From positions 1 to 54,513 of the IMG/VR virus record IMGVR_UViG_3300025652_000089: a DNA stretch of 54,513 bases. The stretch is one strand, 5' to 3'. The notes beneath the pieces are model-generated. The model saw nothing but the letters and a program-made list of their open reading frames with translations, was not told the origin of the DNA and did no database searches. The stretch's first letter is position 1; every line of letters begins with the position of its first letter. Shown piece by piece: positions 1 through 54,513 of this stretch. Origin of the DNA: a virus. A program made the position numbers and the translations under genes.

Positions 1-347
1 GTCATATAAAGGATGACCTGTATGCTTGCTCACCAGAGCAGATATATCTTTACGGGGACAACAAGTCACACCTTGACTACTGCTTTGTACAGCCAGTTGT
101 TAATGACGATGATTGGTCATCTCAGAAGGAGAAGCCACTTACTGGTATACTTAGGTATGGCAACAAGACGCTTGAAGAACACGATGTACACCCAGGAATG
201 GTTGTGGGGTTTACCCCAGAGTCCGAGTTTGAGTTTGTGGTGGACGGTGAACTATTATATTGTATGAAATCTAAAAATATTGCTTTGACCTATGGAGACG
301 AAGGAAGCGAAACTAAGTATAATCCAAGCTGGACGAACAGCGGTTGA
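1..347 (+). CDS. groES: Co-chaperonin GroES, C-terminal part (cut by left edge)
   Basis: Reading from base 3, 114 codons run to TGA at 345-347. The protein shows the GroES fold order: a partner-binding stretch FVQPVVNDDDW, then GILRYGN, then VHPGMVVGFTPESEFEF, then VDGELLYCMKSKNIALTYG, which matches the family pattern 'G..V.F....E..+DGE.LY.M....I'. GroES forms the lid on the GroEL folding chamber. A GroEL gene runs off the right edge of the window, so the two probably lie side by side on a circular map. The C-terminal tail after LTYG (about 16 residues) is longer than in bacterial GroES and overlaps the next gene by 56 bases. Phage co-chaperonins (T4 gp31 is the known example) serve capsid folding, which fits the position just before the packaging genes. 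The identification rests on motifs and on the GroEL link. Confidence 0.75.
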   Translation, partial: HIKDDLYACSPEQIYLYGDNKSHLDYCFVQPVVNDDDWSSQKEKPLTGILRYGNKTLEEHDVHPGMVVGFTPESEFEFVVDGELLYCMKSKNIALTYGDEGSETKYNPSWTNSG

Positions 348-573
348 GGAGCTAATTAAGGTAGCTAGGGAGCCGATAGTTACTGGTGGTGAGGATGATG
401 TATCAGCGGACAGATTAAAGAACGCTGCGGCTACTAAAAAGCTTGCAATATTTGATGCCTTTGAAATCCTAAATAGGATTAACGAGGAGGAGAATATGCT
501 GAACAACGTAGAAAAGGTTGAGGCACCAAAAAAGGTGTTCTCTGGTTTTGCTGAAAACAGGTCTAAGAAGTAA
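292..573 (+). CDS. Putative small terminase subunit
   Basis: A 93-aa charged, helical protein (AAATKKLAIFDAFEILNRI in the middle) directly upstream of the large terminase, sharing TAATG with its start. Small terminases recognise the packaging site and hand DNA to the large subunit; most are short helical proteins coded just before terL, and that position is the main argument. The start used overlaps groES by 56 bases; no later in-frame ATG precedes the conserved-looking helical part. No clear helix-turn-helix is visible, so the function is inferred from context. Confidence 0.6.
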   Translation: METKEAKLSIIQAGRTAVEELIKVAREPIVTGGEDDVSADRLKNAAATKKLAIFDAFEILNRINEEENMLNNVEKVEAPKKVFSGFAENRSKK

Positions 574-2789
574 TGTACGAACAGACGCTAGTAAATATAG
601 TTGATGACCACATAAAGCCACACGTTCTGAAGAGGATGAACAAGGGTAAGAAGTGGAAGTATGGTTATAACAAGGACCACGATGTTGTGGTTATAAGTAA
701 GACTGGACAGGTTGGGGATATATACGAAATACAGGGGCTTAAGATAGCCTTACCAACTGAGTCAAATGTGACTAGGTTTAGTGAAAGTAAGTGGGAGTAT
801 ACACCATACCCGAAGGAGCTGTCTAGGTTTAAGAGTGTTTTTGATTGGAACGAGGCACCAGATGAGTTTAAGAACAAGTGGTTTGACTACATAGACACAG
901 AGTTTACCAGAAGGGAAGAGGGTTTTTGGTTTGTGAACAACAAGAAGCCAATATATATAACTGGCTCTCATTACAACTACCTTCAGTGGTCTAAGATAGA
1001 TATTGGTAAGCCAGACTTCAGAGAGTCTAACAGATTGTTCTTTATATTTTGGGAGGCTTGTAAGGCTGACCACAGAAGCTACGGGATGTGCTACTTAAAG
1101 AATAGACGCTCTGGTTTTTCTTTTATGTCATCAGCAGAAACTGTAAACTTAGCAACACTATCTAGTGACTCAAGGTTTGGTATACTGTCTAAGACAGGAC
1201 CCGATGCTAAGAAGATGTTCACAGACAAGGTGGTGCCAATATCGGTGAACTACCCGTTCTTCTTCAAACCCATACAGGATGGTATGGACAGACCTAAAAC
1301 AGAGCTTGCGTATCGTGTGCCAGCATCTAAGTTCACTAGAAAGAAGCTGGACAGTAACAACAAGGTTGAGGAAATCACGGGTCTTGACACTACGATAGAC
1401 TGGAAGAACACGGGAGACAACTCATACGATGGTGAGAAGCTATCCCTGTTGGTGCATGATGAGAGTGGTAAGTGGGAGAAACCCACAAACATACTAAACA
1501 ACTGGAGGGTTACTAAGACATGTCTGAGGCTGGGTAGCAGGGTGATTGGGAAGTGCATGATGGGTAGCACATCAAACTCTTTGGACAAGGGTGGTGAAAA
1601 CTTTAAGAAGCTGTACGAGAACTCTGACGTATCAAAAAGAAATGCCAACGGGCAGACGGCATCTGGTCTTTACGGGTTGTTTATACCGATGGAGTGGAAC
1701 TACGAGGGATACATAGACGAGTACGGATACCCTGTGTTTGAAACACCAGAAGACAAGGTGCTTGACACGTTTGGTAACCAAATACAAATGGGTGTCATTG
1801 ACTACTGGCAGAACGAGGTAGAGGGCTTAAAGAACGACCAGGATGGTCTTAATGAATTTTACAGGCAGTTCCCTAGAACAGTGGAGCATGCATTTAGGGA
1901 TGAGGCTAAGAACTCTTTGTTTAACCTCACCAGAATATACCAGCAGATAGATTATAATCAGGACCTTAGAAACACTAACATACTCAGTAAGGGTAACTTT
2001 CAGTGGGAGAATGGTATAAAAGATACAAGGGTAATATTCCTACCTAGTAACAACGGAAGGTTTTTAATTTCATGGGTTCCCCCAATAAATCTGCAAAATA
2101 GAGTAATACTAAAGAATGGGGTTAAGTATCCTGGAAACGAGCATGTAGGAGCATTTGGTTGTGACAGTTACGACATATCAGGAACCGTAAGTGGCGTAGG
2201 TTCAAATGGTTCTCTACACGGACTGACAAAGTTCTCTATGGAGGAGGCACCAGCAAACCACTTTTTTCTGGAGTATATATCCAGACCACAGACCGCTGAG
2301 ATATTTTTTGAGGATATATTAATGGCTATTATTTTTTACGGTATGCCAATACTTTGTGAGAATAACAAGCCAAGACTTTTATACCACATTAAGAGAAGGG
2401 GTTACAGGGGATACTCTATGAACAGACCAGACAGGGTTTGGAACAACCTTTCACAGACAGAAAAAGAGATAGGTGGTATACCTAACTCAAGTGAAGACAT
2501 TAAGCAGGCTCATGCAGCCGCAATAGAAACTTACATAGACGAGTGTGTTGGTGTCATAGGCGATGACCAGTACGGGGATATGTATTTCGACAGAACATTA
2601 AATGACTGGGCAAGGTTTGATATAAACAACAGAACGAAGTTTGATGCGTCTATTAGTTCAGGACTGGCAGTAATGGCCTGTAACAAAAATAGATACGCAC
2701 CTATAAACAAAGTGGTTAGAAATAACATCAGCCTTGGCTTTAAAAGATATGACAATACTGGTAGTATTTCTAAAATAATAGATAGATGA
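573..2789 (+). CDS. terL: Terminase large subunit (packaging ATPase-nuclease)
   Basis: This 738-aa DNA packaging motor has an N-terminal ATPase and a C-terminal RNase H-like nuclease. Seen: a deviant Walker A, KNRRSGFSF (about 176-184), of the K-R-R-x-G-F-S type common in phages of Bacteroidota; Walker B, SLLVHDES (about 291-298), with the D-E pair; a coupling motif GSTSN (331-335); and nuclease acids D531 (GCDSYD), E596 (LCENNKP) and D691 (KFDASIS). Its start shares TAATG with the upstream gene and its end overlaps the portal gene by 4 bases, as expected in a coupled head operon. Confidence 0.93.
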   Translation: MYEQTLVNIVDDHIKPHVLKRMNKGKKWKYGYNKDHDVVVISKTGQVGDIYEIQGLKIALPTESNVTRFSESKWEYTPYPKELSRFKSVFDWNEAPDEFKNKWFDYIDTEFTRREEGFWFVNNKKPIYITGSHYNYLQWSKIDIGKPDFRESNRLFFIFWEACKADHRSYGMCYLKNRRSGFSFMSSAETVNLATLSSDSRFGILSKTGPDAKKMFTDKVVPISVNYPFFFKPIQDGMDRPKTELAYRVPASKFTRKKLDSNNKVEEITGLDTTIDWKNTGDNSYDGEKLSLLVHDESGKWEKPTNILNNWRVTKTCLRLGSRVIGKCMMGSTSNSLDKGGENFKKLYENSDVSKRNANGQTASGLYGLFIPMEWNYEGYIDEYGYPVFETPEDKVLDTFGNQIQMGVIDYWQNEVEGLKNDQDGLNEFYRQFPRTVEHAFRDEAKNSLFNLTRIYQQIDYNQDLRNTNILSKGNFQWENGIKDTRVIFLPSNNGRFLISWVPPINLQNRVILKNGVKYPGNEHVGAFGCDSYDISGTVSGVGSNGSLHGLTKFSMEEAPANHFFLEYISRPQTAEIFFEDILMAIIFYGMPILCENNKPRLLYHIKRRGYRGYSMNRPDRVWNNLSQTEKEIGGIPNSSEDIKQAHAAAIETYIDECVGVIGDDQYGDMYFDRTLNDWARFDINNRTKFDASISSGLAVMACNKNRYAPINKVVRNNISLGFKRYDNTGSISKIIDR

Positions 2790-5191
2790 ATATAAGCACA
2801 AATCCAAATAGTTCGTTCCCAAGCCAAGTCGTTAGTGACGAGGAAAAAAAGAGCTTTGAGTATGGCGTTCAAGTAGGAAGAGCTATAGAGGGTGAGTGGT
2901 TTCATGGGGGGAGAAGCGGAAACAGGTTTGCCACTAACTGGAACAGATACCACAACCTTAAACTATACGCCAGGGGTGAGCAGCCAATACAGAAGTACAA
3001 GGATGAGTTGTCTATAAACGGAGACCTTTCATACCTTAACCTAGACTGGAAGCCAGTGCCAGTGATATCTAAGTTTGTTGACATCGTGGTCAACGGCATG
3101 TCTGAAAAGAAGTACAAGATTAATGCATACGCACAAGACCCAGAGTCTATAAAGAAAAGAACAAACTACGCATCTGGTTTATTGAGGGACATTACAGCCA
3201 AGGCTGAGATAGAGCAGATAAAACAAACGATGGGTCTTGACCTATACAGCACACCAGACCAGAGTAACCTCCCAGAAACTGAGGAGGAGATATCTATTCA
3301 TATGCAGCTTAAGTACAAGCCGTCTATAGAGATAGCTGAGGAGGAGGTTATAAACAACACCTTGGACAAGAATAAGTTTGAGTTAATCAGAAGAAGGTTG
3401 AACTACGACCTCACAGTTCTTGGTATTGCTGCGGTAAAGACTGATTGGAATAAGGCTGAGGGTGTTGTAATTAATTACTGTGACCCAGCTAAAATGGTTT
3501 GGTCATACACGGAAGACCCCAACTTTGAGGACATATACTATGTAGGCGAGGTAAGGTCTATAACAATACCAGAACTTAAGAAGCAGTATCCATTTATTTC
3601 TGAGGAGGAGCTAGACAGGATATCTAAGATGGGTAACAGGACTGACTATGTTGTTGGTTGGAACGACTATGACGAGAACACGGTACAGGTTTTGTACTTT
3701 GAGTATAAGACATATATGAATCAGGTGTTTAAGTTAAAGCAAACTGGTAATGGTCTTGAAAAGATTATAGAAAAAACAGATTCTTTTAACCCACCAGAAT
3801 CAGACACATTTAAAAAAGTATCCAGAACTATAGAGGTTTTGTATACTGGGGCTAAGATTCTTGGTTACGACCAGATGATTGATTGGAAACTTTCTGAGAA
3901 CATGACCCGACCATACGCTGACACTACAAAGGTTCAGATGAACTATTCAATATCATCACCCCGTATGTACAAGGGAAGGATAGAGTCTACGGTTAGTAAG
4001 ATTACTGGGTTTGCAGATATGATAAACATAACAAACCTAAAGATACAGCAGGTGATATCAAGGCTTGTTCCTGACGGTGTTTATTTGGATATAGATGGGC
4101 TTGCGGAGGTTGACTTGGGTAACGGAACAAACTACAGCCCACAGGAGGCGTTGAACATGTACTTCCAAACGGGTAGTATACTTGGTAGGTCTCTGACCCA
4201 GGAGGGTGACATGAATAGGGGTAAGGTTCCAATCCAAGAGCTGAGTACGTCTAACGGTCAGGCTAAGATAGGTGCGTTGATAAATACATACCAGTACTAC
4301 TTACAGATGATTAGAGATGTAACTGGACTCAATGAGGCTAGGGATGGTAGCACACCAATGGAGGACACCCTCGTGGGACTGCAAAAGCTTGCCGCTAATG
4401 CATCAAACGTAGCTACACGACACATACTACAGTCAAGCCTGTATTTAGCTGCCAGAACGTGTGAAAACATATCATTAAGAATAGCTGACTCTATTGAGTT
4501 TGCGTTGACAAACAACTCACTACAGGAGGCTATAAGTGCATACAATGTGGGTACGCTTCAGGAGATAAGTAAGTTACACCTACATGACTTTGGTATATAC
4601 CTTGAACTTGAGCCAGAGGATGAGGATAAGGCTCAGTTAGAGCAGAACATACAGATTGCGTTGAAGTCTGGTGGCATAGACATAGAGGATGTTATAGACA
4701 TCAGAGAGATACAGAACATAAAGCTTGCCAACGAAATACTTAAGCAAAAGAGAAAGAAAAAGGCCGAGGCTGAAAGACAGGCTCAGATGCAAAACATTCA
4801 GGCACAGGGACAGGCAAACGCTGAGGCTGCTGAAAAGGCTGCAATGGCTGAGGTGCAGAAACAACAGGCGCTGACACAAGAAAAGGTTAGTATAGAGCAG
4901 GCCAAGTCTCAGTTTGAAATACAAAGACTTAGGGCCGAGGCTGAGATTAAGCGAGAGTTAATGCAGGTTGAGTTTGACTTTAATATGCAGTTGGCACAGG
5001 TAAGGGCTAACGCAGAGGGTCAGAAAGAACAGAGTATAGAGGACCGAAAAGACAAGAGAATTAAGATTCAGGGAACTCAGCAGAGTGAACTCATCAACCA
5101 AAGAAAAAACAACTTACTACCAACAAACTTTGAGTCCTCTGGAAACGATGTATTGGGTGGTATTGGTTTAGAGCAATTTGAGCCGAAGTGA
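2786..5191 (+). CDS. Portal protein
   Basis: 801 aa, starting inside the terL stop (ATGA). Portal proteins form the dodecameric ring at one capsid vertex through which DNA is packaged. Length, position between TerL and scaffold/MCP, mixed alpha/beta N-terminal part, and a long Ala/Gln/Glu-rich coiled-coil C-terminus (about residues 650-760, with AQAQGQANAEAAEKAA-like heptads) all match the large portals of crAss-like and related Bacteroidota phages. No catalytic motif is expected. A long helical C-terminus is usual for portal barrels that project into the capsid. Confidence 0.88.
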   Translation: MNISTNPNSSFPSQVVSDEEKKSFEYGVQVGRAIEGEWFHGGRSGNRFATNWNRYHNLKLYARGEQPIQKYKDELSINGDLSYLNLDWKPVPVISKFVDIVVNGMSEKKYKINAYAQDPESIKKRTNYASGLLRDITAKAEIEQIKQTMGLDLYSTPDQSNLPETEEEISIHMQLKYKPSIEIAEEEVINNTLDKNKFELIRRRLNYDLTVLGIAAVKTDWNKAEGVVINYCDPAKMVWSYTEDPNFEDIYYVGEVRSITIPELKKQYPFISEEELDRISKMGNRTDYVVGWNDYDENTVQVLYFEYKTYMNQVFKLKQTGNGLEKIIEKTDSFNPPESDTFKKVSRTIEVLYTGAKILGYDQMIDWKLSENMTRPYADTTKVQMNYSISSPRMYKGRIESTVSKITGFADMINITNLKIQQVISRLVPDGVYLDIDGLAEVDLGNGTNYSPQEALNMYFQTGSILGRSLTQEGDMNRGKVPIQELSTSNGQAKIGALINTYQYYLQMIRDVTGLNEARDGSTPMEDTLVGLQKLAANASNVATRHILQSSLYLAARTCENISLRIADSIEFALTNNSLQEAISAYNVGTLQEISKLHLHDFGIYLELEPEDEDKAQLEQNIQIALKSGGIDIEDVIDIREIQNIKLANEILKQKRKKKAEAERQAQMQNIQAQGQANAEAAEKAAMAEVQKQQALTQEKVSIEQAKSQFEIQRLRAEAEIKRELMQVEFDFNMQLAQVRANAEGQKEQSIEDRKDKRIKIQGTQQSELINQRKNNLLPTNFESSGNDVLGGIGLEQFEPK

Positions 5192-5218
5192 TTTTAAACA
5201 ATTATATATTATATTATT

Positions 5219-6355
5219 ATGTCAGAAGTAAAAGTAGACTTGTCAAAAGTCAAGCCAAAGAAGGCTAAGGAAACAGTAACTAAGTTAGACCTTTCAAAGA
5301 AAAAAGAAGATGCCGTTCAAGAGCCAAGCACAGATGAAGTACCTGTACTCAACCAACCCGAAACTAGCGGAGAAGTGGAGAAAGGAACACCCGAATCAAA
5401 ACCTGAAGGCACTACCGAAGAAGTCACCAGTTCAGATGATGGGGGTGAGCAAGAAGTAGTAATACAAGAAATTACTGAAGAAGAGGTAAAGCCTGTTGTT
5501 GAAGAGACAGAGGATAAGGTTAAGGTAAACCTACCAGAGGGTGTAGATAAGCTGGTAAAGTTTATTGAAGAGACAGGTGGAGACTTGCAGGACTATGTAA
5601 GACTAAACGCAGACTACTCTACTGTGGATGATAAGGCTTTATTGAAAGAATACTATAAAAAAACAAAACCACATCTTGACGATGAGGAAATAGATTTTGT
5701 AATGGAAGAAAACTTCCTTTACGATGAAGACCTTGATGATGAGCGAGACATCAAGTTAAAAAAACTTGCTCAAAAAGAAGAGGTTTCAAAGGCCCGTTCT
5801 TTTCTAGATAATTTGAAGGATGAATATTACGAGGAAATCAAGTCGAGGCCCACGCAATCCAACGAACAAAGAAAGGCAATGGACTTTTTTAATCGCTACA
5901 AGGAGGGTGAACAACAAGCTGAGGAGTCTAGAAGTTTATTCAAATCTAAGACTAAGGACTTTTTCCAAAACGACTTCAAAGGTTTTGATTTCAATCTAGG
6001 AGAAAAGAAGTTTAGATACGGGGTAAGTAATTCAGACTCAATTGCTGAGACTCAGTCTAACATTAACAATATATTGGGAAAGTTTCTCGATGACAAGGGT
6101 AATGTTAAACAATTTGATGAGTATCATAAGGCAATGTACGCAGCCCAAAATGTTGACAAAATTGCCTCACACTTTTACGAGCAGGGTAAAGCTGACGCTA
6201 TCAAGGATGTTGCTGTTAAGTCTAAAAACATAACAGGTGAAGCACCTAGACAAACGTCAAACGACAGTCTGTTTATAAATGGTTTAAAGGTTAAGGCTGT
6301 CAACGGTATTGACTCCTCCAAACTTAAAGTAAATAAAAATAAATTTAAAAATTAA
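5219..6355 (+). CDS. Capsid scaffold protein (putative)
   Basis: 378 aa between portal and major capsid protein. The N-terminal 100 residues are acidic, Pro/Thr/Glu-rich and low complexity, the middle is charged and helical (DDEEIDFVMEENF, DEDLDDERDIKLKKL), and the C-terminus is basic (SKLKVNKNKFKN). Scaffolding proteins direct procapsid assembly and bind coat protein through a basic C-terminal helix, which fits this charge pattern. No protease motif is visible, so scaffold removal would have to be by exit or by another enzyme. The leader is AT-rich with no Shine-Dalgarno site. Call based on position and composition. Confidence 0.7.
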   Translation: MSEVKVDLSKVKPKKAKETVTKLDLSKKKEDAVQEPSTDEVPVLNQPETSGEVEKGTPESKPEGTTEEVTSSDDGGEQEVVIQEITEEEVKPVVEETEDKVKVNLPEGVDKLVKFIEETGGDLQDYVRLNADYSTVDDKALLKEYYKKTKPHLDDEEIDFVMEENFLYDEDLDDERDIKLKKLAQKEEVSKARSFLDNLKDEYYEEIKSRPTQSNEQRKAMDFFNRYKEGEQQAEESRSLFKSKTKDFFQNDFKGFDFNLGEKKFRYGVSNSDSIAETQSNINNILGKFLDDKGNVKQFDEYHKAMYAAQNVDKIASHFYEQGKADAIKDVAVKSKNITGEAPRQTSNDSLFINGLKVKAVNGIDSSKLKVNKNKFKN

Positions 6356-6361
6356 TAAATT

Positions 6362-7885
6362 ATGGGACAATTTGCAACTAACGACCCGTTGGGTTCGTTT
6401 TCCTTGGTACCTACTCCTTTTAAGAGTGTTACTCAAGGTTCTTATTTAAACTTTGCTGATGGAAGCGGAAACGACTTCGCACAGCAGTATCTACCTGAAA
6501 TCTATGAAGCTGAAGTAGAGCGTTACGGTAACCGTACAATCTCTGGTTTTCTTCGTATGGTTGGGGCTGAGATGCCAATGACTTCTGACCAAGTTGTTTG
6601 GTCTGAGCAAAACCGTCTACACCTTTCTTTCGAGAGTGGTATGGGTGGAGGAGGAGCTACCGTTGCTTCTGCTATTACCATTGCTGCTGGAGGAACTTTA
6701 GTTTCTGATGTAGCTGGTGAGGATTCTGGTGGTCTTTCTATTCAGCCTATTATCCGAGCTGGTTCTACTGTAGTTATTTATAACACAGTTAGTTTAGCAT
6801 CTGTTAAGTGTTTTGTTGACACTGAGCCTGTTGCTGGAGCTGGTAATAACTTTGATTTCAATGCTTATCCATACGATGCAGCTAACTTAAACGCTGTTTC
6901 TACTGCTGTTGGACAACCAGGAGCTGGGGGAAGTATTAAAATCTTCATATATGGTTCTGAATTTGCTAAGGGTACTGACTCTATGGCTGGTTCTATCACA
7001 CCATCTTTTACTCAGTACAACAACAGCCCAGTAATCATCAAGGACCAGTATGAGGTTTCAGGTTCTGACGCTGCACAAATTGGTTGGGTTGAAGTTACTG
7101 ATGAGGCTGGACTTTCTGGATACCTATGGTACTTGAAGGCTGAAGGTGAAACTCGTCTACGTTTTCAGGATTACTTAGAGATGGTTTCTATAGAGGGTGA
7201 ACTTGCTGCTGCTGGTTCTGCTGCTATTGGACGTTCTGCTGGTGGAATTACTCCAGGAGCCGCTGCTCCAAACGTAAAGGGTACTGAGGGTTTGTTTGCC
7301 GCTATTGAGGCACGAGGAAATGTTTATAACAACTTCTCTGCTGCAACTGGTTTAACTGACTTTGACAAGATTCTTGCCAACCTAGATAAGCAGGGTGCTA
7401 TTGAAGAAAACATGCTTTTCTTGAATCGTAACACTTCCTTAGATATGGATGACATGCTTGCTGCTCAGAACTCTTACGGTGCTGGTGGTACTTCTTACGG
7501 AGTATTTGAAAACAGCTCTGAGATGGCTTTGAACCTTGGATTCTCTGGATTCCGAAGAGGTTCTTATGACTTCTATAAGACCGACTGGAAATATCTTAAC
7601 GATGCTTCTACTCGTGGTCTTACTGAAGACATCGATGGAGTTTTGATTCCTGCTGGAACAACTACTGTTTACGACCAAATGCTAGGTACTAACATTCGCA
7701 GACCATTCTTACATGTACGTTACCGTGCATCTGAGGCTGATGACCGAAGAATGAAGTCTTGGATTACTGGTTCTGTAGGTGGTGCTGCTACTTCAGGAGA
7801 GGACGTAATGAAGGTTCATTTCCTTTCTGAGCGTTGCTTAGTAACTCAGGCTGCTAACAACTTCGTGTTGTTCAAGTCTGTCTAA
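6362..7885 (+). CDS. Major capsid protein
   Basis: 507 aa, directly after the scaffold gene and followed by a strong terminator, as usual for the most abundant virion protein. It starts MGQFATNDPLGSF and has Gly/Ala-rich surface-like insertions in the middle (about 95-300), consistent with an HK97-fold coat with a decorated domain. Codon use differs from its neighbours: Arg is mostly CGT/CGA rather than AGA/AGG, and Leu, Ala and Ser favour CTT, GCT and TCT, a sign of selection for high expression. The HK97 fold is known for the family and not directly shown here. Confidence 0.88.
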   Translation: MGQFATNDPLGSFSLVPTPFKSVTQGSYLNFADGSGNDFAQQYLPEIYEAEVERYGNRTISGFLRMVGAEMPMTSDQVVWSEQNRLHLSFESGMGGGGATVASAITIAAGGTLVSDVAGEDSGGLSIQPIIRAGSTVVIYNTVSLASVKCFVDTEPVAGAGNNFDFNAYPYDAANLNAVSTAVGQPGAGGSIKIFIYGSEFAKGTDSMAGSITPSFTQYNNSPVIIKDQYEVSGSDAAQIGWVEVTDEAGLSGYLWYLKAEGETRLRFQDYLEMVSIEGELAAAGSAAIGRSAGGITPGAAAPNVKGTEGLFAAIEARGNVYNNFSAATGLTDFDKILANLDKQGAIEENMLFLNRNTSLDMDDMLAAQNSYGAGGTSYGVFENSSEMALNLGFSGFRRGSYDFYKTDWKYLNDASTRGLTEDIDGVLIPAGTTTVYDQMLGTNIRRPFLHVRYRASEADDRRMKSWITGSVGGAATSGEDVMKVHFLSERCLVTQAANNFVLFKSV

Positions 7886-7897
7886 TTCTAACTTTAT

Positions 7898-7938
7898 AAA
7901 CTTGGGGTTGCATTATGTGGCCCCAAGTTTTATTTTTT
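7898..7938 (+). terminator. Intrinsic terminator after capsid gene
   Basis: A 10-bp perfect stem (AAACTTGGGG pairs with CCCCAAGTTT) with a 13-nt loop, followed by TTTTATTTTTT. It lies 13 bases after the capsid stop codon and probably trims or partly terminates the capsid mRNA, separating capsid expression from the tail genes. Confidence 0.85.
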
Positions 7939-7960
7939 AACTATTTAATTATATTATATC

Positions 7961-8821
7961 ATGGCGAGACCTAGAAAAATAACAACACCTCAAGTAGAGG
8001 AGGTTGTACAAGAAACTGAAACTGTAATTGAAGCTCCAGTAGCTCATGAGCCAGTTGAGGTAAAAAAAGAAACTAAAAAGAAAGACGAGTGGGAGATTAA
8101 AGCCCGTCAATATTATTTGGCTGGAAGTAAGTCACCGATAACTTTCACACTAGCAAGTAAGCACACACCAAGGCATCCATTACTTTGGTTTGATGAAAAA
8201 ACAAATACACAGAGAGAGATACGTTATGCTACAAATCAGAAGAGTTGCTTTGTAGATGAGCAGAACGGTTCTGTCACGCTGGAACATATTGTTTTTAAGG
8301 ATGGTGTGTTAAATGTGCCTAAAGAAAAGCAGAGTTTGCAAAAACTTTTATCTATTTATCATCCACACAACGGTAGACTTTACAATGAGTTTGACCCAGT
8401 ACAAGAGGCTGAGTATGGACTAGAGGACTTAGAAATAGAGCTTGACGCTATGACGGCTGCCAGGGAGATAGACATCGACCATGCTGAGGCAATTCTAAGA
8501 GCAGAGAGTGGGTCTGGTGTATCAAAGATGACAAGCAAGGAGATACGAAGGGACTTGATGGTAATGGCTAAAACAAATCCAAGGTTATTTATTAGTCTAG
8601 CAATGGACGATAATATACAGCTCAGAAACTTTGCAATTAAAGCGGCTGAACAGGGTATCATTAGACTATCTCAAGACCAGCGTACATTTACATGGGCTAG
8701 TAACGGTAGAAAGCTAATGACTGTTCCATTTGAGGAGCATCCTTATTCTGCTATGGCTTCATTTTTCAAGACAGACGAGGGTATGGAAATATTTTCATCT
8801 ATCGAGAAAAAACTAATGTAA
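7961..8821 (+). CDS. Virion-associated protein of unknown role
   Basis: 286 aa. The N-terminal 45 residues are a Glu/Val/Lys-rich linker; residues about 50-110 contain YYLAGSKSPITFTLASKHT then HPLLWFDEKTNTQREIRYAT, a pattern I associate with conserved structural proteins next to the capsid gene in large phages. The C-terminal half is helical (MTAAREIDIDHAEAILRAE). Placed between two hairpins and between capsid and connector genes, so it is probably a head-associated or head-completion protein. No enzymatic motif is visible. Confidence 0.6.
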   Translation: MARPRKITTPQVEEVVQETETVIEAPVAHEPVEVKKETKKKDEWEIKARQYYLAGSKSPITFTLASKHTPRHPLLWFDEKTNTQREIRYATNQKSCFVDEQNGSVTLEHIVFKDGVLNVPKEKQSLQKLLSIYHPHNGRLYNEFDPVQEAEYGLEDLEIELDAMTAAREIDIDHAEAILRAESGSGVSKMTSKEIRRDLMVMAKTNPRLFISLAMDDNIQLRNFAIKAAEQGIIRLSQDQRTFTWASNGRKLMTVPFEEHPYSAMASFFKTDEGMEIFSSIEKKLM

Positions 8822-8834
8822 CAACGTAATATAT

Positions 8835-8878
8835 ATTATAGGGTTAGGTCAGAACAAAACTGGCCTAGCCTCTATAAT
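8835..8878 (+). terminator. Long hairpin, probable terminator or processing site
   Basis: An approximately 18-bp stem with one bulged A and two G-U pairs (ATTATAGGGTTAGGTCAG against CTGGCCTAGCCTCTATAAT) and a 7-nt AACAAAA loop, between the 286-aa and 342-aa genes. No T-tract follows, so it may stabilise or process mRNA rather than terminate. Confidence 0.6.
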
Positions 8879-8893
8879 TAATAAAAAATAAAT

Positions 8894-9922
8894 ATGGCTA
8901 TAAATGTTAACGAGGTATATAAGACCGCATTACTGATTCTTAACAAGGAGCAGAGGGGTTATGTTACTCCTAATGAGTTTAATAAAATAGCCACACAGGT
9001 TCAGTTGCAGATGTTTGAGAACTATGCAGAGGAACTAAATCAACAGCTTCGTGTCCCACAGGCTGACTCAGATTATTCGGACAGGATAATGAACACCGAT
9101 GAAAAGCTTTCTATATTCAAGTCTTTCGGTGATGCAACGTACGATAACGCCACAACACCAACCACACCTTATTACACACTACCAACCGACCTATATCGCT
9201 TAGGTACAGTGGTTTACACTGGTGTAAATAACAGTGAAGTGGAGCTACAAAGGCTACAGAGAAATGATTTTTATAACATACAGAAGTCGTTACTAACAGC
9301 ATCGACAAAATACTTTCCGACATACCTTTACGAAAACGAAAGACTTTACGTTAAGCCAAATGGTATAAATTCAGGTGTTTCTGTAAACTACCTAAGAAAA
9401 CCTAAGGACCCAAGATGGGGGTACAATGTGGGTACATTGGGTCAGTACATATACGACCCTACAGTTTACGGGGAGACACTACTAAACACAGGAACAAATA
9501 CACTAACAAGTAGCATCACCACTGGTCTTACTGGGGGTGAAATCAATACATACACACCAACATACACTGGCGGCTCAGGTACTGGGCTTGTAATATCTGC
9601 AAACGTAACCACACCCACAAACGTAACACTAAGTGTAACCACAGCAGGTACAGGGTATGTAGTTGGGGATGTTATTACAATTGATAATGGTCAACTGACT
9701 AATACTGGTGTTGGTAGTACTGGACCTGTAATAACACTTCAGGCATCTGATTTTAATAACGCAAGTACATACGGCTCAACGGATATAGAACTACATGTAT
9801 CAGAGAGGGTTGACTTTATAATCAAGCTGTTGTTCTACTTCGGTGTAGTGATTAGAGACCCACAAATAATTCAGGTTGCCATGCAAGAAGCAAGGGCTGA
9901 GGAGATAAACGAAAAAAGCTAA
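8894..9922 (+). CDS. Connector/ring-like structural protein with inserted GTGY module
   Basis: 342 aa. The first 185 residues (KTALLILNKEQRGYVTPNEF, YYTLPTDLYRLGTVVYTG, YFPTYLYENERLYVKPNG) and the last 50 (ELHVSERVDFIIKLLFYFGV) resemble ring or head-tail connector proteins of crAss-like phages. Between them (about residues 225-290) sits a Gly/Thr-rich insertion with GSGTGLVI, GTGYVVGDVITIDNG and ITLQASDF. The same module, nearly identical at the DNA level over its last 17 bases, is inside the 1,226-aa gene. The core probably stacks below the portal and the insertion probably decorates the surface. Confidence 0.6.
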   Translation: MAINVNEVYKTALLILNKEQRGYVTPNEFNKIATQVQLQMFENYAEELNQQLRVPQADSDYSDRIMNTDEKLSIFKSFGDATYDNATTPTTPYYTLPTDLYRLGTVVYTGVNNSEVELQRLQRNDFYNIQKSLLTASTKYFPTYLYENERLYVKPNGINSGVSVNYLRKPKDPRWGYNVGTLGQYIYDPTVYGETLLNTGTNTLTSSITTGLTGGEINTYTPTYTGGSGTGLVISANVTTPTNVTLSVTTAGTGYVVGDVITIDNGQLTNTGVGSTGPVITLQASDFNNASTYGSTDIELHVSERVDFIIKLLFYFGVVIRDPQIIQVAMQEARAEEINEKS

Positions 9923-9928
9923 TAGAAT

Positions 9929-11134
9929 ATGTCAACACCAAACGGGGGTTTAATTACCGAAACAAATGAAGAATATTACGTTGGTCAAAAGGTTTACACA
10001 CTTGGTGCTGCGTCAACTCAAAGTGAGTTTGTAACAACATTTGACACCGAGCTTACTGACGGTGTTGTGGGGGAGTATGACAGAAACTACTACCTACAGA
10101 CAAGTAACGATAACGGGGTAACCTGGGTTACCGTTGCATCGGAGGTTAAAACAAACACAAGCACGACTATAGTAAGTGGTACAAACGCTGTACCAGTAGT
10201 TTTAGGTCCAAGCATACTTGTAAGGGTAGCCTTATTCGTGACCGCATTAGAGTCGAATTACGGGGGTTACTCGTACATCAAGCTTGGCGATATCATAAAC
10301 AACTTCTTAATCGCTTACGTTGGGGCTGGTAAGCTTATACCAAGCGTCAAGAGGACCGATGTTATCTTTCACGCAAAGAGAGGTTTACAGGAGTTTAGCT
10401 ACGACACACTAAAGAGTGTAAGTTCAATAGAACTAACTGTGCCAGCAAGCCTTAGTATACCACTACCACAGGACTACGTCAACTACGTCAGACTCTCTTG
10501 GATAGACTCTATAGGTGTAAAGCACATTATATATCCAGCTAACAATCTAACAATCAACCCAGTACAAAGCCCAGAGCAGGACTCTACGGGTGGGATTGTG
10601 CAGGATGGTTTTGGTACCAATATACAGCTTGAGGCTCAGACGGATGAAAGGTGGAATACAAACAACCCAAACCAAATAACAGGTATATTTAACCAAGACC
10701 AAGTGAACCAAGGATACGATTGGTGGGGATACGGTCAGGGTTACGCTTGGGGATACGGTGGCTACTTTGGGCAGAGATACGGATTAGACCCAGCATTGAC
10801 ACAGAACAACGGGTGGTTTACTGTAAACGAAAGAACTGGCTCGTTTAGCTTTTCAAGTGACCTAGCTAATAAATTGGTTGTTGTGGAGTATGTGTCTGAC
10901 GGATTGGCTTACCATGAGGACTCTAGGGTTCCTAAGATGGCAGAGGACGCAATGTACTCACACCTTGTTTATAGTATACTATCGACACGGATAAACCAGC
11001 CAGAATACGTTGTAAGACGTTGGAAACAAGATAGATACGCCAAATTAAGAAATGCTAAGATTAGACTTTCTAACCTCAAGATAGAGGAACTTACCCAAGT
11101 AATGAGGGGTAAATCCAAGATGATTAAAAACTAG
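9929..11134 (+). CDS. Ring/tail-adaptor structural protein
   Basis: 401 aa. The central part DVIFHAKRGLQEFSYDTLKS followed by PLPQDYVNYVRLSWID and HIIYPANN is typical of the head-tail ring proteins of Bacteroidota podoviruses. A Tyr/Gly/Trp-rich loop (YDWWGYGQGYAWGYGGYFG) lies near residue 270. The C-terminus carries helices (EYVVRRWKQDRYAKLRNAK). No enzymatic signature. It lies 6 bases after the preceding connector gene and is likely to be co-translated with it. A role in the portal-to-tail interface is inferred from position and from family resemblance. Confidence 0.62.
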   Translation: MSTPNGGLITETNEEYYVGQKVYTLGAASTQSEFVTTFDTELTDGVVGEYDRNYYLQTSNDNGVTWVTVASEVKTNTSTTIVSGTNAVPVVLGPSILVRVALFVTALESNYGGYSYIKLGDIINNFLIAYVGAGKLIPSVKRTDVIFHAKRGLQEFSYDTLKSVSSIELTVPASLSIPLPQDYVNYVRLSWIDSIGVKHIIYPANNLTINPVQSPEQDSTGGIVQDGFGTNIQLEAQTDERWNTNNPNQITGIFNQDQVNQGYDWWGYGQGYAWGYGGYFGQRYGLDPALTQNNGWFTVNERTGSFSFSSDLANKLVVVEYVSDGLAYHEDSRVPKMAEDAMYSHLVYSILSTRINQPEYVVRRWKQDRYAKLRNAKIRLSNLKIEELTQVMRGKSKMIKN

Positions 11135-11140
11135 AATTAA

Positions 11141-14100
11141 ATGGCAGAAACTAAAAATGTTTTTCTTGGGGCTAAGATGAACAAAGACCTTGACCCAAGG
11201 CTTGTCTCAAATAGAGAATACATAGAGGCTAGAAACGCTTCGGTTACAGACTCTGCTGGTGGTGACTCAGGGGTGTTGGAGAATGTTCTTGGTAACATAG
11301 AGCTGACAAATTTTGGTTTATCAGACACCAATCTAAAGATTATAGGTTTCTATGTGGACACTACTAACGACAGGTTGTTTGCGTTTCTAACTAACTACAC
11401 GGACTCATCTGCCACGAGTCTAACAAACCCTGCACCAGCTGCATCGGGTCACTACATAGCTGTATATAACACAATATCAAACGATTACACAGTCTTGGTG
11501 GGTGGCAGCTTCCTAAACTTTTCAGACACGCACGAAGTTCTAGGTATCGACCTTATAGAGAACCTGCTGTTCTTTACTGACAACAGAAACCAGCCAAGAA
11601 AGATTAACGTAAACCTAGCGTTAGCAAACCCATACGGCTCCGCAAACCCATACTACACATCTGAGGACCATATATCTGTGGCTAAGTACTACCCTTGTTT
11701 GTCCCCAGACATAACCACACTAAATGGTGACGGTACTTTGTTTGATGGTTCTGTATTACAGATTCAAACAAATGTAACAATTTCAACAGCAACTCCCACC
11801 TCACCATTTTTTACAGTTGGAACTGCTGGTGTAACTACAAGTGGAAGCGGATTAAATGGGCTTGAATTTAATTTATCAATGCTTTCTACTGGAGCAGTTA
11901 ATCGATATACGTTGTCATCTGCAACAATATCTTCTGCCTCAACTTTTACTGGATACTCACCAGGCGATACAATAACAGTACCCGAAGCCTCACTACCAGC
12001 AACTGCCTCTGGAGACCTTGTACTTTTAGTAAGCAGGGCAAACATGGCTAGGACACCCTCTATGTGGGATGTTACAAGCCCATTACTACCCGATGGGACT
12101 ACATCAAACCCATACTACGATGCTACGTTTACTGGTGACAAGCAGTTCCTGTCAGACAAGTTTGTAAGGTTTAGCTACAGGTTTAAGTTTGAGGACAACG
12201 AATACTCCTTAATAGCACCATTCTCTCAGGCTGCATTTATACCAAAGCAGGACGGATATTTTTTAGAGGACTCAATACCTACAAGTGTGTTGGACAATGA
12301 CGCTAACAGCGATGAGTTAAATACCCTCAAAAGCACTGTGGTTGATTTCTTTGAGAACAAGGTAAACAAGGTTGATATAAGCATACCAATGCCTGATGGT
12401 GTGACTCTGGGTAACGCCACAACCAACCTTTATGACAAGTACAAGGTGACAGAGATTGATGTATTGTTTAAGGAGTCTGACGGAACAACTATAAGGGTAA
12501 TAGACACAATAACATTTGATGAGTTAGAGACAGCCACTGGCATCGACTATGTATACTCATACGACTCTTCAAAACCAATAAAGGCTTTACCATCAAAGGA
12601 GACAATAAGGGTCAGTGACAGGGTACCATTAAGGGCTAAGGCTCAGGCAGTTGCAGGAAACAGGGTTATGTATGGTAACCTAACACTAAGGAGCGCATCA
12701 CTAGATTCCTTAAACTACACTGTGACAGCAGCTGGTAAGGTTTCATACGGAACAGACAGCTCTACATCACAAAGGGAGTACCCAAACCATACACTAAAGC
12801 AGAACAGAACATACCAGGTGGGGGTTGTTTTATCTGACAAGTATGGAAGACAATCAGATGTTATACTATCCCCTAACTCAACAGTGTTTCACCCCTACAA
12901 GAGTTCGGTAATGGACTTAGACTACCTTGGTGACTCACTACAGGTTCAGTTCAACGCACCAATACCAAATAACTCTTCAAACTTAGGGTATGTGGGGTTG
13001 TATGACGAAACAACAAATCCCTTGGGTTGGTATAGCTACAAGTTTGTGGTTAAGCAGCAGGAGCAGAGTTATTATAACGTATACCTACCAACCATACTAA
13101 ATGGATATCCACAAGATGTTGATACTGGAACAGAACTTTCCGAAGGACCAGGCGCACTAACCGACAGTATAACCACTAATCAAACAGATTTTAATGCAGG
13201 AACCTATACAGGAACAGTCGGGGTAACGTCTGGTTATTCTACTAGCGGCAGTGGCACAGGGCTTATAATAAAGGTAATAGTTTCTGCTACCTCTGGTTCT
13301 GCACAAACCGTAACGGTGGTAAATGGTGGTACTGGGTTTGCTGATGGTGATACAATAACGGTTACTGGGGCTGGTGGTGTTTTGGGTGGTACTACGGGTA
13401 ATTTAATTATAACCCTTCAGGCATCTGATTTAAACACATACAAAACATCCACAGACCAGGCACATATAACTCTCTTCTCTGACAACATAAATAAGGTTCC
13501 TAGAGACCTGCAAGAGGTAGGTCCTCAAGACGTTCAGTTTTCCAGCTCTGTTAGATTATTCGGAAGGGTTTGGAATCAAAGTTTTTTAACCCCCTCAGGA
13601 AGAACTAACCTTCAATACTTTCCTAGTAATATCGGTGACGAGGTGATACTTATAGGTGACAGGGATGAGATAGGTTTAAATAAAACCGAAAGAGGTGACG
13701 AGTACTATAGCTCACCGTTCTATAGTATACCAACCGAAGGAATTGGGGATATTGCGGGTGATGGTGCAGACCTAAAGGGAGCAAACCCATATATAGGAAG
13801 GGTTTCAACGATGTCTACGATAGGTACTTTTGGTGGTGGTGATTTAACTACAGACCCACCATACGAAAGAGTTACAAACTTAATGGTAAGGCTTAATGTA
13901 TACGAAACAGCCCCAACCGTGTCTAACCTAGATATATTTTGGGAGTCTAGCACATCAGGTCTTATATCTGACCTAAACACAAGCGTGGAACAAAACTTCT
14001 CTGTATTACCAGTTAAGCTAACTAACTTTGTATGGAGTTTATCAGAGGATGATGCGCCATTAACGGAAATTGCTAGGTTTGACTTAGCATCGGCTGGTGG

Positions 14101-14821
14101 TTCTTTAATAAATAACTCAAGCACTACAGCTGAACTTATAGAGGTCAGGGACGGAAACGGTGGCATAGTCACAAACAAGTTTACACTAAACAAGGATGGT
14201 GGAACTGACGAGTTTTATATCACCACATCTACTGGAACGTACTTTACATACACACAGTTTAGCCCAATAAAGGACAACTACACCTTTACTATTAAGGCTG
14301 ATAATCCATTTTCTGGGGGAGGAGCTTCTTTAATATCAACGGGGTACGGAAACTATCTTGCAAACGTAGTGCCTGGCACAGGAACTGTAACTGGCTCTAA
14401 CCCACTACCAGAGATAAGACCCCCATCAACGTGGTCTACCTTTGCAGTATTAGATGGTGATAATGGTTCGGCAGACACATCTAATGAAAAAACTGGACTG
14501 GTATGGGAGGTAACAAAGGTTGAGTTTCAGTGGACTGGTAATGGTGGTACTTGGACACAATACAATACACCAGTATCAGACATGTTCAGAGTAGTTAAGG
14601 GTAGTGGTTCGACTCAGTCCATTCCAGAAACACTACAGTACAACAACCAGCTTATATGTCTGGATGTGAACGCTACAAACACTACAGCTCTTTACACATA
14701 CCAAAACAGGACATCGACATCTGTGAGGGTTACACTAAAATTAACGGATGCAAGCGGAACAGGATTAAGTGACACAATAACTTACGATATGCCACCTATC
14801 GTGATAAATAGAACAGACTAA
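11141..14821 (+). CDS. Large tail/muzzle protein, first part
   Basis: 1,226 aa, beta-rich, starting MAETKNVFLGAKMNKDLDPR then SNREYIEARNASVTDS, a pattern seen in the long tail-tip (muzzle or stopper) proteins of short-tailed Bacteroidota phages. It carries two GTGY-type insertion modules: about residues 205-305 (GYSPGDTITVPEASL) and about 680-765 (GSGTGLIIKV, GTGFADGDTITVTGAGG, ITLQASDLN). It ends one base before the next ORF, which continues the conserved tail theme, so the two may be a split version of one longer muzzle protein. Probably forms the outer nozzle of the tail. Confidence 0.6.
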   Translation: MAETKNVFLGAKMNKDLDPRLVSNREYIEARNASVTDSAGGDSGVLENVLGNIELTNFGLSDTNLKIIGFYVDTTNDRLFAFLTNYTDSSATSLTNPAPAASGHYIAVYNTISNDYTVLVGGSFLNFSDTHEVLGIDLIENLLFFTDNRNQPRKINVNLALANPYGSANPYYTSEDHISVAKYYPCLSPDITTLNGDGTLFDGSVLQIQTNVTISTATPTSPFFTVGTAGVTTSGSGLNGLEFNLSMLSTGAVNRYTLSSATISSASTFTGYSPGDTITVPEASLPATASGDLVLLVSRANMARTPSMWDVTSPLLPDGTTSNPYYDATFTGDKQFLSDKFVRFSYRFKFEDNEYSLIAPFSQAAFIPKQDGYFLEDSIPTSVLDNDANSDELNTLKSTVVDFFENKVNKVDISIPMPDGVTLGNATTNLYDKYKVTEIDVLFKESDGTTIRVIDTITFDELETATGIDYVYSYDSSKPIKALPSKETIRVSDRVPLRAKAQAVAGNRVMYGNLTLRSASLDSLNYTVTAAGKVSYGTDSSTSQREYPNHTLKQNRTYQVGVVLSDKYGRQSDVILSPNSTVFHPYKSSVMDLDYLGDSLQVQFNAPIPNNSSNLGYVGLYDETTNPLGWYSYKFVVKQQEQSYYNVYLPTILNGYPQDVDTGTELSEGPGALTDSITTNQTDFNAGTYTGTVGVTSGYSTSGSGTGLIIKVIVSATSGSAQTVTVVNGGTGFADGDTITVTGAGGVLGGTTGNLIITLQASDLNTYKTSTDQAHITLFSDNINKVPRDLQEVGPQDVQFSSSVRLFGRVWNQSFLTPSGRTNLQYFPSNIGDEVILIGDRDEIGLNKTERGDEYYSSPFYSIPTEGIGDIAGDGADLKGANPYIGRVSTMSTIGTFGGGDLTTDPPYERVTNLMVRLNVYETAPTVSNLDIFWESSTSGLISDLNTSVEQNFSVLPVKLTNFVWSLSEDDAPLTEIARFDLASAGGSLINNSSTTAELIEVRDGNGGIVTNKFTLNKDGGTDEFYITTSTGTYFTYTQFSPIKDNYTFTIKADNPFSGGGASLISTGYGNYLANVVPGTGTVTGSNPLPEIRPPSTWSTFAVLDGDNGSADTSNEKTGLVWEVTKVEFQWTGNGGTWTQYNTPVSDMFRVVKGSGSTQSIPETLQYNNQLICLDVNATNTTALYTYQNRTSTSVRVTLKLTDASGTGLSDTITYDMPPIVINRTD

Positions 14822-14822
14822 T

Positions 14823-16541
14823 ATGAGTGCATTAATAGAGGTAAAGTATTTTAATTCGTTTATTCTAAAGAAGGTTCTTGATGACGTAGACTTTATTGCT
14901 ATGTGGCCTGGACTTCCTTGGAGTCCTTATAGTGCGGTTTTTTCTCCACCTATTACACCAGCCACAATAACATGGCCTGCAAATAATAAAGCAACCTCAA
15001 CAGCATCGCTTCAAACAGCATCAACAGGTACAGGTTACATGTGGTATTTAGAGGAGTCTAGGATTAGGGGTGGATACAACAACACAGAGGCTGGGTACGG
15101 TGTAAGAGCTTACATAACAGAAGAAAATGACGATGAGATAGTGTCATCAAACTCTCTGACATACTCTGGTATATACAACGCACTTACAGACTTCAACGAG
15201 ACAAACGTATTCTCAATTGGTGAGAACATTACAAAGAGTGTGGACCCAACATATGGAAGTATACAGAGGATATACACCAACGATGGTAACCTGATGGTGT
15301 TCCAAGAGGACAAGGTAAGTAGGGCATTGATAGACAAGTCTGCAATATACTCAGCGCAGGGTGATGCAACTGTAACCTCTAGCGACCTGGTTATAGGTCA
15401 GGTGACACCGTATGCTGGTGAGTACGGTATAAGTAAGAACCCAGAGTCATTCGCAAAGAAGGGTTACAGAATATACTTCACTGACCAGTCAAGGGGTGCT
15501 GTAATGAGGTTATCTAGGGATGGAATCACTGAAATTAGTGAATATGGAATGAGGGACCACTTTAGGGACACATTTTCACCAATAACGAGTAATTATAAGT
15601 TAAGTGACCTACTTAGTTTTTCGGTATCTAATCCTACAGGAACAGTACAGTTAACTGGTGATGTAAGCCTTATAGAGCTTGGTATGAGTATATACGGAAA
15701 CTATAATGGTGTCACTGGTGCTTATGTTACAGACATATCCTTAACTGGAGCAACTACAGCAAACATAACCTTCAGTCAGTCTATACCTATTGGAACTGGT
15801 ACACTAAACCTGTACAAGCTACTTAAGGACAAGGTTGTGGGTGGGTTTAATAACTACGCAGATGCGTATGTTGTATCCATACAGCCCTCTGTAAACGACT
15901 TATCCGCTGGTGACGGAACATACGACACGGTATCATTTAACGATGCCAACAACGGATGGACTAGCTTCTGGGACTACAAACCCAACCTAGCTGACACGCT
16001 AAACGCAAACTACTACACATGCAAGGGTGGTAGTATATGGAGACACTACGATGCTAGTATGGCCAAGAACAGGGGTCAGTTCTACGGGGTACAGGCAGAC
16101 ACCAGCGTAACCTTTGTGTTTAACCCTCAGGTGAGTGTATCCAAGAACTTTAACACCGTATCATACGAGGGTACAAACGGTTGGGAGGTTGAAAGCTTTA
16201 AGTCAGACACTCAGGGCATTGACCTTAATAATTATTCTGGTCCACCTAGTTTAAATGACTACCAAGACATAACTACAAACGTCTATAGCTATGATGAGGG
16301 TTCATACACAGACGGTGGGGTTACATACCGAGCAGGGTTTGACAGGAAGGAAGGAAAGTATGTTTCCAACCTTGTTAACAATAGTACCGCAAGAATTGAC
16401 GAGGTTATATTCGGGGTTGACATGTCAGGAATAAAGGGGTACTACGCAACAGTAAAAGTAAAGACAGACGCAACAACAGACGTTGGTGGTTTAAAACAAA
16501 TATTTGCGGTGTCCACTAACAATGTTTTTTCATCACAATAA
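14823..16541 (+). CDS. Large tail/muzzle protein, second part
   Basis: 572 aa. The motif ESRIRGGYNNTEAGYGVRAY (about 77-96), then SLTYSGIYNALTDFNETNVF, SVDPTYGSIQRIYTNDGNL, FQEDKVSRALIDKSAIYSA and IGQVTPYAGEYGISKNPESF form a strongly conserved core of phage tail-tip proteins. The short N-terminal extension (about 70 residues, Pro/Thr-rich) looks unconserved. Starts one base after the stop of the 1,226-aa gene with no room for a separate promoter, so the two products should be made together and probably assemble together at the tail tip. Confidence 0.6.
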   Translation: MSALIEVKYFNSFILKKVLDDVDFIAMWPGLPWSPYSAVFSPPITPATITWPANNKATSTASLQTASTGTGYMWYLEESRIRGGYNNTEAGYGVRAYITEENDDEIVSSNSLTYSGIYNALTDFNETNVFSIGENITKSVDPTYGSIQRIYTNDGNLMVFQEDKVSRALIDKSAIYSAQGDATVTSSDLVIGQVTPYAGEYGISKNPESFAKKGYRIYFTDQSRGAVMRLSRDGITEISEYGMRDHFRDTFSPITSNYKLSDLLSFSVSNPTGTVQLTGDVSLIELGMSIYGNYNGVTGAYVTDISLTGATTANITFSQSIPIGTGTLNLYKLLKDKVVGGFNNYADAYVVSIQPSVNDLSAGDGTYDTVSFNDANNGWTSFWDYKPNLADTLNANYYTCKGGSIWRHYDASMAKNRGQFYGVQADTSVTFVFNPQVSVSKNFNTVSYEGTNGWEVESFKSDTQGIDLNNYSGPPSLNDYQDITTNVYSYDEGSYTDGGVTYRAGFDRKEGKYVSNLVNNSTARIDEVIFGVDMSGIKGYYATVKVKTDATTDVGGLKQIFAVSTNNVFSSQ

Positions 16542-16552
16542 AATAAGAAGTA

Positions 16553-17248
16553 ATGCCTATAAATCAATTTTCAAGTAGTATTTTTCCAGTTATCGGTGAC
16601 GCACTAAATATTGGAATGTCTTTGTACAGAACAAAGAAAACTCAAGATAAATATGTTCAAGAGGAGCAAGAGGCTGCTAACGAGGTAAAGGCGTTAAAGG
16701 AAAACAGACAGGCAATCATTGACCCGTCCACAGCCCTTGAGGACCTGAGTGGCACATTCTCTAACCCATACGCAAACTTAGGTGTTGCAACAAAGGCGGC
16801 TGAGATGCAGATGGAGCAGACGGACGCTGCACTGGCAAACACACTAGACACACTAAGGGCCACAGGCTCAGGTGCTGGTGGTGCTACCGCACTTGCACAG
16901 GCCGCACTACAGAGTAAGAAGGGTGTTACCGCTAGTATAGAACAACAAGAGGCAACAAATCAACAGCTGAGGGCGCAGGGGCAGGCACAACTACAGACAC
17001 AAATAGCGGCAGAAAAGACAAGGATACAGCAGGGTAAAGTGGCTGGTATTGAGTATGTTTACAACGCTGAGGAGGAGAGAAGAAACGCAGACCTAGACTA
17101 CGAGGCAAACAAGGAGGCAAGAGCAGACCAAAAAGAGTTTGGTATGGAGCAACAGCTTTTAGATATGAAAAACAACGCTGGTCTTATAGGTAACCTTACT
17201 GCGTTTGGTTTAGATAAGACAGGAATAGGTAATATGTTTGGGGGTTAA
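16553..17248 (+). CDS. Internal virion/ejection protein (Ala/Gln-rich)
   Basis: 231 aa. The N-terminus has an amphipathic hydrophobic stretch (SSIFPVIGDALNIGMSLY); the body is an Ala/Gln/Glu-rich coiled coil (about 40-205), and the tail is Gly-rich. Size, composition and place directly before two giant ORFs match the small internal virion protein of podoviruses (T7 gp14 is a functional analogue) that is ejected with DNA and helps cross the cell envelope. Assigned by composition and context only. Confidence 0.55.
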   Translation: MPINQFSSSIFPVIGDALNIGMSLYRTKKTQDKYVQEEQEAANEVKALKENRQAIIDPSTALEDLSGTFSNPYANLGVATKAAEMQMEQTDAALANTLDTLRATGSGAGGATALAQAALQSKKGVTASIEQQEATNQQLRAQGQAQLQTQIAAEKTRIQQGKVAGIEYVYNAEEERRNADLDYEANKEARADQKEFGMEQQLLDMKNNAGLIGNLTAFGLDKTGIGNMFGG

Positions 17249-17264
17249 TTAAAAAAATATAAAG

Positions 17265-20132
17265 ATGGGTTATAGGAGTCAACCAACATCGGTTTCAGGT
17301 TTTAGAGATATTTCAGTGAAGGGTCCTTCATTGCAGGACAAAGCTGCGCTTGAATCTGTAAAGCGTGAAGCTGAACGAAAGAGATTAGCGGACATAAACA
17401 AGAAGCGTGAGGAAGCTAATTGGAGAATCGAGCAGGAGGAGTCATTGTATTCCGCTGATTTACAGGCTGGTATAAGAACTGCTGCCAACAAAACTAATGT
17501 TGACTACACATCACTCAATGACTCTATGAGTAACATGGTCAGTCAGTTATCTGCCGCAAGGATTAGGTTGAAGCAGTCTAGTGGACCATACGAGGAGATG
17601 GACCCAGAGGGTAATGTTGTGTTCAACACACAAACAGATAAGGCTTATATAAAGAGTGCCACAGACTTTATAAAGAACTCTGAGGCTAACTTTGGTTCTG
17701 TTGCATTCATACAGGAGGAGTTTAAGAAAATGCCTAGTGGTAACGGAGAGGGTGAGACAAGTAGAAAGTTTACCAGCCCATACCTAGGTTTATTAAACGC
17801 TGCGTCCAACCCAGCATCTGGTCAGGATGTTTCGGTGTCTTACGACATGGAGTACGACAACAAGTCTGGACACAGGATGGGTATCGTAATGAAGGGTGAG
17901 GCTGTAAGAAGGCTGAATGCAGAGATGGGTAACGAGGGTGATACATACACCATAAAGCCAGAGGAGGTCACAAACCTTATGATGGGTAACAACGACCCAG
18001 AGAACTTTGGATTGTTTTATCAGAACCCAAGCACGGTGTCGGAGCTTGAGAAGAAAGCACTTGCCAGTGGTGTAATAGGTAAAGATGGAGCTATTAACCC
18101 TGATTACATGATAAAGGTAAACGATGCAAAAAAAATAGTAAATGAGTTGACTGGCACGGAGCAAATGGCAACCGTGAGTCAGGTAAACTATCCCGTAATA
18201 AAACAAAACATGGCAGGGGCTATCAAGTCTAAGCTTATGACCACCCTGGATAAGGGAATGGTGTCAACAAGTGTACTTATAAACACATACGCAAAGCAAG
18301 ACGAGGACGGTAACTACTACTACGATACACCGAGAAAAGATGGAAATGGGAACATTATATACAAGGCAAACGGTAAGGTAGACTTTGGTAGCGTCAATGA
18401 GGATGGTGACACAAGAAATAGAGTATACCTTGGGGATGGTGAGATGGAGTTTGATATGAGTAGTGATAATGAATCTTTTGGTGGTCTTTCAGAGGATGAC
18501 TATGAAGCTGTCTATGGTCTTATAGAGAATGAGTTTATGAAGAGGTCTGGTGTTTATGACCCACAGGTGGTCAAGCCTTATGGTGATAAGATGACGGTGG
18601 AGAGAAAAACCGCAAGAAATAAAAAACCTAGCACAGGGAAGCAAACCGAAGGTTCTTTAAAAAGGGGACGAATTACAGGAACAATAAATGACTTTATAAG
18701 AAATGTTGAACTAGCCAAAAAAGAGAATGCGTTTAATCCAGAAACTCTTGATAAAACAAGGCTTGATAATGTTGCTGAATTAATTTCAGGTGTGTATGGT
18801 GGTGGTGAAGCTTCGTATGACGCAGAAAATAAACTGTTTATTGTAAAAAAGCCTGCTGTGTATGACGAGGACGGGATAGTGATTACAAAAGGAGAGACAA
18901 TATCTCTTGAATACGACCCATCAGCCCCTAACGCTTCGAATAGGTTAAGACAAAAACTTGAGTCAAGTTTAGGTACCACATCTAGGGGAGATGAAGAAAG
19001 AGTTACCATAGGAAAATCTTCACCTCAAGAGGTTAAGACAGAGAGAGAGAAAGAAGAAAGGAACAAAAGAAATAGATTTAAAAGTGCTTTTCCTAATTTA
19101 AGGGTTGGTGATGAGCCAGACGATGATATGGAGGACGAAGGAGAATTGGCTTCTATATTAGAAAAGAAATATCCTACTCTAGAAATAGAAGAACCTTGGG
19201 ACACCTCTGCTGAATCAATTAAAATAGGTGATGTATTAGTGTCAGATGCTTTGGGTAACTACAATCCAGAAGCTATTATGGACATTGTTTATGAACAGCT
19301 AAATAAGACTGAAACTAAGGATACTGAAGAAACAGTTGAGGCAACAGGAGCAATGGAGCAATTTAACCCACCACCACCTAAAAAAAAAGTAGAAACGGGA
19401 AATAATCAAACTGTTGTTCAAGAACCTGCTATTCAAGAACCTGTTGTTCAAGAACCTGTTGTTCAAGAAAAAGAACCTATTGCTCAAGTTGTTAAAAACA
19501 CTACAACAAATCCACCTAATACAAAATCAAATAAGGGGGAAGAAGAGCAGGAGTCTTTTCTTTTAAATGAGGAGGTAACAGGTGGTGGTAGAAAAGGTAA
19601 TGAGGTTGTACCTCTACCGCAATATGAAAACTCCAAAGCAGCTTATAATTATTTAAACAGTAAGACACAAGTAAAAATGGGTTCAGGTGGCGATGGAAGA
19701 GCAGCTGAATATGGAGACAGGAATAAAAAAATGGGTTTAAAAGTAGACATTGGTAATGATGTTTGGAGTGGATTATCTGATGCTCAACAACTTATGATTA
19801 GGGAGCAGCACTTTAATCTACCCTGGAATCCAAAAGTAGTAATGTTGATGACCGCTGGGTATATAGATAAAGCTGATAGAGGAGCCTATCATACAGGTAG
19901 AAACGGTAAAGATATAAATAAGGTCTGGGATAATGTTGATAAACAAGAACTGATTGGCAAATTAAAAGGTAAGGACCAAGAGCTGTTTAACGAATGGAGT
20001 GAGATTTATTCAAACTCAGAACCAAATGAAATAGGTTTTCAAAAACAATATAAAAGAAGGGTTGAAAATATAGCTAAAAGGTATAATTTAGATTTATCTC
20101 AAGATATGCTAGACACTTTTAAAACAAAATAA
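17265..20132 (+). CDS. Large internal virion protein (955 aa)
   Basis: Helical, charged protein with no recognised catalytic site. N-terminus (residues 20-70) is a Lys/Glu/Arg coiled coil. Residues about 715-745 contain a VQEP-type pentapeptide repeat in low-complexity linker, followed by a globular C-terminal domain (about 785-955) with RNKKMGLKVDIGNDVWSGL and HFNLPWNPKVVMLMTAGYID that I cannot assign; a cell-wall lytic role is possible but unsupported by catalytic residues. Base composition becomes AT-richer from about 18,600 onward. Likely packaged inside the head and ejected, by analogy with large cargo proteins of crAss-like and T7-like phages. Confidence 0.5.
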   Translation: MGYRSQPTSVSGFRDISVKGPSLQDKAALESVKREAERKRLADINKKREEANWRIEQEESLYSADLQAGIRTAANKTNVDYTSLNDSMSNMVSQLSAARIRLKQSSGPYEEMDPEGNVVFNTQTDKAYIKSATDFIKNSEANFGSVAFIQEEFKKMPSGNGEGETSRKFTSPYLGLLNAASNPASGQDVSVSYDMEYDNKSGHRMGIVMKGEAVRRLNAEMGNEGDTYTIKPEEVTNLMMGNNDPENFGLFYQNPSTVSELEKKALASGVIGKDGAINPDYMIKVNDAKKIVNELTGTEQMATVSQVNYPVIKQNMAGAIKSKLMTTLDKGMVSTSVLINTYAKQDEDGNYYYDTPRKDGNGNIIYKANGKVDFGSVNEDGDTRNRVYLGDGEMEFDMSSDNESFGGLSEDDYEAVYGLIENEFMKRSGVYDPQVVKPYGDKMTVERKTARNKKPSTGKQTEGSLKRGRITGTINDFIRNVELAKKENAFNPETLDKTRLDNVAELISGVYGGGEASYDAENKLFIVKKPAVYDEDGIVITKGETISLEYDPSAPNASNRLRQKLESSLGTTSRGDEERVTIGKSSPQEVKTEREKEERNKRNRFKSAFPNLRVGDEPDDDMEDEGELASILEKKYPTLEIEEPWDTSAESIKIGDVLVSDALGNYNPEAIMDIVYEQLNKTETKDTEETVEATGAMEQFNPPPPKKKVETGNNQTVVQEPAIQEPVVQEPVVQEKEPIAQVVKNTTTNPPNTKSNKGEEEQESFLLNEEVTGGGRKGNEVVPLPQYENSKAAYNYLNSKTQVKMGSGGDGRAAEYGDRNKKMGLKVDIGNDVWSGLSDAQQLMIREQHFNLPWNPKVVMLMTAGYIDKADRGAYHTGRNGKDINKVWDNVDKQELIGKLKGKDQELFNEWSEIYSNSEPNEIGFQKQYKRRVENIAKRYNLDLSQDMLDTFKTK

Positions 20133-20142
20133 GAATAATCAT

Positions 20143-23100
20143 ATGAACGAAGAAGCATTTAATACCATGTATGATTTAGCCAAGAGAGAGGGCTACAATG
20201 GACTTATTGAGGATTTTAAATTCCTTTTAGATACGAACGATAATGCTTTAAATACTATGTTCGAGCTGTCTAAAAAAGAGGGTTACAATGGACTTATTGA
20301 GGATTTTAAATTCCTTATGGGGACTCAAGGCAGTGGAGGTGCTTCTGAGGGTTTTACCGAAGGTTCTGTAGAGCAACAAGAGCAGCCTACAGAGCCTTTA
20401 GAGAAGCCTATGCGTCTTCAGTATGAAGCTAATAACCCAGAATTACTTGATATTGCTACATCCTCTTACGATGTAGATGTAAACGAAAATAATAAGGAAG
20501 CTGCCAGTAAGTTTTCTTGGGATGACGGAACTCCTAAACCAACAGAAGTTACAACAGCTCAACAAGAACAAGATATTTCACCTCGTTACACGCCCCGTTT
20601 ACCTGAATTTGTTATTGATTATTCATCTTACAATGTAGAGCAACTAGATAGTGCTTTAACTGATATTGGAAAAAGAGAAGAATACACAAACTTTATTCTT
20701 TCCACTCATGGGTTAACTCAACCACAAAGAACCGAAGCTAAAAAACAAAAGGAGGAACTTAAAAACGAACTAGCTGTAGCCAAAGCATACAAAGCCACGA
20801 AGTCGAGTGATTTTTCTATGGTAGATGAATTTATAGAAGCTATTGGTTATGTTGGGCCTAACACAGCAACGGGGAAAGAACTTACGTCAGAATGGGATAA
20901 ATACTCAAAAAGTTTAAACGAAGCAATTGACCCTTTAATTAACGAACTTGATATTGATAATCTAACTGAGATAGATTACAATGGAACAGAAAGAGCTGAT
21001 GTAGAAAAAGTGAGTCAAAAAGCTAAGGAAATATCTGAAAAGATAGCTCCTGGAGAAGAAAAAGTTTTTGATTTAGTTTATGCTAAACTTTTAAATTCTG
21101 GCGAGACAAACTTTCAAAAAAAACAAATAAATAAAAAAGCTGAGGACAGCGAAGTTATTAATAAGTTTCAGGAAGAACAATATAAAAACTTTGTAGCTAC
21201 AAACGAAACGGCTCAAGATTATAAGTCTAAAGCAGAAGCCTCTTTTGCAAAGATAAATAACATACGTCAAGAAAAATTAAACACATCGGTATTACAATAC
21301 AACCAAGATGTAAATTCTTTTAAAGCAAATCTTCAATCTCAAATTAATCAAGGTACCTTAACAGCTGAGAAGGCTAATTCTCTTCTTGACGAATACAACG
21401 AAGAAAGGTTCAACGAACTTACAATGTATGAGGATGAGTTGATAGCTGATGACCAATCTACTGTGGATGGAATTAATGATTTTTTTGGTGAAAAAATAGC
21501 TAAAATTTATAAGGAATTTTTGAGTACAAGTGACCTGTCTGATGAGGAAAGGGCAATGTTAGAAGAAGAGTATAATAGAATTTATGAAGAGGTAGAAAAA
21601 GAAGAGTATGATAGACTTAAAAATCAAGAACAGTTAGATTTTTTTAATTATGGTCCATTTGTCGGTGGTGCTTCACTTTTTGGAAAAGAATGGCTCCCTG
21701 GTGTAGCTAGATTTGTTTCATCAAGCGGTACTTTCTTTGGTTCTCAAGATTTAGTTGAGATTGGGGATGAAATGATGACATCATTTAGCGTAGCTAGGGA
21801 GCCAATGGAGAATTTTAGTGACTTAGCTGATGTGCCAAAAGTTATTAAAAGTGTTGGTAGGTTAGCTGGTTCTGCCACCAGTTCTATATTAGTTGGTACT
21901 GGTGTTGGTATTTCGATGGCTGCTACTGGGGGAGTTGGAACTTTAACTGGTTTAGGACTAATTGCTACTGCTGGATTTTTTACTGAGAGTTTAGACATGT
22001 CTCAAACAATGAAGCGAGATGTACTAAAACAAACTGGTGATTTATTTAAGTCAGAACAAGCAGCAGGTGCTGTATTTCAGGCTCAATTAGGTAACTGGTG
22101 GACATACTTAGGTGATGGTCTACCTTTCGTTGGCAAAGCGTTGAGATTCATACCGTCATCAATTGCTCGTGTTTCATTAATTGGTGCTGAAGGTGTTGCA
22201 ACCGAACAAGTGCAAGAAACATTTCAAACAGCACAAGAGCAGAAAATAATGGAAACTGTTATGTCTGATGAAAAAATATCAGCTGAAGGTTATAGCGAAT
22301 TAATAACTCCAGAGTTAATGAAATCTACTTTTTTAGAAGTAGGGCCAGGTTCATTACTTCTTAGTGGTGGGGGTAGGACTATTACTGAGCTTAGAATGAA
22401 TGGTCAAGCGAATCAAATAGTAAGGGAATTAATAGACAACGCAGCGTTAAACGGAGTAGATGAAAACAAATCTTTCATCAAGCAGAAGATATTTAGTTCC
22501 ATGAATAGACATGGAAAGCATTTTACTAATTCTTGGTTAGCAACCCTGCAAAAAGGTGGTGCTATGACAAAGGAAGAGCTGGCTGAGTTATATACATACT
22601 CAAAAACAGCTGAGGGGTTTGTTAGAAACATTAAGAACACTAAGTTAACTAAAGACCAGGCTAATACATACTTTGGACTATCTCATAGGGCTAACGAATT
22701 ATTTGACCAAGCTGAAGCCATAACTGACGACAAAGTACTAAAGTCTTCACTTAATGAAGAGGCTAATAAACTAAAAAAGAATGCTCAAGAATTTTTATCA
22801 GACCCAGAAACAGGTGGTTCATTTGTAACTGTAAAAATTGGTTCGAACCCAGCTGTAGTTTTAACAGAATCGGAGGCTATTGAGTTGGTTGAGAAAAACC
22901 CATACATGGCATCAAAAGATGTTGACATAACAATAAATGCTAGAAATGCTGAAGAGTTTACCGCTGTATTTAATGGCTTGTTAGCTAACGCAGGAAAAAC
23001 TCCTGAACAGGTTACTAGAGAGTCTAAAACAAATGAAGTATTTGATAAAAGAATAGAAAAATTAACCGAATCCTTTGATAAAGCTATTGCTGTTGCAGAA

Positions 23101-26100
23101 AAAAAATACACAACAACCAAAAGAGCTGATGAGTTAAGAATAGAGAAAGAAAAAGCTATTCAAGATTTAGAAGAGAAGAGAAATAAAAGTTTAGAAAAAA
23201 TAAAAACTTCTGTTGACAAACAATCAAGTGTTAAAGCAGAAGAAACTACAACAGAAGAAAATGCTGAAGAAGACATTTTTGATGATGAAATTCTTGATGA
23301 TGAAATATCATCTCTTGAAGATGACATAAAAGTAGAAGAAGTCTCACAAGAGGGTCCACAAGTAGAGGGTAAAGGGATAATATCCGACAAGGGTAAAAAA
23401 TATGAAGTTCAATCTATAGACACCAAAAAGGACGGTAGTAAGGTAGTTAAGGCTAAAGAGGTAATAGAAGTTACCGAGGATAATATTGAGTATTTACAAA
23501 GCAAAAGAAAAGCCCCACTTAAAGTAGGAGATAAAGTATACGGTACTATAAAGAGGTATGTAGGACAAGAGGCAGAAGTAATTGCAAAAGACAATGAATT
23601 AAGTAAAGGCGAAATAAAAGAACCTACACCTAAACCTGCGAAAAGAAAGTTTAAAGGTAGAGCCACCCCCCCAACACCTAAAGTTGAGCCAACCACTACA
23701 TCTTCTAAAGTAAGGCTTGATGTCAAAGAACGAACAGAAGAAGACATTGAATCAGAGCTTAATGAGGAGATTGCAAAGATTGAAGCAGAGGCTATAGAAT
23801 TTGAACAGATGGTTGTAGATGAACTATCTAAGTCATCACCTAATAGAGACATGGTCCAGGTTGGTGAAAATCTGTATCAAGTTACTAAAAAACCTGATGG
23901 GACTTACACTGTATCTAAAATGAGGACTGGGCCTGAAGGTAGGCTTGTGGGATTACGTCAAGATTCTAAAGAAAAATCTGATGCAATTGCTGAGTTTGAA
24001 AGAGTAAAGAGAAGTGTTGAAGAAAAAGCATTGTCAGAAGCTGAAAAATTAGTTGAAAAAAACAAAAAAGAATCAGAGGATAAGATTTTAAAGTTTCTAA
24101 ATCAAGCTATTGAGGACACTTCTTCTGGTAAGTTAAGAGGACAACTCAATGATGTAACAATAGTATTAGGCACTACAGCAGCAAATGCAGCATTGAGAGG
24201 TGTTAGAGCAGCGTATAAAGCTGGGTTGTCATTATCTAACGCAATTAAATTGCAGTACGAGAAACTTCAAAACACAGGTGTTACTGAATTACAGTTTAAA
24301 AAGTTTGTACTAGATTCAATAAAGGAAAGCAAGGGTAAGATAAATAGTAACATAAAAGAAAAACCTTCACCGAAACCTACCCCAAAAGTTACTCCGAAAG
24401 CTACTCCAGAGATTAGCCAAGAGTCTTCACTTGTCAGACCAACAAGCGGAGATATACAAAGATTAAAAGATACCATATCTAAACTTACTGATGACAATAA
24501 GGCTAGAGAGATAGTCGCTAAAGGACTAAGGGAATTGTTGAAAAACTCTAAGCTAAATAAATTCTCAAAAAGAACTATAAACAAAACTATTACAAGTTTA
24601 AAGAACGCTAAAGTCAGTAACATGCAGGCAATGTTAGACAAGGTGGACAACGCTATAGCTGAGGACGAAAAAAGGGTTGAAAGAGAAAAGTCTTTAAAGA
24701 ATAGAGCTAAAGCAATAAAAAATATATCCAATATAGGTTCTCTAAAAGAGTTACAAGGTTCTTTTACTCAAATGATAAGGATAGACCCAACAGAGTTATC
24801 TAAAAAATCATCGGAGCTTTACGATAGTGTTATTAATGATATAATAAACATAAACAAAAAGAATGTAGATAAAACATCTAGAGCTAATTTTAAGGCAAAA
24901 ATAGATAAGGTTTTGGAATTATATGCTCAAGAACAAAAAATAGCAGAAGATGTAAAAGAGCGTATAGAAAACAAGATAAACCCTAAGAAAACTATAAGTG
25001 CAAACTTAAAGAAGTTCCTGAAAGATGGTTTGATATCAAAGAAAGAGTATGAAATCATAAGTATACATAGAAACATACTAGAGGAAACGACAGTAGTAGA
25101 AACTCTTGAAAATGAAACGGAAGAAGATTTAAAGAAGCGAGCAGAAGAAGCTCTTGCTGAAAAACGCGAAGCCATAGAACTTAGGTTTCTTGAGCTGTCT
25201 GCCTTACCACAATTCTCATTCGGTAGTGATGGGTCTGTAGCTAGGTTTAACTTAACACCAGATGAGAGGAAATATGTAAAGGAGGCAGGTAATTTAACAT
25301 TAAGAGATATCGAACAATTAAATCTTAGGGATGCTGCGTCTATTCTTTTAGGGATAGAGGCTATGAAGTTTGGGTTTGTAACTCCTAAGTTGGTTAGTGG
25401 AATAATAAAAGTTCGTGGAAACAAACAGCAAATGTCTGTGCCTATAAACGAGATAAAGTCATCTGGATTTATAGATAAAATAACTAGCAGGATTTCTGCG
25501 GCTTTTAAAAATTTATTTATTAAAAGTAAGGCAGATAAAAAAACAGCTATAGGTAGAAGACTTCGTAGGGTTCCAATGAAAAACATAAATCAGGTACTTA
25601 AGGTTGTTGAAGAAAAAGAAAATAAAGGAGCGAATGATTTTAAATCAACTAATGTTTACACTTCTTTATTTAAGCCTAGCTCTAATAAAATATCAGAATT
25701 AGATAATCATTTACAAAGGGATAAAGTGAAATTTCAGACAGCTTTATCACTGTTATCTAGAAATCAAAACGAAAGATTTAGACAGAGTGCTTTAATACAA
25801 CTGTATATGACGCAAAGGGAGTATGACAGTAACGATGGTAATGTTGAGGTTAATCAAGCAATGGCTTGGGCTAAAGAAACAATTAAGAATCTACCTGAAA
25901 TATACGGTGAGACAGAACAATCGGTGTTAGAAAGTTTAATAAACAATAAAAAGTACACAACTAAAGGAAAGGATGGAGTGCAAATTGACGCTGCAAAAAT
26001 TTTTGAAAGTCTTACTAATAAAGAGAAAAAATATATATCAATATTAGATGAAGTATATGATAAATTAGGCCCTATGGCTGAGGCTGACGCAATGGTTCAA

Positions 26101-27912
26101 GGAATGACATATATAAACCGAGAAAACTATGTTCACCTGCCAAAGATAAAGGTAAGGGATTCAAAAACTGGTTTTGAAGAAGACCTTGATAGTCTTTACA
26201 ACAGATTTACAAATCCATCTGTAAAAAATAAAGCGGCATCACCTCGTACTGGAAAGGTTCATTCTATTTCCTTTGACCCGATAGCAAATGCAGCAGCTGC
26301 GTCTAGAAAAATTGGTACTGGATATTACATGTATCCAGCTGTGAAGTCTACTAGAGTTGCATTTTCTGGATTAAAGAATAGAGCCGAAACAAAGTTTGAA
26401 AAAGAATTAGTTACTGAATTGGAATCAATATACGACTTAATGTTAAGGAGTCAATTTCAGAGTTTAAAAAATAACGGAAGCCCTATTGTTGATTTTTTAC
26501 TGAAAGCTGGATATTTATCTCAGTTAGGTGGGGTTGTAAAGGCTGGTTCTGAACTTACGACAAACACAACTCACGCATTAATGAATAATGGTGCATCTTT
26601 TTCTCAAGGTGTCTCGACTATTAGCTCTGTAGATGCAGAGACAATGGACAAGGCTATTCAAAACTTACCAACAACTCAAATGTCCAGGGTTACTAGAAGT
26701 GCTATGTATCAATCACAAAATATTGAGGCTGGTCTTTTACAAGAGGCTCAATCATTTAAGAGTGTGGAAATGAAGGGAGAACTGGGAGCAGCATTAATGA
26801 CTGTCGCAGATTTCGCTAAAATACCATTTAAAAAGGCAATAAAATTTAACGAATCACTTATAACAAAACCTGACGAATTAGTGATAAGACCATTACTTGT
26901 AGGGGTTGTTCAAAGTAAGTTTAATGAAATTACGGGTCAAAAATTAAATTGGGATAGCATGGCAAATGACGAAGCATACAGAAGTAAGTTTTCAGAAGCT
27001 ATAAATAAAGCAACTGAAGCTGCTGATACAGCTGTAATAGATACGTCTGCCTCCACTAATATTTTTGATAGTATTCCAGCAAACATGAAAGACCCAGATG
27101 CAAATGCATGGATAACAGCATTTCAAGTTGCCGATAGGTATATGAGTAATTTTAGGGTTTTTGAATATTATTCAGCTGTAAAAGGTATACAAAACTTATT
27201 TGGTAAAGGAGAAATAACAAAAGGTCAGGCTGTTATGCTTTTGACATCTACAGTGGCTCGTATGGCTATGTACAGACTTATCATAGACTCAACTTTTGGT
27301 TTGTTATTTACGGCACTAGGGATAGATGATGAAGATGATGAAATTGATGAAACAGACGTAACTAAAAACGTATTGGGAGCTGTAGTAACTTTAGCTTTTG
27401 GAAGAAATCTTGGTAATGTTTCTACTTCTATTGTAAATGCGGCTGTAGAATATGTTAATAAAGAACTTGGTGAAGGAATAACGTACGAGGGAGAATATAA
27501 TCCGTATGATGGTATTGTTTTTAACAAGTTTGGAGGACTTAGCAAATCAACCGACCCAGCAGTTGATTTTGTTATAGCAAATACAGGTCCATTTTCGAAT
27601 ATAGTAAAAACTAATTTTCGCGCTATAAGTCTTATGAGTAGAGCCATTAACAATAGCACAAAAGAGTCTAGAGATAAAAACTTAAACGAACTTCTAACAA
27701 AAACACCCATTGATTTTGCTGGGTCGTTGGCTATTATTCCATCAGGTAAGACTATAAAAAGAGTGATGAATAAATACTATCACCCTAAGGAAAAGGAAAA
27801 AAAGGAAAAGGAAAAAAAGGAAAAAGGTAGAGATACTGGTAGAACGGTAAATCAATCCTCTAGGAGTTCCTCAACTCGTAGAACAGTACCCACAAGTAAT
27901 CGAACTAGATAA
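20143..27912 (+). CDS. Giant internal virion protein (2,589 aa)
   Basis: The longest gene of the window and the last of the plus-strand morphogenesis operon. It begins with two tandem copies of a 30-residue unit (FNTMYDLAKREGYNGLIEDF and LNTMFELSKKEGYNGLIEDF). Residues about 568-612 are a Gly/Ala/Val/Leu-rich hydrophobic stretch (SSILVGTGVGISMAATGG) that could insert in a membrane. Long Lys/Glu coiled coils fill about 870-1,650. A second apolar stretch lies near 2,370-2,400, and the tail is a basic KEKEKK / Arg-Ser-Thr-rich run. I looked for the D-x-D-G-D signature of virion RNA polymerases and did not find it. Probably an ejected cargo protein that helps DNA entry. Confidence 0.55.
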   Translation: MNEEAFNTMYDLAKREGYNGLIEDFKFLLDTNDNALNTMFELSKKEGYNGLIEDFKFLMGTQGSGGASEGFTEGSVEQQEQPTEPLEKPMRLQYEANNPELLDIATSSYDVDVNENNKEAASKFSWDDGTPKPTEVTTAQQEQDISPRYTPRLPEFVIDYSSYNVEQLDSALTDIGKREEYTNFILSTHGLTQPQRTEAKKQKEELKNELAVAKAYKATKSSDFSMVDEFIEAIGYVGPNTATGKELTSEWDKYSKSLNEAIDPLINELDIDNLTEIDYNGTERADVEKVSQKAKEISEKIAPGEEKVFDLVYAKLLNSGETNFQKKQINKKAEDSEVINKFQEEQYKNFVATNETAQDYKSKAEASFAKINNIRQEKLNTSVLQYNQDVNSFKANLQSQINQGTLTAEKANSLLDEYNEERFNELTMYEDELIADDQSTVDGINDFFGEKIAKIYKEFLSTSDLSDEERAMLEEEYNRIYEEVEKEEYDRLKNQEQLDFFNYGPFVGGASLFGKEWLPGVARFVSSSGTFFGSQDLVEIGDEMMTSFSVAREPMENFSDLADVPKVIKSVGRLAGSATSSILVGTGVGISMAATGGVGTLTGLGLIATAGFFTESLDMSQTMKRDVLKQTGDLFKSEQAAGAVFQAQLGNWWTYLGDGLPFVGKALRFIPSSIARVSLIGAEGVATEQVQETFQTAQEQKIMETVMSDEKISAEGYSELITPELMKSTFLEVGPGSLLLSGGGRTITELRMNGQANQIVRELIDNAALNGVDENKSFIKQKIFSSMNRHGKHFTNSWLATLQKGGAMTKEELAELYTYSKTAEGFVRNIKNTKLTKDQANTYFGLSHRANELFDQAEAITDDKVLKSSLNEEANKLKKNAQEFLSDPETGGSFVTVKIGSNPAVVLTESEAIELVEKNPYMASKDVDITINARNAEEFTAVFNGLLANAGKTPEQVTRESKTNEVFDKRIEKLTESFDKAIAVAEKKYTTTKRADELRIEKEKAIQDLEEKRNKSLEKIKTSVDKQSSVKAEETTTEENAEEDIFDDEILDDEISSLEDDIKVEEVSQEGPQVEGKGIISDKGKKYEVQSIDTKKDGSKVVKAKEVIEVTEDNIEYLQSKRKAPLKVGDKVYGTIKRYVGQEAEVIAKDNELSKGEIKEPTPKPAKRKFKGRATPPTPKVEPTTTSSKVRLDVKERTEEDIESELNEEIAKIEAEAIEFEQMVVDELSKSSPNRDMVQVGENLYQVTKKPDGTYTVSKMRTGPEGRLVGLRQDSKEKSDAIAEFERVKRSVEEKALSEAEKLVEKNKKESEDKILKFLNQAIEDTSSGKLRGQLNDVTIVLGTTAANAALRGVRAAYKAGLSLSNAIKLQYEKLQNTGVTELQFKKFVLDSIKESKGKINSNIKEKPSPKPTPKVTPKATPEISQESSLVRPTSGDIQRLKDTISKLTDDNKAREIVAKGLRELLKNSKLNKFSKRTINKTITSLKNAKVSNMQAMLDKVDNAIAEDEKRVEREKSLKNRAKAIKNISNIGSLKELQGSFTQMIRIDPTELSKKSSELYDSVINDIININKKNVDKTSRANFKAKIDKVLELYAQEQKIAEDVKERIENKINPKKTISANLKKFLKDGLISKKEYEIISIHRNILEETTVVETLENETEEDLKKRAEEALAEKREAIELRFLELSALPQFSFGSDGSVARFNLTPDERKYVKEAGNLTLRDIEQLNLRDAASILLGIEAMKFGFVTPKLVSGIIKVRGNKQQMSVPINEIKSSGFIDKITSRISAAFKNLFIKSKADKKTAIGRRLRRVPMKNINQVLKVVEEKENKGANDFKSTNVYTSLFKPSSNKISELDNHLQRDKVKFQTALSLLSRNQNERFRQSALIQLYMTQREYDSNDGNVEVNQAMAWAKETIKNLPEIYGETEQSVLESLINNKKYTTKGKDGVQIDAAKIFESLTNKEKKYISILDEVYDKLGPMAEADAMVQGMTYINRENYVHLPKIKVRDSKTGFEEDLDSLYNRFTNPSVKNKAASPRTGKVHSISFDPIANAAAASRKIGTGYYMYPAVKSTRVAFSGLKNRAETKFEKELVTELESIYDLMLRSQFQSLKNNGSPIVDFLLKAGYLSQLGGVVKAGSELTTNTTHALMNNGASFSQGVSTISSVDAETMDKAIQNLPTTQMSRVTRSAMYQSQNIEAGLLQEAQSFKSVEMKGELGAALMTVADFAKIPFKKAIKFNESLITKPDELVIRPLLVGVVQSKFNEITGQKLNWDSMANDEAYRSKFSEAINKATEAADTAVIDTSASTNIFDSIPANMKDPDANAWITAFQVADRYMSNFRVFEYYSAVKGIQNLFGKGEITKGQAVMLLTSTVARMAMYRLIIDSTFGLLFTALGIDDEDDEIDETDVTKNVLGAVVTLAFGRNLGNVSTSIVNAAVEYVNKELGEGITYEGEYNPYDGIVFNKFGGLSKSTDPAVDFVIANTGPFSNIVKTNFRAISLMSRAINNSTKESRDKNLNELLTKTPIDFAGSLAIIPSGKTIKRVMNKYYHPKEKEKKEKEKKEKGRDTGRTVNQSSRSSSTRRTVPTSNRTR
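20191..20316 (+). repeat. 36-bp near-perfect direct repeat at gene start
   Basis: Bases 20,191-20,226 and 20,281-20,316 match at 35 of 36 positions (one C/T change) and encode GYNGLIEDFKFL twice. The flanking codons are less alike, so the 36-bp core is either recently converted or under selection. It creates the tandem N-terminal unit of the giant internal virion protein. Confidence 0.9.
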
Positions 27913-27914
27913 AA

Positions 27915-27954
27915 AAAGGGGGTGTCTTATGATATGAACATAACACCCCCCTTT
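27915..27954. terminator. Convergent terminator between the two arms
   Basis: Stem AAAGGGGGTG against CACCCCCCTTT, extended by TTATG/CATAA around a short loop. It starts 3 bases after the giant virion gene stop. The minus strand gains a run of seven T after the stem, so it is the better terminator for the nrd operon; in the plus direction only TTT follows. It ends both converging transcription units. Confidence 0.9.
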
Positions 27955-28030
27955 AAACCAATTCACCAAAATCAATACACAAATATACACATATATATTA
28001 CATAATACATATGCGTATAGCATAATTATC

Positions 28031-28046
28031 GGGTATTTAAATACCC
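28031..28046. promoter_or_regulatory. GGGTATT palindrome, copy 1
   Basis: Perfect 16-bp palindrome GGGTATTTAAATACCC just after the nrdA stop. It is flanked by C on the left and ACT on the right, the reverse orientation to the other four copies (43,691; 46,560; 48,077; 48,883). Role unknown: operator or RNA hairpin. Confidence 0.6.
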
Positions 28047-28052
28047 ACTAAA

Positions 28053-29774
28053 TTATCCATCGCAGCTAACACAGTTTTCATCTGTGGCACTCGCTGCAAT
28101 ATCCCCCCTAAGTACAGACTCGGTCCGAACATAGTACAGGGTCTTGATACCCTTCTTCCATGCGTCAAGGTGAACCTTGTTAATAAACTTGGGGTCAACC
28201 GTTGACGGGAACGCTAGGTTAAGGCTAACGCTCTGGTCTATGTACTGCTGACGTATACCAGCCTGACTTATAACCTCCAGCTGATTAATCTCCTTGAACG
28301 TCTTGAACACCTCCTTGGCTGGAATCTTATGCTTGCCAAGAAGAATACTGTCCAACTCCTTGATACCCTGCACAGAACCACCGTCCTCAAGAATCTTGTT
28401 CCACACCTTGTCGGTGTTTAGGTCGTGATACTTAAGCAGCCTTTCTAGGCTAGGATTCTTTCTAATAAACGTACCCTTGAGTGACTGCTCCGTAAAGACA
28501 TTGGCAGCCCAAGGCTCGATGCCAGGACTAACATTACCACTAAGTTTCGAGTTAGATACAGTGGGAGCAACAGCACGAAGGTGGGTGTTCCGCATTCCTG
28601 TACCAACGCACCAAAGCGGCTCACCGAAAGTTTCTGCAAGAGCCATAGAAGCTCTCTCTGTTTCAAGCTTGATTTGGCTAAAGATTCTACGAGTCTCGTA
28701 CTGCGATAGTAAGCCCTCGAAAGGTAGTCCCTTCTCCTGAAGGTAAGTATGCCATCCGAGTACTCCCAGTCCCAAGGCACGTCCCTTCTCAGCAGAACGC
28801 ACGGAGTTTTCAAATCCAATCTTTCCCTTCGCCTTCTGTATAAACTCCTCAAGTACCCCATCCAAGAACCATGTCGCATCATATATGAGGTTAGTGTCTT
28901 TCCATTCAGCATACTTCGCTAGGTTTAAACTTGAGAGGCAGCATACAAAGCTGTGGTTCTCATCGGTGTGTAAAGTAATCTCAGAACATATGTTAGTCAT
29001 GTGAACCTTCAGTCCGTTGTCCTTATACATCTCAGGGTTGTGCTTATTCACATTACCCTTGAACATTATGTACGGCTCACCAGTAGCTTTACGCTTCTGT
29101 AGTAGCTTACTCCATTTAGTTCTAGCCTCAACATCACCATCCATCAGCTTACGCATAAACTTGTCCCCAACAACAGCACACTGGTGTAGGTTAAGTGACT
29201 GTCGATTAACGTCACCCCTTGGCTCCCTAATCTCTAGCCAGTTCTCAAAGTCCTCGTGTTCTATGTTTAGGTTAACACTTGCGGCACCCCTCCTAACAGA
29301 CCCCTGGTTTGTGGCTAGTATACTGGAGTCGTATATCTTACAGAAGGGTACAACACCGTCTGATGTTCCGTTACCCTTTATGTTTGCACCAGCTGGTCGT
29401 ATCTGGTTTATACCAACACCGACACCACCACCGTGCTTGGCAAGCAGCATCATCTCTAGGTTCTTGCCACCGATGTCCGATATAGAATCAGCGACATCGA
29501 TACCAAAACAACTTATTGGTAGGCCCCTGTTTGTTCCCGTGTTAGAGAGTACAGGAGAGGCTAAGCAAAGCCAACCCTTCCATATATACTCAAAGAACTT
29601 TTCAGCCATCTCAGGACGCTCTAAATGCTCTGCAACGGTGTTAGCCACCCTCCAGTATGCATCCCTTGGTGTCTCATCGTTTATGAGGTAACCACCAGAT
29701 ATTGTTTTCTTGTATACCTCAGACTCAGCCCAATTAGGGTAGTCCTTACCCTTCACCCACTTGTGACTTGACAT
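28053..29774 (-). CDS. nrdA: Ribonucleotide reductase class I, alpha subunit
   Basis: 573 aa. Reduces ribonucleotides to deoxyribonucleotides for phage DNA synthesis, with the beta subunit coded just upstream. Seen: catalytic triad N261-C263-E265 in TNICSEI, redox cysteines C89 (PISCFG) and C278/C279, the radical-relay pair Y547-Y548 (TLYYVRT), and a C-terminal reducing pair C568-V-S-C571. At 573 aa it is much shorter than E. coli NrdA (761 aa) and lacks the N-terminal ATP-cone, so overall activity may not be shut down by dATP, which is typical of phage enzymes. Last gene of the minus arm. Confidence 0.95.
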   Translation of the reverse strand: MSSHKWVKGKDYPNWAESEVYKKTISGGYLINDETPRDAYWRVANTVAEHLERPEMAEKFFEYIWKGWLCLASPVLSNTGTNRGLPISCFGIDVADSISDIGGKNLEMMLLAKHGGGVGVGINQIRPAGANIKGNGTSDGVVPFCKIYDSSILATNQGSVRRGAASVNLNIEHEDFENWLEIREPRGDVNRQSLNLHQCAVVGDKFMRKLMDGDVEARTKWSKLLQKRKATGEPYIMFKGNVNKHNPEMYKDNGLKVHMTNICSEITLHTDENHSFVCCLSSLNLAKYAEWKDTNLIYDATWFLDGVLEEFIQKAKGKIGFENSVRSAEKGRALGLGVLGWHTYLQEKGLPFEGLLSQYETRRIFSQIKLETERASMALAETFGEPLWCVGTGMRNTHLRAVAPTVSNSKLSGNVSPGIEPWAANVFTEQSLKGTFIRKNPSLERLLKYHDLNTDKVWNKILEDGGSVQGIKELDSILLGKHKIPAKEVFKTFKEINQLEVISQAGIRQQYIDQSVSLNLAFPSTVDPKFINKVHLDAWKKGIKTLYYVRTESVLRGDIAASATDENCVSCDG

Positions 29775-29976
29775 CTTCTTTTTCTTTTTTGATTTGTTCT
29801 AGGTTCTTTTCTTTTAGGTCATCAAGTGCCTTGTCGTAGTCTGGCATCATCTTGATTAACTCAAGTGTACCAACCGACATCTCAGTTAGCCTGTTGTTCT
29901 CTGTTAGTACATGCTGCATGACACGGGTCAGTGACTCGACCTTCTTCTGCATTTCTATTAGTGTGCTTTCCTTCAT
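29746..29976 (-). CDS. Small coiled-coil protein between nrdB and nrdA
   Basis: 76 aa, helical and charged (Met-Lys-Glu-rich start, then VESLTRVMQHVLTENNRLTE and a Lys/Glu C-terminus). It begins 18 bases after nrdB and overlaps the nrdA start by 29 bases, so it is translated within the reductase operon. I do not recognise the family. Its fixed place between the two reductase genes suggests a link to that enzyme, but nothing in the sequence proves it. Confidence 0.65.
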   Translation of the reverse strand: MKESTLIEMQKKVESLTRVMQHVLTENNRLTEMSVGTLELIKMMPDYDKALDDLKEKNLEQIKKEKEDVKSQVGEG

Positions 29977-29994
29977 TTTATTAAATTTAATTAT

Positions 29995-30954
29995 TTACCA
30001 AATATCTTCAAAGTCCTCTCCCTCATTCGCCTTACTATAGTCTGTCGGGCGTATTGAAAAGAAATCAGTGTGGGTATGACCACCCGTAAGGTGATAAAAC
30101 CAATCAAGGTTAGAGGCAGCCTCCTCATCATACTTAAACGACTTCTTATATCCAAGCTCTTTAATTTTCTCATTTGTTCTTTTAATTATAAATTGTTTAA
30201 GGTCGTAAGCCTTTAGGTTCTCTAGGTCACCCATCTCAAACATTTTGTCTATGTACTTGTGTTCAAGCTCCATCATTATGACAGCAGCCTCAACAACCTC
30301 CTCCTCAACAAAAGACCTAAGCCCCTCGTCCTCCTCACACATCTGGTTAAACAACCTACAACCCATCTTGCTGTGCAGTGACTCATCACGCACACTCCAC
30401 TTCATCTGTTGTCCGATACCCTTAAGTAGATTTCGTAACTGAAAACTGTACAAAACGGCAAAAGCAGAGTATAGGCTAACACCTTCGGCAAAGGCACTAA
30501 ATACTGCGAGTGATTTAGCCATGTCAGAACGACTATTGGTATCCACAACCATGAGGTTATTAAAACGGTTGGCAGTAGCACTTTCGTGCAGAAATCCTTT
30601 AAAGTCATTTAGTCCTAGTGTTTCGTTTAAGTATGAGTAGGCTACAGCGTGGATGGTTTCCTGTGACCCAAACATCATAGCCATTTGTTGTATTTCGTGC
30701 TTCGGAAACCAAGACACAACATTCTGTGTCCAGTAGTCGGATACCGCACACTCTGTCTGTGCAAACCCTAGTAGTATGTTGCCAACCAAATTCTTTTCAG
30801 ATGTGGTTAGGTTTTCGTTCCAGTCCTTCACATCACCAGACATACTTATTTCTGTGTGTAACCAAAACGCTTGTGCTTGCTTCAGCCATCCCTCTGTGTA
30901 GTATTCAGGGTATTCAAATGGCTTGTATTCTATTCTCTTATCAAACAACCCCAT
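29995..30954 (-). CDS. nrdB: Ribonucleotide reductase class I, beta subunit
   Basis: 319 aa ferritin-like diiron (or dimanganese) protein that supplies the radical to NrdA. Metal ligands by alignment to known families: E68 (FAQTECAV), E99 and H102 (GSQETIHAVAY), E157 (AFAEGVSLY), E191 and H194 (VRDESLH). The radical tyrosine is present as Y106, four residues after H102. Ligand 1 is Glu, in a helix like that of Chlamydia-type proteins, instead of the Asp of E. coli NrdB, so metal preference cannot be assumed. C-terminus ends EGEDFEDIW, the acidic tail that docks on NrdA. Confidence 0.95.
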   Translation of the reverse strand: MGLFDKRIEYKPFEYPEYYTEGWLKQAQAFWLHTEISMSGDVKDWNENLTTSEKNLVGNILLGFAQTECAVSDYWTQNVVSWFPKHEIQQMAMMFGSQETIHAVAYSYLNETLGLNDFKGFLHESATANRFNNLMVVDTNSRSDMAKSLAVFSAFAEGVSLYSAFAVLYSFQLRNLLKGIGQQMKWSVRDESLHSKMGCRLFNQMCEEDEGLRSFVEEEVVEAAVIMMELEHKYIDKMFEMGDLENLKAYDLKQFIIKRTNEKIKELGYKKSFKYDEEAASNLDWFYHLTGGHTHTDFFSIRPTDYSKANEGEDFEDIW

Positions 30955-30955
30955 C

Positions 30956-31129
30956 TTAGTATCTATATATAGTTAGTGATATGTCTATGAACGGGATATA
31001 TACAACGTGAGTTGTCTGAGTAAACTCAGTTCCATCGTCATCACTACCCTCAAGTTCATAGCTTCTAAATCCCAATAGTATTCCAGGGTATAAGCCAATA
31101 CTTATTTCCCAGTCTGTTTTGTCTTGCAT
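30956..31129 (-). CDS. Small conserved phage protein (57 aa)
   Basis: Starts MQDKTDWEISIGLYPGILLG and ends YIPFIDISLTIYRY. Overlaps the start of nrdB's leader by none and the end of the upstream nuclease gene by 28 bases, i.e. it fills the 150-base gap before nrdB exactly. The pattern D-W-E-I-S-x-G-x-Y-P-G-I-L-x-G-x-R-S-Y recurs in my memory of small phage proteins near replication genes. Function unknown; no motif for an enzyme. Confidence 0.65.
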   Translation of the reverse strand: MQDKTDWEISIGLYPGILLGFRSYELEGSDDDGTEFTQTTHVVYIPFIDISLTIYRY

Positions 31130-31575
31130 TTTCTTTTTTCTTTTATTAATTCAATTACTTTATCACACTCTTTCTGATTCTGTGGCTTGTACAAAGTTAT
31201 TCCCTTTCGGTGTTCGTTTATGTACTTCTTAAACAACTTCCACCTCATCGGAAAGGATTCGTTAGCCCGACCCTTTGTCTCTATAATGAAGTCATCACCA
31301 ATAAAGTCTGGTGTATACTTGATGGGTAGTATCTTCTTGTTACCCCTGTCAACCATTTCATTCTTGCCATTGGCTTGCCTCTCATAGGCAGAGCTTTCAA
31401 ACATAAAACCATCCACCAGTATAAACGTCTCCCCCTCATATGCGGCCTTTATTCTAGCCTTCTTAAGGGCTATGTACATGTGCTTCTCAAGGCCAGATGC
31501 GAAGTTGATGCCGTCATGCATAACCTTCTTAGCCCTTACTGGCCCCCTCTTCTTACTCCTTCTCTTACGAATCAC
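31102..31575 (-). CDS. PD-(D/E)XK endonuclease, junction-resolving type (putative)
   Basis: 157 aa with a very basic N-terminus (MIRKRRSKKRGPVRAKK), FASGLEKHMYIALKKA, and the core YTPDFIGDDFIIETKGR (about 97-113) giving D, E and K of the PD-(D/E)XK nuclease fold. This layout resembles T7 endonuclease I and phage Holliday-junction resolvase-like nucleases, which trim branched DNA before packaging. It shares one base with the upstream gene. Substrate is inferred from the family. Confidence 0.7.
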   Translation of the reverse strand: MIRKRRSKKRGPVRAKKVMHDGINFASGLEKHMYIALKKARIKAAYEGETFILVDGFMFESSAYERQANGKNEMVDRGNKKILPIKYTPDFIGDDFIIETKGRANESFPMRWKLFKKYINEHRKGITLYKPQNQKECDKVIELIKEKRKCKTKQTGK

Positions 31576-31790
31576 TACAGTAGTATATCAATAAGCTTGT
31601 CTGACTTTTGTTTATCAAGCATCTTCTGCTTAATACACTCTAGGTATATCAGCGTGTCAGCTATTTCTTCTTGGGTGTGTTCAATCCATTCAACTATGGA
31701 TAGGTCTGCTTGGTCTACGGTCTTGCCGTATTTCTTGAGACCCTTTTCTTGTTGTCTATCGATTATAGACTTTATGTTGGTAGTAATCAT
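31575..31790 (-). CDS. MazG-like nucleotide pyrophosphohydrolase family protein (putative)
   Basis: 71 aa. Pattern RQQEKGLKKYGKTVDQADLS then EWIEHTQEEIADTLIYLECI, with the E-x-x-D cluster of all-alpha (MazG/dUTPase-like) NTP pyrophosphohydrolases. Only one half of the usual four-helix bundle is present, so it would need to dimerise or be inactive. Sits among nucleotide-metabolism and repair genes, which fits dNTP pool control. Confidence 0.55.
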   Translation of the reverse strand: MITTNIKSIIDRQQEKGLKKYGKTVDQADLSIVEWIEHTQEEIADTLIYLECIKQKMLDKQKSDKLIDILL

Positions 31791-31801
31791 AATTACCTGT
31801 T

Positions 31802-31906
31802 TTATTTTTTATTTACCTGTTTTGTCAAACAATTATAACAAATATATTTAGTCTTCAGTAACACTGGTATTTTGCTCCCACATACCTTACATTTTTTTGC
31901 CGTCAT
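31802..31906 (-). CDS. 34-aa zinc-ribbon microprotein
   Basis: Starts MTAKKCKVCGSKIPVLLKTK and continues YICYNCLTKQ. The two CxxC pairs (C6/C9 and C23/C26) make a minimal zinc ribbon. The start overlaps the stop of the upstream 114-aa gene as ATGA, which argues for real, coupled translation. Could bind nucleic acid or a partner protein; function unknown. Confidence 0.65.
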   Translation of the reverse strand: MTAKKCKVCGSKIPVLLKTKYICYNCLTKQVNKK

Positions 31907-32247
31907 ATTAAATCTTTAATCGGTAGGAGTATACCCTTGCTTGTGTCACTGTCACCTCCCCTTACATCTCTATTTGTTCCGATGTATCTTCTGCACCTAT
32001 CCTTAAGGTCTGACAAAGATATCAATACAAATGAGCGAGAAATAGCAAAGCAATAAAAGTCTGACTGTGTCTTAGATATTCCGCTAGGCTTTCCTCTGCT
32101 CTCGTACTCCACAAACACATTGCCAGTCTTGTGTGCCATTAGGTCATACTTAATCTCTATCTTAGAGTTAGACAGGATGTCACTAAGCTCAGACTCCTTC
32201 AGCTCACCAACCACTAGGTCGTACTTAAAGTCGTTGTTGTGTTTCAT
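31903..32247 (-). CDS. Putative PD-(D/E)XK-like phage nuclease
   Basis: 114 aa. The sequence SKIEIKYDLMAHKTGNVFVE then YESRGKPSGISKTQSDFYCF is a recognisable conserved phage pattern with an E-x-K pair and downstream R-G-K-P-S-G-I, related to restriction-endonuclease-like proteins. Starts inside the upstream stop (ATGA) and hands over to the zinc microprotein in the same way. Nuclease activity is inferred; no first catalytic Asp is certain. Confidence 0.55.
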   Translation of the reverse strand: MKHNNDFKYDLVVGELKESELSDILSNSKIEIKYDLMAHKTGNVFVEYESRGKPSGISKTQSDFYCFAISRSFVLISLSDLKDRCRRYIGTNRDVRGGDSDTSKGILLPIKDLI

Positions 32248-32504
32248 AACTCCCAGTCAAAGGTCTCTGCCCATATAGGTGTCTTCTCACCAACGTATGC
32301 ACCAAACGTGTTAAACTCTAGGTACTCTGTAGCCTCCTCGTCATCCATGCCCTCCTTAACCATTACCTTTATGCACTCGTTTCTGGAGTACACAACCTTC
32401 CATGCGTTTGGTTCAAACCCTATGATAGCATCGTCAAGTCCATCAGCGAAAAGGATGTCATCCGTATCCCCGTAGTGTTCTAATATTAATTCTTTTAATT
32501 TCAT
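32244..32504 (-). CDS. Conserved phage protein with YLEFNTFGAYVGE motif
   Basis: 86 aa from the ATG at 32,504 (a longer 94-aa form from 32,528 would overlap the upstream gene by 22 bases; the later start leaves a 2-base gap and matches the usual MKLKELI-like N-terminus). It has HYGDTDDILFADGLDDAIIG and EEATEYLEFNTFGAYVGEKT, a pattern widespread in phages. I recall no proven function. Very acidic. Confidence 0.7.
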   Translation of the reverse strand: MKLKELILEHYGDTDDILFADGLDDAIIGFEPNAWKVVYSRNECIKVMVKEGMDDEEATEYLEFNTFGAYVGEKTPIWAETFDWEL

Positions 32505-32506
32505 TT

Positions 32507-32716
32507 TTAGTTTTTTAAAATATCCCAACCATATTTTTGGTCGTACTTCTTGATTAATCTAGTCATTTTGTTTTCAAGTAATATTTCAAAAACTCCACGA
32601 CCAACCTTGAAGTCATGTGAAACATAGACAACCTTGTATTCTTTATCCAACTTAACTTTTTTAGACATAGACTTGTGAAACCTCACAGTGTCTCCAGGCT
32701 TTAGGTTGTTTTTCAT
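32507..32716 (-). CDS. Hypothetical small SH3-like protein
   Basis: 69 aa. NLKPGDTVRFHKSMSKKVKL then KEYKVVYVSHDFKVGRGVFE suggests a short beta-barrel (KOW/SH3-like: 'L.PGD.V......L...Y.V..'). Overlaps the upstream gene by 4 bases. Function unknown. Confidence 0.55.
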   Translation of the reverse strand: MKNNLKPGDTVRFHKSMSKKVKLDKEYKVVYVSHDFKVGRGVFEILLENKMTRLIKKYDQKYGWDILKN

Positions 32717-32955
32717 GGTTTAAAATTAATAGTGCTAAGAAATCCTTTAAGCTCAGATGCGCATTTTAGTAAATGCTTTTTCGTTAATTTTTTCTGTTTA
32801 ACACAATTTACATAACGCTCGTAAACCTCAAAGTCCGACATTGTACATTGCTTAAAAATGGTAAACCACCCATGCGTGTTTTCTTCAACATTGCCATCGT
32901 GTAAATTAAAAAACTGTTGTTCTTCATTAAATTCTAATCTATAAGTTTGTTCCAT
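32713..32955 (-). CDS. Hypothetical protein (80 aa)
   Basis: Starts MEQTYRLEFNEEQQFFNLHD, acidic N-terminal half and Lys-rich C-terminal half. Overlaps its downstream neighbour by 4 bases and begins 3 bases after the metallophosphoesterase stop. I do not recognise it. Operon position between DNA-processing genes is the only functional hint. Confidence 0.55.
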   Translation of the reverse strand: MEQTYRLEFNEEQQFFNLHDGNVEENTHGWFTIFKQCTMSDFEVYERYVNCVKQKKLTKKHLLKCASELKGFLSTINFKP

Positions 32956-32958
32956 TAT

Positions 32959-34131
32959 TTAAAAGTTATGTGTTAGTCTACACACCTGACCGTTCTCTGG
33001 GTGGTGGATGAACGCCTCAAGTGCAACCTTAGCACCCGTGTAACCGTTGTCTGCATGCCACCTATCTGTACCACTAGGTGAGCGTAAGTATTCCACCGTC
33101 ATACCTATGTAGTCCTTACCACTCCTGAACTTAAAGTAGTCCTTGTGGTGTATGTGGTGTAGGTATCCGTACCTGTACTTGGTCTCGTACCAAATCTTAG
33201 AACTCTCGTGTGCTGAAAGGTATGGTATCTGGTCTATCTTACATCCATCACCGTGGCTAAACATCATCATGTTCTTACCATAACTTGTGTACTTCCTGTG
33301 GTTGTTATCCACGTTGAATATAATGTTCTTGTTGTTGTGGAAGTAACACTGAACTGCATCTGCCAGCATAAAGCCAGTCATGTAGTCGTGGTTAGACGGG
33401 CAGTGGATAACCTCTACATCGGCTATACTTGAAAGCATATTTATAATGTGACAGTATACACCCCTTGCTATCTTAAAGTTGTCGTACCACATACCATCGG
33501 TGTCCTGTGGTGTACCACTCGTTGTGGTTCTAGTCTTTGCGTTGTCGATGTGTAGAACATCGTTACCAATGATAAAGAATATCTTATCTATATTGTATGG
33601 CTGAGACTTATCAATCAAGTCCATGCTACCCCTTATAGCCCTGTCGATTGCCATGTCAACATTGTAGGTGTCATTAGCACCGTCCTTTGTTGCCAACTTT
33701 CCTATGTGTAGGTCAGCTATATCCAAAACCAAGCAGTGGGGGTCTTTGTTTTTCTTTCTTTTATACCTGTCAACCTTTGGGGATAATTTCTTCATCTCGT
33801 CCATCATCTCAGTCCTTATCTGCTCGTAGTCAACAGACTCAGCGTTCTTGTAATCTGGGTTGACAACCAAGGTTGATGTCCCTGTTACCTTGTCCTTGAC
33901 CCAAGACAGTTTCCAATTATCACTAGGGTTTAGGTTGTTCCTGTGCATGGACTCGTCCACTATAGATGGACTAATTATATCGTTCTTCCTAATCCACCTA
34001 CCAAATGATGATACTACTATGTCATCATTGGGGTACTTAGAACTCAACATCTGTGCTATTCTGTCTGAGCCGTAACCAGTGTCTTCTCTGATAGACTTGA
34101 CTTCGTCTGTGTATTGTGTGTACTTACTCAT
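32959..34131 (-). CDS. Metallophosphoesterase with N-terminal HTH (DNA-processing)
   Basis: 390 aa calcineurin-like phosphoesterase. Metal-binding motifs in order: DIADLHIG (D-x-H), IGNDVLH (GD/ND-type second motif), CPSNHD (GNHD variant with Ser for Gly), FSHGD, and LHHIHHKD (GHxH type with His for Gly). The N-terminal 60 residues hold a helix-turn-helix-like segment (SDRIAQMLSSKYPNDDIVVS). This family is close to SbcD/Mre11-type nucleases and is common in phages beside primase-helicase genes. Likely a nuclease or phosphodiesterase in replication or host DNA breakdown; the exact substrate is unknown. Confidence 0.8.
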   Translation of the reverse strand: MSKYTQYTDEVKSIREDTGYGSDRIAQMLSSKYPNDDIVVSSFGRWIRKNDIISPSIVDESMHRNNLNPSDNWKLSWVKDKVTGTSTLVVNPDYKNAESVDYEQIRTEMMDEMKKLSPKVDRYKRKKNKDPHCLVLDIADLHIGKLATKDGANDTYNVDMAIDRAIRGSMDLIDKSQPYNIDKIFFIIGNDVLHIDNAKTRTTTSGTPQDTDGMWYDNFKIARGVYCHIINMLSSIADVEVIHCPSNHDYMTGFMLADAVQCYFHNNKNIIFNVDNNHRKYTSYGKNMMMFSHGDGCKIDQIPYLSAHESSKIWYETKYRYGYLHHIHHKDYFKFRSGKDYIGMTVEYLRSPSGTDRWHADNGYTGAKVALEAFIHHPENGQVCRLTHNF

Positions 34132-34396
34132 CTTTTTTGTTATTTAAAAACTTATTATAATAATACAATCTAAACTCATAGGTCTTTTTCCAAATCTCAA
34201 CCTTGCCGTATGTATCAGGAGACTTATTAGACTTCTTATTTATTCTTATCTCCACATACCACTTAGATATTCCATAACCAGCACTTAACGGTGCTACGCA
34301 TATCCCGTTAGCTATACACCAAGACGATGCCTTCATCTCTAAATCGGTAGGTAGGTACGACCCCATCGGCTGCTTGTCTTTTATCTTTATTCCCAA
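34124..34396 (-). CDS. Hypothetical protein downstream of helicase
   Basis: 90 aa, basic, aromatic-rich (SKWYVEIRINKKSNKSPDTY, WKKTYEFRLYYYNKFLNNKK). Overlaps the helicase end by 10 bases and the next gene by 8, so it is part of the replication operon. The beta-rich, basic character would suit a nucleic-acid binding protein, but I recognise no family. Confidence 0.55.
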   Translation of the reverse strand: MGIKIKDKQPMGSYLPTDLEMKASSWCIANGICVAPLSAGYGISKWYVEIRINKKSNKSPDTYGKVEIWKKTYEFRLYYYNKFLNNKKDE

Positions 34397-36099
34397 GGCA
34401 TTGGCTCGTTTGAAACGTCTGGGTTGTCCTTTGGTATAAACCCACCACTGTTTCTATCCCAGTGAAAGTGAGCCTCTGCACCGTTCTCACCAAGGTTCTG
34501 AAACTTAACCTTCAACACCTTAGCCTTAACAGTTTTCTCCTCGTAGTTTCTATGCACCAATATACCGTGATAAGATGCATCATACCATTCACCACCACCC
34601 TTTATGTTATACATATTTGGTTCCTCCATTACACCGTCTTGTCCACGGTACATCTTGGTTGGGTGTGCTACAATAATAACCAACACATCGTACTTCTTTG
34701 CGAACACCTCTATCTTAGATAGGTATTCCATTGTATACACGTTTACATCGCTGAGGGAGTCGTTAGACCTTATCTTATTGTAAGGGTCTAGAACTAAGCA
34801 TTTTATACCCTTACGCTTCACTAACTCTGCACCCTTCAACAGCATCTCTTCTAATTTGTATTTCTCTACATCGATAAAGTAAAAGTTGTCATTCACGACC
34901 TCAGATACCTCTTTCCACTTACCAGTGTTGATGTCCTTGACCGTGGGCATACCACCCCATATCTTACGCATTAACTTATGTGCGTGTAGATACGTTGGAG
35001 CATTCTCAGGAGACGCAAAAGCAGTCTTCCAACCATACAACTTATTGTATCCCACAACCATTTGGTCAACAAAGTCAGACTTACCACTGCTAGGGATACC
35101 AGTAACAGTAATAAACTGACCAGTATATGTACTGAATATATTATCAAAGTTTTCCAAACCAATTTGGTAACCCTTCTTAAAGCCATTCTTAACAAACTCA
35201 ATAATATCATCCTCTATGTCGTTAAATGTTACCACGTTCTCTAACGGAACCTGTTTCGCTGTCGTTAAACGTGCGGTGAGTGCCTCCCTACCGTGCTTAA
35301 TAAGATACTCGTTAGCATCTTTACAGCCATCAAAGTCTACAATCCAACACAACTCAGCTCCAAACCGTCTAATTAACTCTGTCTGTAAGGCTATGCCAGC
35401 CTCGTCACAATCAACGGCAATAATTATCTTTTCCTTATCCTCAAAATAGTCGATACAGTTATCTAGGTAGTCTAGATTGTTTGAATTAAGAGTTGCACCG
35501 TTCGGTACACTTACAACGCTCTTGTATCCAGACTCATGTATTGCGCAAACATCCATCTCTCCCTCAACTATCATCACGGTGTCGTGTCCAACGGTGCTGT
35601 CTATGTTATAGAACACCTTCTCTGCACCCTTGTATAGCTTAAAGTTTTTGCGTCCGTCACGGTACTTCACGTTGACCAACTCATCGCCTATGAAGTAATT
35701 AAAATGTATTGTGTTCTCGTCTTGACCAGTCTGTGGCATCCATTCAACACCCTCACTAATCATTAGGTCATCCAGTGTTTGCTTAGATATACCACGGGAA
35801 CCAAACCAAGACTCAACCTTAGTATCAACCTCTCTTATCTTTATCTTTGGTGGCTTTTCATATACCTTAGTAATCTCACCCCTTCTCTCGTATGTGTGCA
35901 ACTGAAAGGATGTGTCACAGTTATGGCAAGTACCTAGCCCTCTCTCCCAGTCGTAGGAGGCACACTTCAGCTTTTGATTAGCTGGTTTTCGGTCATGAGA
36001 ACACAGAGGACAAATCCCCTGTGTTTTTCCCGTTTCCAGACCGTGCTGATTGAACTTGTCAATCTTGAATCCATTGATTTCGGTGTCTGTAACTTTCAT
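34387..36099 (-). CDS. Primase-helicase (T7 gp4/Twinkle type)
   Basis: 570 aa, both replication enzymes in one chain. Zinc-binding domain: C30-P-L-C33 and C58-H-N-C61 with an extra Cys at 46. TOPRIM primase core: VEGEMD (178-183) and VDCDEAG (229-235). RecA-like helicase: Walker A GIPSSGKS (334-341), Walker B LVLDPYN, and VIIVAHPTKM before the C-terminus. It unwinds DNA 5' to 3' and primes the lagging strand. Start is 3 bases after the SSB-like gene. No phage DNA polymerase accompanies it, so it must work with the host polymerase or one coded in the missing stretch. Confidence 0.92.
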   Translation of the reverse strand: MKVTDTEINGFKIDKFNQHGLETGKTQGICPLCSHDRKPANQKLKCASYDWERGLGTCHNCDTSFQLHTYERRGEITKVYEKPPKIKIREVDTKVESWFGSRGISKQTLDDLMISEGVEWMPQTGQDENTIHFNYFIGDELVNVKYRDGRKNFKLYKGAEKVFYNIDSTVGHDTVMIVEGEMDVCAIHESGYKSVVSVPNGATLNSNNLDYLDNCIDYFEDKEKIIIAVDCDEAGIALQTELIRRFGAELCWIVDFDGCKDANEYLIKHGREALTARLTTAKQVPLENVVTFNDIEDDIIEFVKNGFKKGYQIGLENFDNIFSTYTGQFITVTGIPSSGKSDFVDQMVVGYNKLYGWKTAFASPENAPTYLHAHKLMRKIWGGMPTVKDINTGKWKEVSEVVNDNFYFIDVEKYKLEEMLLKGAELVKRKGIKCLVLDPYNKIRSNDSLSDVNVYTMEYLSKIEVFAKKYDVLVIIVAHPTKMYRGQDGVMEEPNMYNIKGGGEWYDASYHGILVHRNYEEKTVKAKVLKVKFQNLGENGAEAHFHWDRNSGGFIPKDNPDVSNEPMPWE

Positions 36100-36101
36100 G
36101 G

Positions 36102-36404
36102 TTAGAATGGTAAGTCGTCCTCCTCTTTGGCTTCAACCTTTGGTTTAGACGTTGGTCTCTCATTCAATCCAGAGTCACCCTCATCCATCCACACAATCCT
36201 GTGATTACCGAGGTATATTACTGGCTCCTTCGACAAACGCTCCTCCTTAGATGGGTTTACGGTTATCGAACCGTTGTTTTGAAACTGGTCTGCATCGGTG
36301 TCTACCAATATCTTGTAGTTAAGGTATAAGCCCTTAGCACCCTTGACTAATTTCTGTTTAGGAATTTCTGCCACGTTAAGGCTTCCTGTTGCTAGAATTT
36401 TCAT
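36102..36404 (-). CDS. ssb: Single-stranded DNA-binding protein (SSB-like)
   Basis: 100 aa with an N-terminal OB-like beta segment (KILATGSLNVAEIPKQKLVK, LYLNYKILVD) and an acidic tail ending EEDDLPF, the protein-recruiting tip of Bacteroidota SSBs. Shorter than cellular SSB (about 110-180 aa). It lies directly before the primase-helicase, whose activity SSBs usually support. The identification relies mostly on the C-terminal tip and context. Confidence 0.75.
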   Translation of the reverse strand: MKILATGSLNVAEIPKQKLVKGAKGLYLNYKILVDTDADQFQNNGSITVNPSKEERLSKEPVIYLGNHRIVWMDEGDSGLNERPTSKPKVEAKEEDDLPF

Positions 36405-36445
36405 AATAAAATAAAATTAAATAAATAAATAAAAATAAATAAGAA

Positions 36446-37180
36446 TTAAAGTGTCTCTGTGGTCAGAAACTGGTTAGGGTCTGTATCCCCTAGTTTAAAG
36501 AACAAGTCGTAGTTCAGATTAGCTTGCTCGACCTTCTCTTGTCCACTCTGATAGAATGAAGAGGAACAGTCGTACACACCAATCTGCAATGTGGTTTTGT
36601 CGATGACAACAAATGTGAAGTCATAGCCCTTGAATAGTTGTGTATATATGTACGCCTGACTATCGTAGTTGTACTTGTATGCGCTCGACCTGAATGCGGA
36701 TATGTTACCCGTGGTCTTTAGGTCAATAATCATCTTGTCATCATGGTTCACGATGTCTGCCTTACCCTTCCACATATTACCACCGATGTTGGTTACGTTC
36801 GGAACCTCGTACTCAATATTACCGTTGCGTATCAACTGGTTACATACATCGTTACCTAACAGTCTGTCTTGCATCAACTCAATCTGGTCAACCTCATGCT
36901 GCAACAGACACATCTCTCCATCAGATATCTCCTTGTACTTCTTTGTGGTACGGGTAGATGCCTCAATGATTCTATACTTCTTGAGCTTGTCTGGCTCTAG
37001 TATTGCCGTATGGAAGTAACCACCAACTAGGAATGCCGTGTTCATACCCATATCCTCCTTGAAGGCTAGTGGGTTACGAAGTAATGCGTGTATGTCTGAG
37101 TTAGATAGGTACTGCTTACCAAAGTCCCCGTAATAATCCTCGTCATTACGGAGTCTGTCTATTATTTCTTCATGCTTCAT
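36446..37180 (-). CDS. RecE/Cas4-like PD-(D/E)XK exonuclease
   Basis: 244 aa. QYLSNSDIHALLRNPLAFKE at the start, LVGGYFHTAILEPDKLKKY, and the catalytic block KGKADIVNHDDKMIIDLKTT (about 143-162) give the D and D-x-K of the lambda-exonuclease/RecE-like group (DUF3799 type). It overlaps the upstream ERF gene by 4 bases. An exonuclease plus a single-strand annealing protein is the classic phage recombination pair: the nuclease makes 3' tails and ERF anneals them. Confidence 0.8.
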   Translation of the reverse strand: MKHEEIIDRLRNDEDYYGDFGKQYLSNSDIHALLRNPLAFKEDMGMNTAFLVGGYFHTAILEPDKLKKYRIIEASTRTTKKYKEISDGEMCLLQHEVDQIELMQDRLLGNDVCNQLIRNGNIEYEVPNVTNIGGNMWKGKADIVNHDDKMIIDLKTTGNISAFRSSAYKYNYDSQAYIYTQLFKGYDFTFVVIDKTTLQIGVYDCSSSFYQSGQEKVEQANLNYDLFFKLGDTDPNQFLTTETL

Positions 37181-37731
37181 GACAACAACATCTTTTCAAC
37201 GCTCTCGCTAACGTCATACTTCAACTTGATTGTGTCGATACTATTACCGTCTGATAGATACTTCTTTGCTGCATCAAACTCCTTAGTACCCTTTAGTAGT
37301 GATTTCTTCTTTGCCACAACCTTACTGGACTTTCCGTGGTCGTTAGTTGCGTCTGAGTCCTGTGTGTCATCTATAAGTAGTAGGTTACCCAGAGCATACT
37401 TCTTGCCGTAGCTTGATGCACTACCAAACTTCTGTGGCATCTGCATACCCTTTTGCTCTAAGTCAATACCCACAACCGCAGTTGCGTGAATCTCTTTCTC
37501 GCCATCTGTTATGGTGGCAACACTTTGAATAACAGGGACGTTCAAGACCTCTGTCAACTCCTCATTAATACGGACTGTTACGTCTAGTTCCAACAGGAAT
37601 GGCTTGATGGCCTCCAGAATATCTTCTGCCGAACGAAAGTTGTACTTACCGAATGAATTGTATCGGGTCTTCTTACTGTGAAACTTTGCCTGAATGTAGG
37701 CCAGCTTCTGATTTAGTGATTTGGTTTTCAT
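37177..37731 (-). CDS. ERF-family single-strand annealing protein
   Basis: 184 aa. The N-terminal domain matches the ERF pattern: KLAYIQAKFHSKKTRYNSFG, YNFRSAEDILEAIKPFLLE, VQSVATITDGEK-like strand, and PQKFGSASSYGKKYALGNLL, followed by a Lys-rich linker and a small C-terminal domain. ERF proteins anneal complementary single strands during recombination-dependent replication. First gene of the recombination-replication operon, preceded by a promoter and a leader hairpin (see 37,751-37,864). Confidence 0.88.
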   Translation of the reverse strand: MKTKSLNQKLAYIQAKFHSKKTRYNSFGKYNFRSAEDILEAIKPFLLELDVTVRINEELTEVLNVPVIQSVATITDGEKEIHATAVVGIDLEQKGMQMPQKFGSASSYGKKYALGNLLLIDDTQDSDATNDHGKSSKVVAKKKSLLKGTKEFDAAKKYLSDGNSIDTIKLKYDVSESVEKMLLS

Positions 37732-37750
37732 GATATAAATTAAATTAAAA

Positions 37751-37788
37751 AAGCCCAGTAAAAGAGTTGCAAAACTTTAGCTGGGCTT
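37751..37788 (-). promoter_or_regulatory. Leader terminator/attenuator before ERF gene
   Basis: On the minus strand AAGCCCAG pairs with CTGGGCTT (8 bp) and is followed by TTTTTTAATTT, the form of an intrinsic terminator, yet it lies between a Bacteroidota-type promoter and the ERF start. Its loop carries TTGCAAC (37,766-37,772), complementary to GTTGCAA upstream in the same leader (37,814-37,820), which could form an alternative or pseudoknot pairing. Confidence 0.6.
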
Positions 37789-37831
37789 CTTGATAAGAAA
37801 AAATATTATTGGCTTGCAACCTTTATGACTA

Positions 37832-37864
37832 CAAATATAATGGTTCTATTCAAATAGAATCAAA
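37832..37864 (-). promoter_or_regulatory. Bacteroidota-type promoter for recombination operon
   Basis: Minus strand carries TTTG (37,864-37,861), 21 bases, then TATATTTG (37,839-37,832). This fits the Bacteroidota housekeeping promoter form TTTG / TAnnTTTG with 19-21 spacing. Expected start of transcription near 37,825, giving a leader of about 95 bases before the ERF ATG. It overlaps the last codons of the sigma-factor gene. Confidence 0.6.
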
Positions 37865-38586
37865 CTTTCTACGTTTATTTTAGTAATAATCTTTTCGATG
37901 GCATACTTCTTAATGGATGATATCTTTGAGTGACCACCTAAGTTGTTCATTCCTAAGTATTTAGCTATAGCCTTAGAACCCTGACGGGGACAATCAAGTC
38001 CATAGAACAGTCGAACTATGTTATATTCATCTACATCAAGTATCTGTTTCATTACGTTTAGTAGGTAACTATTAAGCATATCTATATTATATGTCTTGTC
38101 AATCTCAGGGATGTTGTAGAACGGGTTACCAGATGACGTGTCGTATGCATCGATAGATTTAAACACAGAATTGAATATCAGCTCAACACCATGCTTGGAC
38201 TTCCTAATCTCGTTCTGTCTATACTCTGTGACTCTCATCGTGCCTCGGTTGTTATCAACAGAACGCCTGATTGCACCCTTGATTCTCTTAGCTAGGAATG
38301 ACTTGATGGAACGCTCTGGGTCATCCTTGGACATAGAAACCTCAACGTCTAGTTTTCCGACTGCGGCTATCAAACCTATAGACCCATACTGTATCAAGTC
38401 CATGATATCCAATACACCGCTTGATGTGTCACTGGTATTAAACGACCTAGATATTGACTCAACCATTGGTAGGAACTTGATTATTAATTCCTCTGTTGTA
38501 TACTCTGTCCAAAGCTTCACGACTGGTTGACTCTTCTTGAGGTCTTCCTTGTATCTGTCGTAATTCTTTTCGTTGTAGTTCTTCAT
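37846..38586 (-). CDS. Sigma-70 family factor (phage)
   Basis: 246 aa. Region 2: EELIIKFLPMVESISRSF, DLIQYGSIGLIAAVGKLDVE, SFLAKRIKGAIRRSVDNNRG, TMRVTEYRQNEIRK. Region 4-like: DEYNIVRLFYGLDCPRQGSK, AIAKYLGMNNLGGHSKISSI. Such a factor would steer the host RNA polymerase to phage promoters, probably late ones. The start used overlaps the upstream HTH gene by 128 bases; a start at residue 41 would shorten this to 8 bases but would cut away part of region 2.1, so the long overlap is probably real. Ends at a promoter and attenuator of the next operon. Confidence 0.82.
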   Translation of the reverse strand: MKNYNEKNYDRYKEDLKKSQPVVKLWTEYTTEELIIKFLPMVESISRSFNTSDTSSGVLDIMDLIQYGSIGLIAAVGKLDVEVSMSKDDPERSIKSFLAKRIKGAIRRSVDNNRGTMRVTEYRQNEIRKSKHGVELIFNSVFKSIDAYDTSSGNPFYNIPEIDKTYNIDMLNSYLLNVMKQILDVDEYNIVRLFYGLDCPRQGSKAIAKYLGMNNLGGHSKISSIKKYAIEKIITKINVESLILFE

Positions 38587-39205
38587 CCTTCAGTAATTCA
38601 TTAAGACGCTTCATCTCCTCACGCATCTCAGAATCCATCACCTTATATAAGGTTGGTCTGCTACACCCTATGTCCCTAGAAAGGGAGGCAACAGTGACCC
38701 TACAGTTGGTTTGATGAATGTACTGCATACATATATATACGTCATCACTACTTAAACGATTAGACCTACCTATAAGTTGCCCTACGATGCTTCTCTTCTC
38801 ATGTCTTTCAAGTCCACAACCAACCTTAAATATAACCTTACGCAGCTTGTTGGGTGGACAACTATTGCTGTTATCGTTATATACGTTGTTTATCATGGTA
38901 ATAATCTTATCCATAGACATACTAATCTTTGTAAATCCGTTGTCGATGTTAGATATAAAGATACAGGCATCCTTGAACTCGTCATAGTTCATATCGTTGA
39001 TGTGTTTTAGTACAGAGATATGCCACACATAACTCTTATATGAGGATATTAGGTGTTCTCTGTTGAATAATTCATAGCACTCATGAGTACCATTTTTATA
39101 GAACCAACCCCAGTGGTAAGTTTCGGTTGGTGTGTCGTTGACTGGGTTACGCCTTGTGACGATGCGTTTATCCCACAGCCATTTGATTCTTCGATTTGAT
39201 TTCAT
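38459..39205 (-). CDS. HTH DNA-binding regulator (candidate master regulator)
   Basis: 248 aa. A helix-turn-helix of resolvase/Hin-like type lies at about residues 169-190 (VTVASLSRDIGCSRPTLYKV). The N-terminal half (WGWFYKNGTHECYELFNREH) is unassigned, the C-terminal 50 residues are charged and repetitive, coded in the overlap with the sigma gene. A 60-bp inverted repeat (39,213-39,272) ends 7 bases before its start codon, suggesting autoregulation; the same repeat occurs in the divergent control region at 49,272-49,328. Regulatory role is inferred from the HTH and operator context. Confidence 0.6.
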   Translation of the reverse strand: MKSNRRIKWLWDKRIVTRRNPVNDTPTETYHWGWFYKNGTHECYELFNREHLISSYKSYVWHISVLKHINDMNYDEFKDACIFISNIDNGFTKISMSMDKIITMINNVYNDNSNSCPPNKLRKVIFKVGCGLERHEKRSIVGQLIGRSNRLSSDDVYICMQYIHQTNCRVTVASLSRDIGCSRPTLYKVMDSEMREEMKRLNELLKDEELQRKELRQIQGRPQEESTSREALDRVYNRGINNQVPTNG

Positions 39206-39212
39206 TGGTTTT

Positions 39213-39272
39213 AAAAAGTGTAAAGATAGTAAGGATATACTTAGTATTATACTTACTAAGTTTACACTTTTT
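39213..39272. promoter_or_regulatory. Inverted-repeat operator pair 1
   Basis: Arms AAAAAGTGTAAA and TTTACACTTTTT (12 bp perfect) with 36 bases between. Read as half-sites, both sides give AAAAGTGTAAA-NN-TAGTAAG (18 of 20 bases shared). An inner CTTAGTA/TACTAAG repeat is nested inside. Lies immediately before the HTH gene. As RNA it would also form a long AU-rich hairpin followed by five U. Confidence 0.75.
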
Positions 39273-39426
39273 GATTTGGGACTTGGATAATGCTTTTGAT
39301 ATCCCTGTGTGATGGGTATATCTTCAATAGATTAATCACGGCACTGGATGAATCACATCCATTGATGTAATCAACCCTTACTTGATTGCAATTGGTTGTT
39401 GACGATGTTATTTTATAGCGTTTCAT
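39262..39426 (-). CDS. Hypothetical small protein (54 aa)
   Basis: Starts MKRYKITSSTTNCNQVRVDY and ends IKSIIQVPNQKV. The stop codon lies in the right arm of the inverted repeat. Directly upstream is an 11-codon ORF whose stop overlaps this ATG as ATGA. No family recognised; beta-strand-like start followed by a helix. Moderate confidence because it is short but has normal codon use. Confidence 0.5.
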   Translation of the reverse strand: MKRYKITSSTTNCNQVRVDYINGCDSSSAVINLLKIYPSHRDIKSIIQVPNQKV

Positions 39427-39552
39427 GCTTCATAGTTTAATTTAGTTTTCTGATTCATAGTTTAATTTAGTTGCTTGATTCGTGGTAATAATTTTTTAAC
39501 AAAAAAAAATTTACTTAGCATCAGACAAATTAAATATTGATTCAATCAACCT
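39427..39552. other. AT-rich intergenic with 18-bp direct repeat
   Basis: TTCATAGTTTAATTTAGT occurs twice in tandem (39,428-39,474 area) just upstream of the 54-aa gene; on the minus strand each copy carries ACTATGAA, and the 5' copy opens an 11-codon ORF. The rest holds a run of A/T and no gene that I can support. Confidence 0.5.
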
Positions 39553-39819
39553 CTAACTTTGCTTCATATCATCCTCTAACTTTTTTATCTTAGCATGAAT
39601 CATGGAAGCTGCTTCATAGTTTTCTTGCTCCAAATTAATTTTGAGTAACTTATTTAACTGCTCTATCTCGTGCTTCAGGTTCAACTCATCATACTCATCA
39701 AGCTGACCTTGGTCGAAGAACATGACGTAGTGACCCAGTTTATCAATCATGTCATCACTAGGCTTAGTCAGTTCATCTACGATGTACATCGCAAGTTTCT
39801 TTATTTCCTTGTCAGTCAT
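39553..39819 (-). CDS. Small protein with UVR-like motif
   Basis: 88 aa. N-terminus TDKEIKKLAMYIVDELTKPS is paralogous to the 69-aa gene at 39,970. The C-terminal part LNKLLKINLEQENYEAASMI followed by HAKIKKLEDDM fits the UVR motif of UvrB/UvrC, a short helical hairpin for protein contacts. Shares its first base with the end of the preceding gene. Function unknown, perhaps an adaptor. Confidence 0.6.
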   Translation of the reverse strand: MTDKEIKKLAMYIVDELTKPSDDMIDKLGHYVMFFDQGQLDEYDELNLKHEIEQLNKLLKINLEQENYEAASMIHAKIKKLEDDMKQS

Positions 39820-39980
39820 TATATGAATATTAATGCATCGTCAACTAGGTGGTACTTTTCTTGATACTTCTTAAGTAACTCTACGTTATAAGGTTTTAAA
39901 ACACCCGAAGATATTGCATCATTCAGTATCCGAATCTCTGTGTCAGATATAGCAGTTAATATAGTATTCCTATGCCTCAT
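39819..39980 (-). CDS. Hypothetical protein (53 aa)
   Basis: From ATG at 39,980 (MRHRNTILTAISDTEIRILN). A longer reading from 40,031 would start in a tandem repeat (MGKMGKMGK) and overlap the upstream gene by 62 bases; the later start overlaps by 11. Ends KKYQEKYHLVDDALIFI. No family recognised. Confidence 0.5.
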   Translation of the reverse strand: MRHRNTILTAISDTEIRILNDAISSGVLKPYNVELLKKYQEKYHLVDDALIFI

Positions 39981-40179
39981 CAGACAGAAGACCTCTTTTA
40001 TTATTTTTCCCATTTTTCCCATTTTTCCCATTTTTTCTGTAAAATATTTCTTTTATAAATACCCGAACAATTTTACCAAGGTCTCCATCGTTTGGTGTTT
40101 CCTTCTCCATACGAATTAATTCAACTGCAATATACTTTGCTAGTTTCTTAATCTTGTAAATACTTAGTTTGTTAGTCAT
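39970..40179 (-). CDS. Small protein with NGK tandem repeat
   Basis: 69 aa. SIYKIKKLAKYIAVELIRME matches the N-terminus of the 88-aa neighbour (K-I-K-K-L-A-x-Y-I-x-x-E-L), so the two are diverged duplicates. A 9-bp DNA repeat gives NGKNGKNGK near the C-terminus. Function unknown. Confidence 0.55.
   Translation of the reverse strand: MTNKLSIYKIKKLAKYIAVELIRMEKETPNDGDLGKIVRVFIKEIFYRKNGKNGKNGKNNKRGLLSDEA
40003..40030. repeat. 9-bp tandem repeat ATTTTTCCC x3
   Basis: Three perfect copies inside two overlapping frames: one codes NGK repeats, the other offers three successive ATG codons on the minus strand. Copy-number change would keep both frames, so it would alter length and not phase. Confidence 0.85.
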
Positions 40180-40378
40180 TCTTGTAAATATTATTAATTA
40201 TTAGGTTATACATTTTGGTGAACGTCTTGGTCTTTATCTCCTTGCATATAGCCTCAGCATCTTCTTCTGAAGATACCTCAAAACCAATGGAGCGTAGGTC
40301 ATCCATACTGAATGTCCATTCGCCTTGGTTTTCATACCAGTCCCGTGCGATTGAATCGCTAATCTTATCTATCGTCAT
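40172..40378 (-). CDS. Hypothetical protein (68 aa)
   Basis: Starts MTIDKISDSIARDWYENQGE, then WTFSMDDLRSIGFEVSSEED. Acidic and helical. Overlaps the ECF sigma gene end by 14 bases and the next gene by 8, so it is co-transcribed. Could be a small partner of the sigma factor (anti-sigma genes often follow sigma genes), but I see no motif that supports this. Confidence 0.5.
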   Translation of the reverse strand: MTIDKISDSIARDWYENQGEWTFSMDDLRSIGFEVSSEEDAEAICKEIKTKTFTKMYNLIINNIYKND

Positions 40379-40865
40379 GATGTTTCTTTATATAGTTAAT
40401 CACGTTTTTTTTTGATTTTGATAGATTAGATTTTGATGTTCCGAGAGATATATTTAAAACCTCAGCAATCTCGTGATGCTTATACCCGTCTAGTAGGTAC
40501 ATCTTAGCCACCTTTAGATATGAAGGTGAAAGACTTTCTATAGCATCGATAACCAATTGGTTAGGTATACCTTCCATGTATGGTTTTTCCTCCTCCTCTG
40601 CGTAGTCATACCTATCAACCAAGTCTGTGTCGTATGTAACCTTTTGGGTCTTACGCCTTCTGTAACTATCTATTGCGGTGTTAATTACAATACGCTTTAT
40701 CCACCCTTCTAACGAGCCTACGTTGTTAAAGCTATCCTTGTACCTTATTACCTTCAAGAAAGCCTCTTGGACGCAGTCTTCTGCATCCTCAAGGCTTCCT
40801 AGGTATTTCCTAGCCACAGCTATATACTGTGTGTAGTTATTATTGCATACGTTAATAGCATCCAT
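40365..40865 (-). CDS. ECF-type sigma factor
   Basis: 166 aa with the two ECF domains. Region 2: RKYLGSLEDAEDCVQEAFLK, VIRYKDSFNNVGSLEGWIKR, IVINTAIDSYRRRK. Region 4: ESLSPSYLKVAKMYLLDGYK, HHEIAEVLNISLGTSKSNLS. These factors bind core RNA polymerase and recognise specific promoters; in a phage they would redirect host polymerase. The leader contains TTATGCTATACG, a motif also found after the hammerhead ribozyme and after nrdA. Together with the sigma-70 factor at 37,846 this phage codes two different sigma proteins. Confidence 0.9.
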   Translation of the reverse strand: MDAINVCNNNYTQYIAVARKYLGSLEDAEDCVQEAFLKVIRYKDSFNNVGSLEGWIKRIVINTAIDSYRRRKTQKVTYDTDLVDRYDYAEEEEKPYMEGIPNQLVIDAIESLSPSYLKVAKMYLLDGYKHHEIAEVLNISLGTSKSNLSKSKKNVINYIKKHHDDR

Positions 40866-40878
40866 TCGTATAGCATAA

Positions 40879-41367
40879 TTAGTTTATCTTCTCGGTTAAA
40901 CCCATTACTAAACCAATCTCGTTGAGATAGTTAAGTATTTCTCTCGACCTTGAGTCTTTATGATTTTGATACAAATATAGTGCAATTTCTACAGTCTTGT
41001 TTCCGTGAATTATAGTTGCATGATTTCTATCAAGTATATTACCTATGCTTGTCAAACTTAGCCCATACTTGTTGTGTAGTATGTATCCAATGCATTGTCG
41101 TGTTAATACTATCTCACTATCTCTGCAAGGGGATAATAACTTCTCCTTAGAAATTTCGGGTAGCGCATTAACAACGTCATTAACCATGTTATGTGCTGAC
41201 TGGATTATTACTTCGTTAGAAGATTTAATCTTATAGTTGTTTTTCTTCAGAATCTTACTGACCTTTGACCGTAATCCTTTTGCCTCGTTCTCTAAATCTT
41301 TGATTCGGTTATTGATTTCGATTACTTGTGCATCAACTGTTTGTATTCTCTTTGCGATTGTTTCCAT
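40879..41367 (-). CDS. Coiled-coil protein with DnaA domain IV-like DNA-binding domain
   Basis: 162 aa. Residues about 5-45 form a coiled coil (VIEINNRIKDLENEAKGLRS). Residues about 78-135 match DnaA domain IV: SPCRDSEIVLTRQCIGYILH, NKYGLSLTSIGNILDRNHAT, IIHGNKTVE, the last corresponding to the DnaA signature with R-D-H-S-T-V-x-H-A. There is no AAA+ ATPase domain. It would bind DnaA boxes or related sites, either as an origin factor, a competitor of host DnaA, or a transcription regulator. Confidence 0.78.
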   Translation of the reverse strand: METIAKRIQTVDAQVIEINNRIKDLENEAKGLRSKVSKILKKNNYKIKSSNEVIIQSAHNMVNDVVNALPEISKEKLLSPCRDSEIVLTRQCIGYILHNKYGLSLTSIGNILDRNHATIIHGNKTVEIALYLYQNHKDSRSREILNYLNEIGLVMGLTEKIN

Positions 41368-41371
41368 TATA

Positions 41372-41530
41372 TTATACTATATCTGTGTTTACTAAATTGT
41401 TATATACTTCCTTTCTCACCTTGCCTTGCAACTGAGGTGTTAGCTTATTAAACTCATCCGAACGACTTAGCTTGATGCCAACCCGTTCAGATAATTTAAT
41501 AGCCATTATTTTAATCTCACTCTGCGTCAT
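41372..41530 (-). CDS. Hypothetical small protein (52 aa)
   Basis: Starts MTQSEIKIMAIKLSERVGIK, ends KEVYNNLVNTDIV. Begins one base after the upstream stop (TGA-T-ATG) and ends 4 bases before the DnaA-like gene, so it fits the operon exactly. Helical; no family recognised. Confidence 0.55.
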   Translation of the reverse strand: MTQSEIKIMAIKLSERVGIKLSRSDEFNKLTPQLQGKVRKEVYNNLVNTDIV

Positions 41531-41531
41531 A

Positions 41532-41720
41532 TCACCCTACGGTTTCGTACCATTCTTGGTCAATCATTGCTTGGTGGTTGTGCCTCTCTGCATCCTCGTC
41601 TGTCACACTGGTTGGTATACCATCGTGGTCTACGTCTACAAGTGGTTTGTCTAGAACATTAATGAAGCAATCTATTATGTCAATCTTTAGCCTATCGAGT
41701 AGTGTTGTTTTCTTTTTCAT
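41532..41720 (-). CDS. Hypothetical protein (62 aa) with leader element 1
   Basis: Starts MKKKTTLLDRLKIDIIDCFI, then an acidic stretch DVDHDGIPTSVTDEDAERHN that resembles a D-x-D-x-D calcium loop, though this is weak. Preceded at 9 bases by the shared GGTGATG/CTTACCATC leader element. Function unknown. Confidence 0.55.
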   Translation of the reverse strand: MKKKTTLLDRLKIDIIDCFINVLDKPLVDVDHDGIPTSVTDEDAERHNHQAMIDQEWYETVG

Positions 41721-41729
41721 AATTTAATT

Positions 41730-41747
41730 GATGGTAAGAACATCACC
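41730..41747 (-). promoter_or_regulatory. Leader element copy 1
   Basis: Minus strand GGTGATG-TT-CTTACCATC, then 9 bases, then ATG of the 62-aa gene. GATG and CATC can pair as a small hairpin. One of five copies with the same place relative to the start codon. Confidence 0.8.
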
Positions 41748-41770
41748 TATTTGTTTATTGGTTTTTGGTT

Positions 41771-41821
41771 TATCACAATTTTGGATTTGAATCCAGTAAA
41801 AGTATCACAATTTTGGATTTG
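41771..41821. repeat. 19-bp direct repeat at end of zinc-ribbon gene
   Basis: TATCACAATTTTGGATTTG at 41,771-41,789 and 41,803-41,821. The right copy contains the last codons and stop of the 96-aa zinc-ribbon gene, so the left copy is a duplicated gene end. Confidence 0.85.
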
Positions 41822-42095
41822 TTTCATAGTTGCTGCAATTTTTAAAAGTATCGCAACTTTCAGGTATTACAAATGCTGAGAAGTTCTCACCCAACCCTTC
41901 TTTTGGTTGGTTATGTAAGGCTTTTACCAAGCTACCATTTGCAAACCCTAAAGGAACTACATCATCTCCACCTTTATACCACGCATTTAAGTTGTCGGTA
42001 TATTTACCGCTGCACTTACCGCATTTGCAAAACCTTTCTTCATCTTGCATTAATCGAACTACATCTTGGCAGTTCTTGCATAATATTAATTTCAT
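41805..42095 (-). CDS. Zinc-ribbon protein (96 aa)
   Basis: C6-K-N-C9 and C23-K-C25-G-K-C28 make a zinc ribbon (LILCKNCQDVVRL, RFCKCGKCSGKY), followed by VVPLGFANGSLVKALHNQPK and SAFVIPESC. This arrangement is recurrent in phage small proteins. The start overlaps the stop of an 11-codon upstream ORF (42,092-42,127), and that short ORF, rather than this gene, occupies the usual place after the leader element. Function unknown; may bind nucleic acid or protein. Confidence 0.65.
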   Translation of the reverse strand: MKLILCKNCQDVVRLMQDEERFCKCGKCSGKYTDNLNAWYKGGDDVVPLGFANGSLVKALHNQPKEGLGENFSAFVIPESCDTFKNCSNYETNPKL

Positions 42096-42127
42096 ATAAT
42101 TAAGTCTTTTTCTTTTAATGCGTTCAT
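42092..42127 (-). CDS. Possible leader peptide MNALKEKDLII
   Basis: 11 codons starting 9 bases after leader element copy 2, where other copies have the gene start. Its TGA overlaps the ATG of the zinc-ribbon gene (ATGA), so it could couple translation. Very short; coding is uncertain. Confidence 0.35.
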   Translation of the reverse strand: MNALKEKDLII

Positions 42128-42136
42128 AATGTAATT

Positions 42137-42154
42137 GATGGTAAGTGCATCACC
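42137..42154 (-). promoter_or_regulatory. Leader element copy 2
   Basis: GGTGATG-CA-CTTACCATC on the minus strand, 9 bases before the ATG of the 11-codon leader ORF and touching the stop codon of the upstream 71-aa gene. Confidence 0.8.
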
Positions 42155-42369
42155 TATAAAACTTCTTCAGCGTAGTAATTAATTGATTCAAATATATATT
42201 CGCACACATTTTCGCAATTCATTACCTTATCTAAAATTTCTTGCGCATCATCTACTTCACACTCATGATGTCTTAATACATCATCAATGCACCATAGGTT
42301 CTGTGTATAATACCCCCGAAGTTCTAACTCTCTTCTTAATTCTTCTTCTGATACGTTCTTTAAATTCAT
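42154..42369 (-). CDS. Hypothetical acidic protein (71 aa)
   Basis: Starts MNLKNVSEEELRRELELRGY, then HHECEVDDAQEILDKVMNCE. Helical and acidic, three His/Cys residues that could bind metal but not in a known pattern. Preceded by leader element copy 3. Function unknown. Confidence 0.55.
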   Translation of the reverse strand: MNLKNVSEEELRRELELRGYYTQNLWCIDDVLRHHECEVDDAQEILDKVMNCENVCEYIFESINYYAEEVL

Positions 42370-42377
42370 AATTGATT

Positions 42378-42395
42378 GATGGTAAGAGCATCACC
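42378..42395 (-). promoter_or_regulatory. Leader element copy 3
   Basis: GGTGATG-CT-CTTACCATC on the minus strand, 8 bases before the start of the 71-aa gene. Confidence 0.8.
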
Positions 42396-42416
42396 TTTTA
42401 ATTTGATTTGATTTGA

Positions 42417-43001
42417 TTATTCTGTTTCTAAAGTTTCGCTTAATGAATCTAAAACTTTATTGACATCCTCTTTAGATGCATACTTACTTGCTTTCTTTAC
42501 AAAGTCATCAACATCTTCTTTAGATGCATCTTGCAACCATTCAATTTGATTTTCAACCCAGTAATCCCTATCTAGATAGTTGTATTCGTACTCTGAGTAT
42601 GTAAACTCTTGTCTAGATGTTTCCCCACTAGGGTCAAAATCTGTAACGCCTGCAAAGTCGCAGCCCTGTTCGCTATACTCGATACTACCTATTAAGTTAT
42701 ATACCTTGCATAGTTCTTCAACAAACTTTTTCATAGGTGACCAAGCACTATCTCCTCTTAATGATATAGTGTTTGAATCTACTTCCACCTCAAATTCAAA
42801 CCATCTACTACCATAGAAGTAGTGGTCACGTTTGTCTTCATCGAAGTTGTAGTTGAACTCATCTCTGACCTTGAGAACATAGTCACACCATCCGTTTAAA
42901 TAATTAAACTTATCGTATGTGTCTGTTAGTCTATCTCTTAATTCTTTTATAGACTCTTTATCACCCTCTAGGTGAATCTGATTGTAACAATGATTTGCCA
43001 T
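42417..43001 (-). CDS. Api92/YubB ferredoxin-like fold protein (putative)
   Basis: 194 aa. MANHCYNQIHLEGDKESIKE, then SRWFEFEVEVDSNTISLRGD, SAWSPMKKFVEELCKVYNLI, and YSEQGCDFAGV. This order (N-terminal strand, 'W...GDSAWSP', then 'Y.E.G.DFAG') matches the family of Api92/YubB-type proteins found on plasmids and phages, function unknown. The C-terminal 45 residues contain a duplicated ASKEDVD/ASKEDVN unit. Preceded by leader element copy 4. Confidence 0.65.
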   Translation of the reverse strand: MANHCYNQIHLEGDKESIKELRDRLTDTYDKFNYLNGWCDYVLKVRDEFNYNFDEDKRDHYFYGSRWFEFEVEVDSNTISLRGDSAWSPMKKFVEELCKVYNLIGSIEYSEQGCDFAGVTDFDPSGETSRQEFTYSEYEYNYLDRDYWVENQIEWLQDASKEDVDDFVKKASKYASKEDVNKVLDSLSETLETE

Positions 43002-43010
43002 AATAAATTC

Positions 43011-43027
43011 GATGGTAAGACATCACC
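43011..43027 (-). promoter_or_regulatory. Leader element copy 4
   Basis: GGTGATG-T-CTTACCATC on the minus strand, 9 bases before the 194-aa gene start; shortest spacer of the five. Confidence 0.8.
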
Positions 43028-43064
43028 TATTTGTTTGATTTATAATTTGGTTTCACCACCAATA

Positions 43065-43090
43065 CCCCGATACTAATGAAAGTACCGAGG
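43065..43090 (-). ncRNA. Stable hairpin with strand-specific pairing
   Basis: Minus strand CCTCGGTACT pairs with AGTATCGGGG (10 bp, two G-U) around loop TTCATT. On the plus strand the same positions would be C-A mismatches, so the structure belongs to the minus transcript. Part of the 365-base gene-free stretch 43,028-43,391. Confidence 0.6.
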
Positions 43091-43120
43091 CGTTAAGTGG
43101 ACTTACTGTCTAATTGGATA

Positions 43121-43213
43121 GTTATTTAACGTGTTCTCTATCCCAGCCACATGGTCTGTATTTTTTGCTATGGAAGTGTTTGACTTCTTTCACTCCGCAC
43201 GTTAATAAATAAC
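43121..43213 (-). ncRNA. Structured RNA, three-way-junction-like
   Basis: Outer stem of 13 bp with a 3-base bulge: minus strand GTTATTTA-TTA-ACGTG against CACGTTAAATAAC. Inside are two smaller hairpins, GGAGTG/CACTTCC and CAG-A-CC/GG-CTG. About 93 nt. It matches no RNA family I can name. Lies between the 93-aa DnaA-like gene and the 194-aa gene. Confidence 0.55.
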
Positions 43214-43247
43214 ACAGTGGTCTGACTCAAGGCTTCTACCAGACTGT
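43214..43247 (-). ncRNA. Imperfect hairpin beside the structured RNA
   Basis: Minus strand ACAGTCTGG against CCACTGT with a 2-base bulge, loop of 18 bases carrying GAGTCAGA. Directly abuts the 93-nt element; may be part of the same fold. Confidence 0.4.
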
Positions 43248-43272
43248 ACGCTAAGTAATTCTCTGTTTAATT

Positions 43273-43334
43273 AACAACATCTCATCTGACTCGCACAGAT
43301 AGTGTCTCGTATATCCTTCTAGGAGATGGTTGTT
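43273..43334 (-). ncRNA. Two-copy structured RNA, copy A
   Basis: Outer stem AACAACCATCTC / GAGATGTTGTT (11 bp, one bulged base) enclosing a conserved core with CTAGAAGG, ACGAGACAC and hairpin ATCTG-TGCGAGT-CAGAT. Copy B is at 45,136-45,200. The core is nearly identical while the outer stem differs by compensating changes. Lies in the 3' UTR after the 93-aa DnaA-like gene. Confidence 0.7.
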
Positions 43335-43391
43335 ATTTACTGAAATAGTAGCACCATGTTATTTTAAACTTTAATTTGTTTATTGGTTTGG

Positions 43392-43673
43392 TTAATGCCT
43401 TGCGTATTCTTTGTAATCTTTATCTGTTTTTACTTTATTCTTAACTACACTTATCCCGTGATGAATACTTGAATGATTTATCTCGTATCCATTGTTAGCC
43501 ATATACTCTTGTATGTAAACTTGTTTTATTGGTCTCTTGTCACATAAGTAGTACAGTAGCTGTCTTGCGTCTACAATATCTCTACGCTTTGTCTTACTGA
43601 ATAACTCCTCTTTGCTCACATCGAACAAAGCACATACTTGGTCAACGTATTGACTGAAAATTTTATACTTCAT
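43392..43673 (-). CDS. DnaA domain IV-like DNA-binding protein (93 aa)
   Basis: QVCALFDVSKEELFSKTKRR, DIVDARQLLYYLCDKRPIKQ, and YMANNGYEINHSSIHHGISV follow the DnaA domain IV pattern, including the R-x-R-x-I-V-x-A-R-Q helix and the N-H-S-S-I-x-H-G signature. There is only this DNA-binding domain. Second such protein in the window (see 40,879). A GGGTATT palindrome lies about 18 bases before its start. Likely an origin-binding or regulatory protein. Confidence 0.75.
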   Translation of the reverse strand: MKYKIFSQYVDQVCALFDVSKEELFSKTKRRDIVDARQLLYYLCDKRPIKQVYIQEYMANNGYEINHSSIHHGISVVKNKVKTDKDYKEYARH

Positions 43674-43685
43674 ATTAACTTGATA

Positions 43686-43934
43686 TTAGTGGGTATTCAA
43701 ACACCCGATTTGATTATACATAAATAGTTCAACAGTATCTAGGTCTAGTGAACGCTTACCATGCCCTTTACCAGTGGGTCTATACAAAAACTTGGCATCA
43801 CTAAGTAGTTCAATAAAGTGACCATCCTCGTACATGATTACTCCAGTTGTTTTCTTATGAAGTAAAGATGGGTCTATGTTTTTTGGTATTCCTTGAAGAA
43901 AACCACTGCTTTGAAATTCTTTTAATGTTTTCAT
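43686..43934 (-). CDS. Hypothetical protein (82 aa)
   Basis: From ATG at 43,934 (MKTLKEFQSSGFLQGIPKNI); the earlier ATG at 43,952 overlaps a TATATTTG promoter box, so the later start is preferred. Basic middle (RPTGKGHGKRSLDLDTVELF). Its last codons run through the GGGTATT palindrome copy 2. No family recognised. Confidence 0.55.
   Translation of the reverse strand: MKTLKEFQSSGFLQGIPKNIDPSLLHKKTTGVIMYEDGHFIELLSDAKFLYRPTGKGHGKRSLDLDTVELFMYNQIGCLNTH
43691..43706. promoter_or_regulatory. GGGTATT palindrome, copy 2
   Basis: GGGTATTCAAACACCC on the plus strand; the single departure from symmetry becomes a G-U pair on the minus-strand RNA. It codes the end of the 82-aa gene and lies 18 bases before the DnaA-like gene start. 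Confidence 0.6.
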
Positions 43935-43949
43935 TGTAATTAATTTATA

Positions 43950-43957
43950 CAAATATA
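43950..43957 (-). promoter_or_regulatory. Possible -7 box TATATTTG
   Basis: TATATTTG on the minus strand, 15 bases before the ATG at 43,934, fits the Bacteroidota -7 consensus TAnnTTTG. No TTTG or TTG is found 19-21 bases further upstream, so this is a weak call. Confidence 0.35.
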
Positions 43958-43966
43958 GTAAATTAT

Positions 43967-45046
43967 TTAGACGTGTAATTGTCTTGAGTTTAACACTTCA
44001 TTTTCTCTGAACCAGTTACCACAAGACGAACAGTAATAATTGTGAAACAAATCATGCTCAACGTCAGAAAAACACTCTCCACACATAGGGGTGTCTTCAG
44101 TAGGGAATGAATCATCGCTCCATCCAATATCTATTGCTTGGTGACTCTCAGATGCATCAAAACTTGGCTCGTCAAGGTAAGACCTATAGTTATCATAAGA
44201 ATGTGGTTGTTCAAATGATTTATGAAGTTGAGTATTGCTTGATATTTCTTTTGGGTTAAAATATACCCAACAACTTATTGTTTTGTCATTTACTACAATA
44301 GGTATTTGCACTCGTCTGTACCATTGTGGATGACCTTCTAGTGCATCTAGTTTATCCATCTGTACATCACTTACCTTAAACACATCAACATCTACGTTAT
44401 GACCAACGCCTTTTTTATTGACAAGGTAGGGCAGACCGTTTACTATTAATGGATATTTATCCTTAGTGAATCCTGTCCCTATGTGAGTTGCTTTATCAAG
44501 GTATGAGTAGTAGTTGCTATAACCTTTTTTTAATGTCCCATATACCGCAACAAGATTATCTTGTAACACGTTAGCTTTTGAATACCATATACCATCTCTA
44601 TATGTATACAAGTTTCTGTTGTAGATTTGAAAAGAACGAGTCCTTAAGTTTATTGATACAAACCTTGATTCGTAGGTTTCTAGTTTACTTCTCCATGCTT
44701 TCCTTTTAATTGAACCTAGCTGTATTGCTAGTTGCTTGCTGTCGCAAACATTATCATTTCCTAACCCCTGTATAGTTCCGTTATGCATAAGTAACTCATC
44801 TTTGTTCTTACCACACACAAAGGGATGAGTATTCTCTAAGTTCACAGCACCTTTGGTTGCATATCTAAAGTGGGCAATGAATGGTCTATTTGTTAGTAGT
44901 ATTTTATACTCATCTGAATTGTGATAAGTAACTTTGAATGTATCTAGCCATACAATCCCTAATCCATCGGGATTTATTTTGCTTGATGTTTTTGCGATGT
45001 CTTCTGACATCATGTTGTCTTTCTGTTTAATAATAATTACACACAT
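43967..45046 (-). CDS. Glutamine amidotransferase II / gamma-glutamylcyclotransferase / zinc-ribbon fusion
   Basis: 359 aa with three parts. (1) Residues 1-160: class II glutamine amidotransferase (Ntn hydrolase) with nucleophile C2 (MCVIII), DGLGIVW, IAHFRYATKG and LLMHNG. (2) Residues about 165-262: GGCT/AIG2-like domain with VAVYGTLKKG, YLVNKKGVGH, VDVDVFKV and DKLDALEGHPQWYRR, where E237 is the likely acid-base residue. (3) Residues 321-346: zinc ribbon CGEC / CSSC. GATase II releases ammonia or transfers glutamyl groups; GGCT cleaves or cyclises gamma-glutamyl amides. With the amidoligase at 47,082 this predicts making and trimming of amide-linked amino acids or peptides. Confidence 0.85.
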   Translation of the reverse strand: MCVIIIKQKDNMMSEDIAKTSSKINPDGLGIVWLDTFKVTYHNSDEYKILLTNRPFIAHFRYATKGAVNLENTHPFVCGKNKDELLMHNGTIQGLGNDNVCDSKQLAIQLGSIKRKAWRSKLETYESRFVSINLRTRSFQIYNRNLYTYRDGIWYSKANVLQDNLVAVYGTLKKGYSNYYSYLDKATHIGTGFTKDKYPLIVNGLPYLVNKKGVGHNVDVDVFKVSDVQMDKLDALEGHPQWYRRVQIPIVVNDKTISCWVYFNPKEISSNTQLHKSFEQPHSYDNYRSYLDEPSFDASESHQAIDIGWSDDSFPTEDTPMCGECFSDVEHDLFHNYYCSSCGNWFRENEVLNSRQLHV

Positions 45047-45135
45047 AATTAACTTGATTTAATTGGTTTAAAAAGCGAATATACAATAATATTCTAATAT
45101 AGGTCTATTTCTTTTTTAATAAACTAACAATAAAA

Positions 45136-45200
45136 ATAACAATATCTCATCTGACTCGCACAGATAGTGTCTCGTCTACCCTTCTAGAAGATATTGTTAT
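45136..45200 (-). ncRNA. Two-copy structured RNA, copy B
   Basis: Outer 12-bp perfect stem ATAACAATATCT/AGATATTGTTAT around the same core as copy A (CTAGAAGG, ACGAGACAC, hairpin ATCTG-TGCGAGT-CAGAT). Lies between the 125-aa gene and the GATase-GGCT gene. The C-G pair of copy A is U-A here. Confidence 0.7.
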
Positions 45201-45220
45201 TATTTATCTAATACGTTTCG

Positions 45221-45598
45221 TTACCCGAATATCACTTCTCCATAGAATACAGTTTGTAAGATGACATCAGCAGTACACGCATCATCGTTCTCATTGATGG
45301 CATCCATTAGGTGTTCTATAGGCGTCTCTTGCACCTTGTCATGAACGTCTTTCAATGTTATTGACCTGTTATATTCACCGTCACATTCTTCGTCCATAAC
45401 TTTTAGCGCATTGCCATCCCTTAGTATTTGCATTAGTATATCTTCATAGCAATAAGTTTTTCCATTAGATATAGCTTTTTCATAATCAGACTTTGTAAAA
45501 TCTAATTCTATGCCATATCCAGATATATAATCTAATCCATTGCAAATAGAATTATAGAATAACTCTTCTGACTCTTTTTTTGTTAATGTAACCTTCAT
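45221..45598 (-). CDS. Hypothetical acidic protein (125 aa)
   Basis: MKVTLTKKESEELFYNSICN, then YEKAISNGKTYCYEDILMQI and HLMDAINENDDACTADVILQ. Starts in the stop of the upstream gene (ATGA). The pattern resembles small phage/plasmid proteins of unknown function; no enzymatic motif. Confidence 0.55.
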   Translation of the reverse strand: MKVTLTKKESEELFYNSICNGLDYISGYGIELDFTKSDYEKAISNGKTYCYEDILMQILRDGNALKVMDEECDGEYNRSITLKDVHDKVQETPIEHLMDAINENDDACTADVILQTVFYGEVIFG

Positions 45599-45879
45599 AA
45601 TTTTTTTTGGCTGTTATATTCTTTAATAAATTCTACTATTACTTGGTATACTTTGTTTATATCGCAAGTCATAACTGCCTCTGCAATATTTTTACTCATA
45701 TGTTCTTGATAACACTTGTCTACTACGGGCATCAGCCAATCCCAAGAGGAATGGTAATGTGTGTCTACGATAGTGCGGATGTTATCATCTGAATAGTGTA
45801 CATTGATGTACCCATTCATTTCATAGGTTTCAAAACCTTCAAACTCAGCTATAAGTCTGTTGTTTTCTTGTGTGTTCAT
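45595..45879 (-). CDS. Hypothetical protein (94 aa) with leader element 5
   Basis: Start chosen at 45,879 (MNTQENNRLIAEFEGFETYE). A longer reading from 45,906 would translate the conserved leader element, which in the four other copies is untranslated. Core WDWLMPVVDKCYQEHMSKN is a pattern known from phage proteins with the order 'YH.SWDWL.PVV..I'. Function unknown. Confidence 0.65.
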   Translation of the reverse strand: MNTQENNRLIAEFEGFETYEMNGYINVHYSDDNIRTIVDTHYHSSWDWLMPVVDKCYQEHMSKNIAEAVMTCDINKVYQVIVEFIKEYNSQKKL

Positions 45880-45888
45880 AATTGTTTT

Positions 45889-45907
45889 GATGGTAAGTAA
45901 CATCACC
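45889..45907 (-). promoter_or_regulatory. Leader element copy 5
   Basis: GGTGATG-TTA-CTTACCATC on the minus strand, 9 bases before the ATG at 45,879. Longest spacer of the five copies. Confidence 0.8.
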
Positions 45908-45914
45908 TATTGGT

Positions 45915-46001
45915 TTATAAAAATATAATTGCCATGATTATAATAATGATGCAGAAGGCATTAAGCATTGGCTCTGTGATTGTAAATTTGTTATTACTCA
46001 T
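45915..46001 (-). CDS. 28-aa single-pass membrane microprotein
   Basis: MSNNKFTITEPMLNAFC followed by a purely apolar stretch IIIIIMAIIFL. Its ATG overlaps the stop of the upstream 103-aa gene (ATGA). Small phage membrane peptides often act on host envelope functions or lysis; nothing more specific can be said. Confidence 0.5.
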   Translation of the reverse strand: MSNNKFTITEPMLNAFCIIIIIMAIIFL

Positions 46002-46309
46002 ACTTTCTCGTTAATTATTTCTTCACCATATATGTAAGCTAACATATTTACAACCTTTTCACTGTTATCGTAAACACTGGTTGCTTCACCGAAATTATCT
46101 AGTTCATATTGTTGACAAATGCCTACTGCTTCAAACGAATCTATACTATGCTTTTTAAGCCATTCAGACGCTTGGTAATAACCAATGATATAATAGTCCT
46201 CATTGAATGCTAAATGATGCCAATCGTCTCGGTTATTGTCAGTTAGCACCGCCTCATTGATAAGGTCTGAAACGTATGCGTTTAACTCTTCTTTAATACT
46301 TGCTTTCAT
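45998..46309 (-). CDS. Hypothetical protein (103 aa)
   Basis: KEELNAYVSDLINEAVLTDN, DDWHHLAFNEDYYIIGYYQA, SEWLKKHSIDSFEAVGICQQ, then YELDNFGEATSVYDNSEKVV. The order 'HH.AFN.DYYIIGY..A..WL..H....FE.I..V..YE...FG' is a pattern I know from phage early proteins of unknown role. Followed by an overlapping membrane microprotein. Confidence 0.65.
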   Translation of the reverse strand: MKASIKEELNAYVSDLINEAVLTDNNRDDWHHLAFNEDYYIIGYYQASEWLKKHSIDSFEAVGICQQYELDNFGEATSVYDNSEKVVNMLAYIYGEEIINEKV

Positions 46310-46389
46310 TTTTAATTGATTTTAATTGGTTTGTTTTACGAATGTATACAAACATTTTAATACTTGTCTAAATTACGTCTATTGATTTG

Positions 46390-46542
46390 TTAATTTTTGT
46401 TAATTGCCTTCAACAACCCTCTATTTACTGTAGGGTTTCTAGTCGCAAACCTATCTATTGCTTGCCATTTACTTACTCCGTACTCCTTACCTATCTTAAG
46501 ACCATTTAATAAAATAGTATAGGCTTTTTTGCACTCTTGCAT
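46390..46542 (-). CDS. Small basic protein (50 aa), HTH-like
   Basis: MQECKKAYTILLNGLKIGKE, YGVSKWQAIDRFATRNPTVN, RGLLKAINKN. Basic; the middle could form a short helix-turn-helix, but this is not secure. It sits alone in a 250-base gap; the remaining bases hold no gene that I can support. Confidence 0.5.
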   Translation of the reverse strand: MQECKKAYTILLNGLKIGKEYGVSKWQAIDRFATRNPTVNRGLLKAINKN

Positions 46543-46559
46543 TTTAGATTTTTTTAAGT

Positions 46560-46575
46560 GGGTATTCAAATACCC
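46560..46575. promoter_or_regulatory. GGGTATT palindrome, copy 3
   Basis: GGGTATTCAAATACCC, perfect 16-bp palindrome. Covers the stop codon of the 112-aa gene (its last codons are within the right arm). Confidence 0.6.
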
Positions 46576-46904
46576 GTTTGGTTTCTAGTTAATTCATTTA
46601 CGATGTGTATGTTGTCATGATGGGTTTTTATACCCATGTCGTAACAACTCACAATCATTTTGCAAGCATTCTCTTGCTGTTCCGTTAAGTCTTGACCTAA
46701 GAACCTTAACGCTTCGTTTTTCTGGCTCTCAGTAGGTATGTACTCACCGCCCGCTGTATAGTAATCAAACGCACTCTTTGCTCTGTTTTTCTCTGCCTTT
46801 TTAGCTTGTTTTTCTCGCTTTGCATTTGCGTATTCATAATCATTACTCATTTTCTCAGCGTATGCCTTTGCTTGCGCTTTGCTTGGTCTCCATTTGTAAC
46901 CCAT
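46566..46904 (-). CDS. Conserved phage protein (112 aa)
   Basis: MGYKWRPSKAQAKAYAEKMS, a Lys/Glu/Ala-rich middle, then SQKNEALRFLGQDLTEQQEN. First gene after the hammerhead ribozyme on the same strand, so its mRNA would begin at the ribozyme cleavage product with a 5' hydroxyl end. Function unknown. Confidence 0.6.
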   Translation of the reverse strand: MGYKWRPSKAQAKAYAEKMSNDYEYANAKREKQAKKAEKNRAKSAFDYYTAGGEYIPTESQKNEALRFLGQDLTEQQENACKMIVSCYDMGIKTHHDNIHIVNELTRNQTGI

Positions 46905-46994
46905 AATTTAATCAATTTGCGGCCTTCCTTCATATGTGTTCCCACTCCTATGCATTCAGCCTAGTTTATTCATCATGCGTATAGCATAATATAG
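46905..46994 (-). other. Leader between ribozyme and 112-aa gene
   Basis: Minus strand carries the motif TTATGCTATACG (46,992-46,979) followed by overlapping tiny ORFs of 6 and 15 codons before the 112-aa start. No gene supported. The motif also occurs at 40,868-40,879 and 28,014-28,027. Confidence 0.4.
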
Positions 46995-47049
46995 TTTCCG
47001 TTTCGTCCTTTTGGACTCATCAGTATGGGCGAATACCCATAGACGGAAA
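46995..47049 (-). ncRNA. Hammerhead ribozyme, type III
   Basis: Self-cleaving RNA. On the minus strand: stem III TTTCCGT with ACGGAAA (7 bp, open end), cleavage triplet GTC ending at 47,042, stem I TATGGG/CCCATA (6 bp, loop TATTCG), core CTGATGA, stem II GTCC/GGAC (loop AAAA), and core GAAA. All invariant positions (C3, U4, G5, A6, G8, A9, G12, A13, A14, the 10.1-11.1 G-C pair, the A15.1-U16.1 pair and H17) are met. Predicted cleavage between 47,042 and 47,041, splitting the amidoligase mRNA from the downstream gene. Confidence 0.94.
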
Positions 47050-47070
47050 GGAGACGCTAAGCGCGTCCCC
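47050..47070 (-). ncRNA. Hairpin abutting the ribozyme
   Basis: GGGGACGC/GCGTCTCC, 8 bp with one G-U and loop GCTTA, directly 5' of ribozyme stem III with no spacer. After cleavage it would cap the 3' end of the amidoligase mRNA and could protect it from exonucleases, or stack on stem III. Confidence 0.75.
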
Positions 47071-47081
47071 TTTGCGATTTG

Positions 47082-48059
47082 TCAGCTATTCCATCCCATC
47101 AATTCGAGTGCTTCATTTGTGTAAAACTCACGTCCCAAACATCGCATTCCAAAGCACTTAACAACTTCAGCACTTATCTTGTTAGTTGTTAATACCTTTT
47201 TAAAGACCTTAGCTAATTCTAGCTTAGCATTGACCTTATCCATGTCATTTGAATACATTGATTTGATGATAGGTGTAATGCGCTTAAGAAAGGCTGCATG
47301 TGTTCCGTTCGGGTTATTGATGCTGAAGTCTAAAAGCTCATACATTAACTCGTAGCGTCTCATGGTTTGTTTTACACTGGTAAAACGGCTAACCAATCTA
47401 AACTCAATTAAGTCCCCTTTTACTAAACATACATTATACCTACCGTTGTTGTTTATTCGCTCACTGTGGGAAATCTGCATGGTAGGGTTACCGTTGCAAT
47501 AGCCGTTCGACAGTCGCTTGTTGAAAAGCGCCAAAATGATTCCGCAATTTCCGCGAATTGCTTTCATTATTTCTTCGCCATCCATACCTTGCACCCCTAA
47601 TGTGATGTGGCCGCCACAACTTTGGTTGCTTGGTGAATACTCATCATTAATAACTTTCTTAGCGTCATGTATCATGCTGAAGACTTTATTTCGCCAAAGC
47701 CCTGCACCCACTAATGGTAAAATGTTAGTGATGGCTTCGACTCCATTTCTCACTCCATTTGCGCCACAACTTGAGTCGTATTCCCAATGTGAGAATAAAG
47801 GGTATTCTTTTATCGCGCTTCTTGGTACTGAGTTTTTTTCAATTTCCATTCCTATAGTAAAACGGCTATCCATTTCGTCATATCTCGCACCATTGACCAA
47901 GTTTTTCTTTGCATTACGGTTAAGGTTGACAATGTCTAGATGCTTCGCCCCTTTGTTGTGGGTAATTGGTCGAATGCCAATTCGACTACCTTCATGATAC
48001 CTTAAAACTTGTGCTCTATTGTTTTCACCTGTTACTTCGTATTTGATTGAATTATTCAT
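47082..48059 (-). CDS. Amidoligase (COOH-NH2 ligase family)
   Basis: 325 aa. Family motifs in order: FTIGMEIEK (67-75), WEYDSSCG (92-99), EAITN (108-112, the usual E-[LI]-x-[TS]-P position), SCGGHI (147-152) and IEFRLVSR (218-225). Amidoligases have a glutamine-synthetase-like fold and join a carboxylate to an amine with ATP. The literature on this family predicts gene sets with GATase II and GGCT/AIG2 domains that make or edit peptide modifications; both partners are fused in the protein at 43,967. The stop is followed after 11 bases by a hairpin and a hammerhead ribozyme. Confidence 0.85.
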   Translation of the reverse strand: MNNSIKYEVTGENNRAQVLRYHEGSRIGIRPITHNKGAKHLDIVNLNRNAKKNLVNGARYDEMDSRFTIGMEIEKNSVPRSAIKEYPLFSHWEYDSSCGANGVRNGVEAITNILPLVGAGLWRNKVFSMIHDAKKVINDEYSPSNQSCGGHITLGVQGMDGEEIMKAIRGNCGIILALFNKRLSNGYCNGNPTMQISHSERINNNGRYNVCLVKGDLIEFRLVSRFTSVKQTMRRYELMYELLDFSINNPNGTHAAFLKRITPIIKSMYSNDMDKVNAKLELAKVFKKVLTTNKISAEVVKCFGMRCLGREFYTNEALELMGWNS

Positions 48060-48076
48060 TTTGATTTGATTTAAGT

Positions 48077-48092
48077 GGGTATTTGAATACCC
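48077..48092. promoter_or_regulatory. GGGTATT palindrome, copy 4
   Basis: GGGTATTTGAATACCC, perfect palindrome in the 40-base gap between the 220-aa gene and the amidoligase start (17 bases before the ATG). Confidence 0.6.
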
Positions 48093-48099
48093 GTTTGAA

Positions 48100-48762
48100 T
48101 TATTGGTTAATTGTGTTTGCTATTAATGAGACTGCGGCGGAAATTTCCTCTAAATTGCTACCTGTTAAGTTACCGTTATCATCTATTCTCAATGATAGAT
48201 TTTTTCCATTCGTATTCTTAAATGATAATGTCAAAACATAGTTAACGCTCTCAGCTATTTCCGCGCTTTCTATTGCTTCATTTTCTGCTTCCGTAACTTC
48301 ATCCTCACTAGCATCAGCGTCAATGCCTAATGCTTCGTTTGACAGGTCAATGTCTTTGGCAAATTTCAATAACCCAATTAATGACCTGTCGGCTTTTTCA
48401 CTTGCAGCAATTAACCTATCACATGCCACATTGAACGCGGCAATAATTCGTTCGTCTAGCTTCGCTACCTGTAAACATCTGTTGTATTGGCGCTTTTCCA
48501 TTCCTAAAGCGATTGACCCAAATTCGTTTTTTGTCCATGATATACCAGCGTCTAGTAGCGTTTCTTTGCCTTCATCGCTATTAAACCATTCGGTCGCATT
48601 GGCGATGAGATTGGATAGGTGAACACTAGCAGTAAATTTTTTCGTAGCATAACTGTTTTTTGAACGCTTTGCTGCATTGATATCACGAATGTTCACTGCA
48701 ATTTTGAACGCATCGCTGTTGAGGAATGCCGCTTCGATTGATAAAATTTCTCTGTTTTCCAT
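48100..48762 (-). CDS. Hypothetical early protein (220 aa)
   Basis: First gene of the minus-strand arm. Residues about 55-110: SNLIANATEWFNSDEGKETL, ISWTKNEFGSIALGMEKRQY, NRCLQVAKL, a pattern like phage or plasmid DNA-binding or replication-associated proteins. An acidic linker (ASEDEVTEAENEAIESAEIA) leads to a small C-terminal beta domain (YVLTLSFKNTNGKNLSLRID). The position next to the divergent promoter region suggests very early expression. Function unknown. Confidence 0.55.
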   Translation of the reverse strand: MENREILSIEAAFLNSDAFKIAVNIRDINAAKRSKNSYATKKFTASVHLSNLIANATEWFNSDEGKETLLDAGISWTKNEFGSIALGMEKRQYNRCLQVAKLDERIIAAFNVACDRLIAASEKADRSLIGLLKFAKDIDLSNEALGIDADASEDEVTEAENEAIESAEIAESVNYVLTLSFKNTNGKNLSLRIDDNGNLTGSNLEEISAAVSLIANTINQ

Positions 48763-48779
48763 AGTTAAAGTGTTAATTA

Positions 48780-48824
48780 TCAGCGAGTTAAGTGATTTAT
48801 TTGGTTTGTGTTACTCGCTTTCAT
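48780..48824 (-). other. Possible 14-codon leader ORF with hairpin
   Basis: MKASNTNQINHLTR upstream of the 220-aa gene; AGCGAGT (48,782-48,788) and ACTCGCT (48,813-48,819) form a 7-bp inverted repeat across it. Could be a regulatory leader; weak evidence. Confidence 0.3.
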
Positions 48825-48882
48825 GCTGTAAATATACACTATTCACTAGAATTAGACGGTAATTAGACAAGTTTTATGCAGT

Positions 48883-48898
48883 GGGTATTCAAATACCC
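48883..48898. promoter_or_regulatory. GGGTATT palindrome, copy 5
   Basis: GGGTATTCAAATACCC, perfect palindrome in the divergent region, about 120 bases before the first minus-strand gene. Confidence 0.6.
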
Positions 48899-49432
48899 GT
48901 TTGTGTTGGTGATGGTTTATTTGTGATTGAGTTTAGATTGACAGTTATTATGCGCTAAGTGAATGCGTGCAGCAAACAGCGCATTACATCAACTGGTATG
49001 AATCACAACGCGTAACTAGTCTAGTATGCATATATCAATACCCATGGAATAGTTGTTACCTATGGACTAAACTCATGGAATGCTGAAACTTATGACTGAT
49101 GATGGTCAATTGATGGGGGACGTGGGTCAAATGAAATCGATTTTTTTATTTGGAATTAATTTTATTTTTCGCTGTATAACCCAATACCCCTGAATAAGTA
49201 AACAAGTTTTTTAAATAAAAAAAACTCTAACGTGACACTAAGATTTATGTGACGTTAAACAGTGTTTGAACAAAAGTGTAAACATAGTAAGTATAATATA
49301 TATATATCCCTACTACTTTTACACTTTTTAAACCACCATTAGGACTGACGATGCCTCTATTATGGTTTTCAATTATTTTTTAAATTCTACGTTTTTGACG
49401 TAACTATATATGTATGGGTAATAATATTAAAC
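48899..49432. other. Divergent control region without genes
   Basis: More than 500 bases with no gene that I can support. It holds several small inverted repeats (AATGCG/CGCATT near 48,970-48,995), the inverted-repeat operator pair 2 (49,272-49,328) and AT-rich tracts, and it is the only place where the two transcription arms diverge. Probably carries the promoters of both arms and possibly the replication origin; no clear DnaA-box cluster was seen. Confidence 0.6.
49272..49328. promoter_or_regulatory. Inverted-repeat operator pair 2
   Basis: Arms AAAAGTGTAAA and TTTACACTTTT (11 bp perfect) with 35 bases between, matching pair 1 at 39,213-39,272 in arms and spacing. Left half-site extends to AAAAGTGTAAACATAGTAAG. 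Lies about 100 bases before the first gene of the plus arm. Confidence 0.75.
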
Positions 49433-50341
49433 ATGGCTAGGAAGAACGAAGCTAAATGGAAAAGGATAGTTGCGTCTGTCAAGGCAAGTAGCAAGGGTGG
49501 TAAACCAGGACAGTGGTCAGCCCGTAAGGCGCAGTTAGCAACACAGCGTTACAAGAAGTCTGGTGGCACATACACAGGCCCTAAAACAAAAGCCCAAAAG
49601 TCTTTGTCTAAGTGGACAAAAGAGGACTGGGGTACAAAATCTGGAAAGCCATCGACACAAGGTAGTAAGGCTACAGGGGAGAGGTACCTACCCAAGAAGG
49701 TCCGTGAGGGTTTAACAAAGGAAGAGTACGAGGAAACAAGTAGAAAAAAACGAGAGGATACAAAGAAGGGTAAGCAGGTTAGTAAACAACCAAAGAAGAT
49801 AGCCAAGAAGACATCGAAACTAAAAGGCCCTAGTATGGATGGTAATCGTAAAGGATATAAAAAAGTTATAAGTGAGGAATCTGGTTCAACGGAGCAAGGT
49901 AGGAAAACCGTTGTTGCTACATACAGACCATCTCGTGGTCTAAGCAAGGTTGTAGAGAGAGACATAGAATACAGAACCGCTACATCACCAAAGAATAAAA
50001 TAATAGAAAAAGAGGTTACAAAAAGGTACGGGGACGGTAGTGTTAAGTCATACAAAAACATCGTCAAACAAAACGGTAGTATAGTTAAAGAAGTGACTAC
50101 ACCAAAAGTAAAGTATAAAAAAGGAGAAAAACCATTCGGTAAAAAAATTGGAGCAAACATGAAGGGAGTACCACACTACAAGAAAGACGGTACCGAATAC
50201 AAGGGGGCCACACACAAGTCAGGTAAACAACTAATGTCTGGTAAGACGCATACATCATCCAGCGTGAACCTGTTTCACAAGGACGAGATACCTGGACCAA
50301 GTATGCAGGGTTCATGGATGCGTAAACACGTTAAAGGATAG
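49433..50341 (+). CDS. Basic DUF5872-type protein
   Basis: 302 aa, very Lys-rich. KRIVASVKASSKGGKPGQWS, ARKAQLATQRYKKSGGTYTG, SLSKWTKEDWGTKSGKPSTQ and ATGERYLPKKVREGLTKEEY match the DUF5872 pattern seen in phages and giant viruses. The C-terminal part carries two G-P-S-M motifs (KGPSMDG, PGPSMQG) also found as GPNM in the 188-aa gene. Charge suggests DNA binding, perhaps packaged with the genome. First gene of the plus arm. Confidence 0.7.
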   Translation: MARKNEAKWKRIVASVKASSKGGKPGQWSARKAQLATQRYKKSGGTYTGPKTKAQKSLSKWTKEDWGTKSGKPSTQGSKATGERYLPKKVREGLTKEEYEETSRKKREDTKKGKQVSKQPKKIAKKTSKLKGPSMDGNRKGYKKVISEESGSTEQGRKTVVATYRPSRGLSKVVERDIEYRTATSPKNKIIEKEVTKRYGDGSVKSYKNIVKQNGSIVKEVTTPKVKYKKGEKPFGKKIGANMKGVPHYKKDGTEYKGATHKSGKQLMSGKTHTSSSVNLFHKDEIPGPSMQGSWMRKHVKG

Positions 50342-50346
50342 AAAAT

Positions 50347-50688
50347 ATGCCTACTGTAAAAAGAAAAAGAAAAAAGCACTTAAGAAATCTTGAAAGGAAC
50401 CAGTCTGGGCGCAATGCCACAGTAAAAATGGAGTTTTATCCTGATGAGCCTAGAATAGAGGGGGGAGAAAAAGTAAGACATTATGCTGCACCTTCTATTA
50501 CATTTAAAGGCAACGAACCAGCAAAACCGCAAAGTTTCGACCAAGCTTTAGAAGCTGGTGAAGTGTACGAGTTTATGAATAAAAATAAAGCAGAAAGGTT
50601 TGCTGCTTATTCTTGGAAACAAGGTGAAGCTAGGAAAGAAGCAAAAGAAGATTTTAAGGTTGCTAAAAAAATGAAAAGAGATGCGTAA
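50347..50688 (+). CDS. Basic hypothetical protein (113 aa)
   Basis: MPTVKRKRKKHLRNLERNQS at the start, then VRHYAAPSITFKGNEPAKPQ and a Lys/Ala/Glu helix at the end. Lies 5 bases after the DUF5872 gene and overlaps the next gene by 8. Probably works with its two basic neighbours. No family recognised. Confidence 0.55.
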   Translation: MPTVKRKRKKHLRNLERNQSGRNATVKMEFYPDEPRIEGGEKVRHYAAPSITFKGNEPAKPQSFDQALEAGEVYEFMNKNKAERFAAYSWKQGEARKEAKEDFKVAKKMKRDA

Positions 50689-51247
50689 ACAAAAGTTAAG
50701 CCCCGAAGCATCCAAAGCTAAGGCCATAAGGGATAAGAAAATAGCCATGACTGGGCATCGTAAGAAAAGAAAGAGGGAGAACGAGAGGATGGGTCAGAGG
50801 TCAGACAGCGACATACACCACACAAAGGACGGTAAGCAGGTTCGTGTATCTATAAATAAAAATAGGGGTAATTTTGGTAAGGGAACTAAAAGCGAGGGTC
50901 CAAACATGATGGGTCAGACATGGTTAAGTAGAAAAGTACAGGGTGTAGGTCCAAACATGGTGGACAAATCCAAAATGTCCTGCAATAAGCCCACAAAGTC
51001 CTCCAGACCTGGCAAGAAAAAAATGGTTAAAGCCTGTTCTGGTGGAAAAGAGAAGATAATACACTTCGGAGCCTCTGGATATGGGCATAATTACAGTGCT
51101 GCGGCTAGGAAAAGCTTCAAGGCACGGCATAAATGCGGTTCAGCCAACGATAAACTGTCAGCAAGGTACTGGGCATGTAAAAATCTATGGGCTGGCAAGG
51201 GTGGCTCCACTAAATCTTCCCCAAAAAGTAAGAGGGGTAAGTACTAA
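50681..51247 (+). CDS. Basic protein with C-terminal Cys-rich domain (188 aa)
   Basis: N-terminal half is Lys/Arg-rich with EGPNMMG and VGPNMVD. The C-terminal domain (about 105-175) has KIIHFGASGYGHNYSAAARK, SFKARHKCGSAND and LSARYWACKNLWAGKG, a pattern shared by structural or DNA-associated proteins of large phages and viruses ('+V.FG......RKSF.ARH.C......AR.W.CK.W'). Likely nucleic-acid binding and virion-associated. Confidence 0.6.
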   Translation: MRKQKLSPEASKAKAIRDKKIAMTGHRKKRKRENERMGQRSDSDIHHTKDGKQVRVSINKNRGNFGKGTKSEGPNMMGQTWLSRKVQGVGPNMVDKSKMSCNKPTKSSRPGKKKMVKACSGGKEKIIHFGASGYGHNYSAAARKSFKARHKCGSANDKLSARYWACKNLWAGKGGSTKSSPKSKRGKY

Positions 51248-51265
51248 AAAATATAAAAAGAAAAA

Positions 51266-52780
51266 ATGGCAATTAATTACACATATCCAGTAAAGGCTGT
51301 ACCAACGGTATCTGACAATGTCCTGATTATAGACAACGAGGACACAACGAACCCAAGGTCTACTAAAACTGCAACAATCCAAAGCATCGTCAACCTAGCT
51401 TCAGGTGGTGGTGGTGGTGCAACGTGGGGAAGCATTACTGGAACACTGTCTACCCAAACAGATTTACAAAGTGCCTTAGACGCAAAACAAGACACGTTAA
51501 CATTAACAACAACGGGTTCAAGTGGGGCTGCTACATTAGTGGGTAGTACCCTAAATATTCCAGAATACGCTGGTGGTGGAGGAGTATCAAGTGTTACAGG
51601 AACAGCTCCAGTAGTTTCTTCAGGTGGAACAACACCAGATATATCAATGGCAGCGGCAACAACGCTAGAAGGTGGATACTTAACTCGAATTGATTGGAAC
51701 ACGTTCAACAACAAATTAACTACTGTTTCGGGAGATTTAACACCAGTACTTAGTGGAAATTTAGATGTCAATAATAACAGTATTGTTTCAAATGGTGGAT
51801 TAGATATAAAGATAACACCAGATGCTACAGGTAATGTTATTATTGATGGTATAAAGTACCCACAAGCAGATGGAACAGGAGGACAAGTGCTTCAGACCAA
51901 CGGAGCAGGGCAGTTATCATTCGTTACAGTAAGTGGTAGTGGAACAGTAACTGAGGTGACAGCTAATGCACCTTTATCGGTTATAAGCGGAGCTTCGACC
52001 CCTGACTTGACAATAACACAAGCAACAACGTCAGTAGATGGGTACTTAACTTCAACTGATTGGAACACATTTAACAATAAATTAAGTAGTGTTGGGGGTG
52101 ATGCCGCACCAATACTTAGTGGAAACCTAGATGTCAATGGTAACAGTATTGTGTCAGGGGCTGGTGGAAATATTTCAATAACACCTGATACTACAGGTAG
52201 TGTTATATTAGATGGCATCAGCTACCCACAAGCAGATGGAACAATAGACCAAGTACTAAAAACAAATGGTGCTGGGCAGTTGTCTTTTACATCACAAACA
52301 TCAGGTACAGTAACATCTGTTGGTGGAACGGGTACGGTAAGTGGATTAACACTTACAGGTACAGTAACGTCATCAGGTAACCTTACGCTTGGGGGAAGCA
52401 TAACAGGTTTCTTACCATTAGCAGGCGGTGATATGGAAGGGGCTATAACTGGTAATCAAGACATAACAGGTAAAAGACCTATAGTTACTGACACAACTAC
52501 AAATATAGACCTAACGCTAGGCATACACGAGGGTACTTTTATATACTCTGATAGTGCTTTAGCGGTAACTGTAAATATTCTATTAAATACAGCACAAGCA
52601 TTCCCTGTAGGTACAGAGATTGATTTAATTCAAGCAGGTCTAGGTCAGGTAACAATAACCCCAGCGGGGAGCGTTAATTTAAATGGTGCAAATGCAGGAA
52701 TACCAATTACAGCACAATGGGGAGGTGTAACATTGAAACAAATAACAGTAGACAACTGGATAATTGTTGGTAAAATATAA
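51266..52780 (+). CDS. Tail fibre/receptor-binding protein with repeats
   Basis: 504 aa, Gly/Thr/Ser-rich, with two repeat units of about 122 residues sharing GYLTxxDWNTFNNKL, SGNLDVNxNSIVS, YPQADGT and QTNGAGQLSF, a typical fibre shaft pattern ('L....DW.TFN.K'). The N-terminus (MAINYTYPVKAVPTVSDNVL) is the conserved virion-attachment type, and the end (SVNLNGANAGIPITAQWGGV) forms the distal tip. Probably forms trimers. Followed by a LamG-like lectin gene that may be its partner. Confidence 0.78.
   Translation: MAINYTYPVKAVPTVSDNVLIIDNEDTTNPRSTKTATIQSIVNLASGGGGGATWGSITGTLSTQTDLQSALDAKQDTLTLTTTGSSGAATLVGSTLNIPEYAGGGGVSSVTGTAPVVSSGGTTPDISMAAATTLEGGYLTRIDWNTFNNKLTTVSGDLTPVLSGNLDVNNNSIVSNGGLDIKITPDATGNVIIDGIKYPQADGTGGQVLQTNGAGQLSFVTVSGSGTVTEVTANAPLSVISGASTPDLTITQATTSVDGYLTSTDWNTFNNKLSSVGGDAAPILSGNLDVNGNSIVSGAGGNISITPDTTGSVILDGISYPQADGTIDQVLKTNGAGQLSFTSQTSGTVTSVGGTGTVSGLTLTGTVTSSGNLTLGGSITGFLPLAGGDMEGAITGNQDITGKRPIVTDTTTNIDLTLGIHEGTFIYSDSALAVTVNILLNTAQAFPVGTEIDLIQAGLGQVTITPAGSVNLNGANAGIPITAQWGGVTLKQITVDNWIIVGKI
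51691..52320 (+). repeat. Fibre shaft repeat units (about 366 bp period)
   Basis: The DNA around 51,691 (TGATTGGAACAC) recurs at 52,057 with a 366-bp period; both units encode the DWNTFNNKL to GAGQLSF block of the fibre. Similarity is visible at DNA level, giving a substrate for unequal recombination. Confidence 0.75.
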
Positions 52781-52783
52781 TAT

Positions 52784-53473
52784 ATGTTTGGATTAAACTT
52801 TGGAGCAACAAGTTCGAGTGGTGGTGGTGGTGCATATGACTTTGAAAACGCTTTGTTATTTGACGGTGTTAATGATTATCTGCTTACGTCCCCTGCTGTT
52901 GACGTAGATGTAGCAGGTGACTTCATTTTTTCTTGGTGGTTTAAAAGTACCTTAACAGGAGGTAGTGCTGCAACTCAATTCATTGTAACAAATGCCACTG
53001 AATCAGACTACATTTTAAACGCTGGCTTAAATCGTGTCCGAATCAGGATAAACGGAACACATTACGACACCACCTATAATTGGAGCGCGGACAGCGATTG
53101 GCATCACTACTGCTATTATCGAGTTTCAGGCGTAATCAAGTTAGTAATTGACGGAGTTGATTACGGTACGGTGGGAACAAATACAAACATCTTCTCCTAT
53201 CGATATATGGGCAGGCGGGGTAGCTCAGTATCGCTCACGTTAAATGGTACGATTGACGATTGGTTTGTAAGCGAAGAAACGGTTACGCTTACTGAAGTCC
53301 AAGACATATACAACGGTGGCGCAGGAAATAATCCAACCACAGTTATTGGCGGAACGCCAAAGCAATACATTAACTTCAATCAAAGCAGTCCTGATTCAAC
53401 AGCAAACGCTCAAAACGGGTCAGATATGGCTTTGAATAACTTTAACACATCCACTTGTTGGGTAGCACACTAA
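52784..53473 (+). CDS. LamG/concanavalin-like lectin domain protein
   Basis: 229 aa. ENALLFDGVNDYLLTSPAVD, DFIFSWWFKSTL, DWHHYCYYRVSGVIKLVIDG and GTIDDWFVSE follow the LamG (laminin G-like jelly-roll) pattern used in carbohydrate binding. Begins 3 bases after the fibre gene, so it probably forms a tail tip or capsid-surface lectin that binds host surface glycans. Confidence 0.78.
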   Translation: MFGLNFGATSSSGGGGAYDFENALLFDGVNDYLLTSPAVDVDVAGDFIFSWWFKSTLTGGSAATQFIVTNATESDYILNAGLNRVRIRINGTHYDTTYNWSADSDWHHYCYYRVSGVIKLVIDGVDYGTVGTNTNIFSYRYMGRRGSSVSLTLNGTIDDWFVSEETVTLTEVQDIYNGGAGNNPTTVIGGTPKQYINFNQSSPDSTANAQNGSDMALNNFNTSTCWVAH

Positions 53474-53688
53474 TGACACATTACGGATACATAACAGACA
53501 ATACCTATGAAGTAGCCGACACGGCTATAACTTGGGACTTTATTAAATATAACGAAGACGAATCAACAACGGATTTTGTTGGCATCGAAAGCACAATTGC
53601 AATTGATTCTGACAAGGTTGTGATGTTTGAGTCTTCACAGGCATTCAACACCTGGAAATACGAATTTGAACCAGAAGAAGACATCTAG
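53473..53688 (+). CDS. Hypothetical acidic protein (71 aa)
   Basis: From ATG at 53,473 sharing TAATG with the LamG stop (MTHYGYITDNTYEVADTAIT). Acidic, beta-rich, ends YEFEPEEDI. No family recognised; may be a small fibre accessory protein. Confidence 0.55.
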   Translation: MTHYGYITDNTYEVADTAITWDFIKYNEDESTTDFVGIESTIAIDSDKVVMFESSQAFNTWKYEFEPEEDI

Positions 53689-53690
53689 TC

Positions 53691-53984
53691 ATGGAAAATG
53701 AAACTATCATACCAATGTTAGTTGCTCTTATAGGCGCATTAGGACTTAAAGAAGGATGGAATATCTGGAAGAAAAAAATAGATAGCTCTAACTCCTTTAA
53801 GTCTAGCATCAGAGAAGACAACAAAAATAGGATAGGAGAGTTGGAGAAAAAAATAGAGGGTTTGTACAAAAGAATAGAGGAGCTAATAGAGGACAACGGA
53901 AAACTAAAGAGTAGTCTGGCTAGGCTAGAAGAGAGGATACTACTCACCGCAAAGAATAGGGTTAAGAAAAAAACAGACATCTAA
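53691..53984 (+). CDS. Membrane-anchored coiled-coil protein, holin-like
   Basis: 97 aa. N-terminal apolar segment IIPMLVALIGALGLKEGW (about 6-23) followed by a long charged coiled coil (RIGELEKKIEGLYKRIEELI). A single N-terminal transmembrane helix plus coiled coil fits small holin-like or spanin-like phage proteins. No endolysin is visible nearby, so lysis assignment is tentative. Confidence 0.5.
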   Translation: MENETIIPMLVALIGALGLKEGWNIWKKKIDSSNSFKSSIREDNKNRIGELEKKIEGLYKRIEELIEDNGKLKSSLARLEERILLTAKNRVKKKTDI

Positions 53985-54044
53985 AAAACCCTGCACTCGT
54001 CCTTAACACGAAACATAACAAGTTCAATTAAATTTAATTAAGTA

Positions 54045-54513
54045 ATGTCAGACAATATAATTAAACACCTTAGCTTCGGTGATGAGGCTAGGGGAAATGT
54101 GTTTAACGGTATAGATAAGCTATACCTAGCGGTAAGTTCAACCCTTGGAGCAAGTGGTAAGTGTGTGCTTCTAGAGGACGGCTCTGGAAACCCTGTGGTA
54201 ACAAAGGACGGTGTGACGGTAGCTAACGCAGTTACGCTAATAGACCCAATAGAAAACATGGGTGCCACACTGTTAAAGCAGGCGGCAAGAAAGACAGTGG
54301 AGGAAGCTGGTGACGGAACTACAACAGCCACTATACTAGCGCACTCAATTATAAATGAGGCACAAAAGATTGAGGGTTTCAGTGAAAGAGAAATTAAGGC
54401 TGGTATAAACTCAGCAACATTGAAAGTAATTAAATACCTAGAAGACAGGGCTAAGGATGTGAGTGGTGAGATGCTCAAGCACGTTGCTACCATTTCGTCT
54501 AACAATGACGAGG
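54045..54513 (+). CDS. groEL: Chaperonin GroEL, N-terminal part (cut by right edge)
   Basis: 156 codons present. SSTLGASGKCVLLE, VVTKDGVTVANAVTLIDPIE, NMGATLLKQAARKTVEEAGD and GDGTTTATILA match GroEL: ATP-site residues in GASGK, the TKDGVT loop (Asp52 in E. coli) and the DGTTT motif (Asp87). The ring chaperonin folds proteins with GroES, whose gene end is at the left edge of this window. Expected full length about 540 aa. The start codon follows an AT-rich leader with no Shine-Dalgarno site. Probably supports folding of the capsid or other virion proteins. Confidence 0.95.
   Translation, partial: MSDNIIKHLSFGDEARGNVFNGIDKLYLAVSSTLGASGKCVLLEDGSGNPVVTKDGVTVANAVTLIDPIENMGATLLKQAARKTVEEAGDGTTTATILAHSIINEAQKIEGFSEREIKAGINSATLKVIKYLEDRAKDVSGEMLKHVATISSNNDE

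Follow-up and report, generated by a model that had tools for sequence, protein, structure and literature searches.

The glmS ribozyme/riboswitch is a self-cleaving RNA in a bacterial mRNA, as is proposed here for a hammerhead, and differs from the hammerhead in its fold, its location in the 5' UTR and its dependence on a metabolite; nothing in the hammerhead described here points to a ligand. Hammerheads that flank prophage genes have been described as well, and the sections of Perreault et al. (2011; PMC3088659) consulted propose that phage transcripts are processed by them into gene- or operon-length mRNAs. According to the same sections, three tandem arrangements were cleaved in vitro and one of them in vivo, and a U10.1-U11.1 mismatch was a surprising natural variant in which activity was tolerated (PMC3088659).

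The locus analyzed here lies on the minus strand of a viral DNA of 54,513 nucleotides (the window, i.e., the whole stretch of DNA that was analyzed). Its features, in the direction of transcription, are:

47082 to 48059, minus strand: upstream gene, 325 aa, amidoligase-like (carboxylate-amine ligase/glutamine-synthetase-like fold); from the ORF, 27 IMG/VR relatives, AlphaFold2 and Foldseek
47050 to 47070, minus strand: hairpin GGGGACGC-GCUUA-GCGUCUCC, 8 bp, adjoining stem III; from folding and energies
46995 to 47049, minus strand: type III hammerhead ribozyme, whole motif; from the RF00008 match and covariation
47043 to 47049, minus strand: stem III 5' strand UUUCCGU, terminating in G16.2-U16.1; pairs with 46995 to 47001
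47041 to 47042, minus strand: predicted scissile bond between C17 (47042) of GUC and U1.1 (47041); from the Rfam alignment and hammerhead numbering
47024 to 47041, minus strand: stem-loop I, UAUGGG-UAUUCG-CCCAUA, 6 bp, all covarying in relatives
47017 to 47023, minus strand: core CUGAUGA, (near-)invariant in alignment A2
47005 to 47016, minus strand: stem-loop II, GUCC-AAAA-GGAC, 4 bp, inner three pairs 100% paired and covarying
46995 to 47004, minus strand: core GAA and stem III 3' strand ACGGAAA; from the Rfam match and stem III covariation
46566 to 46904, minus strand: next annotated ORF, 112 aa, on the predicted 3' cleavage product, 90 nt past the ribozyme

The Rfam hammerhead III covariance model, proposed as a check in a preliminary description made from the letters alone, was run over the whole window with cmscan (Rfam 15). 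The RF00008 Hammerhead_3 model matched 46995 to 47049 on the minus strand completely (model positions 1-54) with 52.6 bits, above the gathering cut-off of 48.5 bits (E 8e-9), and this was the sole match in the window above any gathering score. No second ribozyme was revealed by a permissive scan of the window. Direct reading gave 7 bp for helix III (47043-47049/46995-47001), 6 bp for helix I (47036-47041/47024-47029) and 4 bp for helix II (47013-47016/47005-47008), each with zero mismatches and all 17 of 17 pairs formed. The core (CUGAUGA...GAA, A15.1-U16.1, C17) fits the invariant CUGANGA...GAA with an H17 that is not G, and stems I and II are closed by loops with stem III open, which is the type III topology. 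With an independent descriptor the site reached a helix score of 18, compared to a best score of 15 among 300 dinucleotide-shuffled windows, 244 of which gave no match. The Rfam match and the direct reading confirmed the earlier claim of a complete type III hammerhead with all invariant nucleotides, helices of 7, 6 and 4 bp and a GUC site. The predicted bond at 47042/47041 agrees with the Rfam alignment and hammerhead numbering, and the intergenic position on the minus strand, like both flanking genes, was also correctly described; between the amidoligase stop (47082) and the ribozyme there are 32 nt instead of the 33 given before. With the RF00008 class the window shares core nucleotides, three helices, open stem III and GUC site, with no difference in the catalytic motif, and it is distinguished by a 4-nt loop II (AAAA) and by the hairpin fused 5' of stem III. 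The first base of loop I (U) as well as A39 and A41 of loop II are invariant in alignment A2 of the relatives, which would fit a tertiary contact between loops I and II of the kind that accelerates cleavage. The window loop I (UAUUCG) is unlike the UGNGUG frequent in the relatives.

The genes on both sides were then characterized. For the upstream 325-aa protein no relevant Pfam/NCBIfam match was obtained at E<=1 across 14 family members, nor any relevant PHROGs match. An AlphaFold2 model built from 14 relatives (mean pLDDT 66) was compared by Foldseek with known structures, and the top matches were 1r8g (YbdK; E 4e-4, probability 1.00), 4lnn (E 5e-4) and 1tt4 (E 8e-4), all with low TM-scores of 0.29-0.35. 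The closest folds are thus YbdK and glutamine synthetase, so the predicted carboxylate-amine ligase fold supports the label "amidoligase" given earlier to this protein, despite the lack of a curated family match. The 112-aa protein matched nothing in Pfam or PHROGs. In the interval that separates the ribozyme from the 112-aa ORF, and overlapping the start of the latter, a 28-aa ORF (MKEGRKLIKLWVTNGDQAKRKQRHTLRK; 46847-46933, minus strand) with AGGAG about 11 nt upstream was observed, which may be the first translated item on the 3' product. Further along from the amidoligase, the window carries a gene for a glutamine-amidotransferase/gamma-glutamyl cyclotransferase protein (43967-45046, minus strand). 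The two genes co-occur in the window, in the relative L142 and in MW202828, being adjacent with no hammerhead between them in the last two, and this pairing suggests a phage pathway of amide-bond modification.

The claim that the window belongs to a Bacteroidota phage was borne out by its terminase, for which an unassigned spring phage supplies the closest annotated relative (64%), ahead of Flavobacterium elemo phages (44%) and of Cellulophaga phages of the Pachyviridae and Pervagoviridae (36-37%). This kinship to Flavobacterium and Cellulophaga phages (36-44%) makes it very probable that the window comes from a flavobacterial phage. No relative of the amidoligase was confirmed in 84,980 bacterial and archaeal genomes, so that scan provided neither a prophage nor a direct host. 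The blastn search of the hammerhead site against GenBank phages returned no match, and that of the ribozyme 55-mer returned partial matches only, one of which pointed to phi18:3.

The conservation of the hammerhead was assessed at the 27 IMG/VR loci encoding amidoligase relatives, which are 39-53% identical over the best segment. A type III hammerhead is located directly past the amidoligase stop in 23 of the 26 relatives with a readable 3' flank. The other readable relatives (L138, L142 and L144) and likewise MW202828 have none, which indicates that the hammerhead is not essential to the gene pair. The Rfam model detected hammerheads in 22 of the 27 relative records at E<=0.01, all under the strict cut-off. 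In an alignment of 51 distinct hammerheads, 87% of the cells were paired under the true structure versus 36-48% with slid partners. Two-sided changes numbered 226 versus 70 in shuffles (covariation score 0.65 versus 0.21) and were found at 14 of 17 pairs; in stem I, 100% of the cells were paired and 6 of 6 pairs had such changes. Covariation of stems I-III in related phages, whose absence would have refuted the claim according to the preliminary description, is strong in these 51 sequences. A hammerhead is easily generated and is missing from a few relatives, as would be expected of a neutral relic or a chance motif; however, this explanation is extremely improbable, given that 23 of 26 relatives, at a protein identity of 39-53%, have kept the motif with strongly covarying helices and that no shuffle reached its helix score. 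To judge from the relatives, the hammerhead at this site is under selection. The Rfam match, the helix covariation and the conservation of the site together confirmed its identity as a type III hammerhead.

In two of the relatives lacking the hammerhead, other elements were observed at the amidoligase gene. L144 has a twister-P3 ribozyme (5895-5972, 61.8 bits) just before the gene. In L138 (about 6871-6915) the hammerhead past the stop is replaced by what resembles the 3' half of a tRNA: it has a T-loop (GGGGG-UUCGACU-CCCCC), and its last bases are ACCCACA. ARAGORN called no tRNA there, and the question arises whether this half is possibly another processing signal at the same spot. A search with the Rfam Hammerhead_1 and twister-P3 models over 29 genomes found type I below the cut-off in two and twister-P3 in one.

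In the window and 10 whole relatives 22 hammerheads were found, one to five per genome and all between genes of their own strand, most commonly after the approximately 300-aa amidoligase and after a gene of approximately 360-374 aa. The window hammerhead and the 21 hammerheads of the 10 relatives thus lie between co-directional genes of phage operons, as do the arrays in the consulted sections of Perreault et al. (2011), from which the present phages differ by the conserved amidoligase 3' site and the abutting hairpin specific to type III. The claim of a new context therefore holds for the amidoligase 3' site and not for hammerheads flanking phage genes or for the processing idea, both present in those sections (PMC3088659). 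In the literature searched, which covered few subscription journals, neither a hairpin coupling nor a conserved amidoligase site was reported; the hairpin rule described below and the conserved site appear to be new, with the chemistry and the processing idea already known.

The U10.1-U11.1 mismatch described in the sections of PMC3088659 consulted was also found at the syntenic site in five relatives (L120, L122, L129, L136 and L139). Of the 123 type III hammerheads from phages, 56 have it, so that it constitutes a recurrent class, whereas the window has a normal G-C pair. When the nine non-G/non-C combinations were searched with a UCC/GGA stem, 75 of 75 matches with hammerhead helices were U-U, and with a GUC/GAC stem 13 of 13 non-G/non-C matches were A-A. 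The novelty of the U-U class was dropped, the active natural variant being already present in Perreault et al. (2011; PMC3088659, as far as consulted). For the A-A variant no description was found in the literature searched.

The hairpin of the window, which the preliminary description had overlooked, is located directly 5' of stem III, with its 3' end 8 nt before the predicted scissile bond, and can be extended to 11 bp (47047-47073) using the UUU of stem III. The hairpin with the full ribozyme (-33.0 kcal/mol) and the 11-bp hairpin with a 4-bp stem III (-33.1 kcal/mol) have equal energies, which indicates that hairpin and ribozyme are compatible. The unconstrained minimum-energy fold (-35.8 kcal/mol) is not the ribozyme fold, these values being secondary-structure energies with tertiary contacts left out. 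The near-isoenergetic states and the borrowed UUU (47047-47049) would suit a switch in which the hairpin acts as terminator or attenuator and the hammerhead is a competing fold. Such a switch is improbable, because 3 nt only are shared and stem III retains 4 bp in both states, and because the core nucleotides are invariant though irrelevant to a mere alternative fold. Moreover, the hairpin was not reported by a terminator scan and is followed by UUUCCGUC, with three U only. With 3 nt shared and the U-run absent, this reading was rejected. The predicted upstream product resembles that of an intrinsic (rho-independent) terminator in consisting of a stable hairpin and a short single-stranded tail, but the window lacks a U-tract and the end would come from self-cleavage and not from polymerase release.

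Similar hairpins were observed elsewhere. Seven genomes (G002, G005, G006, G008, G014, G016 and G026) contain 9-14 GTGTC...GACAC hairpins each, many of them intergenic, with or without a hammerhead, and the window has its own hairpin type, GGGTATTYRAATACCC, at gene ends, including 46554-46581. In the few cases inspected, no U-run came after the hairpin. Because the hairpin type is also found at the ends of genes that have no hammerhead there, it may serve a function apart from the ribozyme.

If the role of the hairpin is to cap the upstream cleavage product at its 3' end, type I hammerheads are expected not to need an external hairpin, and this idea was put to the test with hammerheads found without using flanking sequence, so that a hairpin association was not built in by the search. 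An abutting helix of at least 5 bp was present in 100 of 123 distinct phage type III hammerheads (81%) and in 12 of 146 of type I (8%). A minimum free energy of -8 kcal/mol or lower in the upstream 40 nt was found for 80% of type III versus 29% of type I (Fisher p 6e-18), and type I equals the upstream coding background (27%). Because the sequences are related by descent, these counts are not independent, but the contrast holds with one hammerhead per locus (75% of type III versus 30% of type I by the same energy threshold) and with unique upstream 18-mers only (abutting helix in 86 of 106 versus 12 of 140). In a set of 100 distinct type III hammerheads from phages, all of fixed geometry, the median energy was -14.3 kcal/mol in the 40 nt upstream (median z -3.1), compared to -0.8 in the 40 nt downstream and -5.3 in upstream coding sequence. 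The type III hairpins end 5-9 nt from the predicted cut (mode 6) and comprise 84 different sequences; after the common GTGTC...GACAC hairpin was set aside, 43 of 65 type III cases still had one. In type I, the 5' product is capped by the ribozyme's own stem III hairpin, which ends one nucleotide before the cut, so the difference between the two types is as 3'-end capping predicts. As a separate observation, a candidate H-type pseudoknot replaces the hairpin 5' of the type III hammerhead in L211, L234, L251, L188 and other loci (for example ACAUC-CU-AAGCA-A-GAUGU-AAAAC-UGCUU), and both of its helices co-vary between loci.

From the established chemistry of the hammerhead class, the window RNA is expected to cleave itself, and by the anatomy of the locus the predicted cut would fall between the amidoligase and the 112-aa genes. 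We consider it probable that the type III hammerhead, cutting co-transcriptionally, leaves the hairpin as the 3' terminus of the upstream mRNA. The leftward phage transcript would be cut after C47042 while being synthesized, leaving an upstream message in which the stop codon is followed by the stable hairpin and, last, by a tail of 8 nt bearing a 2',3'-cyclic phosphate. Such an end would be shaped like that made by an intrinsic terminator, would be produced by self-cleavage and could resist 3'-5' exonucleases. The downstream message would begin with a 5'-OH directly in stem-loop I. The purpose would presumably be to form a 3' end and to let the amidoligase message and the RNA that follows have lifetimes independent of each other. 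In 21 phages, the genes that come next after the amidoligase hammerhead sort into 13 unrelated groups, which indicates that the ribozyme is tied to the 3' end of the amidoligase gene and not to its downstream neighbor, a point also overlooked in the preliminary description; the 112-aa gene is itself unrelated to the genes at this position in the relatives.

Hammerheads were also identified in cultured phages, in record regions where no hammerhead is annotated:

MT497071.1, 17866 to 17920, minus strand: elemoF phage type III hammerhead, core CUGAAGA, GUA site, in an operon 5' leader
MT497112.1, 22258 to 22314, plus strand: elemo phage type III hammerhead, core CUGAAGA, GUA site, in an operon 5' leader
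NC_021789.1, 21767 to 21819, minus strand: Cellulophaga phi19:3 type I hammerhead
NC_021794.1, 21904 to 21958, minus strand: Cellulophaga phi18:3 type I hammerhead

The type III hammerheads of Flavobacterium phages elemoF_6-3D and elemoA_6-5A lie 14 nt upstream of an operon's first gene. Those of phi19:3 and phi18:3 share one position, flanked by two small genes; their stem III sequences differ but are intact, and the phi19:3 ribozyme overlaps the end of gp051, whose stop codon is contained in stem I. On other phage contigs (L060, L087, L097 and L110), 5-10 hammerheads were observed clustered within 3-8 kb; nearly all of them are of type I, and within such an array stem I is similar and stem III different.

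The elemo arrangement, in which the hammerhead precedes the first gene of a leftward operon and no gene lies upstream, bears on the possibility that the ribozyme serves the downstream gene, removing a leader and leaving a defined 5'-OH start whose stem-loop I sets translation or stability. The next start codon in the relatives is usually 16-25 nt past the ribozyme, and a transcript 5' end of halovirus HF1/HF2 maps at the hammerhead cut (sections consulted of PMC3088659). We regard such a function as possible but rather doubtful for the window, since the genes after the amidoligase site are not conserved (the 13 groups of 21 mentioned above) and the stable structure belongs to the upstream product.

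The hammerhead class is able to ligate as well as to cleave. Several relatives contain 2-5 co-directional hammerheads 0.3-3 kb apart, and pairs of them might excise RNA that is then ligated into circles, as in viroids or retrozymes. This is very improbable here: the window has a single hammerhead, and where there are several they are separated by ordinary protein genes. In addition, spliced or circular products were sought in phage-type tandems and none was found, according to the sections of PMC3088659 consulted.

The preferred reading, formation of the upstream 3' end, extends to a wider proposal, for and against which we see about equal chances: in flavobacterial and other phages, many mRNA 3' ends may arise through self-cleavage and not through termination, by means of a modular hairpin (or pseudoknot) with a type III hammerhead at gene ends and a type I hammerhead capped by its own stem III. 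The role of the ribozyme is testable by end mapping during infection in Flavobacterium BAL314 with the elemo phages and in Cellulophaga baltica with phi18:3 and phi19:3. The function of hammerheads in bacteria and phages has been a standing question since hundreds of them were found in 2011, and the hairpin rule (type III and not type I, 5-9 nt from the cut) offers a specific and falsifiable function, the 3' end of the upstream message. If true, the permutation of the hammerhead and the presence of an external hairpin would be explained by which cleavage product needs protection.
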